Shown: positions 1 to 64,000 of the stretch, in pieces
How the letters are laid out: the number at the start of each line of letters is the position of its first letter
How positions within the stretch are numbered: the first letter of the stretch is position 1
Assembly: GCA_963681505.1 (NCBI GenBank)
Contig: OY811980.1
Span: forward strand, 1,689,595-1,753,594
DNA: 64,000 nucleotides
Direction of reading: 5' to 3'
Source: Eunapius fragilis
Lineage: Eukaryota; Porifera; Demospongiae; Spongillida; Spongillidae
Made by a program: the position numbers and the translations under genes
Notes under the pieces: generated by a model
The model's input: the letters and a program-made list of their open reading frames with translations, nothing else
What the model was told of the DNA's origin: nothing
Database searches by the model: none

Positions 1-76
1 ATTCATAGCTGACATGTTTTACAACATACAGGTATGATTGGCATGAATTTAATAATTTTATTATGAAGCCATAAAC

Positions 77-109
77 TTTTACTTCCTTGATGCTATCGCG
101 GACTTTAGT
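77..109. repeat. Solo terminal repeat of a MITE family
   Basis: This stretch (TTTACTTCC...GACTTTAG) closely matches the right terminal repeat of the 613-bp element at 1039-1651. No matching left end lies upstream within the window, so it is either the right end of another copy cut by the window edge or a solo remnant. The rest of 1-510 is intron of TRAF gene A, with nothing else recognisable. Confidence 0.5.
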
Positions 110-510
110 ATAGAAGCTTAGTATAGAAGCTAACCTGTCCATAGTAGTATCAGTTATTTCAGCATTAATCTATTTACTTGCAACTACTTTAATTCCTCCT
201 TAACTGAGATTGGCCCTGCACCAAATTCTTTGTGATTCTTCTTAGATTGGTGTTCTTTTTTTTTTTCCATTATGTCAAGGCTCAAATGGTTTTTGTGGAA
301 TCTTTGTTATGTGAGGCAAACCTGTTGCAGTGTACTCCCCATCATAGCCCTGCCATGAACTCATCAACTACTGGAAATTTGTCAGCTGAACAAATGCTTC
401 AATGAATGGAAGAATCAGATGATATGGGTCCTAAACAAATGATATTTGCAATTAATTCATATTTACTATGTCAATGTAACTATTTATCCATTGAATCCTC
501 TATACTACAG

Positions 511-3500
511 GCTCATGTGGAAGAGTGTGGGTACGAGGTTAAAAAAAGTACAATGTGTTATACTCAAGTCACTGTTTCTGCGGTAAGTGAGTTTTTTTAG
601 ATCTGTTTCACTTGCTTTTGTATAGAAAGCAAAACAAAATACATTATTTAGTATAAATAGTTGCTAAAATTGTAATCTTTATTAGATGTGTGTGGTGGTC
701 TGCTGTAGACGCTTGAAGGCTATGGTGGCCAGTATTTGTGCACAAGTTCTTATTGTGATCGTCACCTTGTCTTGTGTAGATGGCAACCCACATGACCATG
801 TGTCCCAAAGCAATCAGGCAGTGCCCTCTGTATGGTCTTGGATGCAGCCATGATGCCAAGGTATGGATCATTTGTATTTTCTACAAAATAATGGTGTTAA
901 TATTAATTGTATCTATTACCTGTGTACAAACTACTAGTTTATAAAACCAGCCATATTCACAGCCTGTGGGTGATAACGACCCACATGAAATGGTTGCAAT
1001 CCATTTGGACAAAGCTTGCAACGCAACTGAACCCACTAAAGTCCACGACACCATCAAGGAAGTAAAAATTATGCACTTTAAAAAAAAAATTTAAAGGTGT
1101 CTTTGGGGTCTAAATAATAGGTTAGACATTTTTCGCAGACCATCTCGTATTGTTAAAAATTCGGTGAGTTGAATACTAATGAGTTGGCGATAATTAACAA
1201 GTAGCACTAATGAAATTAACATGAAAGCACTTCGAAACTTTTACATAACTCAAACGAATAAAGTATAAGGAGCGCCTTTAGCAAACTATGGTTCTGAACA
1301 GCTATTTTAGCGAGAACAGTTTGTTTACACAGTCTAAAGGTGGCGCCAGTAATGAGGCTAAAAAGTAAAGAATGTATTCTTGAAAATCAAACAGACAGTG
1401 TAAAAGTGAAGACGAGATATTGTATATTTTACATGTAGAATCAAAGTATGATTCTTTATTTTGGATGCGGTACAAAATAATGGTCGAATTGAATAAATAT
1501 TTAAAAAGTACCCCCTGTTAAAATTGTTGACTAATCGTTAAGCTGCACAAGGTTCATTTTTATACCCAAGATTTCTACACATTGTGGTTTTGTGGCCAGG
1601 AATTCATTAAGAAGCCGTTACCGTTTACTTCCTCGATGGTGTCTCGGACTTTAGTTACTACATATCAGCGATAGTCCTTTCAATCTGGTTCATTTCATTC
1701 CCATTAATCATAATACACATAAGTGGCATAAAGGTTCCCTGCCCCATGCCTCCTCCCCTGCTTCTATGTCCACCTCTGGAGCCACAACATGAAGGTGGTG
1801 TATATATATATATATACCCCTTGCCAAATTCCTTGTCATGCACTAGCCACACCGGTGTCGCAGTATATATTGTCCCCCCTTTTTCTGTCCCCCCGGACAA
1901 CCTATCCTAGGACATTCTGTCCCCCGGACATCCTATCCTAGGATAAATTATCCCCCCCCCCCCCCCCCCCCCCCCCCGGACATTATATCCTAGGATCAAT
2001 TGTCCCCCCCATGTATACATTGTCCCCTCCCCCCCCCCGAATATTATATCCTAGAATCAATTGTCCCTCTATTGTAGTTCACCCCATGCAAGACTATACA
2101 CATCGAACAGTGTCCCGCAAAATCACCCTTCTGGATAGTTTTTCAAGATTTTTTCATTTTCCATGAACTCCAAAGAGCTTCTATATATAAAATGGTCCTT
2201 ACGCATCCTAAATTGGACTATGTATCCATCATAAAGTTAAAAGTTATTAGGCATTGAATTTATAATTAGCCATACATTTCAATGCGAGCAGTACTTTCTT
2301 TTGCTGTCCTGGAAAATTTGATGAAGTATCATAAGGATGATTTTGCTTGACAATGTTCCATATACTGATTCCTTCTCTCTCTCCCCCACACATGCATTAG
2401 CCGCCCAACTGTACATTATGCAACTTGGGAAGCGCGAATATATACCGGTATATATCCTAATATCCTATGATAGATCGTTTTGGCTGGCTCTTCTTCTGAG
2501 TGAGCGTTTCTGATCTTTTGTATATCCGACTGGATAGCAGCCGTGAACGAGATACTGAAAAACTGCGTCGTATTCCGCCATTCTATATACACGTGTCTAG
2601 CCATACTGTTAGTTAACCCGCTTGTACAACATTTTAATAACATTATTATATTCTTGGGGAGGGGACAAACTATACACAATATCCTAGGATAGATCGTCCG
2701 GGGGACATTATATCCTAGGACACAGTGTCCGGGGGGACACTTTTTCCAGGGGGACAATATAAATTCCGACACCGGCACAAGATAATTCATCAGCAAATGT
2801 CTGAACTTCTGAACCTGCTCCAGCCATTGTGCTGGCTATCCTTCAACGTTCAGAGATCTGTCATGTTGTGCATGTGAATGTATTAATTAATTAAGATTGC
2901 CTTTTGTGATTAGCATTACCGTAAAATCTCACTTAAATGCTGCGGCGTTTAATTGAGACTAAAGATGCTTGGGTGCTTGTGTCAAAGATTTGGATACTCG
3001 CCTTAAAAATATCAGTACTGTTGTAAGAGCGGCTGAAGGTTGCACACATGCTTGGATAATGGATGATTGCTATCCAAAAACCTGGGGAGGCCAGGGTATG
3101 TTGTTACGGCGGTGCTGTATTTTTTTTTTTTTTTTTTTTTGTAAGGAGGGATATTCATGTTAGTAGTCCCAATTAGAAGCTACTGCATTTAATTGGGATT
3201 TTAGTATAATATCAGTGATGCATATGTTTGAGTGCACCGTTTTGAAAACTGACTAACTGTATATGATCAGTCTGTAAGCATTTACTTAGTTGTGTTGCTC
3301 CATAGATGGGCAGCAAGGACCTTGAAGCTCACATCACAGAAGGGCTAGTAAATCATGTCACAATCCTGGCTACAGCCATTAAGACTGCCCAGGGTGGCAC
3401 CAGTAGAGATGGTGAAGACAGCGGGTTGGCTGGAGAAGTTAGCAGCGCAGGGTCCCTTGGATACTCCTCTGACTATTTTCCACAGGAAAATTTTCCACGA

Positions 3501-4220
3501 AGAAAAAAGTCTAGGGGACCTAAAGTTGAAGCTGATAGCCTTGATAATGAAATACCTATAGCTGTACCTATCTCAGTGCAAATATCCAGTGTAAAGTCTG
3601 AACTTGAAAGTACTCTCACTGATGAAATTAAAAGAAAAGATACTGAAATCTCTCAACTAAAATTGCAATTGACAAATCTTGAAAAGAAGGTTCAGGCTAA
3701 AGACACCGAAAATGAAGATCGTGGTTTTCGTCTTTCACTCCTGGAGAATGTCAGCTATGATGGTACAATGATATGGAAGATCCCTCAGTTTGCCCAGAGA
3801 ATGGTTGATGCTCAAAATGGAAAGTACACCTCCATCTTCAGCCTCCCCTTCTACACCAGTCGCTATGGTTACAAGCTTTGCCTGAGGCTGTACATCCTAG
3901 GTGATGGGATTGGCAAAGGTACACACATGTCTTTGTTCTTTGTCGTGGTGCGTGGAGAGTTTGACAACATCCTTCAGTGGCCATTTACCTACAAAGTCAC
4001 ATTTCGTCTGCTCAACCAGAATGATGGCAAAGACATAGTGGATAGCTTCCTACCGGATCCAATGAGCAGTTCATTCAAGAAGCCAAAGACGGACATGAAT
4101 GTTGCTTCAGGTTGTCCACGTTTTGTCTCAATAGGTGATGTCAGGAGTGGAGGGTTCGTTGCTGATGACACCATCTTCATCAAGGCTAAGGTGGACACTA
4201 CATCAATGAAACTACCCTAG
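511..4220 (+). CDS. TRAF-like protein A (5' part missing from window): zinc-finger exons, coiled coil, MATH domain
   Basis: This is the 3' part of a TRAF-type signalling adaptor gene; the RING exon would lie left of the window. Exons inferred from splice signals and matching exons in gene B are 511-582, 780-860 and 3306-4220, all phase 0. The first two encode TRAF-type zinc-finger segments. The last (304 aa) starts with an amphipathic segment, then a charged linker, a coiled coil rich in K/E/L at about residues 95-135 and a MATH/TRAF-C domain at about 145-300 (YDGTMIWKIPQFAQ, GYKLCLRLYILGDG). TRAF proteins trimerise through the coiled coil and bind receptor tails with the MATH domain. The 511-582 exon has KKST where gene B has KKCP, losing one probable zinc-binding Cys. 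Gene A lies on a segmental duplication shared with B, and its last intron holds two inserted elements. It may be functional or decaying. Confidence 0.75.
1039..1651. mobile_element. 613-bp MITE with ~30-bp inverted repeats, TA-flanked
   Basis: The left end (AAGTCC...GGAAGTAAA) and right end (TTTACTTCC...GGACTT) are inverted copies with about three mismatches over 30 bp. Both are bordered by TA (1037-1038 and 1652-1653), as for Tc1/mariner-type insertions. The interior is AT-rich and has no transposase ORF, so it is non-autonomous. It sits in the last intron of TRAF gene A. Confidence 0.65.
1852..2775. mobile_element. 924-bp non-autonomous element with ~100-bp inverted repeats rich in CCTAGGA and poly-C
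   Basis: The ends CCGGTGTCG and CGACACCGG start inverted repeats that can be followed for about 100 bp, including TATATTGTCCCCC and repeated TATCCTAGGA / GTCCCCCGGACA modules. Flanks read CACA on both sides. The paralogous intron of gene B (about 18,296-18,375) has the same flanking sequence (ctagccaca before, ctccagccattgtgctg after) without the element. The target duplication is CA or CACA; the CA-rich site makes this ambiguous. A poly-C run of 26 lies at 1952-1977. The 126-aa minus ORF inside has no recognisable domain. Confidence 0.7.
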
Positions 4221-5310
4221 CCCAGTTGCATCACTTCCAACATCTCACATCAACACTGAACTACAGCGTACAGTGTGCAGAGGTTGTGAGAATCTGCACA
4301 ACAACCATATGCAGATGGATATGCAGGCGGCATGCATCTGCATGTGGTCGGTATGCAGATTCCACAAATCTGCATACTGTACGTTGTGGCATAGTGCGAT
4401 ATGCTGGGGGAAATATTGCTTTGCCACCTCAGAGGACAGTGTTATATGGGATGAAAGTTTTGATAACATATCTCCAACCACACCACCAGGTATGCACAAC
4501 AGTGCCTGTAATGGTTCGTGTAATCACTGTGTATGTCCATAGCATGTCAGCAGGTTCCGCTGATACAAAAGCAGGGCATTTGTTTGTATCTGCTGCTACT
4601 TAAAAGTGTACTGACATGGACGTACACAAGTGATTGCATAAACTATTGCAGACACTACTGTGCATGTCTGGTGGTGTGATTTAGATGACAGGTGAACAAG
4701 CCAATATGATGGAACAAGTCAGTACATTTTATTTGCTTATGCTTACAAAAGTGAAAACAAAAAAAAATGGAAAAAAAAAAATGAAAAAGGAAAGAAAAAA
4801 AAAGGAAAATTTTTTTTTAACTGCATAGATTATTTTAAACCTAGTCAATAACTTCTGACTTGTCCATGTTCTGCCAGCACATCAGTGTTGTGAGATGTTG
4901 GAAGTGATTGCACCCGTATGATGCTGTGCCCTGCCATGCATCGTGTATGGGCTAGTGGTAAGTAAAGTAATGATCAATGAACGATTCCATATATTCAAAA
5001 TGATTATATGTGAGTTGTATTTAGTATAGATGTAGTGTACAAGCTATGTATCATCTTCATGAACACAGTTATATTATAGTTGTTATTAATGCCGAAGTGC
5101 ATGGTCAATTCAAATGCACGTATCAAGTCGTGGTGATTGACTTGCATAATTTGTCCATGAGGGGGTTAAGCAGCAGACCACAGTCGAAGCTGTCTCCCTA
5201 CACAACTGAGCGGGCCAATGGTAAAACGCTGGGTTAGCATTGGCTGGCCAGGGCTACGAGTCATGATGCCGGTCATGGTGGTATGATTTGGTCAGTGTAG
5301 AAATCCAACG
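4221..5310 (+). other. 3' flank of TRAF gene A, duplicated downstream of gene B
   Basis: The sequence matches 20,835-21,900 at high identity, including a cluster of ATGCAGAT / ATCTGCAT motifs at 4300-4385 that can pair with one another, and an A-rich stretch at 4755-4810. Short ORFs here are open in several frames and have no coding signature. It is read as 3' UTR or intergenic sequence carried along in the segmental duplication. Confidence 0.5.
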
Positions 5311-5545
5311 GATGCCACCTCCCCATTGTGATCATGAAAGATGCCCCACCTCCCCATTGTGATCATGAATGGTGCCCCGCCTACCATAGTGATCATGAAG
5401 GTGCCCCACCTACCCACAGTGATCATGAATGGTGCCCCACCTACCCACAGTGATCATGAATGGTGCCCCGCCTACCCATAGTGATCATGAATGGTGCCCT
5501 GCCTACCCATAGTGATCATGAATGGTGCCCCTCCTAGTGATCATT
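5311..5545. repeat. Minisatellite, ~31-bp unit (copy A)
   Basis: About seven units of a GGTGCCCC...CCCATAGTGATCATGAAT motif. The same array is much longer at 21,910-22,690 next to gene B, so its copy number changed after the segmental duplication. Confidence 0.85.
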
Positions 5546-6240
5546 ACAAATATATAAGTACAAAAAAAAATGAGGGGTGGTGGGTGGGTGCTCAGGCTAG
5601 CTGCATATAGAGCTAGCACTTGTGTGCATGAACTGGAACCAATAACCAGTCACCTGAGTTGTAGATTGTGTAAGATGATAACCCATACTGTCTGGCTGAA
5701 GCATGCCGAGGCCAGAAGGCAGGTGCCAGTCTCACCAAACATTCACCCAGAACATTAACCATTACCTAAGCATACAGATATGTAAGAAGCACTTGACAGT
5801 TTGTTCCATTGCCATGAACAAGTTACTCTACAAAACAAAAAAACCTAGTTGGTAGCAAGCTGTTACTTATTTCTACCAGGACTTAACCAGTGACTTCAAA
5901 GATGTCGCTCTGCATGCACTATTTGCTTTGTACATGGATAGCTTACTCAAATACTTAGTAGAGCGATTGGCACATCCATCAGTACAACCACATGCTCTGA
6001 AGCTACTAGGTCAAGTGGTAGGACTGCCTTTGGTAACATCTCCGTACATGTATTCTGAGCCAATAGGACAATTCATTTTCTATAGCTTATCTAGATAGAG
6101 AATGAGAATGCACATGGGCAATGAGCCAAAGTACAAAGTTAAACTGGATGTGTGGTGGAGGACCTACTGCAACTGGGGTGAAGAAGCATGCCAAGGCAGG
6201 TGTGTTCACTGCTGGCCACATGCTTAGCCAGACTCCTTGC
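5546..6240. other. Duplicated non-coding segment downstream of array
   Basis: Near-identical to 22,690-23,440. It contains short ORF fragments in both copies but no splice-supported gene. No function recognised. Confidence 0.4.
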
Positions 6241-6732
6241 CAGGTGAGAAGCCATGCAGGAAACATGTTGCTTGTCACCTGGTGAGAAGCCATGCAGGGG
6301 ACATGGTGCTTGTCACCTGTGAGAAGCCATGCAGGGGACATGGTGCTTGTCACCTGTGAGAAGCCATGCAGGGGACATGGTGGTGAGAAGCCATGCAGGG
6401 GACATGGTGGTGAGAAGCCATGCAGGGGACATGGTGGTGAGAAGCCATGCAGGGGACATGGTGGTGAGAAGCCATGCAGGGGACATGGTGGTGAGAAGCC
6501 ATGCAGGGGACATGGTGGTGAGAAGCCATGCAGGGGACATGGTGGTGAGAAGCCATGCAGGGGACATGGTGGTGAGAAGCCATGCAGGGGACATGGTGGT
6601 GAGAAGCCATGCAGGGGACATGGTGGTGAGAAGCCATGCAGGGGACATGGTGGTGAGAAGCCATGCAGGGGACATGGTGGTGAGAAGCCATGCAGGGGAC
6701 ATGGTGGTGAGAAGCCATGCAGGGGACATGGT
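6241..6732. repeat. Minisatellite, 27-bp unit (GAGAAGCCATGCAGGGGACA core), ~16 copies
   Basis: Nearly identical units with no unique spacers between them, so it is a tandem repeat and not a CRISPR array. Two or three slightly longer units with CTTGTCACCT at the left match the single short array at 23,430-23,540 in copy B. The unit length is divisible by three and the array is open on the minus strand as a 9-residue repeat (TMSPAWLLT). Confidence 0.9.
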
Positions 6733-7704
6733 AGCCGTCACCGAAGCGAGGCGTTCGCGAGGCGTTCGAATGTAGGAAACGAAAGCCACGCTGCTCCACC
6801 GACCAAGTGCTTGGATCGTGGAGTCCTCGATGCCGGCCGCCGCGGCTGCTGTCGCGGCCCCAATCCTGAAGCTGTGGCCAGCGTACTCACTTGGGTTCAC
6901 CGATAGGGTTGCCAATGCCTTCCTGACCTCTGATATAAATCGTGGCTTTTGGAGGGGTACCAGATCCTTTGTGAGGAAGAAAGGCCCGGCGGAGGTGCCC
7001 CGCACCGCTATAAATGCCAGCGTTGCTGAGATGGGGCAGATGTCACTGTGCGAAGGACCGATATAGATATCGGCACCCGTCCCAAACTGATCACATTTGG
7101 CGAAGCTGAGGTGTATCTTTACTACAGATGGCGACGAGGGGTGGTTGAAGGAGATGTCACTCCACTTCAACTGGGCCCGATTGACCTTTTTGGAGGACGT
7201 AAGAAGTTCTCCGAGACGAAAAAACCCGAAATAGCACAGCGCCGCTGTGGCCCAATAGAGCTGCCGGTCTGCGTCATCGCACTTGGCCCAGTATTTCTGC
7301 AGGCCCCCCAGGATAGCGGGAGTGACTGGGAGGCGAACCTTCTTCGGCTTGCCCGATGTGGCCAGAACGCGCCTGATGCCCGCTTGTATTCTGTCCAACC
7401 GGGGCATGGTGGATTGTGTGCGAGGGTCCGGAAACCCCAGAGAGATCTGCATGCTTCGCACGGCGGAGAGGTAGGTTCTTATGGTCTGGAGGGATAGCTT
7501 ATCGTTAGCCAATACGGTTGCAAAGTAGCATAGCGTGCGCTCGGAAACGGGGAAAGGGGAAGGAATGCTGTAATTGTCACAGAACGTGAGGAACCGGCGC
7601 GTTCCGGATTGATAGGTGCGGTGGGTGGATTCCGCTAAACCCTGCGCATAGTAGAATTGAAGCGCGCTGTCCAATCCGGAGACAGCCAATCGAGGTCCTT
7701 GCAA
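6313..7704 (-). CDS. Tyrosine recombinase of Ngaro/DIRS-type retrotransposon, fused in frame to a 9-aa tandem repeat
   Basis: The recombinase part is about residues 1-325; in such elements it integrates a circular DNA intermediate by strand exchange rather than by an integrase. The C-terminal catalytic box HSFRIGAATAAAAAG with GRWSS and the active-site Tyr in SYIRTP is clear. The N-terminal SAM-like DNA-binding half (ESTHRTYQSGTRRF) is present. After residue ~325 the frame does not stop but runs into the flanking minisatellite, adding about 15 copies of TMSPAWLLT before a stop at 6313, so the native C-terminus and the element's 3' end seem missing. Its start overlaps the RNase H region, the usual compact order gag, RT-RH, YR. 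No methyltransferase domain was seen, which favours Ngaro over classical DIRS. Confidence 0.85.
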   Translation of the reverse strand: MQGPRLAVSGLDSALQFYYAQGLAESTHRTYQSGTRRFLTFCDNYSIPSPFPVSERTLCYFATVLANDKLSLQTIRTYLSAVRSMQISLGFPDPRTQSTMPRLDRIQAGIRRVLATSGKPKKVRLPVTPAILGGLQKYWAKCDDADRQLYWATAALCYFGFFRLGELLTSSKKVNRAQLKWSDISFNHPSSPSVVKIHLSFAKCDQFGTGADIYIGPSHSDICPISATLAFIAVRGTSAGPFFLTKDLVPLQKPRFISEVRKALATLSVNPSEYAGHSFRIGAATAAAAAGIEDSTIQALGRWSSVAFVSYIRTPRERLASVTATMSPAWLLTTMSPAWLLTTMSPAWLLTTMSPAWLLTTMSPAWLLTTMSPAWLLTTMSPAWLLTTMSPAWLLTTMSPAWLLTTMSPAWLLTTMSPAWLLTTMSPAWLLTTMSPAWLLTTMSPAWLLTGDKHHVPCMASHR

Positions 7705-9360
7705 AGCAAGGCGTCCAACAGCCCGGCCGGGAGGGGAGTGGGTGATGGGTCCGCCCCTTGTACCTGCAGATGAAAAATTGGGAGCACATTACGGGAGAGT
7801 GCGTCTGCCGCCGTGTTTTGGGCTCCGGGTAGGTGAGTACAATGCACCGTGAACCCGTGGTAAGCCTCGATGTAGAAGAGGCAGCGCATTAAGTGCATCA
7901 GGTGATCGACTTTAGAAGACCGCGATGACAGCGAAGCGACGACTGCCGAATTGTCGCAATGATAGGTGACATGGGCAGCGGCGGGCCAATGCGGTCCCCA
8001 GACGGCGGCTGACAATATATTATCGGCAGCATTTCCTTAACCGTGATGGGGAGTGATTGGGACCTCTCGTCCCATCGTAGCTGGAACCAGTGGAGGTTCC
8101 AGAAAGCCCCGCAGCCCCACGAACCGGATGCATCGGTGTAAAGCTGGTGGGGTGGACCAGCCGGGGGGTTAGTGAAACCGACGCCGTTCCATTGCTCTAT
8201 GAACACACGCCACCAGGATAGGTCTGCGCGGAACTCCCTGCCAAGGCGGATCAGATGATGACCGCGCGCTGAACCCGATATGAGGGCGATCATGCGGCGG
8301 AGAAAAGCGCGCCCTGGTCTGACGACTTTGCAGGCGTGGTGCAGGAGGCCTACGAGAGACTCCAGTTCTCGTCTACGACAGGTCTTCTTGTCGCCCCAGG
8401 CGCACAGCGACGCCTGTATCCGCGAAAGTTTGTCAAGCGGCAAGCGAATGGACCCTGCTATGGAGTCGACCTCGATGCCTAAAAACGTAAGCTGGGTGGT
8501 GGGGGCAACGCACTTTGCCACAGCTAGCGGAACACCCAGCTCGCGGCAGGTGCTCTCGAGTGTCCGGAGGTCGTCCGCGCACTGTGGCGAGCCAGGCGGG
8601 CCTACCACGACAAAGTCGTCGAGGTAATGCGCAACGTGGGACACGCCTCTGCTCCGAATGATCCATTCGAGCGCGTCCGCCAGTGCGTTGAAGATTTTTG
8701 CCGCCGACCGCAGACCAAAAGGCAGCATTGCGTCGCAGTACAGTTTCCCTTCCCACCTGATACCGAGGAGTGGACGGTCATCGGGATGGACCGGCACCAG
8801 GCGGTAGGCCGCCTCAATGTCGACTTTTGCGAGACGAGATCCCGGTCCCAGCGCGGTTACCATGGACACAACCGTGTCCACGGAGACGTATGACAACGAG
8901 CATAGGGCCGGGTCGATGCCGTCATTAACGCTATGCCCGGCTGGGAAGGAGAGGTCGGTGATGATCCTCCATTTGCCCGGGGTGTGACCCTTGGGAACCA
9001 CGCCGAGCCGGTTGCACTGCACGACGCCTGCGAGGCTCCGATGAAGGGGGCCCAGGATACGATTGCGTTCTAACTCTGACGAGATGAAGGCGGACACTAC
9101 TTCCGGGTGGGCGGCGGCGGAAGGCATATTAGCCGCGGCTGAGAGCAGCGGCTGCGATCGCGCGAATCCCACACGAAAACCAGCAGAGATCCCTTCGCTG
9201 AGATAATCCCGGTAGCGAGCGTCGCGGTGGGCTGTGAGGGCGGAATGCCATGCCTCGGCGGAGCCGCCCTTGAAAGCCGAAGTGTCCGCCCCGACCCTGG
9301 GCCGGAGGGGTAGGTGTGCCTGCAGCCGGACGAGGTGCCCGGTATAGAGGTATGCGTCTG
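7635..9360 (-). pseudogene. Reverse transcriptase - RNase H of Ngaro/DIRS-type element, frame broken
   Basis: The RT would copy element RNA and the RNase H would remove it. The RT core shows the YLDDFVVVG catalytic box, KWRIITDLS and LAKVDIEAAYR. RNase H follows with LYTDASGSWGCGA, then in a different frame CDNSAVV and the H-containing LPGAQNTAADALSR motif. The switch of frame near 8018, at an ATATAT-like stretch, indicates a 2-nt insertion that breaks the polyprotein between the RNase H halves. The longest uninterrupted frame is 7898-9172 and is not opened by ATG; the frame continues upstream to about 9360. The element is therefore probably not autonomous now, although the rest is well preserved. 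Confidence 0.85.
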
Positions 9361-9721
9361 TAATATCAACGAAGAAACATGCATGTGAACGTGCGTGTGC
9401 TAGATGGGGGGGGGGGGGGGCCTATCATGCTATCATCGTAGGTCACGCTCGTGCAGAGCGGAGCGATGACACTAAACCTAACCCTAAACCTCCTATGACC
9501 TACGGGCCCTGGACCCGCGTGGTCACCAAGGTTTGGTTGAAATGCGAGTGCGGCCGGATTGCAGCGGAATATGATTTGAAACGGATGAAATGATAAATAT
9601 GCAGGGATGAAATGAAAATATGCAGGGTATATGACATGCCGCGGGTGTATGATAAATATGCATGTGAGCGTATAGGCGATAGGCACATGGGCATATAGTA
9701 CACGCCAGATTTTTTATTTTT

Positions 9722-10516
9722 TTAGTTGCGTGAGTAGGGGTAGAAGGACGTCCCTCGCTGCCTGCCGGACCGGCATGTAGACGCCGGGTGGTCGCCCGAG
9801 CAGGAGGAGCAGCAATGCCTATATTTACAGGAGCTCGAATAGCATCGCTCCTTGTTAAAGCGCCGACACACCTCCTGCTGGCTGTTGGGGTTGGGTCGAA
9901 GAGAGGGTGCGTGTGGCGAGCTTAATGCGAGGGCATCTGGGCACGCCTCGCTGCCATGATGCTCGCTCAGGCATCCCCTGCACCTGGCGAGAGGTTTAGC
10001 CCTCCCAGCGAATGCCTCGTTGTAGAGCGACTGGTCCTCGGTGCCCCAGCTAAGCGAGCGGGATGCTGCCGCCTGCCGGCGGTATAACCGGTCGTATGAG
10101 ACCCATGCGTTGACATCGAATGTTCTAGCCGACCGGACTATGCGCCGCATATATGCCCACATGTCGGCGGCTGCTAGCGGGTACTTCTTGCAAATCACCG
10201 ATGCCATTAGAGAGTAGCATTCCACCCACACCGAGATGTCAGTAACGGGTGTGGACCGGCGGGGAAGTTTCAACGTCAAGCCGTGCGATGTTGCCTCGGC
10301 TGATGTATCAGGCAGCCAGGCCTCCCGCAGCAGCTCGTAGGTCTCTACGAACTCCATGTTTTCGATTCGCGCGATGAGCTTGCCTGGGAGGCGGCTAGTG
10401 AGCCCCGCAGAGACGGGCGAACCCTCGCACCATCCCAGCAGCGCAGACAACTGCTGCAGAGACGCGCCGTTCGGTTGGTTCTCGAAAGTTGGTAGCTGCG
10501 TCATATCTGGGTTCAT
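9722..10516 (-). CDS. Gag-like protein of Ngaro/DIRS-type element
   Basis: A 264-aa ORF encoded upstream of the RT on the same strand. The C-terminal third has a Cys/His knuckle (CRRFNKERC, then C-KYRH and CCSSCSGDHPASTC), as in DIRS/Ngaro Gag proteins that package element RNA. The N-terminal part is helical and has no named domain that I recognise. The ATG at 10,514-10,516 is the first in frame. GC content is clearly above the surrounding host DNA, as for the whole element. Confidence 0.75.
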   Translation of the reverse strand: MNPDMTQLPTFENQPNGASLQQLSALLGWCEGSPVSAGLTSRLPGKLIARIENMEFVETYELLREAWLPDTSAEATSHGLTLKLPRRSTPVTDISVWVECYSLMASVICKKYPLAAADMWAYMRRIVRSARTFDVNAWVSYDRLYRRQAAASRSLSWGTEDQSLYNEAFAGRAKPLARCRGCLSEHHGSEACPDALALSSPHAPSLRPNPNSQQEVCRRFNKERCYSSSCKYRHCCSSCSGDHPASTCRSGRQRGTSFYPYSRN

Positions 10517-11000
10517 GCGACAAAAATTGTTGTGTGAGTGGGTGCGAACTAAGGGGGAACAATATATTTAACCCTCCTGCGCTCTGCTACCCTGCGACAT
10601 GCACCCGCTCGTGCGCCGAGGTGGGCTGAACGCGCACGAGCTGCGAGACTTGACGCGCAGCCGAGCGGGTCGACGTGCTGCGACGCGGCGGGTTGCATGA
10701 TGCTTAGAGGTGGCGAGCCGTTGTGCGGCAACGCGGCGGGTTGCATGCCATATGCGGGTGGCGAGCAGTTGTGCGGCAACGCGGCGGGTTGCATGCCATG
10801 TGCGGGTGGTGAGCCGTTGTGCGGCAACGCGACGGGTTGCGTGCCCAGAGGCGGCGGCCGGCATGCCGCGGCGCGGCGGGTTGTGCGTGCCAAGTGACTC
10901 GCGATGGTGGAGCGCGGCCCCTGCAGGTGGAATGAGGCTAAGAAACAGATGCTGTCACTAACACGACATACCCGGTCCGGTTTGCGCCCCCGAAGCTAGC

Positions 11001-12537
11001 ACCGCGCGGCGAGGCACTCAAGGAGATGGAGCGCGACCCCTGCAGCAGGACGGCGGGGGGGGAGGGGGGGGGTTGCGGACAGTGAGCTAACTGAGAACAT
11101 GTCATGCCTAGTTAGCCGGTGCGGAGCGCGGCTCCCTGGTCCGGCGAGACACGGGCCCGCGGTCAGTCTGCGGCGACGGAGCGCGGCTCCCTGGGCAAAA
11201 ACGAGAGAGAGGGGGGGGGGGGGGGGGGGGGGGGCTATAACACAATAGGTGACTCACTCGTATTGACGGGAGACTGCGACCCCTGTTCCGTATGCTGCTG
11301 AGACCGAGAGGAGCTCCCCTCTTCGCTGTCCCTCTGATCACGATGCTGCCCTGTTTCCAGGGTGGGAGCGCGTGCAGGAGGCTGGAGATGAAGAGCCAAC
11401 CAAGCCAGCTGCTCGGCTGAAAACGGGGCGGGATGAGACGGTCGGGTGTCTACTGGAGCGGTAGAATTGGTAACGCTTGGTTCACTCATCGAAGCTGAGA
11501 GTTACGACTGCCTGAGCGCGTGCTAGACTGACGAGAGGGAAGTGCGCATGCGCGGGTATACCGTGCTCATGTTAACCACGGTTAACTACTTTAACCTTCA
11601 TGTATTTCCGTATCCCTAATGATTGACGCGAGAGTCGATGTAAAGCCAACTCTTCATAACCTCATACCAACACTCCCTGGCATAACCCATAGTCCAGTTC
11701 TATCACCAAATGAGTGCACTAGAGGATAAAACCTTCAAACCCCGCTAATACTATACCTATACGCTCAGAACTGCCAGTACGGCCTAGTCTATTTGTGCGG
11801 TGTCCCTAATGATAGACGCGATGGTCGATGTAAAGCGAACTTTTTATAACTTCATTCCAACACTCCCTGGCTTAGTCCATAGCCCAGTTCTATCGCAAAA
11901 TGAGTGCACTAGAGGATGAAACCTTCAAACCGCGTTTACACTATTTACAAAAGTAGTTATACGCCCAGAACTGACTGTATGTCTAAAACGCTGTTTCGTG
12001 CCACTTTATGTTTTCAAAGCTAGGGAAAAGGGCAAAACCTATCCAGTTCTATTCAGAATTGCTACGAAGAGCTTATTTACAAAAAATCTAGGTCAAAAAA
12101 CGTACAGAACAGTTTTTGCACGCCCAGAAAGGATTCACATAGCTTCATTTCTCAGTTTTTATTAAAAACTCCCGAAGATTCGTTCACTAGAACTTCAAAC
12201 ACGTTTCTAGACAAACCTTGATGTTACATTTCGTAACGATAACTCAATTTCAGGTCGTTTAACTTTAAATCCGAAAACATGACAGGCACAAACAGTTACG
12301 AGGACGAAGTTTACCCTTGTTACAGGATGTTAATACATGAAACTTTGGTTGTGATATGGCTTGTAAAATGGCGGCTGAACTTGTTATGTTCTCATGTAGC
12401 CTTAGGTCAGCGGTTGTCAAGGATCGTTGCTAGGGAATGACGTTATCATTTCGGGAGTTGGAGGACAGAATTTACGTCGAGTGGTGTGCGCAAGAGGGGA
12501 TTTTCCAGGGGAAACCCCACAGTGAAAATAAAAAAAT
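11001..12537. other. Upstream region of TRAF gene B with a ~190-bp tandem duplication
   Basis: 11,609-11,800 and 11,809-11,985 are diverged direct copies (both start CCCTAATGAT and contain ATGAGTGCACTAGAGGAT). A G run of 24 lies at 11,211-11,234. No convincing exon was seen. The stretch directly before 12,538 should contain the promoter of gene B, but no clear TATA or initiator stands out. Confidence 0.4.
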
Positions 12538-12949
12538 ATGGCTCTCGCTCGACTAAATGATTCGATGTTCTTGGAGGGACCAGGACTATTTAGGAAGTAC
12601 AGCTGTCCACAGTGTGATCAAATTTTGAAGGACGCCGTCCAACCAAGCTGCGGTCATTGGCTATGTCAACTCTGCGCAGACCAGGTGTTTGAAAGTGCCA
12701 GATCAGGATGGTACGTTGTCCTGTGACTACATGTTACATTTAGCAGCGGATGAATAATAATAATACGGCAATATAAAATAGCGGGATGAGCAATGCCCCC
12801 TCCAGCTGCTGTCGTCTCGTGCTCCTCCTTCGGCACCCCACTTTACGCCTACAGTACCTTCTCGCTCTCGTTCCCCTGCTCCCTCGTGTTCATCTTATCT
12901 CTTCCCACCCACAATTCTTATCCATCATCTATCCCGCCCACCCCACTTT

Positions 12950-13025
<76 letters not shown>

Positions 13026-13810
13026 CTTCCTTCACACACGTGTACGTGTAGTAGCAGTAGACTTTATGCGCGTGACATATAAGCCCCTGTTACTACGAAT
13101 CCTTGGCCAACCCTTGTAGCGTTTACTCCTCTCCATTTCCTCCCACTACCATATTTTCCTAAACTGGTAGAGTTATGATTACAATGTTAGTCACAGGGTA
13201 TTGAGTTATTCACAGTGTTATGGCTGCTGGTCACACACCACAGGAAAGGGTATCCAAAATCAGGGGGCTATCCATAAACGTGTAGCCATGCTGGCTCTGT
13301 ACAGTTGGCAGTGATATCATTAACCACCATTCTGTATGCATTCATGCCACTTTACAAGCAAAGGAAGTGTTTATTGCTGTGACATCCTGTGTGGCCCTAA
13401 GCATGAGGCTAATGTAATTGATCTTCAACTTAAACATTGACTTTTGTGGTACACACCTTCCTTTGTCCCCAGTCCACCCCGATGCCCTCGCAGTGATTGT
13501 GGTGAAGAACTTGAGACACAAGATGGGGCAAAGGTCCGTTGTGTGCCATGTCCTCGTGGACTTGCACTTTTTTTGACCTTTTTGTGTTGCCATCAATAGT
13601 ACTTCCCTGATCGCTTTGTGAGGAAGGAGATATTAAACTTTAATGTAAGGTGTGTTAACCATTCTGAAGGGTGCAGCTGGACTGGAAAAATTTCTCTCTT
13701 GGAGGTAAAGTTTATTTCATTTGGAGGTAATAAAACACTTTATTAACACTTTATAAACACTTTATTCACCCCATACCTTTGGTCACTGAAGTGATTAATT
13801 CCTCAGTAGC

Positions 13811-13869
<59 letters not shown>

Positions 13870-14640
13870 TGTGTGTGTGTGTGCGCACTGCTTGTGTATG
13901 CTGCATGTTGAATGTGGTTCGAGGCTGTATAATTGACCGTGTAGGGATGAGTGGTGGGCATTATTTGAGTATTGTACAACCAGTAGAGTATGTCCTCCTC
14001 CTTGCCTCATTAGTAAGCTGAAAGGACAAAGGTGTGACGCATGGTGTGCAGTGACACAGTAAATGGCTTGTATGCAACATATTTATGGTGGACCGCTTTC
14101 TCATAGCGAATAAACTTTGTGAAGACTAAACACTTTTAAAAATAGGAAAGCATATTTTTGGTTGAATATTGTTTAGAGATGGGCTGATATTGCACACAAT
14201 GAAGGTCTCTGTACAAATAAGGTATTGTGTTGCTGTTGTGACTAGCTCTGAACATCTGTTGGCCTGGGGGCAAGCACCATGATGGTGTAGTGACTTACTC
14301 ATGTTGTGAAAGAGGGGGGTGGGGGGTTAGTCAAAGACTGAACTATGAGAGTATAAGAGGAGCAGGGGGTGGATACAGGGGGCGGGGTTTGAGATGAAAT
14401 TCACAATCAATTTTCACAATCATGTGATACCAGTGGGGTGACTGTGAATACAATCTCAGCCCCGCCCCCTCTGTATCCACCTCTGACTGGAGTAAGCACC
14501 AGCTGTGAGTATTTATATTTAAGTGTGGGTGCGGAGACGTGTGTACATACCTTGTCCTGTAGTCATGTCTACTTTGTATTACTTGTATACAAGGTTGTAG
14601 ACAAGGTGGTGTCTAGCTCCTGTGTTTGGGCTGAATAGCT

Positions 14641-14698
<58 letters not shown>

Positions 14699-17600
14699 AT
14701 TTCTAATGAAAAGCCTTATCTCAGTGTGTCATTTCTAATGAAAAGCCTTATCTCAGTGTGTCATTTCTAATGAAAAGCCTTATCTCAGTGTGTCTTGTAG
14801 TATTGCTAAAGGAGAGGCCTAACAAGTGCTCACTTATGTTTAGAACATGCCCAGGCTTATGGGACAACTCTGAATGGTCTCCCCTATAACCATGAAGAGG
14901 GGGTGTGGTCAGTGACCCTAGGCTGTATCCCCTCTCTGTTGCAATTCCAATTGCAAAGAAATGTGGATACCAGCGTGTGCATTATGGCCTGAGGTGGTGT
15001 GATGTGTGTGTGTGTGCACACGCTGAGGCCCCTCCCACCTATGACGGCCTTGCATGCCCCCCAATGAAATAGCTGGAGTACTGCAATAAGGCACACGATA
15101 TACCTCGTTGCCTGCACACAATGACGCCCCCGTGTAAAGGGATGCTTTTTAACGTACACAAGGGACATTGGTCCTATCTAGGACTTACATCCATGTCCAT
15201 GTACTGTTAAAAAATAGTGTGTGTACTGTGACAGCTGTGTGCTATGCATAGATGCCTAAGGTAAGCACAGTAGTGGGTGTGGTTATGTGGAGAAGCCTTT
15301 GATGTCATTTCTGGGGAAAGAAGCCTTACACTTAAAATGATACCATGAATGTCTTAAGATTCCTGTGAACCACTGATATGGTGTGGGTAACATTTTTGAA
15401 TGTAGCTATTTTTATCCATTGAATCCTCTATACTACAGGCTCATGTGGAAGGGTGTGAATATGAGGTTAAAAAATGTCCAATGTGTAGTACTCAAATCAC
15501 TGTTTTTGCGGTAAGTGAATTTTTATTCTGTTAGATACTGCATCCTTCAGTATTCACTCACTGCGTGTTTATAGAAAGCAAAACACACTGTCCCCACTCC
15601 GCCCCCACAAAAAATAATATTTCATGTTTAAGCATCCGTATCTTTGTAATCATGAACACTTCCGTGTATCTTTTATTCATAATCACGTACGGGTACCATT
15701 TTTCCCCCCTAAACGTTTGGTGAAACATTCATGGTTGCATGTTTAAAGGCAAGCATTTTTGTTTGGGAGGTTGGGGGGTTGGGGGGGAAGGGGGGGGGCA
15801 GAGGGGGTGCTTATAATCTGGTGTGATGGTATATACAAACATAAATTTTTGCTGAAATGGAAATCATAGATGTGTACACCCTAGTGGTAGCTATGGTGGC
15901 CAGTATTTGTGCACAAGTTCTTATTATGATCGTCACCATGTCTTGTGTAGATGGCAACCCACATGACCATGTGTCCCAAAGCAATCAGGCAGTGCCCTCT
16001 GTATGGTCTTGGATGCAGCCATGATGCCAAGGTATGGTTGTATTTTCTAATAATGGTGTAAATTTATTATTGCAGTTAAATAAATAAAATAACTAGCATT
16101 ATGGTTGTGAAATACAGGGATGGTGGACATATGAGGGCGTGTGTTTTTAATGATTTCTTCACAACTATCAATGTAAAAAATTTTGGCTATGAATAGCATT
16201 ATAAAGGCCCTCCCAGATCTGCTATTTGAATGGTATCTCTTGCTTCACATAGATTATTTTAGAGATTTTTGATAATCATTTGTTCAGAGCACGCTTAAAA
16301 TCAATGAATATCATTGCAGTAAACACAGTCATGAATGGGTGAATGAGGACCTACAAGTTCAGCATTGTCTGAAAGGATGTTAGATCAGCTCAGTTAAAAA
16401 TTATAGCTGTGAGGGTAATTGCCAGTGCCAATCATTCAATCATTTTAAAGACCTCATCGGCTTACACTTGTTAGAAATGTGTCCAAGTAGTAGTTGTTGG
16501 TTATGAAAGCACAGGGATGTGAATATGTTCATGGCCACAATTGTAAGCAAAGACCTTTCTCAGCCGTGAAGGATACTCTTGGTACCTTAATTGAAACTGC
16601 TTCCTTTTGTTGTTAGATCGTTCCATCTCCTGTATTTAAGTATAGCAGTGGGAAACATATTTTTCACTAATGTTTTGCAGTCTGAAATGGATTTTTAATT
16701 ATGGTTGTTTGAAAAATGAAACTGAAACAGTTCAAGATCGAATCATACAAAAGTGCAACCACTGGCTGTATAACTGCATTCTGACAGAAATGTTTCTATT
16801 CTGGCCCACGGCAGAGGGAGAAATATTAACGGTTTGTTATCTGTGTGCATAATTGAATTGACAATCTACAATGGAACGTACCCTATTTGTTATTTTGTGG
16901 TTAGGATCTCTCTATCCTTGCCTGATTAGATCACATGGTTACATGAATTGTATAGAAGTTGGAGATCAAAACTGATCTAACTCAATTAAATTTATATTCA
17001 TTCATACTCGTATTCATTTCATGATGTGCGTTTGAAAGTAAGTTGGTGTTGGTTTTAAGATAAAATCCTTCTGATCTGTCATTTCCTCCTGGTGCACTGC
17101 CTTCAGCAGGAATGTGGTGTGTGAGTACTCAAGACGTCTGTATATTCACCACATCGGAGCAGCATTGCTGGTGTACAGGTACCTTGTGTGCCTGTCAGCA
17201 CCAGTGGTTATGGGTGGGGCTGTTGGTGAAACAACCTTGTTTATTAATATAATGCCTGTCAGTAGCTAAGCTACATATCATTACCCCACTCCAAGTACAA
17301 GCATATATATAGGCAGTCTCACTATCGGTCCCCCGGTTGTGTGACATAACATATTAACACTAATACATTCCTGTATTTTGAAATAAGCAGTCGCTGTAAC
17401 ACAAACTGGGTAACAAGATGCTTGTTCATTGACAGATGGAGCCATGGCGACATCCCCATCTTCATTCATCCAGCTCATTTGGTTTCCTTTCTACGTATGC
17501 CTCTTCAATCAGTCCATCTTCCTCAAAATATTCCCATAGGAGACTCTTTAGTTCAAGGTGGCTGATTGGTAACAGAGGAATTTGTTGAGTCCACAGCTGT

Positions 17601-20600
17601 CACCATGTGCATAAACAGGTAACTCAGTGATGTGGAAGCTATGTTACAACCAATTAACATTCTACACCCAGATCTTTTAAGATACGTTGGTCTTGAATCC
17701 TATACACAGCAGACAATGTTCATTTCACTTTTATATCCAAGCCAAAACTAACAGATTGCAGTATCCTTGGCACTCCTATCTGTGTTAACCCCCACTGCTC
17801 ACCATTAGCTAAGTATCCTTTTCTCTTTCCACCGCAGTCCTAACATGCTCCAAAGAGCGTCTCATCTTCTCTGCACACAATGGCACTGCAGCTTGGTTCT
17901 GTAGGAATGGAGCCATAAACTATGTCTGTGGGAAGACTTGGACCAATGTCTGAAACATGAAGAAGAAACAGAAGTCCAATCAACAAGGGAATACTTGTGT
18001 TTGTATGTTATGCAGTCTGTTTTACCAGGTATCAATGAACCATTTGAAAAGACCACCCGACTATGGTTAGTACTGAAAAGAGCCACCTTACTGTCTTCGA
18101 ATGCTGTTTTAAGCAGATAATGGTATCACTGCTTAATAAGTTGAGCAAACACCCCTAATTTTTTTCTTCCTGCATCCTTCAGCTCAGCAGTCATTCCAGG
18201 CTAGGAGCACACGTGCAATGTTCTATTCTGTTGGAACAATTGCACGTTTCTTTTCTCCCATAACTCCCCTAGTCCAACCCCCTTGTCATTAACTAGCCAC
18301 ACACTAATTAAATGGCTATACTCTTACTGGATGCTCCAGCCATTGTGCTGCTTCAGTGATCTGTCATGTTGTGCACCCATTGCAGTGCACTGTGCAAGTG
18401 CTGGGGACCACCAGTTCACTTGTAGTTCCTTTTTTGTGACACTTCCACTGAGCTTTGCTGAATGTATTGCCATCAAACGTTTTCGGCAATCATATTGAAC
18501 CACATCAATCTCGGCCTTAGTCAACTGTGCCAAGGAGAAAAGCAGACTTACTAGAAGCAAGGGAATGCAATCATTGATCATTCTTTTCATCAGTCCTGAC
18601 CTGCCAATAATCACATAGTAGATCTGAAGTGGAGACCCTTCTTTAGCCACCCAAAGCCTTCCATCGGAGAAAAGCAGACTTACTAGAAGCAAGGGAATGC
18701 AATCATTGGTCATTCTTTTCATCAGTCCTGACCTGCCAATAACCACATAGTAGATCTGAAGTGGAGACCCTTCTTTAGCCACCCAAAGCCTTCCATCGGA
18801 GAAAAGCAGACTTACTAGAAGCAAGGGAATGCAATCATTGATCATTCTTTTCATCAGTCCTGACCTGCCAATAATCACATAGTAGATCTGAAGTGGAGAC
18901 CCTTCTTTAGCCACCCAAAGCCTTCCATCGGAGAAAAGCAGACTTACTAGAAGCAAGGGAATGCAATCATTGGTCATTCTTTTCATCAGTCCTGACCTGC
19001 CAATAACCACATAGTAGATCTGAAGTGGAGACCCTTCTTTAGCCACCCAAAGCCTTCCATCGGAGAAAAGCAGACTTACTAGAAGCAAGGGAATGCAATC
19101 ATTGGTCATTCTTTTCATCAGTCCTGACCTGCCAATAACCACATAGTAGATCTGAAGTGGAGACCCTTCTTTAGCCACCCAAAGCCTTCCATCGGAGAAA
19201 AGCAGACTTACTAGAAGCAAGGGAATGCAATCATTGGTCATTCTTTTCATCAGTCCTGACCTGCCAATAACTGCATAGTAGAGTGGAGACCCTTCTTTAG
19301 CCACCCAAAGCCTTCCATCGGTGTTGCTGCATGAGCACTTCTGTATTTCAACGCTGCAATATTCTTTAGGTGTCCCTGCCAAATATTTGGGCTGTATACT
19401 TCATATGTCGTGAATTATTAAGATTACTGTATGTGACTAGTATAACATCAGTGGTGTGTTTTGGTGCACCATTTTGAAATCTGAATACCTGTATCATAAA
19501 GTGTTGCTCATAAGCTCCCCTCCCTCCGCCCCCAAGGGGGAAAAAATGGGTAGTTTTTAAACGTGCGTGCACCATAACTGTGAAAGTTTGGTCATGTACG
19601 GGGGGTGCCCATAACCGTGAAAGTTTGGTCATGTACGGGGGATGCCCATAACCGTGAAAGTTTGGTCATGTACGGGGGATGCCCATAACCGTGAAAGTTT
19701 TTTCATGTAGGGGATGCCATTTTACTTCCTGCAATGTTTATAAAGCGTTCACACCGTTAGGGAGATATGAACATGATCCTTTTTTTTTCCGATGGGGGCA
19801 GAAGAAGAGGGGCTTATAAGCGATACTTTACAGTGTATGATATATGATCAACCTTTAAGCACTTGGTTAATTCATCAGTACTAATGATTTGTGTTGCTCC
19901 ATAGATGGACAGCAAGGACCTTGAAGCTCACATCACACAAGAAGGACTAGTAAATCATATCACAATCCTGGCTACTGCCATTAAGACTGCCCAGGGTGGC
20001 GTCAGTAGAGATGGTGAAGACAGCGGGTTGGCTGGAGAAGATGTTGGCGCAGTGTCCTATGGATACTCCTCTGGATACTCCTCTGGGTCATTTCCACAGG
20101 AACCTTTTCCACGAAGAATAAAGTCTAGGGGACCTAAAGTTGAAGCTGATAGCCTTGATAATGAAATACCTATAGCTGTACCTATCTCAGTGCAAATAAC
20201 CAGTGTAAAGTCTGAACTTGAAAGTACCCTCACTAATGAAATTAAAAAAAAAGATACTGAAATCTCTCAACTAAAATTGCAATTGACTAATCTTGAAAAG
20301 AAGGTTCAAGCTAAAGACACCGAAAATGAAGATCGTGGTTTTCGTCTTTCACTCCTGGAGAATGTCAGCTATGATGGTACAATGATATGGAAGATCCCTC
20401 AGTTTGCTCAGAGAATGGTTGATGCTCAAAATGGAAAGTACACCTCCATCTTCAGCCTCCCCTTCTACACCAGTCGCTATGGTTACAAACTTTGCCTGAG
20501 GCTGTACATCCTAGGTGATGGGATTGGCAAGGGTACACACATGTCTTTGTTCTTTGTCGTGATGCGTGGAGAGTTTGACAACATCCTTCAGTGGCCATTT

Positions 20601-20834
20601 ACCCACAAGGTCACATTTCGTCTGCTCAACCAGAATGATGGCAAAGACATAGTGGATAGCTTCCTACCTGATCCAATGAGCAGTTCATTCAAGAAGCCAA
20701 AGACGGACATGAATGTTGCTTCAGGTTGCCCACGTTTTGTCTCAATAGGTGATGTCAGAAGTGGAGGGTTCGTTGCTGATGACACCATCTTCATCAAAGT
20801 GAAAGTGGACACTACGTCAATGAAGCTACCCTAG
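12538..20834 (+). CDS. TRAF-like protein B: RING, TRAF zinc fingers, coiled coil, MATH
   Basis: A complete TRAF-type gene, predicted 473 aa, a likely RING E3 adaptor acting at the cytoplasmic side of receptors. Exons by splice sites and phase are 12538-12710, 13473-13533, 13600-13704, 15439-15510, 15951-16031 and 19905-20834. Exon 1 plus 2 gives the RING (CPQC, CGHWLCQLC, then RCPRSDC with two extra residues in the last Cys pair). Exons 3-5 give zinc-finger segments (RCVNHSEGCSW, KKCPMC, CPLYGLGC). Exon 6 gives the coiled coil and the MATH domain (about residues 310-464). The start is the first ATG before the RING in a purine-rich context (aaaaatATGG). The long last intron holds a 132-bp tandem array. 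The gene is nearly identical to A in the MATH exon. Confidence 0.85.
12953..13024. repeat. (CA)n microsatellite in intron 1 of TRAF B
   Basis: Uninterrupted CA dinucleotide run. The ORFs crossing it (poly-TH) are artefacts. Confidence 0.95.
13811..13882. repeat. (GT)n microsatellite in intron 3 of TRAF B
   Basis: GT run with one interruption (GTATGT), on the coding strand within the intron. Confidence 0.95.
14642..14792. repeat. (GT)n microsatellite followed by three ~38-bp units
   Basis: A GT run (14,642-14,697) leads into three direct copies of a unit starting TGTCATTTCTAATGAAAAGC. It lies in intron 3 of TRAF B. Confidence 0.9.
18536..19322. repeat. 132-bp tandem repeat, six units, open on the minus strand
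   Basis: Six units separated by GGAGAAAAGCAGACTTACTA. Two subtypes differ at linked positions (GATCATTC with AATCACAT, against GGTCATTC with AACCACAT) and run in order 1-2-1-2-2-2. Because 132 is divisible by three, the array is open as a 44-residue repeat on the minus strand inside a 352-codon ORF (18,324-19,382). I recognise no domain in it. Each unit carries TCTAGTAAGTCTGC on the minus strand. It lies in the last intron of TRAF B; the corresponding intron of A lacks it. Confidence 0.85.
19555..19710. repeat. ~32-bp tandem repeat, four to five units
   Basis: Units of CCATAACCGTGAAAGTTTGG with GTCATGTACGGGGGATG, in the last intron of TRAF B shortly before exon 6. Confidence 0.85.
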
Positions 20835-21132
20835 CCCAGGTGCATCACTTCCAACATCTCACATCAACACTGAACTACAGCGTACAGTGTGCAGAGGTTG
20901 TGAGAATCTGCATATCAACCATATGCAGATGGATATGCAGGTGGCATGCATCTGCATATGGTCGGTATGCAGATTCCACAAATCTGCATACTGTACGTTG
21001 TGGCATAGTGCGATATGCTGGGGGAAATATTGCTTTGCCACCTCAGAGGACAGTATTATATGGGAAGAAAGTTTTGATAACATATCTCCAACCACACCAC
21101 CAGGCATGCACAACAGTGTCTGTAATGGTTCG

Positions 21133-21258
21133 TGCAATCACTGTGTATGTCCATAGCATGACGGTAGGGTCCGCTGATACAAAAGCAGGGCATTTGTTTG
21201 TATCTGCTGCTACTTAAATGTGCACTGACATGCTATGGACATACACAGTGATTGCATT
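21133..21258. repeat. Inverted repeat (about 30-bp arms) in the 3' flank of TRAF B
   Basis: TGCAATCACTGTGTATGTCC (21,137 on) is repeated inverted near 21,222-21,256, separated by about 60 nt. The counterpart after gene A (4,519-4,640) is present but has more mismatches. It could be a small foldback element or an RNA hairpin in the 3' UTR. Confidence 0.6.
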
Positions 21259-21909
21259 AACTATTGCAGGCACTACTGTGCATGTCTGGTGGTGTGATTT
21301 AGATGACAGGTGAACAAACCAATATGATGGAACAAGTCAGTAAACAAGTCAGTACATTTTATTTGGTTATACTTACAAAAGAGAAAACAAAAAAAGGAAA
21401 AAAAAAAAAAAAAAAAGGAAAAAGGAAAAAAAAAAACGAATTTAGCTGCTTCAAATGCATAGATTATTTTCAATGACTTCTGACTTTTCCATGTTCTGCC
21501 AGCACATCAGTGGTGTGAGATGTTGGAAGTGATTGCACCAGTACATGGGCTAGTGGTAAGTGAAATAATTATGAATGAACTGAACTCACAAAATGATTGT
21601 ATATAAGTTGTAATTTTTTTTTAGTATGGATGTAACGTACAAACTATGTAACAAATCTTCATGAACACAGTGAATTATAGTTGTTATTAATGCCGAAGTG
21701 CATGGTCAATTCAAATGCACGTATCAAGTCGTGGTGATTGACTTGTATAATTTGTCCATGAGGAGGTTAAGCAGCAGACAGCAGTCGAAGCTGTCCCCTA
21801 CACAACTGAGCGGGCCAATGGTAAAACGCTGGGTTAGCATTGGCTGGCCAGGGCTACGAGTCATGATGACAGTCATGGTGGTATGATTTGGTCAGTGTAG
21901 AAATCCAAC

Positions 21910-22690
21910 AGGTGCCCCACCTCCCCATTGTGATCATGAAGGTGCCCCTCCTCCCCATAGTGATAATGAAGGGTGCCCCGCCTACCCATAGTGATCATGA
22001 ATGGTGCCCCGCCTACCCATAGTGATCATGAAGGGTGCCCCGCCTACCCATAGTGATCATGAAGGGTGCCCCGCCTACCCATAGTGATCATGAATGGTGC
22101 CCCGCCTACCCGTAGTGATGATGAAGGGTGCCCCGCCTACCCATAGTGATCATGAATGGTGCCCCGCCTACCCGTAGTGATGATGAAGGGTGCCCCGCCT
22201 ACCCATAGTGATCATGAATGGTGCCCCACCTACCCATAGTGATATCATAATGAATGGTGCCCCGCCTACCCATAGTGATATCATAATGAATGGTGCCCCG
22301 CCTACCCATAGATGGTGCCCCGCCTACCCATAGTGATCATGAAGGGTGCCCCGCCTACCCATAGTGATCATGAAGGGTGCCCCGCCTACCCATAGTGATC
22401 ATGAATGGTGCCCCGCCTACCCGTAGTGATGATGAAGGGTGCCCCGCCTACCCATAGTGATCATGAATGGTGCCCCGCCTACCCGTAGTGATGATGAAGG
22501 GTGCCCCGCCTACCCATAGTGATCATGAATGGTGCCCCACCTACCCATAGTGATATCATAATGAATGGTGCCCCGCCTACCCATAGTGATATCATAATGA
22601 ATGGTGCCCCGCCTACCCATAGTGATATCATAATGAATGGTGCCCCGCCTACCCATAGTGATATCATAATGAATGGTGCCCCGCCTAGTG
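21910..22690. repeat. Minisatellite, ~31-bp unit (copy B, expanded)
   Basis: About 25 units of GGTGCCCCGCCTACCCATAG with TGATCATGAAT or TGATATCATAATGAAT tails. Longer blocks of several units are themselves repeated (for example 22,100-22,220 and 22,390-22,510). Corresponds to the seven-unit array at 5311-5545. Confidence 0.9.
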
Positions 22691-23569
22691 ATCATTACAA
22701 TCAGAAATATACAAGTACAAAAAATAAAATGAGGGGTGGTGGGTGGGTGCTCAGGCTAGCTGCATATATATGGCTATAGAGCTAGCCTGCAAGTGCACTG
22801 TGCATGAACTGGAACCAATAACCAGTCACCTGAGTTGTAGATTGTGTAAGATGATAACCCATACTGTCTGGCTGAAGCATGCCCAGGCCAGAAGGCAGGT
22901 GCCAGTCTCACCAAACATTCACCCAGAACATTAACCATTTTTATTAGTCCCTAAGCATACAGATATGTAAGAAGCACTTGACAGTTTGTTTCATTGCCAT
23001 GAACAAGTTACTCTACAAAACAAAAAAAAACCTAGTTAGTAGCAAGCTGTTACTTATTTCTACCAGGACTTAGCCAGTGACTTCAAAGATGTCGTTCTGC
23101 ATGCATTATTTGCTTTGTCTGTATATGGATAGCTTACTCAAATACTTAGTAGAGCGATTGGCACATCCATCAGTACAACCACATGCTCTGAAGCTACTAG
23201 GTCAAGTGGTAGGACTGCCTTTGGTAACATCTCCGTACATATATTCTGAGCCAATAGGACAATTCATTTTCTATAGCTTCTCTAGATAGAGAATGAGAAT
23301 GCACATGGGCAATGAGCCAAAGTACAAAGTCAAACTGGATGTGTGGTGGAGGACCTACTGCAACTGGGATGAAGAAGCATGCCAAGGCAGGTGTGTTCAC
23401 TGCTGGCCACATGCTTAGCCAGACTCCTTGCCAGGTGAGAAGCCATGCAGGAAACATGTTGCTTGTCACCTGGTGAGAAGCCATGCAGGGGACATGGTGG
23501 TGAGAAGCCATGCAGGGGACATGGTGCTTGTCATGACCTGGTGAGGAGCACACTGGTGGCTCCAGCAAA

Positions 23570-24092
23570 CAATTAGTGCACTTTTTAGAGTGTTAACATG
23601 TTAGTGTGTATGTACATGTATTGATTAGAAATTATGATGATTTCATTCTCTATGCAATGGCAGTAGAAACCACCAAAATCATTAAGCACATTTTGATGTT
23701 GTGTTAAATATATATTTGATTTCAACCTCCTGGGGCAATTGCTTCCACACTTTTGTCATATGGGGGCATTGTTCCCTACCTTTATAATATAAAGGGGAGG
23801 GGGGCGGGGAAGTGGTGAGAGATGTGCTACACACCTTCCTAAACGTTAGATTAGGTCTTTCCCCCTCCCTCCCCCCCCCCCTTCCCCACACACACCTTCC
23901 TATGCATTTGTAATAGCTTCATTCACACTTCCTATGTCTCTGTACATGCAGTCCCACAAATGATTTCACTGACACTGACTCATCTATGCTGCTCATCAAG
24001 CTCAATCAGCAATTGAAAGGTAATATAAAACCTGTAACACTCATGCAATTTGCACAAATCATGGCAAAAATTCTATTCACCATCAGCTGAGC
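23570..24092. other. Intergenic between converging TRAF genes B and C
   Basis: No gene seen. It contains a pyrimidine-rich run (23,862-23,884). It lies between the end of the A/B duplication and the stop codon of gene C. Confidence 0.4.
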
Positions 24093-26807
24093 TCAGATAT
24101 GCACCTTAGCCTTGATGAAGATGCTGTCATCAGCAATGAACCCTCCACTCTTGACATCACCTATTGAGACAAAACGTGGGCAACCTGAAGCAACATTCAT
24201 GTCAGTCTTTGGCTTCTTGAATGAACTGCTCATTGGATCAGGTAGGAAGCTATCCACTATGTCTTTGCCTCCAGCTTGATTCAATAGCCGGAAGGTGACC
24301 TTGTGGGTAAATGGCCACTGAAGGATGTTGTCAAACTCTCCACGCATCACGACAAAGAACAAAGACATGTGTGTACCCTTCCCAATCCCATCACCAAGGA
24401 TGTACAGCCTCAGGCAAAGCTTGTAACCATAGCGACTGGTGTAGAAGGGGAGGCTGAAGATGGAGGTGTACTTTCCATTTTGAGCATCAACCATTCTCTG
24501 GGCAAACTGAGGGATCTTCCATATCACTGTACCATCATAGCTGACATTCTCCAGTAGTGAAAGACGAAAACCACGATCTTCACTTTCAGTTTCCTTGGCT
24601 TGTACCTTCTTTTCAAGATTGGACAGTTGTGTCTTTAATTTAGCGATTTCAGCATCTTTGGCTTCAGCCTTGCACCTGTAAGTACATTCAAGTTCATTTT
24701 TTAACTTGCAGACTTCTTTGCAAACAAGTTCAGCGACAGGTGTATTATCAGCAATGAGATCAGCACTGAGGCTATTGCAAGTGGCAGAACCTCGAGGTGC
24801 TATCCTTTGAGGCCTCTCTTCTTCTTCGTGTTTCACGGATGCATTCCTTACGGCAGAAGCAAGCATTGACATGTGACGAATCAGACCGTCTCCAGCCAGG
24901 TGAGTCTGCAGTTCATGTTGGCTCATCTGGGGAAGGATGTGAATGCCATTTGATCCTACAAACCTAAGCGTTCTGTAACTTTCAGGACTGGGGACAAGTG
25001 ATGTCTGCATTCCTACCACTAATCAAAAAATCCAGGGCCTTATAATGATTAGATGGGCAATCCAATCCAGGGCCTTATACTGATTAGATGGGCAATCCAA
25101 CCTTTCAAAATGCATTCGCAATGGATGCAACAGACTCTTGAGTTAGGTAGCTACTGTAGTATATTATAAACCTCAATATCTGTCTGAATATTATATGTAC
25201 TTAATATTAAAATATTCAGCGAAGTGGGGCCATACATGTAGCCCAACGATGGTCTGGAATCATTGTCATCTTCCCCCCCCCCCCCCCCCTGCACGTTATA
25301 CGTAGGTTTGTACCCCCCCCCCCCCCCCCCCCGCCTCTCCTCGCATCATGTACATCAGAGAGGCTGATCATCCAATGGGCCATACTCCTGTTGACCTGAT
25401 TGTAAAGGTTGCACAGGTCTCACCCCTCCCTTAGTTTATTGTCTGCCTGCAGCTCCCTGTTTAATCCACTCCATATATATATATATAAACATCACGTGAA
25501 GTGGTAATATTAATATAATCATACCCTTCAACCCTCCACCTTACCTTGGTCTCGTGGTCACACCCTAGACTGTGCAGGGGACAACTTAGCTCCAATGCTT
25601 CTTGACACACACTCTCATGTTGCTTAATCTGCAGACGTCAGAATGAATAACTTTTAGAATATGGTTATGTGTGTGCTCTGTGCTCTGGACGTGGCGTCAC
25701 AGTTGTAGCGTTTATTTATTACACGCCAGTGGTACTAAGATGCCAGGAAACGTGTGCCGCAATACCAAAGAGACAGCTGACTTCTTCATAACATACAAAC
25801 TATATGCGATGCACACAATCCAATTCTGAAACCCGCTGAAACCCCCCCGGGGGGTTGTCTAATTCTACTTAAGACTTAAGCCACTAAATTCATTATAGTT
25901 ATGCTAACTCACCATGGCCTTGGGTACTCTGGCACTGCACAATGGACAGAGCTGGTGCATGTAATCACAGCCCACAAGATGGACCTGAAATTATGACACG
26001 TAATATGTATGGGACAGGATTGACTCTTTTAACACTCCCCAATAAGTACCTCCAGCAGTGAAACTTTCCCAGTCCATGTACAACCACTGGTATGGTAGAC
26101 ACACCGCACAGTAAAATTCACGGTCTCTTTCCTCACGTAACGGTCTGGGAAGTACTATCAGACAGAACAAAACAAGTCACATGACAGGAGTGACCAGTCA
26201 CATGCACAACATTGCGTCCATCGTCGCCTGCAATTTCCAGTTTTTCTCCACAGTCACTGTGAGGACACCTTGGGGGGCTAGAGAGGGAAGGGGCAAGCAG
26301 AAGTGGCAGTGCATCAAACCATGCAGCAGTACCAAGCCATCAAACTGGATACACAAACGACTGTTTTTAACACCGCGAAAAAAAAAAAGTATGTATGTGG
26401 TAGAATATATATAGTGCTCTCTAATTCAAATTTTACAGTGTAATAAGAAAAGCAGGGGAAGGTGCCTGCCTGCACTGCTTGGTAGGCTTCAGTCATAATA
26501 GAGAAGCTAATGTAACACATAGTTACGCACGTGCTTACTGCTAAGTGCATAAATTATTATTGTACGCACACGTTTAGACCTATGTCAGGCATGCATGCTT
26601 TTTTTCAGGCAAAAGGACTCGCCTTCCAGGGGTCACTATGCGGAACAGTTCCTCTGCGCACACCTGACAGAGCCAGTGTCCGCAGCTCAGCTGAACGGCA
26701 TCCTTTAAAAGATAGCGGCACAAGGGGCACTGGTATTTCAGAGCGTTTGGTTGACAGTCCAATAAAATCATATCAGCCGTAATCCTGCAGTGACACGTGC
26801 GGTCCAT
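24093..26807 (-). CDS. TRAF-like protein C: RING, TRAF zinc fingers, coiled coil, MATH
   Basis: Minus-strand TRAF-type gene, predicted 448 aa. Exons in order are 26807-26623, 26277-26211, 26154-26050, 25984-25913, 25628-25545 and 24926-24093. The RING is CPLC...CGHWLCQVC...RCPHSDC. Zinc-finger exons encode RCVYHTSGCTW, CPLCSARV and CPLHSLGC. The last exon holds the coiled coil and MATH domain (YDGTVIWKIPQFAQ). Exon 1 has no GT donor in the required phase. A GC donor (GGAAG|GCGAGT) gives the correct phase 2 and joins to PPRCPHSDC, so intron 1 is probably GC-AG. The exon-2 end is the least certain boundary. RING and finger exons are much more diverged from B than the MATH exon is. Confidence 0.8.
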
Positions 26808-28598
26808 TTCTGCTCCATCTGATCTAGGCCGGCCGCGGATCGGGTTTGATCCACGGATTGCGCGCGCGCACGGTTTATAAATAGAACATTACGGTAATAC
26901 GGCGGAAGGGGAGAGGATACACAGCAGCATCTTAGCGCGGGGCGGGAGGCCCATAAAAGTTGGTGGATTAAAATTCTGTATAGTTAGCATTTGGCAGCTA
27001 GAAATCAATCGGGATAGTTAGCCGTTTGCAAACATTACCAATGTTTTTCACCATATCACGTCACACTACTAACCATTGTCAAGCACGCGACGTGCATGGG
27101 TTGCTCGATATGTGAAAAATGGATATTTCGCGCTGCGCCTGCAGGCAAACGGTACGGGCCATATACGCCGCTAAATGTTACGTACATAGGTACATGTACG
27201 AGGATATCTTTCTCACCTCTCGAGACTTTCTACCTCCCCTTTATCCTATGATGAGTTCGCTCTCCTCCCTTTCTCCGCCCAACGCGCAACTCCTCTGAGT
27301 AAGCCTTCGAAAGATTTTAAAAAAAAAAAAAAACTACTTCCATCGAGAAAAATTGCTCGTTTCGAAACCGGAATTCGTAAATGTCAAACGTTAAGCTGAC
27401 TTAATTGTAAACCTGTCATATCGACGCATGCATCGTGTTCTGTCCCGCACAAGCAAACCGCCTTTTGGTATTCGTTTGAACCCAAACCCAGTTAAACCAC
27501 CTGATGTCAAACACCGTAATATATATTAATCGAATCTGAACCGACAGGATGTTATATCAAGGACACTTAATTATTACATGGACTGGAAACCACAATAAAT
27601 TCATGTCGCTATCCTCGTTGCTCATGAATTATTAATGAGTTAGTACATGTACACGACGATGTGACTGTTATAGTGCATCAGAAGACTGGGACTTGACTGG
27701 GGTGCTGCGACGTTGATTTTTGTTATGCATAAACCATTCTTCGCTTCCCTTTCTGCATTTTTGGCATCGCTAATTCAAAATAAGCAATGAACCAATAATT
27801 AATAAACATCAGTTCAAGGCAATGTATAGAAATAAACATAGGTTCATTCATCATGTAAATAGAGAAACCATCTGGTATACTGTGAAACGTTTTATAAGGC
27901 CATAACTATTACCATATTTGCAGTGGCCTGACAACAAAACATGCGCATCGTTCGATTAAAATCGTTTGCCCTTACTTTAAGAAACATCCTTTTCAATACA
28001 AACTAACATAGGACTTGTATCATACCATTAAGCGCTGGAAACACCTTTCATAACAAATGTCTACTCATCGGTGTGTCCAGGAGCCTAACCAAAGTAGCGT
28101 AGCGAGGCAAATATGCACGTAGAAGCTAAGACCCGTATGTTAACGTTATCTTTAAGACTTATAACGGGTTTACCTCAACAAAAGAACAGCTTTCTGTAAT
28201 TGTAAGCCACTCCAATTTTATAAGCCATTCCAAAGCTAAGACAACTTCACAAATTTGACAAAAGCCTTTTTTTTTTGTCTGAAAAGGTTGGGAACGAGGC
28301 GCAACGAGGATTGCGACAATTTTATTGTATTACGTTACGCGGTGGTTTCCAGTCCATGTAATAATTAAGTGTCCTTGGTTATATGATGAAGTCATGGAAT
28401 TGGGGGCGGGGAGGGGGAATTCCCTAGTCCAGTCCCTCTGCATGTGTTTCGGTATGACTAAACTTACTGAAGCCGCAGATCTCAGAGTACACATATTAAC
28501 CCGGGGGCCGCATTATTGCCGTACTTTGTGCCCTGAACGCCATCAGACTTAAGCTTTGTGGAGGCTTCAATGCCGGTTTTAACTGAAGATGAACCAGA

Positions 28599-28629
<31 letters not shown>

Positions 28630-29084
28630 TTACTATCATTTGTATCAGGGAAACGCGTTTAAACCTGTCAGTCAATGACCATGTTTGGTGCAGGTGTTGT
28701 AACGTATAGCCCAACCTTTTTTGGCGTGGTCGGGTATAGCGCCTATACCAAGATTTATATCCATCTGATGTGATAATAGCTATCAGATGGTTCTCCTTCC
28801 GCCAAAACGTAACCTAGCTAAGGGTACAAGTGGGTTAAGAGAGGCACGACACAATGAAAATATCAGTGAACCAGATTTAATATATAATCTCTGAGTGAAC
28901 TGATGTTATTAGTATCATTGAGTTTCCCACCGGTGGAAACTTGTAGGGGAAATACCGGGGGATTACCCGGAGCTAGGAATTGGCCGGGTCGTGAAATCAT
29001 TAAAAATGCCGCATATCCGCATATATAAACGGACGTCTTCAAACAGTTGTACTAATATTATATTATATTTTTTCGATACTAAAA
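26808..29084. promoter_or_regulatory. Shared upstream region of divergent TRAF genes C and D
   Basis: 2.28 kb separates the ATG of C (minus) from the ATG of D (plus). No exon was seen. It contains an 820-bp MITE (27,558-28,377), a CpG-containing GC-rich part next to gene C (26,820-26,960) and a C run of 28 at 28,601-28,628. No individual promoter element can be called with confidence. Confidence 0.45.
27558..28377. mobile_element. 820-bp MITE, perfect 36-bp inverted repeats, 7-bp target duplication
   Basis: The termini CAAGGACACTTAATTATTAC... and its inverted copy are identical over 36 bp (27,558-27,593 and 28,342-28,377). GTTATAT flanks both sides (27,551-27,557 and 28,378-28,384). There is no transposase ORF. 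The identical ends suggest recent insertion. A 7-bp duplication is unusual; hAT and P families normally give 8 bp, so family assignment is left open. Confidence 0.85.
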
Positions 29085-29625
29085 ATGCTCGGGCAAATCC
29101 ACGTACCATCTGATGTAATCCTTGAAAGCAACGTAAACACTCTGCGCTACAAGTGCTCATGTTGTAAGCATCTGTTAAGAGATGCGGTCCAACCTAGCTG
29201 TGGACACTGGATGTGCGAGTCATGCGCCAAGGAACTCTTTGAACTCACTTCGATTCCACCGAAGTGTCCGGTCTGTCACGAAACCCTTACCAGCGATGAC
29301 GGAGCAGCGGTAAGCCATTGTAACTGGCGCGTCTCGTAACGGTGTTTCATTGTCGTCGCTTTCTTCTCTCAGTATTTTCCGGACAGATTTGTGAGGAGGG
29401 AAGTGTCGAATCTCAAAGTCAAGTGTATCAACCATCTCGTGGGGTGCCCGTGGCAGGGAAAACTGGCCGACTTGCTTGTAAGGTGTCACAGTACACCATT
29501 GCGCACGTGCTCACACCGCTTCTGCCGTCTTTCCGGGTGTAGGGCCATGTCAAGACGTGCGCTAAGGCCAGAAGGGCATGTCCCTTGCACGGACTTGGTT
29601 GCCCTGAAGCGCGTGAGGTGCGTGC

Positions 29626-29688
<63 letters not shown>

Positions 29689-30725
29689 CACATAGTGTGT
29701 GAGTGCGTGTGTGGGCAAATTTAATACGGTCCTTCCTTGTACAGATGTCCATGGAGGATCTTCTGGACCACCTTACTGTAGGAAAGGGTGCCACAGACCA
29801 CTTCCAGTACCTTGCTCACAGCGTGAAGGCGCTCCTGGGAGAGAAGAAATTCTCGGATCCGAGGGGTGATGGTGGTGGTAACCATGGCGACAGTGGCTTT
29901 GCAGAGATTCTAGATGATGAGACAACACAACACAAACGTTTGCCCATCCGCACAGAACTAATTGTGAGGGGAAGTGAGCGGAGTGGCAAGGTGGAGAGGG
30001 ATGGGGGAGGGAGGAGTACCACCACATTTCATAAGGAAGTTATCCCTCATCGAACCGATGCCGACCTAAAAACATTTGTACTTGATCAGTTAGACAAGGT
30101 CAGGGTAGGGTTTGAGAGCAACCTGAGGAGTGAGGCTAGGAAGAAGGATGAGGAGATAGCTCAACTGAAAATGCAAATATCTGGTCTTGAAAAGAAGGTA
30201 CAAGCCAAGGAGACTGAAAGTGAAGATCGTGCTTTTCGTCTTTCGCTCATGGAGAATGCCAGCTATGATGGTACAATGATATGGAAGATCCCTCAGTTTG
30301 CCCAGAGAATGTTTGATGCTCAAAACGGAAAGTACACCTCCATCTTCAGCCTCCCCTTCTACACCAGTCGCTATGGTTACAAACTTTGCCTGAGACTATA
30401 CATCCTAGGTGATGGGATTGGGAAGGGTACACACATGTCTTTGTTCTTTGTCGTGATGCGTGGAGAGTTTGACAGTATCCTTCAGTGGCCATTTACTCAC
30501 AAGGTCACATTACGTCTGCTCAACCAAAATGGTGGCAAAGACATAGTAGATGGTTTTCTTCCTGATCCAATGAGCACGTCTTTCTCACGACCAAAGACGG
30601 ACATGAATGTTGCATCAGGTTGCCCACGTTTTGTGACCCATAGTGACCTTCATGGTGGAGGGTTCATTGTTGATGATACAATTTTTATCAAGGTGAAAGT
30701 TGATACATCAGGCATAAAGGCTTAG
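29085..30725 (+). CDS. TRAF-like protein D: RING, TRAF zinc fingers, coiled coil, MATH
   Basis: Compact TRAF-type gene, predicted 461 aa. Exons are 29085-29309, 29373-29477, 29543-29617 and 29745-30725, all phase 0. Exon 1 carries a canonical RING (CSCCKHLLRDAVQPSCGHWMC, then KCPVC). Exon 2 matches the YFPDRFVRKE exon of B. Exon 3 (GHVKTC...CPLHGLGC) corresponds to B's exon 5; there is no counterpart of the 72-nt finger exon 4 found in A-C. The last exon holds a longer charged linker, a coiled coil at about residues 145-180 of the exon and the MATH domain. Introns are 63, 65 and 127 nt, far shorter than in A-C. The third intron is mostly a GT microsatellite beginning just after its donor. Confidence 0.85.
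29630..29681. repeat. (GT)n microsatellite just inside a 5' splice site
   Basis: The GT run starts about a dozen bases after the exon-3 donor (GAG|GTGCGT) of TRAF D and fills most of that short intron. Confidence 0.95.
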
Positions 30726-31966
30726 GTCATATAGCCACATGTCTCTAGATATTATGGACATGAATAGAACACTCAGTTGTGTTTGTATTTCTTTGTGTTG
30801 TTTGTATTTCTTTGTGTTGTCTGTGTGCACATACATATTACCATAGATATTAATATCTATGATATTACTCGATATTACCATTTCAAAAAAAATGTTTCCA
30901 TTCCTGACCTATGAAGTATGTGCCCCTGCACCTTGTGCTATGAATATTCTACATCACACCTCAGTCATCAGGGGTTGTCCCTTGGTGACTGATGATGACC
31001 ACCATACTCACTTGCTGGCCATTCACCATGGCGATCTTTGTCAGCAGATACCAGCTAACTCTCTTTCCTTCTGTTTTACAGGGAATGCTGCCACAGCCAA
31101 CAGAACAAAAGGGTGAAGGCAGAGATTGTTGTAAATGAGATAAGCAGTTCACATTGTGACCTTGACATGCTCACACAAAGCACACCTGCACCCATGTGAA
31201 TGTGACCCATCAGTTCTGCTTTCAAGCAGCAGCTACCTATTACTATGGCGGCAGGTTACTATTGCAGCAGGATATTGACAGAGCAGTTCACTTCTCACCC
31301 TCCTCATGGCTCACTCCCCACCCCTCTGGTAGATCAGCATTAGGGGAGGATACACTCCTACACATATGCATGTGATTGGAGCATGAATCATATCACATGT
31401 ACCCAATGGGATATGGTTACTATGAATATTAGAATCAGTCACAGTGGCTTACTACTTGAATATTGCAAACTAGCCATACATGTAAACAATCTATGATATC
31501 AAGAATTTAGGTGTGGTGACCTCATAAGGTCATGCCAGGAATGCCTCCCCCTACATTTCCTCCTTTTTATAGATGGGGGCCTGTTCATAAATTATGTCAC
31601 GCTATTTTTGACCCATTATGGACCCCTCCCCTCCCCCCCCCCTTGTCACACATTATCCCATACTGATGTATGCTTAATGTATACATCGTCACACTGGCTG
31701 ATACCCTCCCCTCCCCCCCCTTCAGAGTCATGTAATTTATGAACGGCCCCATACATGTACAGTTCATCACCAATTCACCATGGAACCAATGCAGATGGAT
31801 ACATATGGCCCACACATGTACATGTATGCAGTTTATAAACAATGGCTGTTGACCCAAAGGAAAAAAAAAAAGGTACAAAAAAAGAGAATAATAATGATAC
31901 ATGAAAGGCCACCCCCCCCCCCCCCAAGGCGACATCATCTGAAGTCATGTGTAAATGGTTATGGCT
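30726..31966. other. Intergenic between the 3' ends of TRAF D and the EF-hand gene
   Basis: Tail-to-tail spacer. It contains a short CTTTGTGTTGT direct repeat (30,790-30,825) and C-rich runs. No gene recognised. Confidence 0.4.
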
Positions 31967-38680
<6,714 letters not shown>

Positions 38681-38939
38681 CACAAAAAGTTTGGTTTACT
38701 GCCGTTCTTTCAACTTCAAGTTCTTTCTTGGAAGTAATAAACACGCATTGAAGGGGCGTGCCTCAACTTCTTTGTGTTGGATCATGACGACATCACTATG
38801 ATAATCTTAATATCTTAACATTACATGCTGTTTCGGTTTGATTGAAAGATTCCAACTTCGCATTGAAAAGCACTATCACACCAAACCCCCCATCTTGGTC
38901 TCCTTTCTCTGGTCAGAGGTCAATAGCCATTGTGACAAT

Positions 38940-39120
38940 TATGACACCCTAATACCCCAGTGGCCTACACCTATGACACCTGAATACCCCTGTGACACCG
39001 CTATGCCTACCCTAATACCCCTGTGACACCACTACACCTGTGACACCCGAATACCCCTGTGACAGTGCTATGCCTACACCTATGACACCCTAATACCCCT
39101 GTGGCCTACACATGACACTC
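38940..39120. repeat. Imperfect tandem repeat of ACACC / AATACCCCTGTG
   Basis: Units such as CTATGACACCCTAATACCCC in the spacer between the EF-hand gene start and the 3' end of SETD9. Confidence 0.75.
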
Positions 39121-39135
39121 TAATATTGTCTGTAT

Positions 39136-39345
39136 CACTGCGAGCAGACTATGATTATACAAACTATAACTGCGGATATAACTAACGTATAACTGGTATA
39201 AACACACACAATTCTATAACTTTGGTTTAGTATTTAAAATAAAATTGTAACTTCGGTATAAAAATGGATTATGTTGAGTTGTGTGGGTTGATACCAAAGT
39301 TATATCCGCATTTATAGTTTGTATAACCATAGTCTGCTCGCAGTG
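39136..39345. mobile_element. 210-bp MITE, CACTG...CAGTG ends, 3-bp TAT target duplication
   Basis: Inverted repeats of about 47 bp (39,136-39,182 and 39,299-39,345) with two or three mismatches, ending CACTGCGAGCAGACTATG. TAT lies on both sides (39,133-39,135 and 39,346-39,348). CACTG ends with a short duplication suggest a CACTA/EnSpm-like non-autonomous element. Confidence 0.75.
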
Positions 39346-39493
39346 TATGTTGGGCAGAAGCTTGTCCACTCCTATTCTGAACACACAGGTAAAACAGTGG
39401 TACACTTCTGATACAAGCATGACTCAATTAAGGTTATCAAGTTGAAGAAAGAAAAGGCGGCAGTAATATGAGGATGGGGAAGAGGAGACACGA

Positions 39494-39595
39494 TCATGTC
39501 TCCACAACAGTAAGGTAGGATGAGTACAGTTCTTGGCCACACCTGATATCCGCCGTTGCAACAAGAGCCACTATTCGAAGAGCACTGTATGGGTG

Positions 39596-39632
<37 letters not shown>

Positions 39633-42600
39633 TGTGAGTAAAGTGTATAAATCAAAAATCTCTGTCTAGGGGAGTGGGTAAATTATTTGATCTAGGGGTG
39701 GGGGGGAGGGGGAGGGGGGGAGTGGAGTGCATTAATAAAAATCATTGTCACCTATAATGGTGTATGTATGCAATAGCCCATTGGTTAAATATACACATAG
39801 GCTTTCCCATCTCATTGGTCCCATACTGTCGTGGCACCATCATGAAAGGAGAGTGAATGCTGCACTGAATTTAAATTTCATTACAGAGGCAAAGAATTTA
39901 CATATATCTTGTGCTACTCTTTAAAGAGCACTGTGTTGTGATGTTTGCCGGTTGGTAACAGTGTGAAACGCGTACAAGTTTGTTGTACCTTTAAAGAGCC
40001 AAGTGTGTGTGATGATTACCAACAAACACCGCTAGCTCCGAAATATTTTGCTGCAGCTTATCGAAAGACTGCCTCTTCTCTCCACCAGTTCTGTGTTATC
40101 AGCTATTGATGTAACTCTTGCCTCACATGGCCGCAGACAATTTAAAAAGTTTTTCAGGGGGTGGGGGGGGTGGGGCTGTATTAACTGACACTGGGGTGGG
40201 TGCATCCCATTGTAAGGGGGTTTGGGGAGCACTGCAAGCTTCCCCATCCAATGCCCCAGCCGCTTCATATTTCTATTTTGCAAATAGTACAGATATATTC
40301 ACCATGTACCAGTGTTGTATGTCGGCCTAATTATTAATCACATGGAATTCCACTGTGCATGGCAATGTTGCCGGGTTTCCATTTCTTCAACCTGATGTAA
40401 CCCCCAACAATAGCAAGACTGAATCTGCCACAAATGTTTGGGCATGTTAAATCAAATGAAATGGTGACAAATATTCAAGATGAATGAATAAGAATTAGTT
40501 TGCTGTTCTCGAATAACGTTATGCATGAACTGGTCATTGAACAACTTTGGTAGTGAGTGATCGCAGCTCAAATTTTTATGTTTGATTAACGTTGGAATTT
40601 CATAGATGAAGTAATTTTGTTTTGATACATATAATGCCAATGAACTTGATTTTAATTGCTTGATCTTTGTTGTAATTAATTTGTCTTCATTTGACTAATG
40701 AGTACAATTAAAATTAAAATCATTATCTAATTTTAGTACGGCTCTTATAGAAACACCAGGCATGTAATGTGTGTCTTAATATGCCTTCATTACATAAATA
40801 GAAGATCGACTACTGCACTGCTGTACAAAGAATAATCAGCCATAATTACATCGAACACTGCTGGATGGTAATGGCACTAGTGGCATACTTCCACGCAACT
40901 GCGGGACTGTGCGGTCAAATAGCTCAGAGAATGATAGTGCATAATTAAGCAATTTGTTGCCTGAAAATAGAAAGCCTTTCTAATTCCAAGCGACAAGTCA
41001 CCCCAAATTATTGCCAGTAAGTTGCCCGAAAGTTGCCTGTGTATGCACAGGGCTTTTGAAGGAGTCAGTCAGCACAGGAGTGCTGTAGGGATATGCACAT
41101 TTGGACTATAGACTGGGAAAGGTTACCCAAGTTCCCCACACCCAGGGCAAGGTTCTATAGTTATCCACACCTAGGGCAAGGTTCTATTGTTACCCACACC
41201 CAGGGCAAGGTTCTATTGTTACCCAAACCCAGGGCAAGGTTCTATAGTTATCCACACCCAGGGCAAGGTTCTATTGTTACCCACACCCAGGGCAAGGTTC
41301 TATTGTTACCCACACCCAGGGCAAGGTTCTATTGTTACCCAAACCCAGGGCAAGGTTCTATTGTTCCCCACACTCGTAGTAGTTTTTGATTTTCCAGTGT
41401 AGTTCTTCAATGAATGTTTCTTCTCTTGGCCAACGTTGCATGCATTACTGGGGTATGGGAACCAGCACAAGAGGTTGGTCCATGGGAATCAGCACAAGAG
41501 GTTGGTCCCACATGGGGAATGGGAACCAGCACAAGGGTTGGCCCTAACATGGGGAATGGGAACCAGCACAAGGGTTGGCTCTAACATGCGGAATGGGAAC
41601 CAGCACAAGGGTTGGCCCCAACAAGGGGAATGGGAACTGGCACAAGGGTTGGCCCCACCAAGGGGAATGGGAACCAGCACAAGGGTTGGTCCCAACATGG
41701 GGAACGGAAACCAGTACAAGAGTTGGCCCCAACATGGGGAATGGAAACCAGCACGCCTCAACATGGGGAATAAACAGGTGCAGGAGGCTACTATGAATGG
41801 ATTATTTGAAATGGGCACTGCAATTAAAAGCCACACATCTATAAGCAATTAAATAATCATAATTGTCTTATTGGTTATGGGATACAATGCGGGATACAAT
41901 GCGTTAGCAGCAACCAAGAGACAGTAGCCATGTATGATAGCACCCACCCCCCCCCCCCACAGTACAGCCCAATATATGCACAAATGCACACATGCAGAGT
42001 GTGTACTTATTAGTAGCCTCCATGTTTGGGTAGTAGTGCAGGTTGGGGATGAACCTCCTCCACTCCAAGGGGACGTCTGGTGGGAGGTCCACCTCCACAT
42101 AATCAACATTGGCTTCCACCTCTAAATAAAACATAAAGAGGATGCTAAGAGGATGCTAATACCCGTCCTCTCAAATATGTACGGGTGAAAGTTAATTAAT
42201 AACCACATCCATACAAGCTGGCAGGCGAACAAAACCAGAACACTCAGAAGTCGATCCATGTATGAAGGGGGTTTGTTCAGATAGGCATGATGGAAAATTT
42301 TATGCATTTGGTGGCCCACACAGGGACCATGTGAAGTTGATCCGAAGTGTGTCGAGGATTAATACAGGTGTAAACTGAAGTTTTAAAGAACTTTTACCCA
42401 CGAGTTGTAGGCAACACATTGTGTGGTGTTCTTTACGGCCACACCTACCTCTGGTGTGGTTGTTGACCCACTGTCCAACTGCCAGTGGATTAATACCTTT
42501 GGCAGTCAACCATGTGATGTCACATGGCATGAACGGACCAATCAAGTCACGGAAAGCACAAGATCTGAAATTGAAGCATGTGATGTCAAGGTATGATAAG

Positions 42601-44601
42601 TGTCACATCTATTGCTTCTATACGCCCATACACTAGGCAACGTGTTGTGTGCAACACTATAAATTCTAATAAAATATCAGTAAACTAACGTTTTACTGAA
42701 AATAGAAATGGATTCATTGAGTTGCATGCAACGTTGTTGCCTAGTGCTATGGTTGCCTTAACAATGCCAATCCTGTCCTTCACACACACAAACATCACAC
42801 ACACCTTTAGAACATCCCACACATGCTCACTACACCATTCCCTCCTCATCCCCACTCCCTTCTCCCTTTGTGCCTCCATCCTCCCCTCAACTAGGCTCAA
42901 GTCTACTTCCCCACCATCTGCACCTGCATTTGCTTATATGCACCCTTCATTCACGTTGTATGCCACTCTCTGCCATCTCTATACATTACACATGTCCCTC
43001 CAACCTCTCAAAACATTCCATCCACTGGGCGTCACTAATCCCAAATGGTGAAGACATACATGTACCCTTCCCTTGTTCAAACACGTTGCCGCATGCCAGA
43101 CCTGTGAACGCAAATGCCAATCCAATCTCCTGATTGCACCTAACCCCTAATTGCACTTATCCCCTAAATGTACTTACAGGCACTCCCAGAGAGTGAACTT
43201 CCAAAAAAAAAAAAAAAAAAAAAGGTTTTACCCACTTTCTTTTAAAATGCCCACTAATAACCTTCTTTACTTGAAGATCTGCTTGGAGACACCTCTGTTC
43301 TTTCCATCAACGAGCATCCCATCAGAGCACCGTAGGATGTAGGAGTTCCCCAACGACTGAAGAAGAATGGGCTCAAAGGGGAAGTAAACAGTGCCTGGGG
43401 AAAGGGAGGGAAGTAAACAGTGCCTGGGGAAAGGGAGGGAAGTACACAGTGCCTGGGGAAAGGGAGGGAAGTAAACAGTGCCTGGGGAAAGGGAGGGAAG
43501 TACACAGTGCCTGGGGAAAGGGAGGGAAGTAAACAGTGCCTGGGGAAAGAGAGACCAGCAATCTTGAGGTACACACAACATGTCTGGTAGTAAAGCCATA
43601 TCAAGCCCCCCATACACAGAGGGCTTAGCTCACAACCCCAAGCTACCACACTCCACCATCAATGGAAACCATTAATCATGACATCAAGGCAATTGTCACC
43701 TGACTGTGCAGCCAACTCTCTAACAGATCAAATGTATACACTGCATTAGATAGGGAGCATCCTGGCCCCCCTACACACCACACACACACACAAACACATG
43801 TACACAAACATACGCAAACAGATGCATACACAAACCACATGTACACACACAAACACATGCACACACACACATGCAACGTGCACACACATGCAAAAATGAA
43901 CACACATCACACACAGATGCTCACCCACTATAGTCACACATGCTCACACACAACAGAATGCAAATGCCTACACACTGCACATACACACACCTCACATACC
44001 CACATTACACACTACACATACACACACCTCACATACCCACATTACCTTCACACACCCACATTACAGACAAACACACAACACAACACAACCAGACCCAACT
44101 AGAATGGCACATCCGATATTCCCTGGTTGGGATTATATTGCGTCTTCTGATAATGATGTAGCCAGACAAATTGTACATAACACTACTTGTAATAAACCAA
44201 GCCCATCCCATGGTTATGGTTCAACACACTCGTATCACCAAGTTGGAACGTAAGCAACACACTTTCGATTGCAGGCACACCTATGAATGCAGACATATGC
44301 ACGCACTACAGACATACATGTACACCCACACTTGCACAATGAAAACAAACATAACACAATAATGTATACACAAACACATATGCACACACCACACACACAT
44401 GCACACACACTCACATACACATGATAATGTATACACACACAACACGCACACCCACACACATGATAATGTATACACACATGATAACGTACACACACACACA
44501 TGATGTGAACACACAACACACACATGCGCACACACACACACACACGATAACACAGACGTGATAATCTGCACACACATGATAACAAACACACACCAAACAC
44601 A

Positions 44602-44674
<73 letters not shown>

Positions 44675-45364
44675 CTGGATACAATGCTACCAGCTGACCC
44701 TCCCTAACACAGCCTTTCTCTACAAACACACCCACTCCACCACCGGCAAGCCTGCTGGATGCAAGGGTGAGGCAGAAGCCAAAGACGTCAAGCACGGCAC
44801 CAGAGGCCATTTTGGCGAGCGTTTCCAGCCGCTGCGAAGGCTGGATACGGAGCAATGCGCGGTACTCCAGAGGGGTTAAAGGAGGTATGGTGGCATGCAG
44901 CCTTTCCAGCAGGACCCTCAAATGAGTGCCCGCGGCTGCCCCCTTGTCTTGGGTGGACCTCTGGGTGACCTTCTGAACGCTCCTGTGGGAAATGGGCGGG
45001 CCAAAGGCAACGGTATCGGCTCATCGCGCGTAATGTGTATATACAGGGCGGGCACTAACACCTCGGCACACAATGAGTCCTTCCAAACTGTCAGGCAGCT
45101 GACGCCTAACGATCACCCATGGATGTATTATATTCCAGCTGACTAAATATATTAATTAACACATACTATGGCGCTAACGCACTAAAATTTAGTATCACGC
45201 GGCCACTAGTAGTTTGACCGGGCCAAACGCGTCCCGCAAGTATTTCTATTATGCCAACATCAGTGTTTGAAATATATGAATAATCACGTGACATACCTTG
45301 TGGCCCAGTTAAGAGCTAGCCATAAGGTGAATCGGTGCTTGTAGTTGTTCCATATCCTGTTCAT
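39494..45364 (-). CDS. SETD9: SET-domain protein, SETD9 orthologue
   Basis: Six exons with consistent phases: 45364-45297, 44982-44675, 43394-43271, 42564-42449, 42121-42007 and 39584-39494; predicted 273 aa (human about 299). SET proteins transfer methyl groups from S-adenosylmethionine to lysines; the substrate of SETD9 is not established to my knowledge. The N-terminus (NRIWNNYKHRFTLWLALNW) and the SET segments match SETD9 as I recall it: GVGVFVEKGCVREGQLVALY, then PG-TVY-EPILLQSLGN, RCSDGMLVDG, NPLAVGQWVNN and the last exon ALRIVALVATADI...GQELYSSYLT. Start codon is the only in-frame ATG of exon 1. The exon-2 donor opens onto a GT microsatellite, the exon-3 acceptor is repeated six times, and the last intron (2.4 kb) contains two minisatellites. 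Confidence 0.88.
39597..39634. repeat. (GT)n microsatellite next to the SETD9 exon-6 acceptor
   Basis: On the gene's strand a CA run ends about a dozen bases before the acceptor CATACAG|TGCTC. Confidence 0.9.
39640..41120. other. Last intron of SETD9, no further gene seen
   Basis: AT-rich stretch (40,440-40,760) and G runs at 39,700-39,720 and 40,158-40,170. The 83-aa minus ORF at 40,032 shows no domain and has no counterpart in SETD9. Confidence 0.4.
41130..41375. repeat. Minisatellite, ~29-bp unit (CCCAGGGCAAGGTTCTATTG)
   Basis: Eight to nine units with alternating TTGTTACC and TAGTTATCC variants, in the last intron of SETD9. Confidence 0.92.
41455..41775. repeat. Minisatellite, ~33-35-bp unit (GGGAATGGGAACCAGCACAA)
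   Basis: About nine units ending GGGTTGGCCCCAACATG, in the last intron of SETD9. Confidence 0.92.
42622..42755. mobile_element. ~135-bp MITE copy 2 (CATACACTAGGCAAC ends)
   Basis: Second copy of the element at 33,076-33,212, in an intron of SETD9. Same terminal and internal motifs with scattered substitutions. Confidence 0.7.
43375..43553 (-). repeat. 29-bp minisatellite containing the SETD9 exon-3 acceptor, six copies
   Basis: Each unit on the minus strand reads CCCTTTCCCCAG then GCACTGTTTACTTCCCT (some GCACTGTGTACTT). The AG|GC junction recurs with exon side at 43,394, 43,423, 43,452, 43,481, 43,510 and 43,539, exactly 29 nt apart. The innermost one is followed by the real SETD9 codons. 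All six have the same pyrimidine tract. Confidence 0.9.
43780..44080. repeat. Imperfect CACACA/CATAC-rich stretch
   Basis: Degenerate CA repeats with two copies of a CACACCTCACATACCCACATTAC motif, in SETD9 intron 2. Confidence 0.8.
44340..44670. repeat. (CA)n-rich region ending at the SETD9 exon-2 donor
   Basis: A pure CA run of about 75 nt at 44,597-44,670, preceded by imperfect CA with ATGATAATGTA units. On the gene's strand the donor CCAG|GTGAGTGTGTG leads straight into the GT run. Confidence 0.92.
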
Positions 45365-45754
45365 CACGCTTGAGCCGGAAGGGTTTGACCAACGTTTATT
45401 AAATGATACGTTATGTAATAAATATGCCCATGTGTGCGAGTGAGGGATTCAATCCTTGCTGATCATGAACGGTTAACTTGCAAACGCAGCCAAGGGAACA
45501 AGAAAAGAAAATACTTACGCGTATACGCAGTGAGTACTTACACATGCAGTGAGTGTGCATGTGCAGCAGTGTACTGTGTGTACACACCAAAAACACATTA
45601 ACCGTGCAGTCGTATATAGGCGATGGAATTAGATATGTAGGCTGCTATTGTATAGTTAAGCGAACGTTAGGATGCTAGCTATAACAACGGACGTGGTTGC
45701 CTTCGTTGTTGTGGTAATGTATTACATGCGCGGACCTTTTACTTTTTTGGCAGA
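45365..45754. promoter_or_regulatory. Short divergent intergenic region between SETD9 and the subtilase
   Basis: Only 390 bp separate the two start codons, so the two genes share a bidirectional promoter region. No TATA box in a convincing place; no other motif can be claimed. Confidence 0.5.
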
Positions 45755-48700
45755 ATGTCTGGCGGCTGTCTGTGCCTTCTTTTCATCTGCGCCATTCTGG
45801 CGTTTCTCCCTGTCGGCAGCAAAATCCTGTACGCTGCTCCCGCCCATGCGAGGAGGGTCGAAGGATCCTACTTCGTGCGCTCTCGCTCCACGGTCGCTTG
45901 GGACGAGACGGAATCCCTCATCGCCAATCTTCGCCACACTGTTAAAAAAAAGGTGCTACCGCAACACACTTAGGGGTGTTCGTATGGATATTTAAAAATG
46001 ACACCCCCCTGGGGTGTAGTGGTAACCGCTTAGGAGTGTTACAGCTAACACCCCTGAAGTGTAGCCAGAACACTCTATTGGGTGTTGACATAGGTAACAA
46101 TATCTCGTATATTTACCGTAAATTGATGGTCCCAACATAAATTAATATTAATAAACTATACAACAACACGTTCGATTGATTTTAATAAAATGGTGGTAAA
46201 TAAATACAACCCATAAAAAGAACACAAAGAAAAGTAGATGTCTTTTACACACTATAACGATCAACAGGTTGTTTCTCTGTTCAGACACTAGAAAATCAAG
46301 AAAACTAATAAAGGACAGGTTACAGTACGAGAGATATCTTACCTTAAATCTTGGGTGCATGCAGCCGTCACGTTCGGGAAGCAAAGGAGACCATTCTGTA
46401 ACAATAACAATGTCAGCCGTACTAATCGCGAAGCTTACCTCGAAAGCTTGGTAGGGCATGTCCATTTAGTCTTGTGAACTCTGGGGCGGGGCGTATTAGT
46501 AACTTACATGTTTCCTTACGCAGTGTCCCATATAGCGCGGTAGCGTACGCTGTAGTAGTCGGGCAGCACAGTAGTAAAAATTTTCTTTGCGTATATTTGG
46601 CAGTCTACAGAGAAGTGGAGTTATACAGGCATTCCGAACTGCTGCACTAGTATACTCACCACGAAAATATCGCCACACTCTCTCCAAAGCGCTCAACTTT
46701 TTTTTTTACTCGAACGAGGCATCGCTAGACGTGGTAAGATAACAACGTATAAACCAAGCTAAAAAAATACAATGCAAACATACCTTTCACAAACAGCGCC
46801 ATTTAAAGGGTCACGAACGTACGCGTGCTATTAAGGGTCACGCATGCGCAATGAAATAGACACAGCCAGCTCAATGTTTTTTATCATTTAAAAAAAAAAG
46901 CCTAACCCACAACATGGATTCAGATAAAAAGTGGATCCAATTATCACATCATGCTGGTGCCAAGCTCTTGGAGGGGGATGGGCTACGCTGCACGAAGGGG
47001 GCATCCCCGTGAGATGGGGAGGAGGAAGTCACTCAACCACGCCCATACAGTCACTTAACCAGTTCACCTACACAACCACACCCAGCCTCCTAGCCCACAC
47101 ATACTTACCAGCATGCCCACACATACGAACAAGTTGACCCACACTACCACCCTAACCAGTACACGTGTCCAGTGGACTCAGTGATTGGTTCCTCCCTCTT
47201 TCATGGGAAGTGAAGTGGAGGAGGAGGAGGGGGAGTCCTCACGACACCCTGGGAGGTGGTCATAGTTGTCATTGTCTAGACTGTGAGATCTTGGACGCAT
47301 GAAGAAAGCCGCGCCCCCAGATGAACTTCATGAAGAAAGGCTCTCAGAGGGGGGCATGGTCAAGTGGTGACAGTGGAGGGGGTATGCCCAGGTATGAGGA
47401 GGGATTGTTGGTGGAATCCTCTTTCGAACAGGCTCCGCTTGCTTTCAGAGGTAGAGGTGAGGGGTGCACGGTTGTCCACGTGGGTCGTGATGTTACAGGA
47501 GGTTCCTAGACTTTGCTGGTACACCTGGACCATAGGGCATTGCAAGGCAGCTGACTTGGAACTTATGAGCCTGAGGTTAGGAGGTGGCCAACACCTGTTC
47601 TCCTTGAGGGTGGAGGTGACGGCAAAATGAGGTTTATCAGGTCGTGTATCTCGCTCACATGTGCTAAAGATGATTTAACCCCATCCACACCAACTCCCTC
47701 CATATGCAATTAGGGGTAGGGATCCTTAGTCTTGGAGGTGGATGACCTCCGCAGCATCAATCCCTGTGGAGGGAGCATTGAGACACTCAACCACACCTAT
47801 ACAGTCTCCTAATCAGTTCAACAACACAAATATACCCACAGTCTCCTAACCAATATACACACACAACCACATGATCTCCATGGAGACCATACACATCCAA
47901 GTCACATGATCCCCTCATGGCTACCTTTAGTGATGAATAGGGTGACAGTCTTCTGTACACGTGAAATGAGAACCTACTCAGATATTGACTCACCTTTCAA
48001 TGAGATCACACCCATCACATGATCTCCATGGAGACCCACACATCCAAATCACATGATTCCCCCATGGCAACCTTCAGCATTGCCATGACAACATTTTTTA
48101 ACCCTGTACAGGCTAAAAAATGTGTCCAAACTCTGTCACTGGTAGCCTACCCTTAAAGCAGGTGGGTAGATTCAATTTCATCCAGCATATTTCATGATCT
48201 CTGCTGCATGAAGGGGGCTCCCCGTGAGATGGGAAGGAGGAAGAAGTGTTGAGACACTCAACCACGCCCATACAGTCACTTAACCAGTTCACCTACACAA
48301 CCACACCCAGTCTCCTAACCAGTATGCCCACACATACTAACCAGCATTCCCACACATACTAACAAGTCGACCCACACTACCACCCTAACCAGTATACACT
48401 CATGAATTGTACCTCAAGCTGCAGTACTAATGAATTAATTAAAATTAATAAAAAACATTTTTTTACTTACAGTTTAGTGGCACCAGCCCCAAACCTTCCC
48501 TGTGGTACAGTCCCTGCACTCTCCTACAGCATACAATCCCACCCTTAAGATGGTGGTGGGTGTGGCCTTACATGTCTCCAGTGGACTCAATGATTGGTTC
48601 CTCCCTCTGTCGTAAGAGGTGAAGTGGAGGAGGAGGAGAGGGAGTCCTCATGACACTCTGGGAGGTGGTCATAGTTTTCATTGTCTAGACTGTGAGATCT

Positions 48701-50772
48701 TGGACGCATGCAGAAAGCCATGCCCCCCGATGCCCTTCATGAGGAAAGGCTCTCAGAGGGGGGCATGGTCAAGTGGTGGCAGTGGAGGGGGTATGCTCAG
48801 GTATGAGGAGGGATTGTTGGTGGAATCCTCTTCCGAACAGGCTCCGCTTGCTTTTCAGAGGTAGAGAGGTGAGGGGTGCACGGTTGTCCACGTGGGTCGT
48901 GATGTTAGACTTTGCTGGTACACCTGGACCATAGGGCATTGCAAGGCAGCTGACTTGGAACTTATGAGCCTGAGGTGGCCAACACCTGTTCTCCTTGAGT
49001 GAGGGAGGGGGTGGAGGTGGTGGTGACATGAGGTTTATTAGGTCGTGTATCTTGCTCACATGTGCCAAAGATGATATCCACACCAACTCCCTCCATATGC
49101 AATTGGGAGTAGGGATCTTGGTCTTACCTCCGCTGCATGAATCCCTGTGGAAGGAGCGTTGAGACACTCAACCACACCTATGCAGTCTCCTAATCAGTTC
49201 AACAACACAAACACACACACAGTCCCCTAACCAATATGTCCACACAACCACATGATCTCCATGAAGACCATACACATCCAAGTCACATGATCCCCTCCAT
49301 GGCTACCTTTAGTGATGAATAGGGTGGCAGTCTTCTGTACACGTGAAATGATAACCTACCCAGCTATTGACTCACCTTTCAATGAGATCACACCCATCAC
49401 ATGATCTCCATGGAGACCCACACATCAGGCCTACCTTGAGCTACATGTGATAACATATGCATATGCGTCTTCAACATGAGTGGAGTCCAACACCTCTGTT
49501 TCGAGTCGACAATCCCACGGTCTTGCCTCAGTTCCAGTACATCCTACATCGTCTAACAGAATGGGCTCTGTTCCTTGTCCAAAGGTTGCTACTGAGAAGC
49601 TAGTTCCTCCTACAAACATTCAAGCATTGGCATATAAAAATACTTGTGTCTGACAATGTATTAAGTATATGTTCCCATGTCATTTTACTAGAGTGTGGTC
49701 TAAATAGAATCCAGATGGATTTAAATACACCTTTACTGTCCAAGCCGTGCTACTTAACATTCACTCTCAACACTACGCGGCATGCAAGATAATAAACAAG
49801 CTTGCATGCTGCTTGCATATTAACGCAATTACCGGTCACCTTTGTATAAACACCGCGCGCGGCACATACGGTACATGAACGCTGCAGGCAAGACTTCATA
49901 AACACAGCGAGGCTTTATATTTCACGTTGACAAAGCGAAGTTAAACATGCATGTATACAAACGCATTAGCTTCACGACAGTCTACAAATCCATACCGACG
50001 AACGCCCGGGTGCCAATGCCAGCGTATGTTAGACGTTTAGTACTAGTAAGTTGTGTGCGTGTATACCGTTAAGATAACGTTCGGCTTGCCTTTATAAGTC
50101 CAGATCGGCTGCCATATGTCATCTCGCAAACAACGCCCTCAATCCGTCAAAAGGTAATTATAAAAAAGGCTGGGAACCCCATATACACTCCATATATAAA
50201 AATACTGGGGTGTAATGCGGTAAATCAGTGTTATGATAGCACACCTTTATAATGTCTTAACACCCCATTATTGGTGGGGTATGTTGCTAACACCCTACCA
50301 TACTTTGCCTACACTCATAGATGTAAGCAGAACACCCTTGTGTGTTACCAAAACACCCCTGGGCTGTAACACCCCTGAGCTGTAACACCCCTCGGGCCTT
50401 TTTTTTTAACAGTGCAGAAGCATAACAACGCCAGTCTGACTCGCTTTGCCGCTCAGATAACAGGCAAAGCAAGGAATGTTGGCTACGGATTTTCAGCAAA
50501 GCTGTCCGAAGAAGCCTTAAATGAGGTGAGTGCATCGCGCTTTAGTTATTGACGTATCATTCATATAAGGCATGAAGTCATTGGGCAGTGATCATGAGAT
50601 ACATGTATAGAGCAAATAGCCTTATTTTATATTGCACTGATGGTCTAAGTGTTCACTACTGAGAGGTGCAAACCATACTTAGTACTGCATTTGCATTGGC
50701 CCTGACCAATGACTGCACAGGTCTGAAAGGACTATAGTAATTAATTAATAAAAATGCTTTATAGGAAAAGAT

Positions 50773-50810
<38 letters not shown>

Positions 50811-52057
50811 ATACTGTCGCCTCGCTCAAGTGTCAGCATTTATGCTACATGTCAGCTGACTATTTCTCTTAGCATAATAGCTAGTTCAATTTGTTAGTAA
50901 CAGCATGCAGAATATAAAGGGACACACCATCTCCAATTTTGTATATATTCTAACAAATACTTAATTTTGTCTGTAAGTGCATGTGTGTGTGCATGTGTGT
51001 GTGTCTTGTGCGCGCGCATGGTGTTTACGTATGTGTGCATGCATGCAATGTGCCTTTCATTCAAAAATTCTATCAGGTGTTGCAGCATAAAGCGGTGCAG
51101 TTTGTAGAAGAAGATCACGTGGTGTCAGTTGGAGATGTACTCTCCTGGGGACTGGCCCGCATCGATCGGACATATGAAGTGCTGGACCTAGCCGGGCCCA
51201 GCTATAGCCCGCCTTGCAATCTCACTGGTCGCGGCGTCGACGTGTACGTGCTGGACTCCGGCATCAGAGCGGGCCACGTGGAGTTCGAAGGACGCGCCAC
51301 GCTGCTTCCGGATTGCGACATAGCCGACCTTTTCTACGGGGAGCACCAGAACGGGAGCGACTGCACGGGCCACGGAACCCACGTTGCCGGCACAATCGGC
51401 GGGAAGGCGACCGGTGTTGCGCCGGGCGTCAATCTGTTCTCGGTGCGGATCGTGAACTGCCAAAACCAGGGGTCGTGGAACACGGTGGTTCAGGGACTGG
51501 AGTGCGCCTTCCAGCACATCAGCCGGCGCAACAGGCCGAGCATCATCAACATGTCCATCCAAGGTGACAAGAGCAGAATACTGCAGCGGGCGGTCAAGAA
51601 GCTGCTACGCCACGGGAGAAACGTCGTCGTGACTATAAGCGGCAACAACGTTACTAGTAGCCAAGACGCGTGTAGCGTTTCTCCGGCGTCGATTGCGGGC
51701 GTGGTCTCGGTGGCCGGTTCCACGGTCGCCGACAAAGCGTTCAACCTCACCAACGCCGGTCGGTGCGTCGACCTCCTGGCTCCCGGCAAGGACATCTTGA
51801 GCGCTTCGTCAACGTGCAATTACTGCTACGCCACGAAGAGTGGATCATCCATGGCGGCTCCTCACGTGAGCGGAGCCCTGGCACTCCTGCAGGAGAGATG
51901 CTCGGGTTTACCCTTCTGGAAGGCGCGACGCCATCTTTTGTCCGACATGGTCCTAGTTGATGCGCTCGATATGACTCCGATCTCGACCAGATTGAGGTCG
52001 CAGACGCCGAACTTGTTGCTACACGTGGGTGAGCGGATGTGCTCGCTAGAGTGTTGA
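45755..52057 (+). CDS. Secreted proteinase-K-like subtilase (S8 family), coding exon split by a 4.5-kb element
   Basis: Serine endopeptidase of the subtilase superfamily. Pieces are 45755-45936, 50417-50525 and 51077-52057. The first encodes a signal peptide (MSGGCLCLLFICAILAF) and the start of an inhibitor-I9-type propeptide; the second completes it (QITGKARNVGYGFSAKLSEE), and an ordinary GT-AG intron (50526-51076) follows. The catalytic domain has Asp in YVLDSGI, His in GHGTHVAGT, oxyanion Asn in SGNN and Ser in SGSSMAAPH. Without the insert the protein is 423 aa, a usual length for proteinase-K-like enzymes. The 4,478-bp insert (45937-50414) interrupts the first coding exon. The gene is either broken or spliced across the insert using AAG|GTGC at 45,952/45,953 and the AG at 50,416-50,417, which keeps the frame and adds five residues. 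Alternative: transcription of only the 3' part. Confidence 0.85.
47178..47300 (-). CDS. Possible cytoplasmic-tail exon, copy 1 (41 codons)
   Basis: Reading MRPRSHSLDN, then NYDHLP and a Ser run, ending GGTNH-stop. The copy in the second duplication unit (48,587-48,709) keeps exactly the same length and frame with only substitutions, which suggests coding. The tyrosine-containing acidic/serine tail would fit a receptor. No splice site was fixed for it. Confidence 0.35.
   Translation of the reverse strand: MRPRSHSLDNDNYDHLPGCREDSPSSSSTSLPMKEGGTNH
48587..48709 (-). CDS. Possible cytoplasmic-tail exon, copy 2 (41 codons)
   Basis: Paralogue of 47,178-47,300: MRPRSHSLDNENYDHLPECH, Ser run, then TTEGGTNH-stop. 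The identical frame and stop position between copies support a coding role. It lies downstream of the SRCR exon on the same strand, so it may be the last exon of that gene. Confidence 0.35.
   Translation of the reverse strand: MRPRSHSLDNENYDHLPECHEDSLSSSSTSPLTTEGGTNH
49435..49609 (-). pseudogene. SRCR-domain exon (second half) captured within the element
   Basis: Between an acceptor (GTTTGTAG|GA) and a donor (CTCAAG|GTAGG) lies a frame reading GTSFSVATFGQGTEPILLDD, then VGCTGTE, DC and a final C in VITC. This is the C-terminal half of a scavenger-receptor Cys-rich domain, an extracellular ligand-binding module common in sponge receptors. The entry phase (1) is the one usual for SRCR exons. 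The N-terminal half of the domain was not found upstream within the element, so this seems a captured fragment, though a longer gene transcribed antisense to the subtilase cannot be excluded. Confidence 0.55.
50773..50809. repeat. G homopolymer, 37 nt
   Basis: Uninterrupted G run in the intron of the subtilase gene. Exact length may not be reliable in an assembly. Confidence 0.85.
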
Positions 52058-53333
52058 GACATATAATGAGGCCGGTTGAGTTCAGCTATTTATATCTCTC
52101 ATTGCTGCATGCCCGCTGTTACAGAATTAAATATTTTTGAATGCACATCCCGCGGTTTTTCGGCATTATTGCATGCACGCGCATAATGTCCATGCAGGGG
52201 TTACGTTGCACTTTTTCTTAAGGATAACTATACAAACCGCGTATGTATATGGGAGCGGGTGCCCAAATCATGGCCGCGAATCGGGCGGGTAAATGTGACG
52301 TAAGCATTATCGCATAATGCTACGAAAGTTAGTCTGGGAAGGAAGTTAACCTTTTTTAGTTCCGTGGCGCACAAAATAACTCGGACCAGTTGAACTCTGA
52401 GCCTGAGAATTACTAACAATGGAAAAAATATATATATTGACACAGATACGGCGTGACGTAGTTGATTACTTTGTAATTAATTAAATAGGTATTCCAGCAT
52501 TCCCGTCTTTTAATCAAGATGACGTGACTCACTGCTGGCGATGTCCACCACGTAAGTGAGCGGGCTATCAAGCCGTTCCTATAATGTTTTGTAAACATGT
52601 ATATAGCAAATACGTCAAGACACCCAGATGCAATCATTAGCTCTCTTTTCCCACTGAGACCAGATGTCTCATTGAGAATTGGCATATTTGGTATGGATCA
52701 ATTAGGGCTCAGCTACTGACATAGAAACCTACATCAATTAAGGATGTGGCAGCAATGGATTTCCAGCTAGCTATGCTGTGCACAGCCATGAAGGGAGTTG
52801 CTAGCTGCATAAAGCATATATACTGCTTGTGAGCTGAAATAAAGCAGGAAGTACATTTGATGTTACTTTGATGCCGATGACGATAGTGTAACTGTTCAGA
52901 CAATAAGCATGTACCTACCACATGTTCAAGGATGACTGAAAATTGGTGACGACTGCGCGTTGATCAGCAGCTTAGAAACAAGAGTAAAGACAAGAAAAAT
53001 TTGGGGCAAATGCATGCTGCCAATTATATGATAGTATAAAGTATAGGAATGTCAGCCTTAACAACGGGCAGCATGTTATCAGTACCAGGACAATCGATAT
53101 TGTCTACTGTATTCCGGCACCATGCATTGTGCATCCAGTTTCCCTATAATCATGCAGGTAGATCTTATTAGTCCAACACAAGCACGCGTTCTTATGACAT
53201 ATGCACGCATGGTTTTAACATGCATGTACATGCATGTACATGCATACATTATGCGATAATAATCGAGTCTGGGTACGAGTCTATACTTTGCATAGCTACA
53301 TCTTCATAACGGTGCCGCATGAAGTAAAAATTA
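52058..53333. other. 3' flank of the subtilase, no gene seen
   Basis: AATAAA-like AGAATTAAATATTTTT at 52,121 may be the polyadenylation region. The rest has short ORFs only, without recognisable domains. Confidence 0.35.
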
Positions 53334-53705
53334 AGGAATAGGCGTGGGGGGGGGGGGGGGGGGGGGTGGGGGGGTCGATCGAACCTCATGGCTGCGTGAC
53401 ATTTGTTCATCATTCATCAAGTCTTTATCTAATCCCCTTTCTAATATCGAGTCCTGCATTGTGCAAGGACTCAGATGTGTGGTCACAGAGCATAAAACAA
53501 CACTCAGACATTGTTTTCATCAAGGAATAGGCGTGGGGGGGGGGGGGGGGGGGTGGGGGGGTCGATCGAACCTCATGGCTGCGTGACATTTGTTCATCAT
53601 TCATCAAGTCTTTATCTAATCCCCTTTCTAATATCGAGTCCTGCATTGTGCAAGGACTCAGATGTGTGGTCACAGAGCATAAAACAACACTCAGACATTG
53701 TTTTT
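53334..53705. repeat. Two direct copies of a ~186-bp unit
   Basis: Both copies run AAGGAATAGGCGTGGGG, G run, GGTCGATCGAACCTCATGGC, to CAACACTCAGACATTG. Sequence outside the G run is nearly identical. Confidence 0.9.
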
Positions 53706-54086
53706 CATCTGCTTCTGTAACCTTCTGATTTATACCCTTCTGATCCTAAAAAAAAAAATTCAGGTATAAAAAAATGCACACTACGTGTAGTGCATTATTA
53801 CAGTTTCAGTCTTGTAATGACTTAATTGGCGTAAATGTCTTACTCATTGTGCAATGTTCCAAGTTGGAGGGTTGAGGGAAATGGACGCATCCTTGTTGCT
53901 CAGCAAAGTTTGTAGTTGAATGAGTTAATTGCTCTCAGTTGAATAAAACTCTGTTCTGCACTGGTGTGCAACGTTATTTGCACCAATATTTCATGTTGAT
54001 TGAAATAATAACATGCACACAGCTGAGTCGATTTATGTGGGTTGAAACGTCAATTCGTCTCATATCAGTAGCAGCTAGGTATGTCC

Positions 54087-54087
<1 letters not shown>

Positions 54088-54124
<37 letters not shown>
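54088..54124. repeat. C homopolymer, 37 nt
   Basis: Uninterrupted C run followed by CCACCACCACC. Confidence 0.85.
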
Positions 54125-54579
54125 ACCACCACCACAGAAGACCACCACAGAAGACAGGACTGATCTTGTGTTGTGTCTTGAATTCCTGGGACTGTGGTAT
54201 AGAAAGCACTTGAACTGACATGAATGTTTTGTCTAGTTTGGTACTGATGACTCCAACCGTCCACATATATACCCTGCAGAAACATGCAGCAACGTGCATG
54301 TGCTAGGGTATATAGGTCATACACCAGTGTGCAAACCAATTTATTGCCAACTAAATCTCTGGATCTTACTTTCACGAAGTATACCCTTTGTACCTATAAC
54401 TATGCGTGTCTGATATCCATAAAATGGACCTCATGCAATATTCCATTGTGTATACGTAAGGACGGTCAGATATGATTGTGTGTGGCATTGCGGCGGCTAC
54501 ACTGTTTCCCATATAGGCAACCATGCATTTGGAGGAATTGCTGTTAGGCTATACCGCCAGGATTATACTTACATAGCTA

Positions 54580-54690
54580 TAAGGGATCGTGGCAGCGAAA
54601 AGGGATCTAGCGCATATTTCATATTGAAAGGGTCACCTATGTCCTCAACAACTTCTTCCTTACGCACTTGAAATTAGACTGTCAATCATG
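54580..54690 (+). repeat. Dispersed repeat family, copy 1
   Basis: Contains AAGGGATCGTGGCAGCGAAA then AGGGATCTAGCGCATAT and further on CACCTATGTCCTCAACAACT. Related copies are at about 54,974-55,010 and 62,135-62,250. Confidence 0.6.
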
Positions 54691-54973
54691 CAGTAGTTAC
54701 AGTGGCCTGATTTTTTAATTACGCGTACATTGTAATTGCATTGTTCAATGCAATGCTAGAGTCTTGCTCTCCGGTCAATTAATTAAGGTTTCAGCATGCA
54801 AAGGACATGGGCTAGCTGAAGGTAGCCATCACAGTGTGAATTGGTGTGTGGGTGGGGTTTTAGGGTGTTTGTGGCATTTTGTTTTTGGACATGTACTATT
54901 ATACATGTCAGTGTTTGTGCATTGCCTTACAATTGTAAGTGTTCGACAAAGCATTATAATAATAATAATTGTA

Positions 54974-55010
54974 TGGGGTCGTGGGCAGCGAAAAGGGGAC
55001 CTAGCGCATA
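54974..55010 (+). repeat. Dispersed repeat family, copy 2 (short)
   Basis: GGGTCGTGGGCAGCGAAAAG followed by GGGACCTAGCGCATAT; 5' part only. Confidence 0.55.
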
Positions 55011-55139
55011 TTATAAAATTTTTCCAGGAAGGTGAGGTTGAGCCTCTGGTAGATTATAATGATGATTATGTTATATACTCAGCCTGGCAAACAGCTAGGT
55101 CTAACGCAAGGTCGCTACATAAGCTATATACAAATACGT

Positions 55140-56125
55140 TATGATACATCTCTTTTAAAGCTTAATTTGCTTTAGCTCGTTACCCAATGTTTAACGTTTC
55201 TAAAAGGGGGCCTTGTGGGTGCATGGTGGTTTGTAGGCGATTGTTATCTGACCACGAACATTACATGTACATGACATGCAAATAGAACTTATTCATTGTG
55301 ATAATGCTCTGATAAGGATCGCCTCGTCTCGGCCACAAGCCACCATATAGATGACCAGAAAAACTATGAATCGTAGAATAGGGCCTGACCTTCATTGTCA
55401 ACAAGACAGACAGCGACATAAGGTGAATGGGACTGTATCCATCAATGCAACGTATATATACGGTCAAAGGCAGAAGCCCTTTAAAATAACTTTTCGGCTC
55501 TCCAAGACCAATTGCTAACTTTGAAAATTAACACCATGTACCAACCAACTGGCTCCACCATGCACGATATAGCGCTATAAATAATAATCACCGTAGTCAT
55601 GGCATGAAATCACCGTAGTCATGGCATGAAATCACCTAGAAATAATTGTGTGATTGATAAGCGAACACGCGGCAGAAGATTTTAAATCCTCTTGAAATCA
55701 AAACCTGATTTGACCCGATTTCCCCCCCTGTGAATTATAAAAATGGCTTGACGAGCACTTGTAATGAACTGGCTTTTTTTTTTTTTTTTTTTTTTTTTTT
55801 GAACTGGTAAGCTTTGTACGCGACGTAAATGTAATAAGCATCTGCTGTTATATCGAGTTTGGCATTTCATGCTTTGTGATACCTCAATCTCACCGATTCG
55901 CTCATCTGCAGGTATAAAATCTTTGGTTAGACCCCAATTACTCCCCCAATTGGATATGATTTGTATTGCGTAGGGAGCAGGGTTAGGGTAGGGCTATGAA
56001 GGAAACTAACCTTTTAATTAAGGTATTTACTGAAAATGGAACGAAACGTTACGTAACTAGGAAAGTCACATGACTGGTGGTTTAATGCCAGACGATGCAT
56101 AATACTCCTTTGGACCCATATATAT
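55140..56125. other. Non-coding stretch
   Basis: A 24-bp direct repeat (AATCACCGTAGTCATGGCATG, 55,585-55,635) and a T run at 55,774-55,800. No gene recognised. Confidence 0.35.
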
Positions 56126-56430
56126 AACAAGATATAAAAATTTAATTAAAATAAAATTGGTGATGTAGGATTTGTAGACAGCAATTGAGTAAAAAGTAAG
56201 GAAACAAGGAATTACGGATATTAGGCATTCATTTAATTATAAATATTACAGACCTACATTTAGCACAGAATTTCAAGGAGGTAGGTTTGCTAAATAATGT
56301 AGGTCTGTAATATTTATAATTAAATGAATGCCTAATATCCGTAATTCCTTGTTTCCTTACTTTTTACTCAATTGCTGTCTACAAATCCTACATCACCAAT
56401 TTTATTTTAATTAAATTTTTATATCTTGTT
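56126..56430. repeat. Perfect 133-bp inverted repeat with a 39-nt spacer
   Basis: Left arm 56,126-56,258 and right arm 56,298-56,430 are exact reverse complements by base-by-base reading. The spacer has TTTAGCA / TGCTAAA partial complementarity, so the stem could continue imperfectly. No obvious target duplication. It could be a foldback transposon or a hairpin-RNA locus. Confidence 0.9.
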
Positions 56431-56686
56431 TCACACATTTTTATGCTAGGCGCTGTACATGTAAGCCGGGATCCGCCTGTGGTAATAATAAACATGTATT
56501 ATATCAGAGATACATGTATTGAATAATCGTGCCGTGTAATGCAAGAGTACTTCGCATGGCGAGGAAGTATTCATCCCTGCGCAATCACATGCATGCTCTT
56601 AACTAAACTGTTTTAACTTGGTCGGAAGATCGATACGGCGCAATCGGTAGCCCTGCTATATAGCATTCAAAAAACATTAGTTGTAA

Positions 56687-57179
56687 TTATAAATTTATAA
56701 TAAAGCTTTCTATACGGCCGAGCTCCGAGAGGCCCCCATGCCAGTACGGATGGGGCCATATTCCCCATGGGGCTGGGGCCAGCGGTGGCGCAGGTGGGAG
56801 CAGCGGAGCAGGGGCCAGCGGTGGAGCTGGGGCAAGCAGAGCGTGGGCCAGCGGAGCAGGGGCCAGCAGTGGCGCAGGTGGAGCTGGGGGCAGTGGCGGA
56901 GCTGGAGCCAGCAGAGCAGGGGCCAGCAGTGGCGCAGGTGGGAGCAGCGGAGCTGGGGCCAGAGGCGGAGCTGGGGCCAGCGGCGGATCTGGGGCAAGCA
57001 GAGCAGGGGCCAGCAGTGGCACAGGTGGGAGCAGCGGAGCTGGGGGCAGTGGCGGAGCTGGGGCCAGAGCTGAGGCAAGCAGGACCGGAGCAGGGACCAA
57101 GACCGGTATCGGAGAGTAGGGAGGGCCCTCCTCACCCGAGTCAACAGCAAACAGATTCTCAGCTTCTTCTGCTGTGACC
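56687..57179 (-). CDS. Proline/alanine/leucine-rich exon, function unknown
   Basis: After an acceptor (CCCTTGTAG|GTC) the frame reads VTAEEAENLFAVDSGEEGPP, which looks like ordinary protein, then about 100 residues of APPLAPAPLLPPAP-type repeats, to a stop at 56,687. The GC-rich repeat (units near 15 to 30 nt such as GGAGCTGGGGCCAGCGG on the plus strand) is open in several frames, so coding is judged only from the N-terminal segment. Upstream exons were not identified. Confidence 0.35.
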
Positions 57180-58850
57180 TACAAGGGTAATAATATATAT
57201 TATATAGATATAATGCCATGCATGCAAATCCTATGTACACATGCATACCTCTTGAACCATACCTTAAAGTAAAGAGTGAGTGAGAAAGTTGCTTTATATA
57301 AACCAAAACTGATCTAATACGAGGGAAGGATTAAATTATTGGAACGGCCTCCCATAATAAATGTGTTGAACAAACCAACTATATATGCGGTGGTGGGGGT
57401 GGGGCTGAATTAAGACGGCCTGCATTTCAAATGGCTAGTATTTGCTGATATATGTGAAACTGCACACAATCATGTGTAGAGAGAGGCCTAGGGTTGCTGC
57501 CACTTTAACTTATGCATGGGTAAAAATATATAAATTACAATGATGTACTTGAGAACACAAGAATGTTCAGGTTTGCAGCCATAGAGATTTAAAGTCCACA
57601 TGCTTGGACACCATACATGGAATCATGCAGGAAGTTAGTTAGTCCTGCAAAGCATAAATCGCTTATCCAAATTAAAAAGTGCTGCATGTAATAGGTAACT
57701 GGTTCCAGCTGAAAACAGGAGAACATCATGGAGGATGATTGGTGGTCCATGTGCATGTTTTAGCAGCCATAGAAGCTAGGTTTTAGACCACACACTGTGC
57801 CACCATATATGGAGGAAGGGGCAGGCTTGTGGTTTTATGAATGCAAAGTTGCAAGATAAATGTTGACACAGAGAAACATGTTCACATGCCATGCAGCTGT
57901 AGACTCCTTGACATATGAACACATACATGGGAGGGAGGCAAGCCTATTTTTAAGAGCAGTTTTGTATAGAGAACGTACATCAACTGATATAAGGATTGGA
58001 TTGTGAGTTAAGTACAACATATAATTGTGTGAACTCATATTCCGGGGTTAGGGCCTATAGAGACAGATCCATTAATTTACATGCAGTCAAGGTCACAGCT
58101 GCAACCCCATTTGCCATTTGATAATCCTGCAAAGCATAATCTCTTAGTCAGAGTGACAGCTCTTAAAAGAGCTGTTATTGGTTCCAGATGATGTACTGCA
58201 GAACCCAGGGAAGGATTGCTCCATGTTCAGGTTTGCAGCCACAGTATATGTGTCAAAGTTTAAGACCACATGCTGGGACACCACACATGGAATCATGCAG
58301 GAAGTTAGTTAGTCCTGCAAAGCGAGGCAGATAGATAGCTCTTAAGAGAGGTGCATGTAATAGGTTCCAGCTGAAAATCATGGTCCTGCATGTTTTAGCA
58401 GCCATAAAAGCTATGGCACATACTGGGCCACCAAATATGGTATCCATACAGGAAGGAGGCAGGCATGTGGTTTTATAGACTGTACAGCTGTAAGATAAAA
58501 TATTGTTTACACAGAGAACCTAGGGAACATGTTTTAGCTGCCATAGATGCTACATCCTGTATGGCAATGTTTAAAAGACACATGCTGGGCCACCATACTG
58601 TATATGGTATCCATTGACAGGCATGTGGTTTTATCCTTGCAAAAATATAATAGTCAACATTCACAGACATGTAGTGTGAATGTGGTATAAAAATCCCCTC
58701 AGAGAGTATCAAAGCTGGCAAGCATATACTCCAATGCAAATTGATCTGGCGTTATTCGTTTTCCTATCTCGCAGACGAACACACGCACACGATACAATAC
58801 ATCGGTCCCATGCGTGTAGGACATATTGCATCCAAACATTGCAAACACTC
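57180..58850. repeat. Diverged tandem duplications, no gene seen
   Basis: Blocks recur at 57,570-57,740 and 58,230-58,400 (GGAATCATGCAGGAAGTTAG, TTGGTTCCAGCTGAAAA), and the GCATGTTTTAGCAGCCATA motif recurs at 57,750, 58,385 and 58,530. Possibly an old satellite-like family. Confidence 0.55.
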
Positions 58851-59213
58851 CTACCTCATAGTATTTCTTTTCCTGCAGTATTGGGCCTTAGCGGTCTCCT
58901 TCTTACTTTCCGGATCAAGGCAGTATTGGGCCTTCGCGCTATCCTTCTTACTTTCCGGATCAAGCCAGTATTGGGCCTTAGCGCTCTCTCTCTTACTTTC
59001 CGGATCAAGCCAGTATTGGGCCTTCATGCTATCCTTCTTACTCTCAGGATCGGCTTTGTAGCGCTTCCTGTCGCAAGTCTTCTTTTTTTCATGCGCTTCT
59101 TGAAAACTGTCACGCTCCTCAATATCTTGCGACTTGCTAACACAACAGTCATCATTTAACTTTGCGATCTTCTTTGCACGATTCTTTTCTCTTCGCGATC
59201 AACGTGACGGCAT
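58851..59213 (-). pseudogene. Lysine-rich 15-residue repeat ORF (DPESKK family) with stop at codon 5
   Basis: A 120-codon frame begins MPSR, has TGA at 59,199-59,201, then continues open: SRREKNRAKKIAKLNDD, a Cys/Lys-rich segment with KKTCDRKRYKA, and four units of DPESKK(D/E)(S/T)AKAQY(W/C)L before a stop at 58,851. Repeats built on DPE-KKK are recalled from large lineage-specific gene families in sponges, often linked to transposon-like ORFs; the function is unknown. The single stop where the family would have Arg (TGA against CGA) suggests a recent nonsense change. The plus-strand ORFs over this stretch are shadows. Confidence 0.5.
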
Positions 59214-59910
59214 TTTGAAGAAAACAAACCAGACACGTCAAGCTTTTGGTATACAACCGTGACAACAATTGAATAGTAACTGTAGCGCATGCACTATATG
59301 AAATATAGAACGTGTTCAACCACACGTTCCCGCCCACTTTTATGTCTTCCAAAGGCCGATAAAATCTGTTGTGGGCTGTACTAACAAAACTAAGTTTGCT
59401 AGAGATTGAAATTTGTGTCAAGCATAACTCTCGTTACTAACATAATAAAACAAATCCAACTCGACAATAAGTTTCTAACTTGTTGGTTCTAGTGCTTCCG
59501 CATAACGGCTAACATTATACTTCAATCGTGACAAAGATGCAATGCAATAAACCTCTTATCCGAGCAAATCTTATCTTATCAGATCCGGAAGAAGAAGAAG
59601 AAGAAGAAGAAGAAGATGGAGAAACTTTTTTTTAGGTTCGAGTGTGGGAACGAGAGAGCGTTATCTCTGTTGTCTGAGCTTTCTAAGCGTCGGCAGTTTT
59701 ATTACATTGTAGGTAATTGTTGGCTGTATCCAAATACGCTCGCTAAAGTCCAACTAATTCTACGGTGCAACGGCAATAGTGGAATCTGGTGTTTTGCTAA
59801 TCGTATTCATCACACTTCAAATCCTACATAGGACCTACTAACGTAGGTCCTGATAGGTGGGCGTGAGGCCATTTGGAGCACGTGACCGTTTCCAATAGGA
59901 TTTTAAAAAT
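59214..59910. promoter_or_regulatory. Upstream region of the Rh gene
   Basis: Contains a (GAA)n run at 59,588-59,617 and AGGACCTAC-ACGTAGGTCC inverted motif at 59,829-59,850. Short ORFs at 59,616 show no domain. The promoter must lie here, but no specific element is called. Confidence 0.4.
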
Positions 59911-62900
59911 ATGGCACTCTCGCAGTACGAGAAGCTGCTGTTCCCTGGCTTTCTCTTAGCATTTCAGATAGCATTTCTCATTATTTTCGGGTTGCTGGTT
60001 GAGTATGACGAAGAGGGTGCTGGAGCGGCTGGAGATGAGGAGCTGGCGAAAGTGGCCAAAGCGAACAACTTGTCTGGCGGCAGCCCGAGCGATGTGACCC
60101 TTGAGCTCAAGAGCGCTAAGAACATAAACAAGTTCTATCCGAGTGAGTTTATAAGCTCCAATACGTACGTGAGGTTGCTTGTGTGCACGCACGTGTAAGG
60201 AACCTGGCGCAGATACGAGAACTTTTCTCTACTTCCTGGTGGTATATCACACGACCTCTGTCGTGTCGGGAAGAGCTAATAGCGTGCGAATTTTACGAGA
60301 ACGATTGAGGAGGGTGTGAGAAGGGTGTGAGGGAGGAGCGGGCAGTACACTGTGATCGCCATGAGCGATAACGTCAGCAGTGTTCGCCCACCCCCCTATC
60401 TATGCCGACGGGCAAAGTTACACACGTACAACACGTGTATTGTGGTAATAAAGAAGAAGGGGTCCATTAAGGCCTCTTACGGAAAGCCCAAGCTAATTAT
60501 TATTTCAGTCCTTATACGCTTTCAAAAGTGCAGAGTGGCAACTACTCCCCACTACGTACTAGTAACCCTACGTACTCGCGCTATGCGGGTTTGTGGGTTT
60601 TTACAGTGGTACAAAGGGGTGAGTGACCTCCCTTCCTCTCGTTTCTCTTTGCAGTGTTCCAGGACGTTCACGTCATGATTTTCATCGGGTTTGGTTTTCT
60701 GATGACGTTTCTAAAGCGGTACGGATTTGGCAGCATCAGCTTCAACTTCCTCGTGGCAGCCTTCGTTATCCAGTGGTACACCATAACAGGAGGCCTCTTC
60801 ACGTTCATCAGACAGGCACAGGAGGGGATGCTCAACTATGGCATAAAGGTCAACATAGAGAAGTGAGTCTGGTGGTGGAAGAGGAGGGTGCATGTATCTG
60901 GTGGTGGGTATGGTGGGGGGGAGGGGAGGGTGGGTGGGTGTAATGTGGATCCCGCAGCAGCTGTTTCGCAATAAGCAACGACCAAGGTCATATCCATGTG
61001 GGAAGGAGGTTGGGGGTGTAGTGTGGGTGTGTAATGTTGGTGTAAAGTGATATTATGATGTGGCAGTAGTTTGTATGGGTTAATTAGTGCATGCCAAGTT
61101 GTACTTGATGATGAAGTGTGAAATGCCCTAGTGTTAATGATAAACTTTGCTGCCATAAATGGTATTACTCCATTCAGTTATAGTGCCATTGAACCCATAG
61201 GGGTGTATTGCCTCTGATAGGTACATTTTACTTTGGTACAATGCAATGATGTGTGTATACATGCGTGCGTACATGTATATGCGTGCATAGGTGTGTATGT
61301 GTAGTGTGTGTGTTACGTGTGTATGTGTGTGTTACGTGTGTATGTGTGTGTTACGTGTGTATGTGTGTGTTACATGTGTATGTGTGTGTTACATGTGTAT
61401 GTGTGTGTTACGTGTGTGTGTGTGTTACATGTGTATGTGTGTGTTACGTGTGTATGTGTGTGCATACGTGTGTATGTGTGTGTTACGTGTGTATGTGTGT
61501 GTTACATGTGTATGTGTGTGTTACATGTGTATGTGTGTGCATACGTGTGTATGTGTGTGTTACGTGTGTATGTGTGTGTTACGTGTGTATGTGTGTGTTA
61601 CATGTGTATGTGTGTGTTACGTGTGTATGTGTGTGTTACATGTGTATGTGTGTGCATACGTGTGTATGTGTGTGTTACGTGTGTATGTGTGTGTTACATG
61701 TGGGATGTTGCTCGAATCCTTTAATCAGGTGAGCTGTAATTTGACTGCAATTGGACGCCGCTAGTGTATTTAGCACATGGTGGTGCCCCCTGTGTTAATT
61801 ATTGATTATTGTGTGTGGCCGATAAGCATAAGGATCGTTCCATATCCTGTGCATGTGGGATGCTATGCTTTAGATTTTGGTGCTAATACTCGTATTTGCA
61901 TGACCTAATATGGAAGTTTATTTGGACCAAAAAGTTTTTTTAAGTAATGCGAATGGTTTACGAAATGCACCAGTAATGAATAATTAATTATTTTCTACTT
62001 TTTGAGTCGTAACTCCCTTCTCACAGGATGTGCATGGCTGTATTGGACATCACATCAATGCTCTTGTAGTGTACAACCCAACTATCGTATGTGTTCATGA
62101 AGGAGTTGAAAGGGTTAAATATTTAGGCTATAAATATAAGGGATCGAGGCAGTGAAAAGGGACCTAACAAGTGTATTTTCAAGTTTTCAAATTATTTCAG
62201 ACACCTATACCCTCTACAATTTCTTTCTTATGCACTGGAAGTTAACCTGCACTAATTAAAATTGTCGTTTACAATTGTCTCAAGTGGTATTACATAACAC
62301 TGATAATACCATTCTCAGCTATTTAATTTAAACATAGTGTTTAAAAAAATAGAAAACACGCATCTTTTAGAACTATGAGATCGTGGTTCAGGTAATTGTA
62401 AGCTCGTTATACTGGTTAGACCAGAACTTTGTTTCAGTATGATTGGAAGAAGAAAAGCAGCAACCAGCCAGGCGACTATTGTACATGGTGACTCCTGTAC
62501 TTGTACCAGTACCTTCAGCTGTTGATCTGGTGGGCCTGCCAGCTCCCCCCCCCCCCCCCTTCCCAGCAGCCAGCGCCCCCCCCCCCCCCCCCCCCCAGCA
62601 GTGCTCGTACCCGCGATCCCAACTGTTGTTGAATTGCATGGCCACCCCATCAATTGATGAACCAGCCCCCCCCCCCCCCCCCCCCCCCCCAGACCAGTCC
62701 CCCCCGGGTACCTTCGGAAGCCATAATGTTTCCACATAACGCGTGTCGTGGTGTAGTGGAAATCACCGTACGCAGGTCACGTTCACCCTGTCCACACTCA
62801 CGTCTTCTTGTGTGTGAAGGGAGTGAATTGAGGCTGCCAAAGGTCCCCCACCTGGTTCATCAGTTGAAGGGGCTGCCAAAGGTCCCCCACCTGGTTCATC

Positions 62901-64000
62901 AATTGAAGGGGCAGTCTCTATTATTGTCTCCATTCTATAACAGTAGCAGAGTTTGCTAGACATGCTTCTTTTCCCACATACACACAACATGGTGATCAAA
63001 GGTACACCATCTGGAGAGAGAATTGAGAGAGAGTTTTACATTTATATTCTGGGTGGGGGAGTTTGGGACTGCCAGTGAAACGTTCTTACATACATATAAG
63101 TAGCACAACAACCCCCTAGAATCACAATGACCCCCGAGAAGCACAATGACCCCCTAGAATCACAATGGCCCCCTAGAAGCACAATGACCCCCTAGAAGCA
63201 CAATGGCCCCCTAGAAGCACAATGATCCCTAGAAGCACAATGACCCCCTAGAAGCACAATGGCCCCCTAGAAGCACAATGACTCCCTAAAAGCACAATGG
63301 CCCCCTAGAAGCACAATGGCCCCCTAGAAGCACAATGGCCCCCTAGAAGCACAATGGCTCCCTAGAAGCACAATGACCCCCTAGAAGCACAATGACCCCT
63401 AGAAGCACAATAACCTCCTAGAAGTACAGTAACCTCCTAGAAGTACAGTAACCTCCTAGAAGTACAGTAACCCCCGTAGAACCATAAGAACCCACTAGAA
63501 CTCCTAGAATTGTCCTCCTCATACCACTTCAGCTCTAAGAGTATATATGGCTTCTGTTTCATGAACCACTTTGAGTATGACAGTCTGATCATGATCTGCT
63601 GTGACCCTGAATGTCACCCAGTGTGAATTTCACCCTTATCCAGTGTGAATGTCACCCTTATCCAGTGTGAATGTCACCTTACCTCATCATCACCACCTCC
63701 CACACCTCTCAGGATGATCCTCGCTGACTTTGGTGCAGCTGCTGTTCTCATCACGTTTGGGGCGGTCCTAGGGAAGGCCAGCCCCTTCCAGGTGATCATC
63801 ATTGCCTTCTTCGAGGTCATGTTTTATTCCGCCAACGAAGCCCTCAACACTTACATCTTCAAGGCGGCAGACGTGGGAGGGTCCATGACCATTCATGCCT
63901 TTGGCGCCTACTTTGGCCTGGCTTTGTCCACTATGATGTACAAGAAGAAAGCTGCTGACCATCCCCGTAACAAATCAGTTTACTCTTCGGATCTGTTCTC
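59911..64000 (+). CDS. Rh-type ammonium transporter (first three exons; gene runs off the window)
   Basis: Member of the Amt/Mep/Rh channel family, a trimeric plasma-membrane protein with 12 helices per subunit conducting NH3/NH4+ (or CO2). Exons are 59911-60142 (phase 1), 60655-60862 (phase 2) and 63713 to beyond 64,000. Exon 1: helix 1 ([20 protein letters not shown]) and an extracellular loop. Exon 2: the Rh signature [19 protein letters not shown] and RYGF, then the next helices. Exon 3: [28 protein letters not shown] and [15 protein letters not shown], which includes the first pore His, ending in VYSSDLF. Start: first ATG, followed directly by [14 protein letters not shown] as expected for an Rh N-terminus. 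Intron 2 (2.85 kb) is packed with repeats. Confidence 0.92.
61290..61700. repeat. (GTGTAT/GTTACGT) microsatellite array in Rh intron 2
   Basis: About 20 units of TGTGTGTTACGTGTGTATG with ACGTGT/ACATGT variants. The overlapping Cys/Val ORFs are artefacts. Confidence 0.92.
62135..62250 (+). repeat. Dispersed repeat family, copy 3
   Basis: ATAAGGGATCGAGGCAGTGA with AAAGGGACCTAAC, then CACCTATACCCTCTACAATT; both blocks and their spacing match copy 1 at 54,580-54,690. Confidence 0.6.
62547..62690. repeat. Cluster of three C homopolymers
   Basis: C runs at about 62,547-62,560, 62,576-62,595 and 62,667-62,690, in Rh intron 2. Proline-rich ORFs across them are artefacts. Confidence 0.85.
62837..62912. 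repeat. 36-bp direct repeat, two units
   Basis: GGCTGCCAAAGGTCCCCCAC plus CTGGTTCATCA(G/A)TTGAAGG, twice in tandem. Confidence 0.85.
63110..63480. repeat. Minisatellite, ~18-19-bp unit (CCCCCTAGAAGCACAATGA)
   Basis: About 19 units in Rh intron 2, degenerating at the right into CTCCTAGAAGTACAGTAAC. Confidence 0.92.

Follow-up and report, generated by a model that had tools for sequence, protein, structure and literature searches.

A probable young CACTA-like insertion with intron-mimicking ends in a subtilase exon of the sponge Eunapius fragilis

DNA transposons of the CACTA/EnSpm class have inverted ends that begin with CACT(A/G). By the title of the work of Menssen et al. (1990), a dSpm element in the maize A2 gene is said to create a new intron through splice sites contained in its termini. 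The ends of Spm CACTA elements at times mimic splice sites, according to the relevant passage of PMC4219821, which cites Menssen 1990. Plant CACTA elements make 3-bp target-site duplications (TSDs) in an excerpt of PMC4158355, and the animal CACTA/TRC DNA transposon SmTRC1 has 2-bp TSDs in seven of 14 copies in the corresponding section of PMC1636069. Introner families have median lengths of 30–654 nt in the part of PMC9860276 that treats them. Among the papers listed on introners in sponges and on animal DNA-transposon introners from 2022 on, none describes the family reported here in its title or abstract opening.

The window analyzed is a stretch of 64,000 nucleotides (G000:C10:1689595-1753594), and the genome searched comprises 219 Mb in 24 contigs. 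A 4,478-bp CACTA/EnSpm-like DNA transposon at 45937..50414 is recognized by its paired ends, a CA duplication and its family copies. The left terminal inverted repeat (TIR) lies on the plus strand at 45937..45953 (CACTGTTAAAAAAAAGG, 8 A) and is defined by its end sequence and by genome-wide end matches; the right TIR (50397..50414, minus strand) reads CACTGTTAAAAAAAAAGG when reverse-complemented and is the 9-A version. The element is bounded by inverted CACTG...CAGTG termini with CA flanking each side, the left copy of the duplication being at 45935..45936. Re-examination of the sequence bore out these ends, coordinates and duplication as given in the initial annotation. A direct duplication with a spacing of mostly ~1.2–1.4 kb (direct-repeat families D1-D11, plus strand) occupies 46998..49426. 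The longest ORF wholly internal to the element is 132 aa, so the element is taken to be non-autonomous.

The element lies within exon 1 of a plus-strand subtilase gene, dividing that exon in two. The 5' part of the exon (45755..45936), from the start codon to the insertion, then prodomain region, was assigned from its reading frame and the homologue P0004, and its hydrophobic start looks like a signal peptide by eye. The 3' part (50417..50525) continues the same frame with one CA dropped and ends at a strong donor, GAG/GTGAGT. An apparent genuine intron follows at 50526..51076, based on splice signals and on P0004 reading through the exon junction; a 37-bp G run lies within it at 50773-50809. 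Exon 2 (51077..52057) encodes a peptidase S8 domain in an intact frame (PF00082, 5e-35); all three catalytic motifs, D, H and S, were located in it. Its nearest solved chains are keratinase, aqualysin, proteinase-K-like enzymes and PCSK9.

Joining the flanks minus one CA reproduced the uninterrupted subtilase frame proposed previously, reading ...SLIANLRQKHNNASL..., and two homologues are likewise uninterrupted at the insertion point. P0004 (417 aa; inhibitor I9, PF05922, residues 64-111, and peptidase S8, PF00082) reads ...SLIASLRQKHEDTSL..., and P0121 (130 aa) reads ...SLIAALHQKNDNASL.... The insertion point corresponds to Q58 of P0004, and the interrupted codon of the window gene likewise encodes Q. 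The seven best relatives of the subtilase in its own genome are just 37–38% identical, meaning that there is no close copy as backup. Exon 2 was used as a query against the protein database. Among the 120 matches listed of 2895, none was a full-length protein identical to the window subtilase, and the sole identical match to exon 2 was a 358-aa ORF encoded by the window itself. The N-terminal piece of P0004 as a protein query returned only P0121, a 73% relative; this search says nothing about an empty allele of the window gene, since it did not recover the interrupted 72-aa frame either.

The TIRs, the 2-bp TSD, the uninterrupted homologues, the dispersed near-identical family and a 100% identical copy point to a non-autonomous CACTA/EnSpm-like transposon that recently moved by cut and paste into exon 1 and disrupts this copy of the gene, and we consider this explanation likely. 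The putative CACTA class of the element is based on its ends, TSD and subterminal repeats. Both ends have the form CACTGTTA8-9GG, agreeing with CACT(A/G), and 41 of the 44 paired copies described below have a 2-bp TSD, within the short 2–3 bp of the class. As raw counts without a statistic, the last 300 bp contain six AACACC and the first 300 bp, where the array is sparse, two GGTGTT and one AACACC; the 3,878-bp middle has no GGTGTT and four AACACC. This distribution is in keeping with the subterminal arrays of CACTA/EnSpm elements. A related 9.2-kb element, L091, has ends 72–76% alike to those of the window subfamily. The 5.3-kb L015 type is 96–98% alike to L091 over long matches and is without the 3.5–8.0-kb part of L091, bar ~0.6 kb of its own sequence. 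This part of L091 holds several ORFs, one with C2H2 fingers. No Pfam transposase model exceeded the cut-off in L091 ORF pieces, the sole transposase-like match being to Plavaka (E 0.13; also DUF1258, E 0.059), and these pieces do not confirm the transposase class; no Transposase_21 in L091 was listed among the 150 stretches scored genome-wide (305 candidates). Mobilization of the window element would have been by a transposase from related longer elements of the 9.2-kb L091 type.

The genome search for the 17-bp terminal repeats called for by the initial annotation gave 152 matches with at most one mismatch to the 8-A pattern and five for the reversed control. Together with perfect 2-bp TSDs in 41 of 44 copies, these counts place the end pattern far beyond chance. 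Exact 17-bp ends number 67 of the 8-A form and 63 of the 9-A form. Pairing was limited to near-exact ends within 10.5 kb and yielded at least 44 copies from 141 listed ends, leaving 53 ends unpaired; 44 is a lower bound because one-mismatch ends past contig C3 are absent from the listing. All 44 junction pairs were examined, as 21 full copies including the window and 23 sets of flanks of ~0.5 kb (three of the 23 later in full), and this is the set in which 41 perfect duplications were counted. The duplicated dinucleotide is CA, TG or TA in 33 of the 41 (background 22%, p 5e-15), and G follows CA in 14 of 22 CA/TG insertions (background 21%, p 2e-5). CAG stands directly beyond the element end in element orientation in seven of the 41 and on the other strand in another 7/41. 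This preference for CA+G targets supplies a second acceptor candidate besides the one in the TIR. The window copy matches the copy at C12:4028376-4032853 (G000) at 4478 of 4478 bases and has 22 substitutions relative to a C4 copy and 86 relative to a C9 copy; copies L015 and L021 are 99.96% alike. Sequence likeness of this order indicates that the family is recently mobile. Because the window element does not differ from the C12 copy at any of its 4,478 bp, its insertion is probably very young.

Read-through from exon 1 into the element meets an in-frame stop at 45971-45973. As an insertional mutation, the element would cause loss of function through this stop or through frameshifted splicing; a frameshift would result from 45952 to 50413, the terminal splice pair with the highest score. 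Some transcripts may be spliced through the right end, perhaps a minority of them in frame via the TSD-derived CAG. Three observations count against disruption: outside the insertion the gene is undamaged and has its three catalytic motifs, which would suit a spliced allele too; the acceptor module is strong; and the subtilase is without a close copy in its own genome. The intact remainder helps a spliced allele little because the element seems so young that no decay would be expected yet.

It is possible, at clearly less than even confidence, that leaky or cryptic splicing joins the TIR acceptor (50412 or 50417) to varied weak donors in the element or host, giving mostly frameshifted mRNAs and some in-frame ones, and that the allele is a hypomorph. 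The right repeat does offer an acceptor side, as had been suggested. An acceptor-like module on the plus strand (50380..50412) consists of TGTAAC, T9 (50399-50407) and AACAG ending at 50412. The TIR acceptor TTTTTTTTTAACAG is the best-scoring acceptor at the right end, at the 99.6th percentile of 3836 window AGs. TGTAAC lies 27 nt upstream of its last base and, by pattern only, is a possible branch point with its A at 50385. The right end resembles an acceptor because CACTGTT-A8/9 necessarily reads T8/9-AACAG-TG on the other strand, and this sequence stands at the downstream end of the element in both orientations. Splice sites were scored with generic matrices; the acceptor scores are a rough guide because the subtilase's own real acceptor reaches just the 66.5th percentile, and its own donor is at the 99.98th percentile with the same generic matrix. 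Spm CACTA ends that sometimes mimic splice sites (same passage of PMC4219821) are a precedent for leaky splicing. Low scores of the potential donors around the left end speak against it. The best, AAG/GTGCTA (45950..45958, plus strand), resembles the subterminal GGTGTT motif of the family and is at the 84th percentile of 4090 window GTs. The initial annotation placed GTGCTA within the terminal repeat; it sits immediately beyond the part that both ends share and has no counterpart at the right end. In the examined ends, 8 A are followed by GGTGTTA 35 times and by GGTGCTA three times (a few ends in two loci were counted twice). Since the right end continues GGCCCG past the shared repeat, one end cannot stand in for the other as a donor, and this corrects the idea that the terminal sequence can be the donor side in one orientation and the acceptor side in the other.

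A more specific proposal, which we regard as unlikely, is that the element is a ready-made intron spliced from the donor at 45952 to the CAG at 50417, leaving a working gene whose protein gains five residues. The 45952/50418 junction does keep the frame and replaces one codon by six (Q to HTVKKK), as previously calculated. The rule extends to other targets: this left end contributes 16 nt, and paired with the CAG of any CA+G target it adds 16-1=15 nt, which is in frame in every phase unless a stop arises. Intact catalytic motifs and the maize En/Spm precedent, as far as the title of Menssen 1990 conveys it, also favor such an intron. The CAG acceptor candidate (50415..50417, plus strand), formed by the right CA duplication and a host G, is the weaker AG at the 88.9th percentile (same generic matrix); the rival AACAG at the 99.6th percentile ends at 50412, 5 nt upstream, and breaks the frame. 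Frame-keeping at 50417 was sustained, and the ready-made-intron reading was weakened. The donor has a modest percentile and also departs from the usual consensus at bases +4 to +6. No identical full-length protein among the 120 matches listed of 2895 provides a trace of the spliced product. The splice scar CACTGTTAAAAAAAAG followed by non-G occurs nowhere in the genome, which is weak evidence because the search is blind to scars whose next exon base is G.

The frame arithmetic gives no support to in-frame splicing as a special feature of the insertion. The two terminal signals, donor 45952 and the TIR acceptor, add 16+2+2=20 nt and are out of frame, and they kept the frame at 0/133 simulated sites in either orientation; for the frame to be kept, a weaker AG has to be used and the CA has to be followed by a host G. 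Insertions into exon 2 were simulated in sense and antisense at 133 CA/TG/TA sites, of which 80/133 (sense) and 100/133 (antisense) had one or more in-frame GT-AG pairs free of stops; the sense set includes all 12 CAG sites. An in-frame pair was also found at each of the three host-type exons examined, with donors always weak or ordinary. In-frame splice pairs are expected by default for this end sequence, given how many simulated sites have one. The case for a ready-made intron retains a transposon in an exon with a strong acceptor-like right end and loses the distinction of its in-frame pair.

Marginally more doubtful still is that the family is a proto-introner at an early stage and that the subtilase allele is expressed through in-frame splicing at the TSD-derived CAG. 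The terminal repeat would then carry a complete acceptor module in both orientations, and sense insertions at CA+G, like those of seven of the 41 TSD copies, would gain 15 nt on splicing whatever the reading phase, provided that no stop arises.

That the whole family is an introner whose insertions make introns genome-wide is very improbable. An acceptor borne by the TIR, the 2-bp TSD and the enrichment of CAG beside the TSD would suit it. Against it stand the positions of the copies, their lengths and the missing non-G scars. Introners are many alike copies present as annotated spliced introns; here just three of 44 paired copies lie in recognizable host-type exons, namely those of the subtilase in the window (PF00082), a pectinacetylesterase gene (L015) and a MurA gene (L021, TIGR01072). 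The 5' piece of the L015 gene is 98% identical to P0122 (PF03283, pectinacetylesterase), and its 3' piece alone is below the Pfam cut-off. Retroelement frames hold five of the 44 (L010, L017, L022, L043, L071); the reverse-transcriptase match of L010 is below the cut-off, and L043 and L071 have zinc-knuckle matches above and protease matches below it, L071 also with SCAN. The other 36 of 44 were left unassigned, with a Pfam scan that covered 20 of 42 flank pieces (≥60 aa). To the eye L029 and L059 resemble retroelements, but they were kept among the unassigned copies, and the flanking frame pair of L065, an ROC/STAND NTPase by eye, was not counted as a host gene because no Pfam support exceeded the cut-off. 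With three, five and 36 copies in these categories, an exon preference is not evident in the counts themselves, taken apart from the exon fraction of the genome. Introners are also short, with family medians of 30–654 nt (same part of PMC9860276), whereas the near-exact paired copies measure 3,086–10,265 bp, 53 ends being unpaired, and no introner-sized relative with near-exact ends was paired below 3 kb.

The pectinacetylesterase locus is a cluster of four near-identical tandem genes (96–100% to P0122), two of them uninterrupted, one with stops and one carrying the element at C1:22832299-22837640. The siblings provide empty sites in the same genome and redundancy there. P0122 at first suggested that a different individual has the L015 gene without the element; this was rejected because P0122 matches C1:22784994 of this very genome at 100% and is a tandem paralogue. 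An assembly artefact at the subtilase junction can practically be dismissed, with nothing found in its favor and with exact TIRs, TSD and frame here and a perfect 2-bp TSD around each of 40 further paired copies at other sites.

The window copy is thus most likely an ordinary young CACTA-like disruption whose ends mimic an intron, as judged from its sequence. If it is not spliced, it is a useful warning that this end sequence by default yields strong acceptor-like ends together with an in-frame GT-AG pair, which are not by themselves signs of an introner. If it is spliced, a whole multi-kilobase transposon of nearly zero age would have become an intron via its own terminal repeat, with the sister copies in other exons as replicates.

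With the introners of PMC9860276, the window element shares a DNA transposon with TIRs and a TSD in an exon, an acceptor candidate derived partly from the TSD, and codons that would be added, as in Aureococcus. It is unlike them in its length of ~4.5 kb against family medians of 30–654 nt and in having copies in retroelements too. SmTRC1 and the window family are both DNA transposons with inverted ends and a 2-bp TSD; in the same section of PMC1636069, animal TRC ends are said to show a CCC core, in contrast to CACTG here, and a Transposase_21 domain is reported, which was not detected in the related L091. The 2-bp TSD also differs from the 3 bp of plant CACTA elements in the excerpt of PMC4158355. 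With maize dSpm in A2, the window element has in common CACTA-type ends inserted in a gene; splicing is reported there, to the extent that the title of that work tells, and is a possibility for the window element. An introner reading for the family is not supported, and its intron-like ends appear to resemble those reported for related plant elements.

Transposase_21 (PF02992) matches in the E. fragilis assembly (G000) were scored for 150 stretches out of 305 candidates, and many of these stretches have long open frames. None of the matches listed for the 150 scored stretches lies within L091, a 9.2-kb longer relative of the window element.

Two ends of the CACTA/EnSpm-like family are separated by 185 bp at locus L010 (G000:C1:6732086-6742084) and both lie within a single reverse-transcriptase-like frame; the family has inserted twice into this one retroelement. 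Outward-facing element ends flank 180-bp spacers at three other loci on contig C1 (L002, L003, and L004, near 776, 810, and 857 kb), and the near-identity of the three spacers suggests local duplication of the segment. The same contig contains four near-identical pectinacetylesterase-like genes in tandem (G000:C1:22784994-22887240). A family element is present in one of the four genes, and stop codons are present in another.

Within the window, a 37-bp G run (50773-50809) lies in what appears to be the subtilase gene's true intron. Three minus-strand ORFs (6313-10516) resemble a tyrosine-recombinase retroelement by eye, and the recombinase-like ORF ends with a tandem TMSPAWLLT repeat. A minisatellite with several open frames, encoding the repeats GDGSTHCT and LYTLHRGW, is located at 33367-34383.

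A bacterial-type MurA frame is found at positions 7672-8868 of L021 (G000:C3:9820081-9830079), on a eukaryote contig of 14.9 Mb. A 5,340-bp sister of the window transposon splits this frame close to its start, and the 399 aa past the insertion point match the TIGR01072 profile with 496 bits. Horizontal transfer is a possible origin of the MurA frame.
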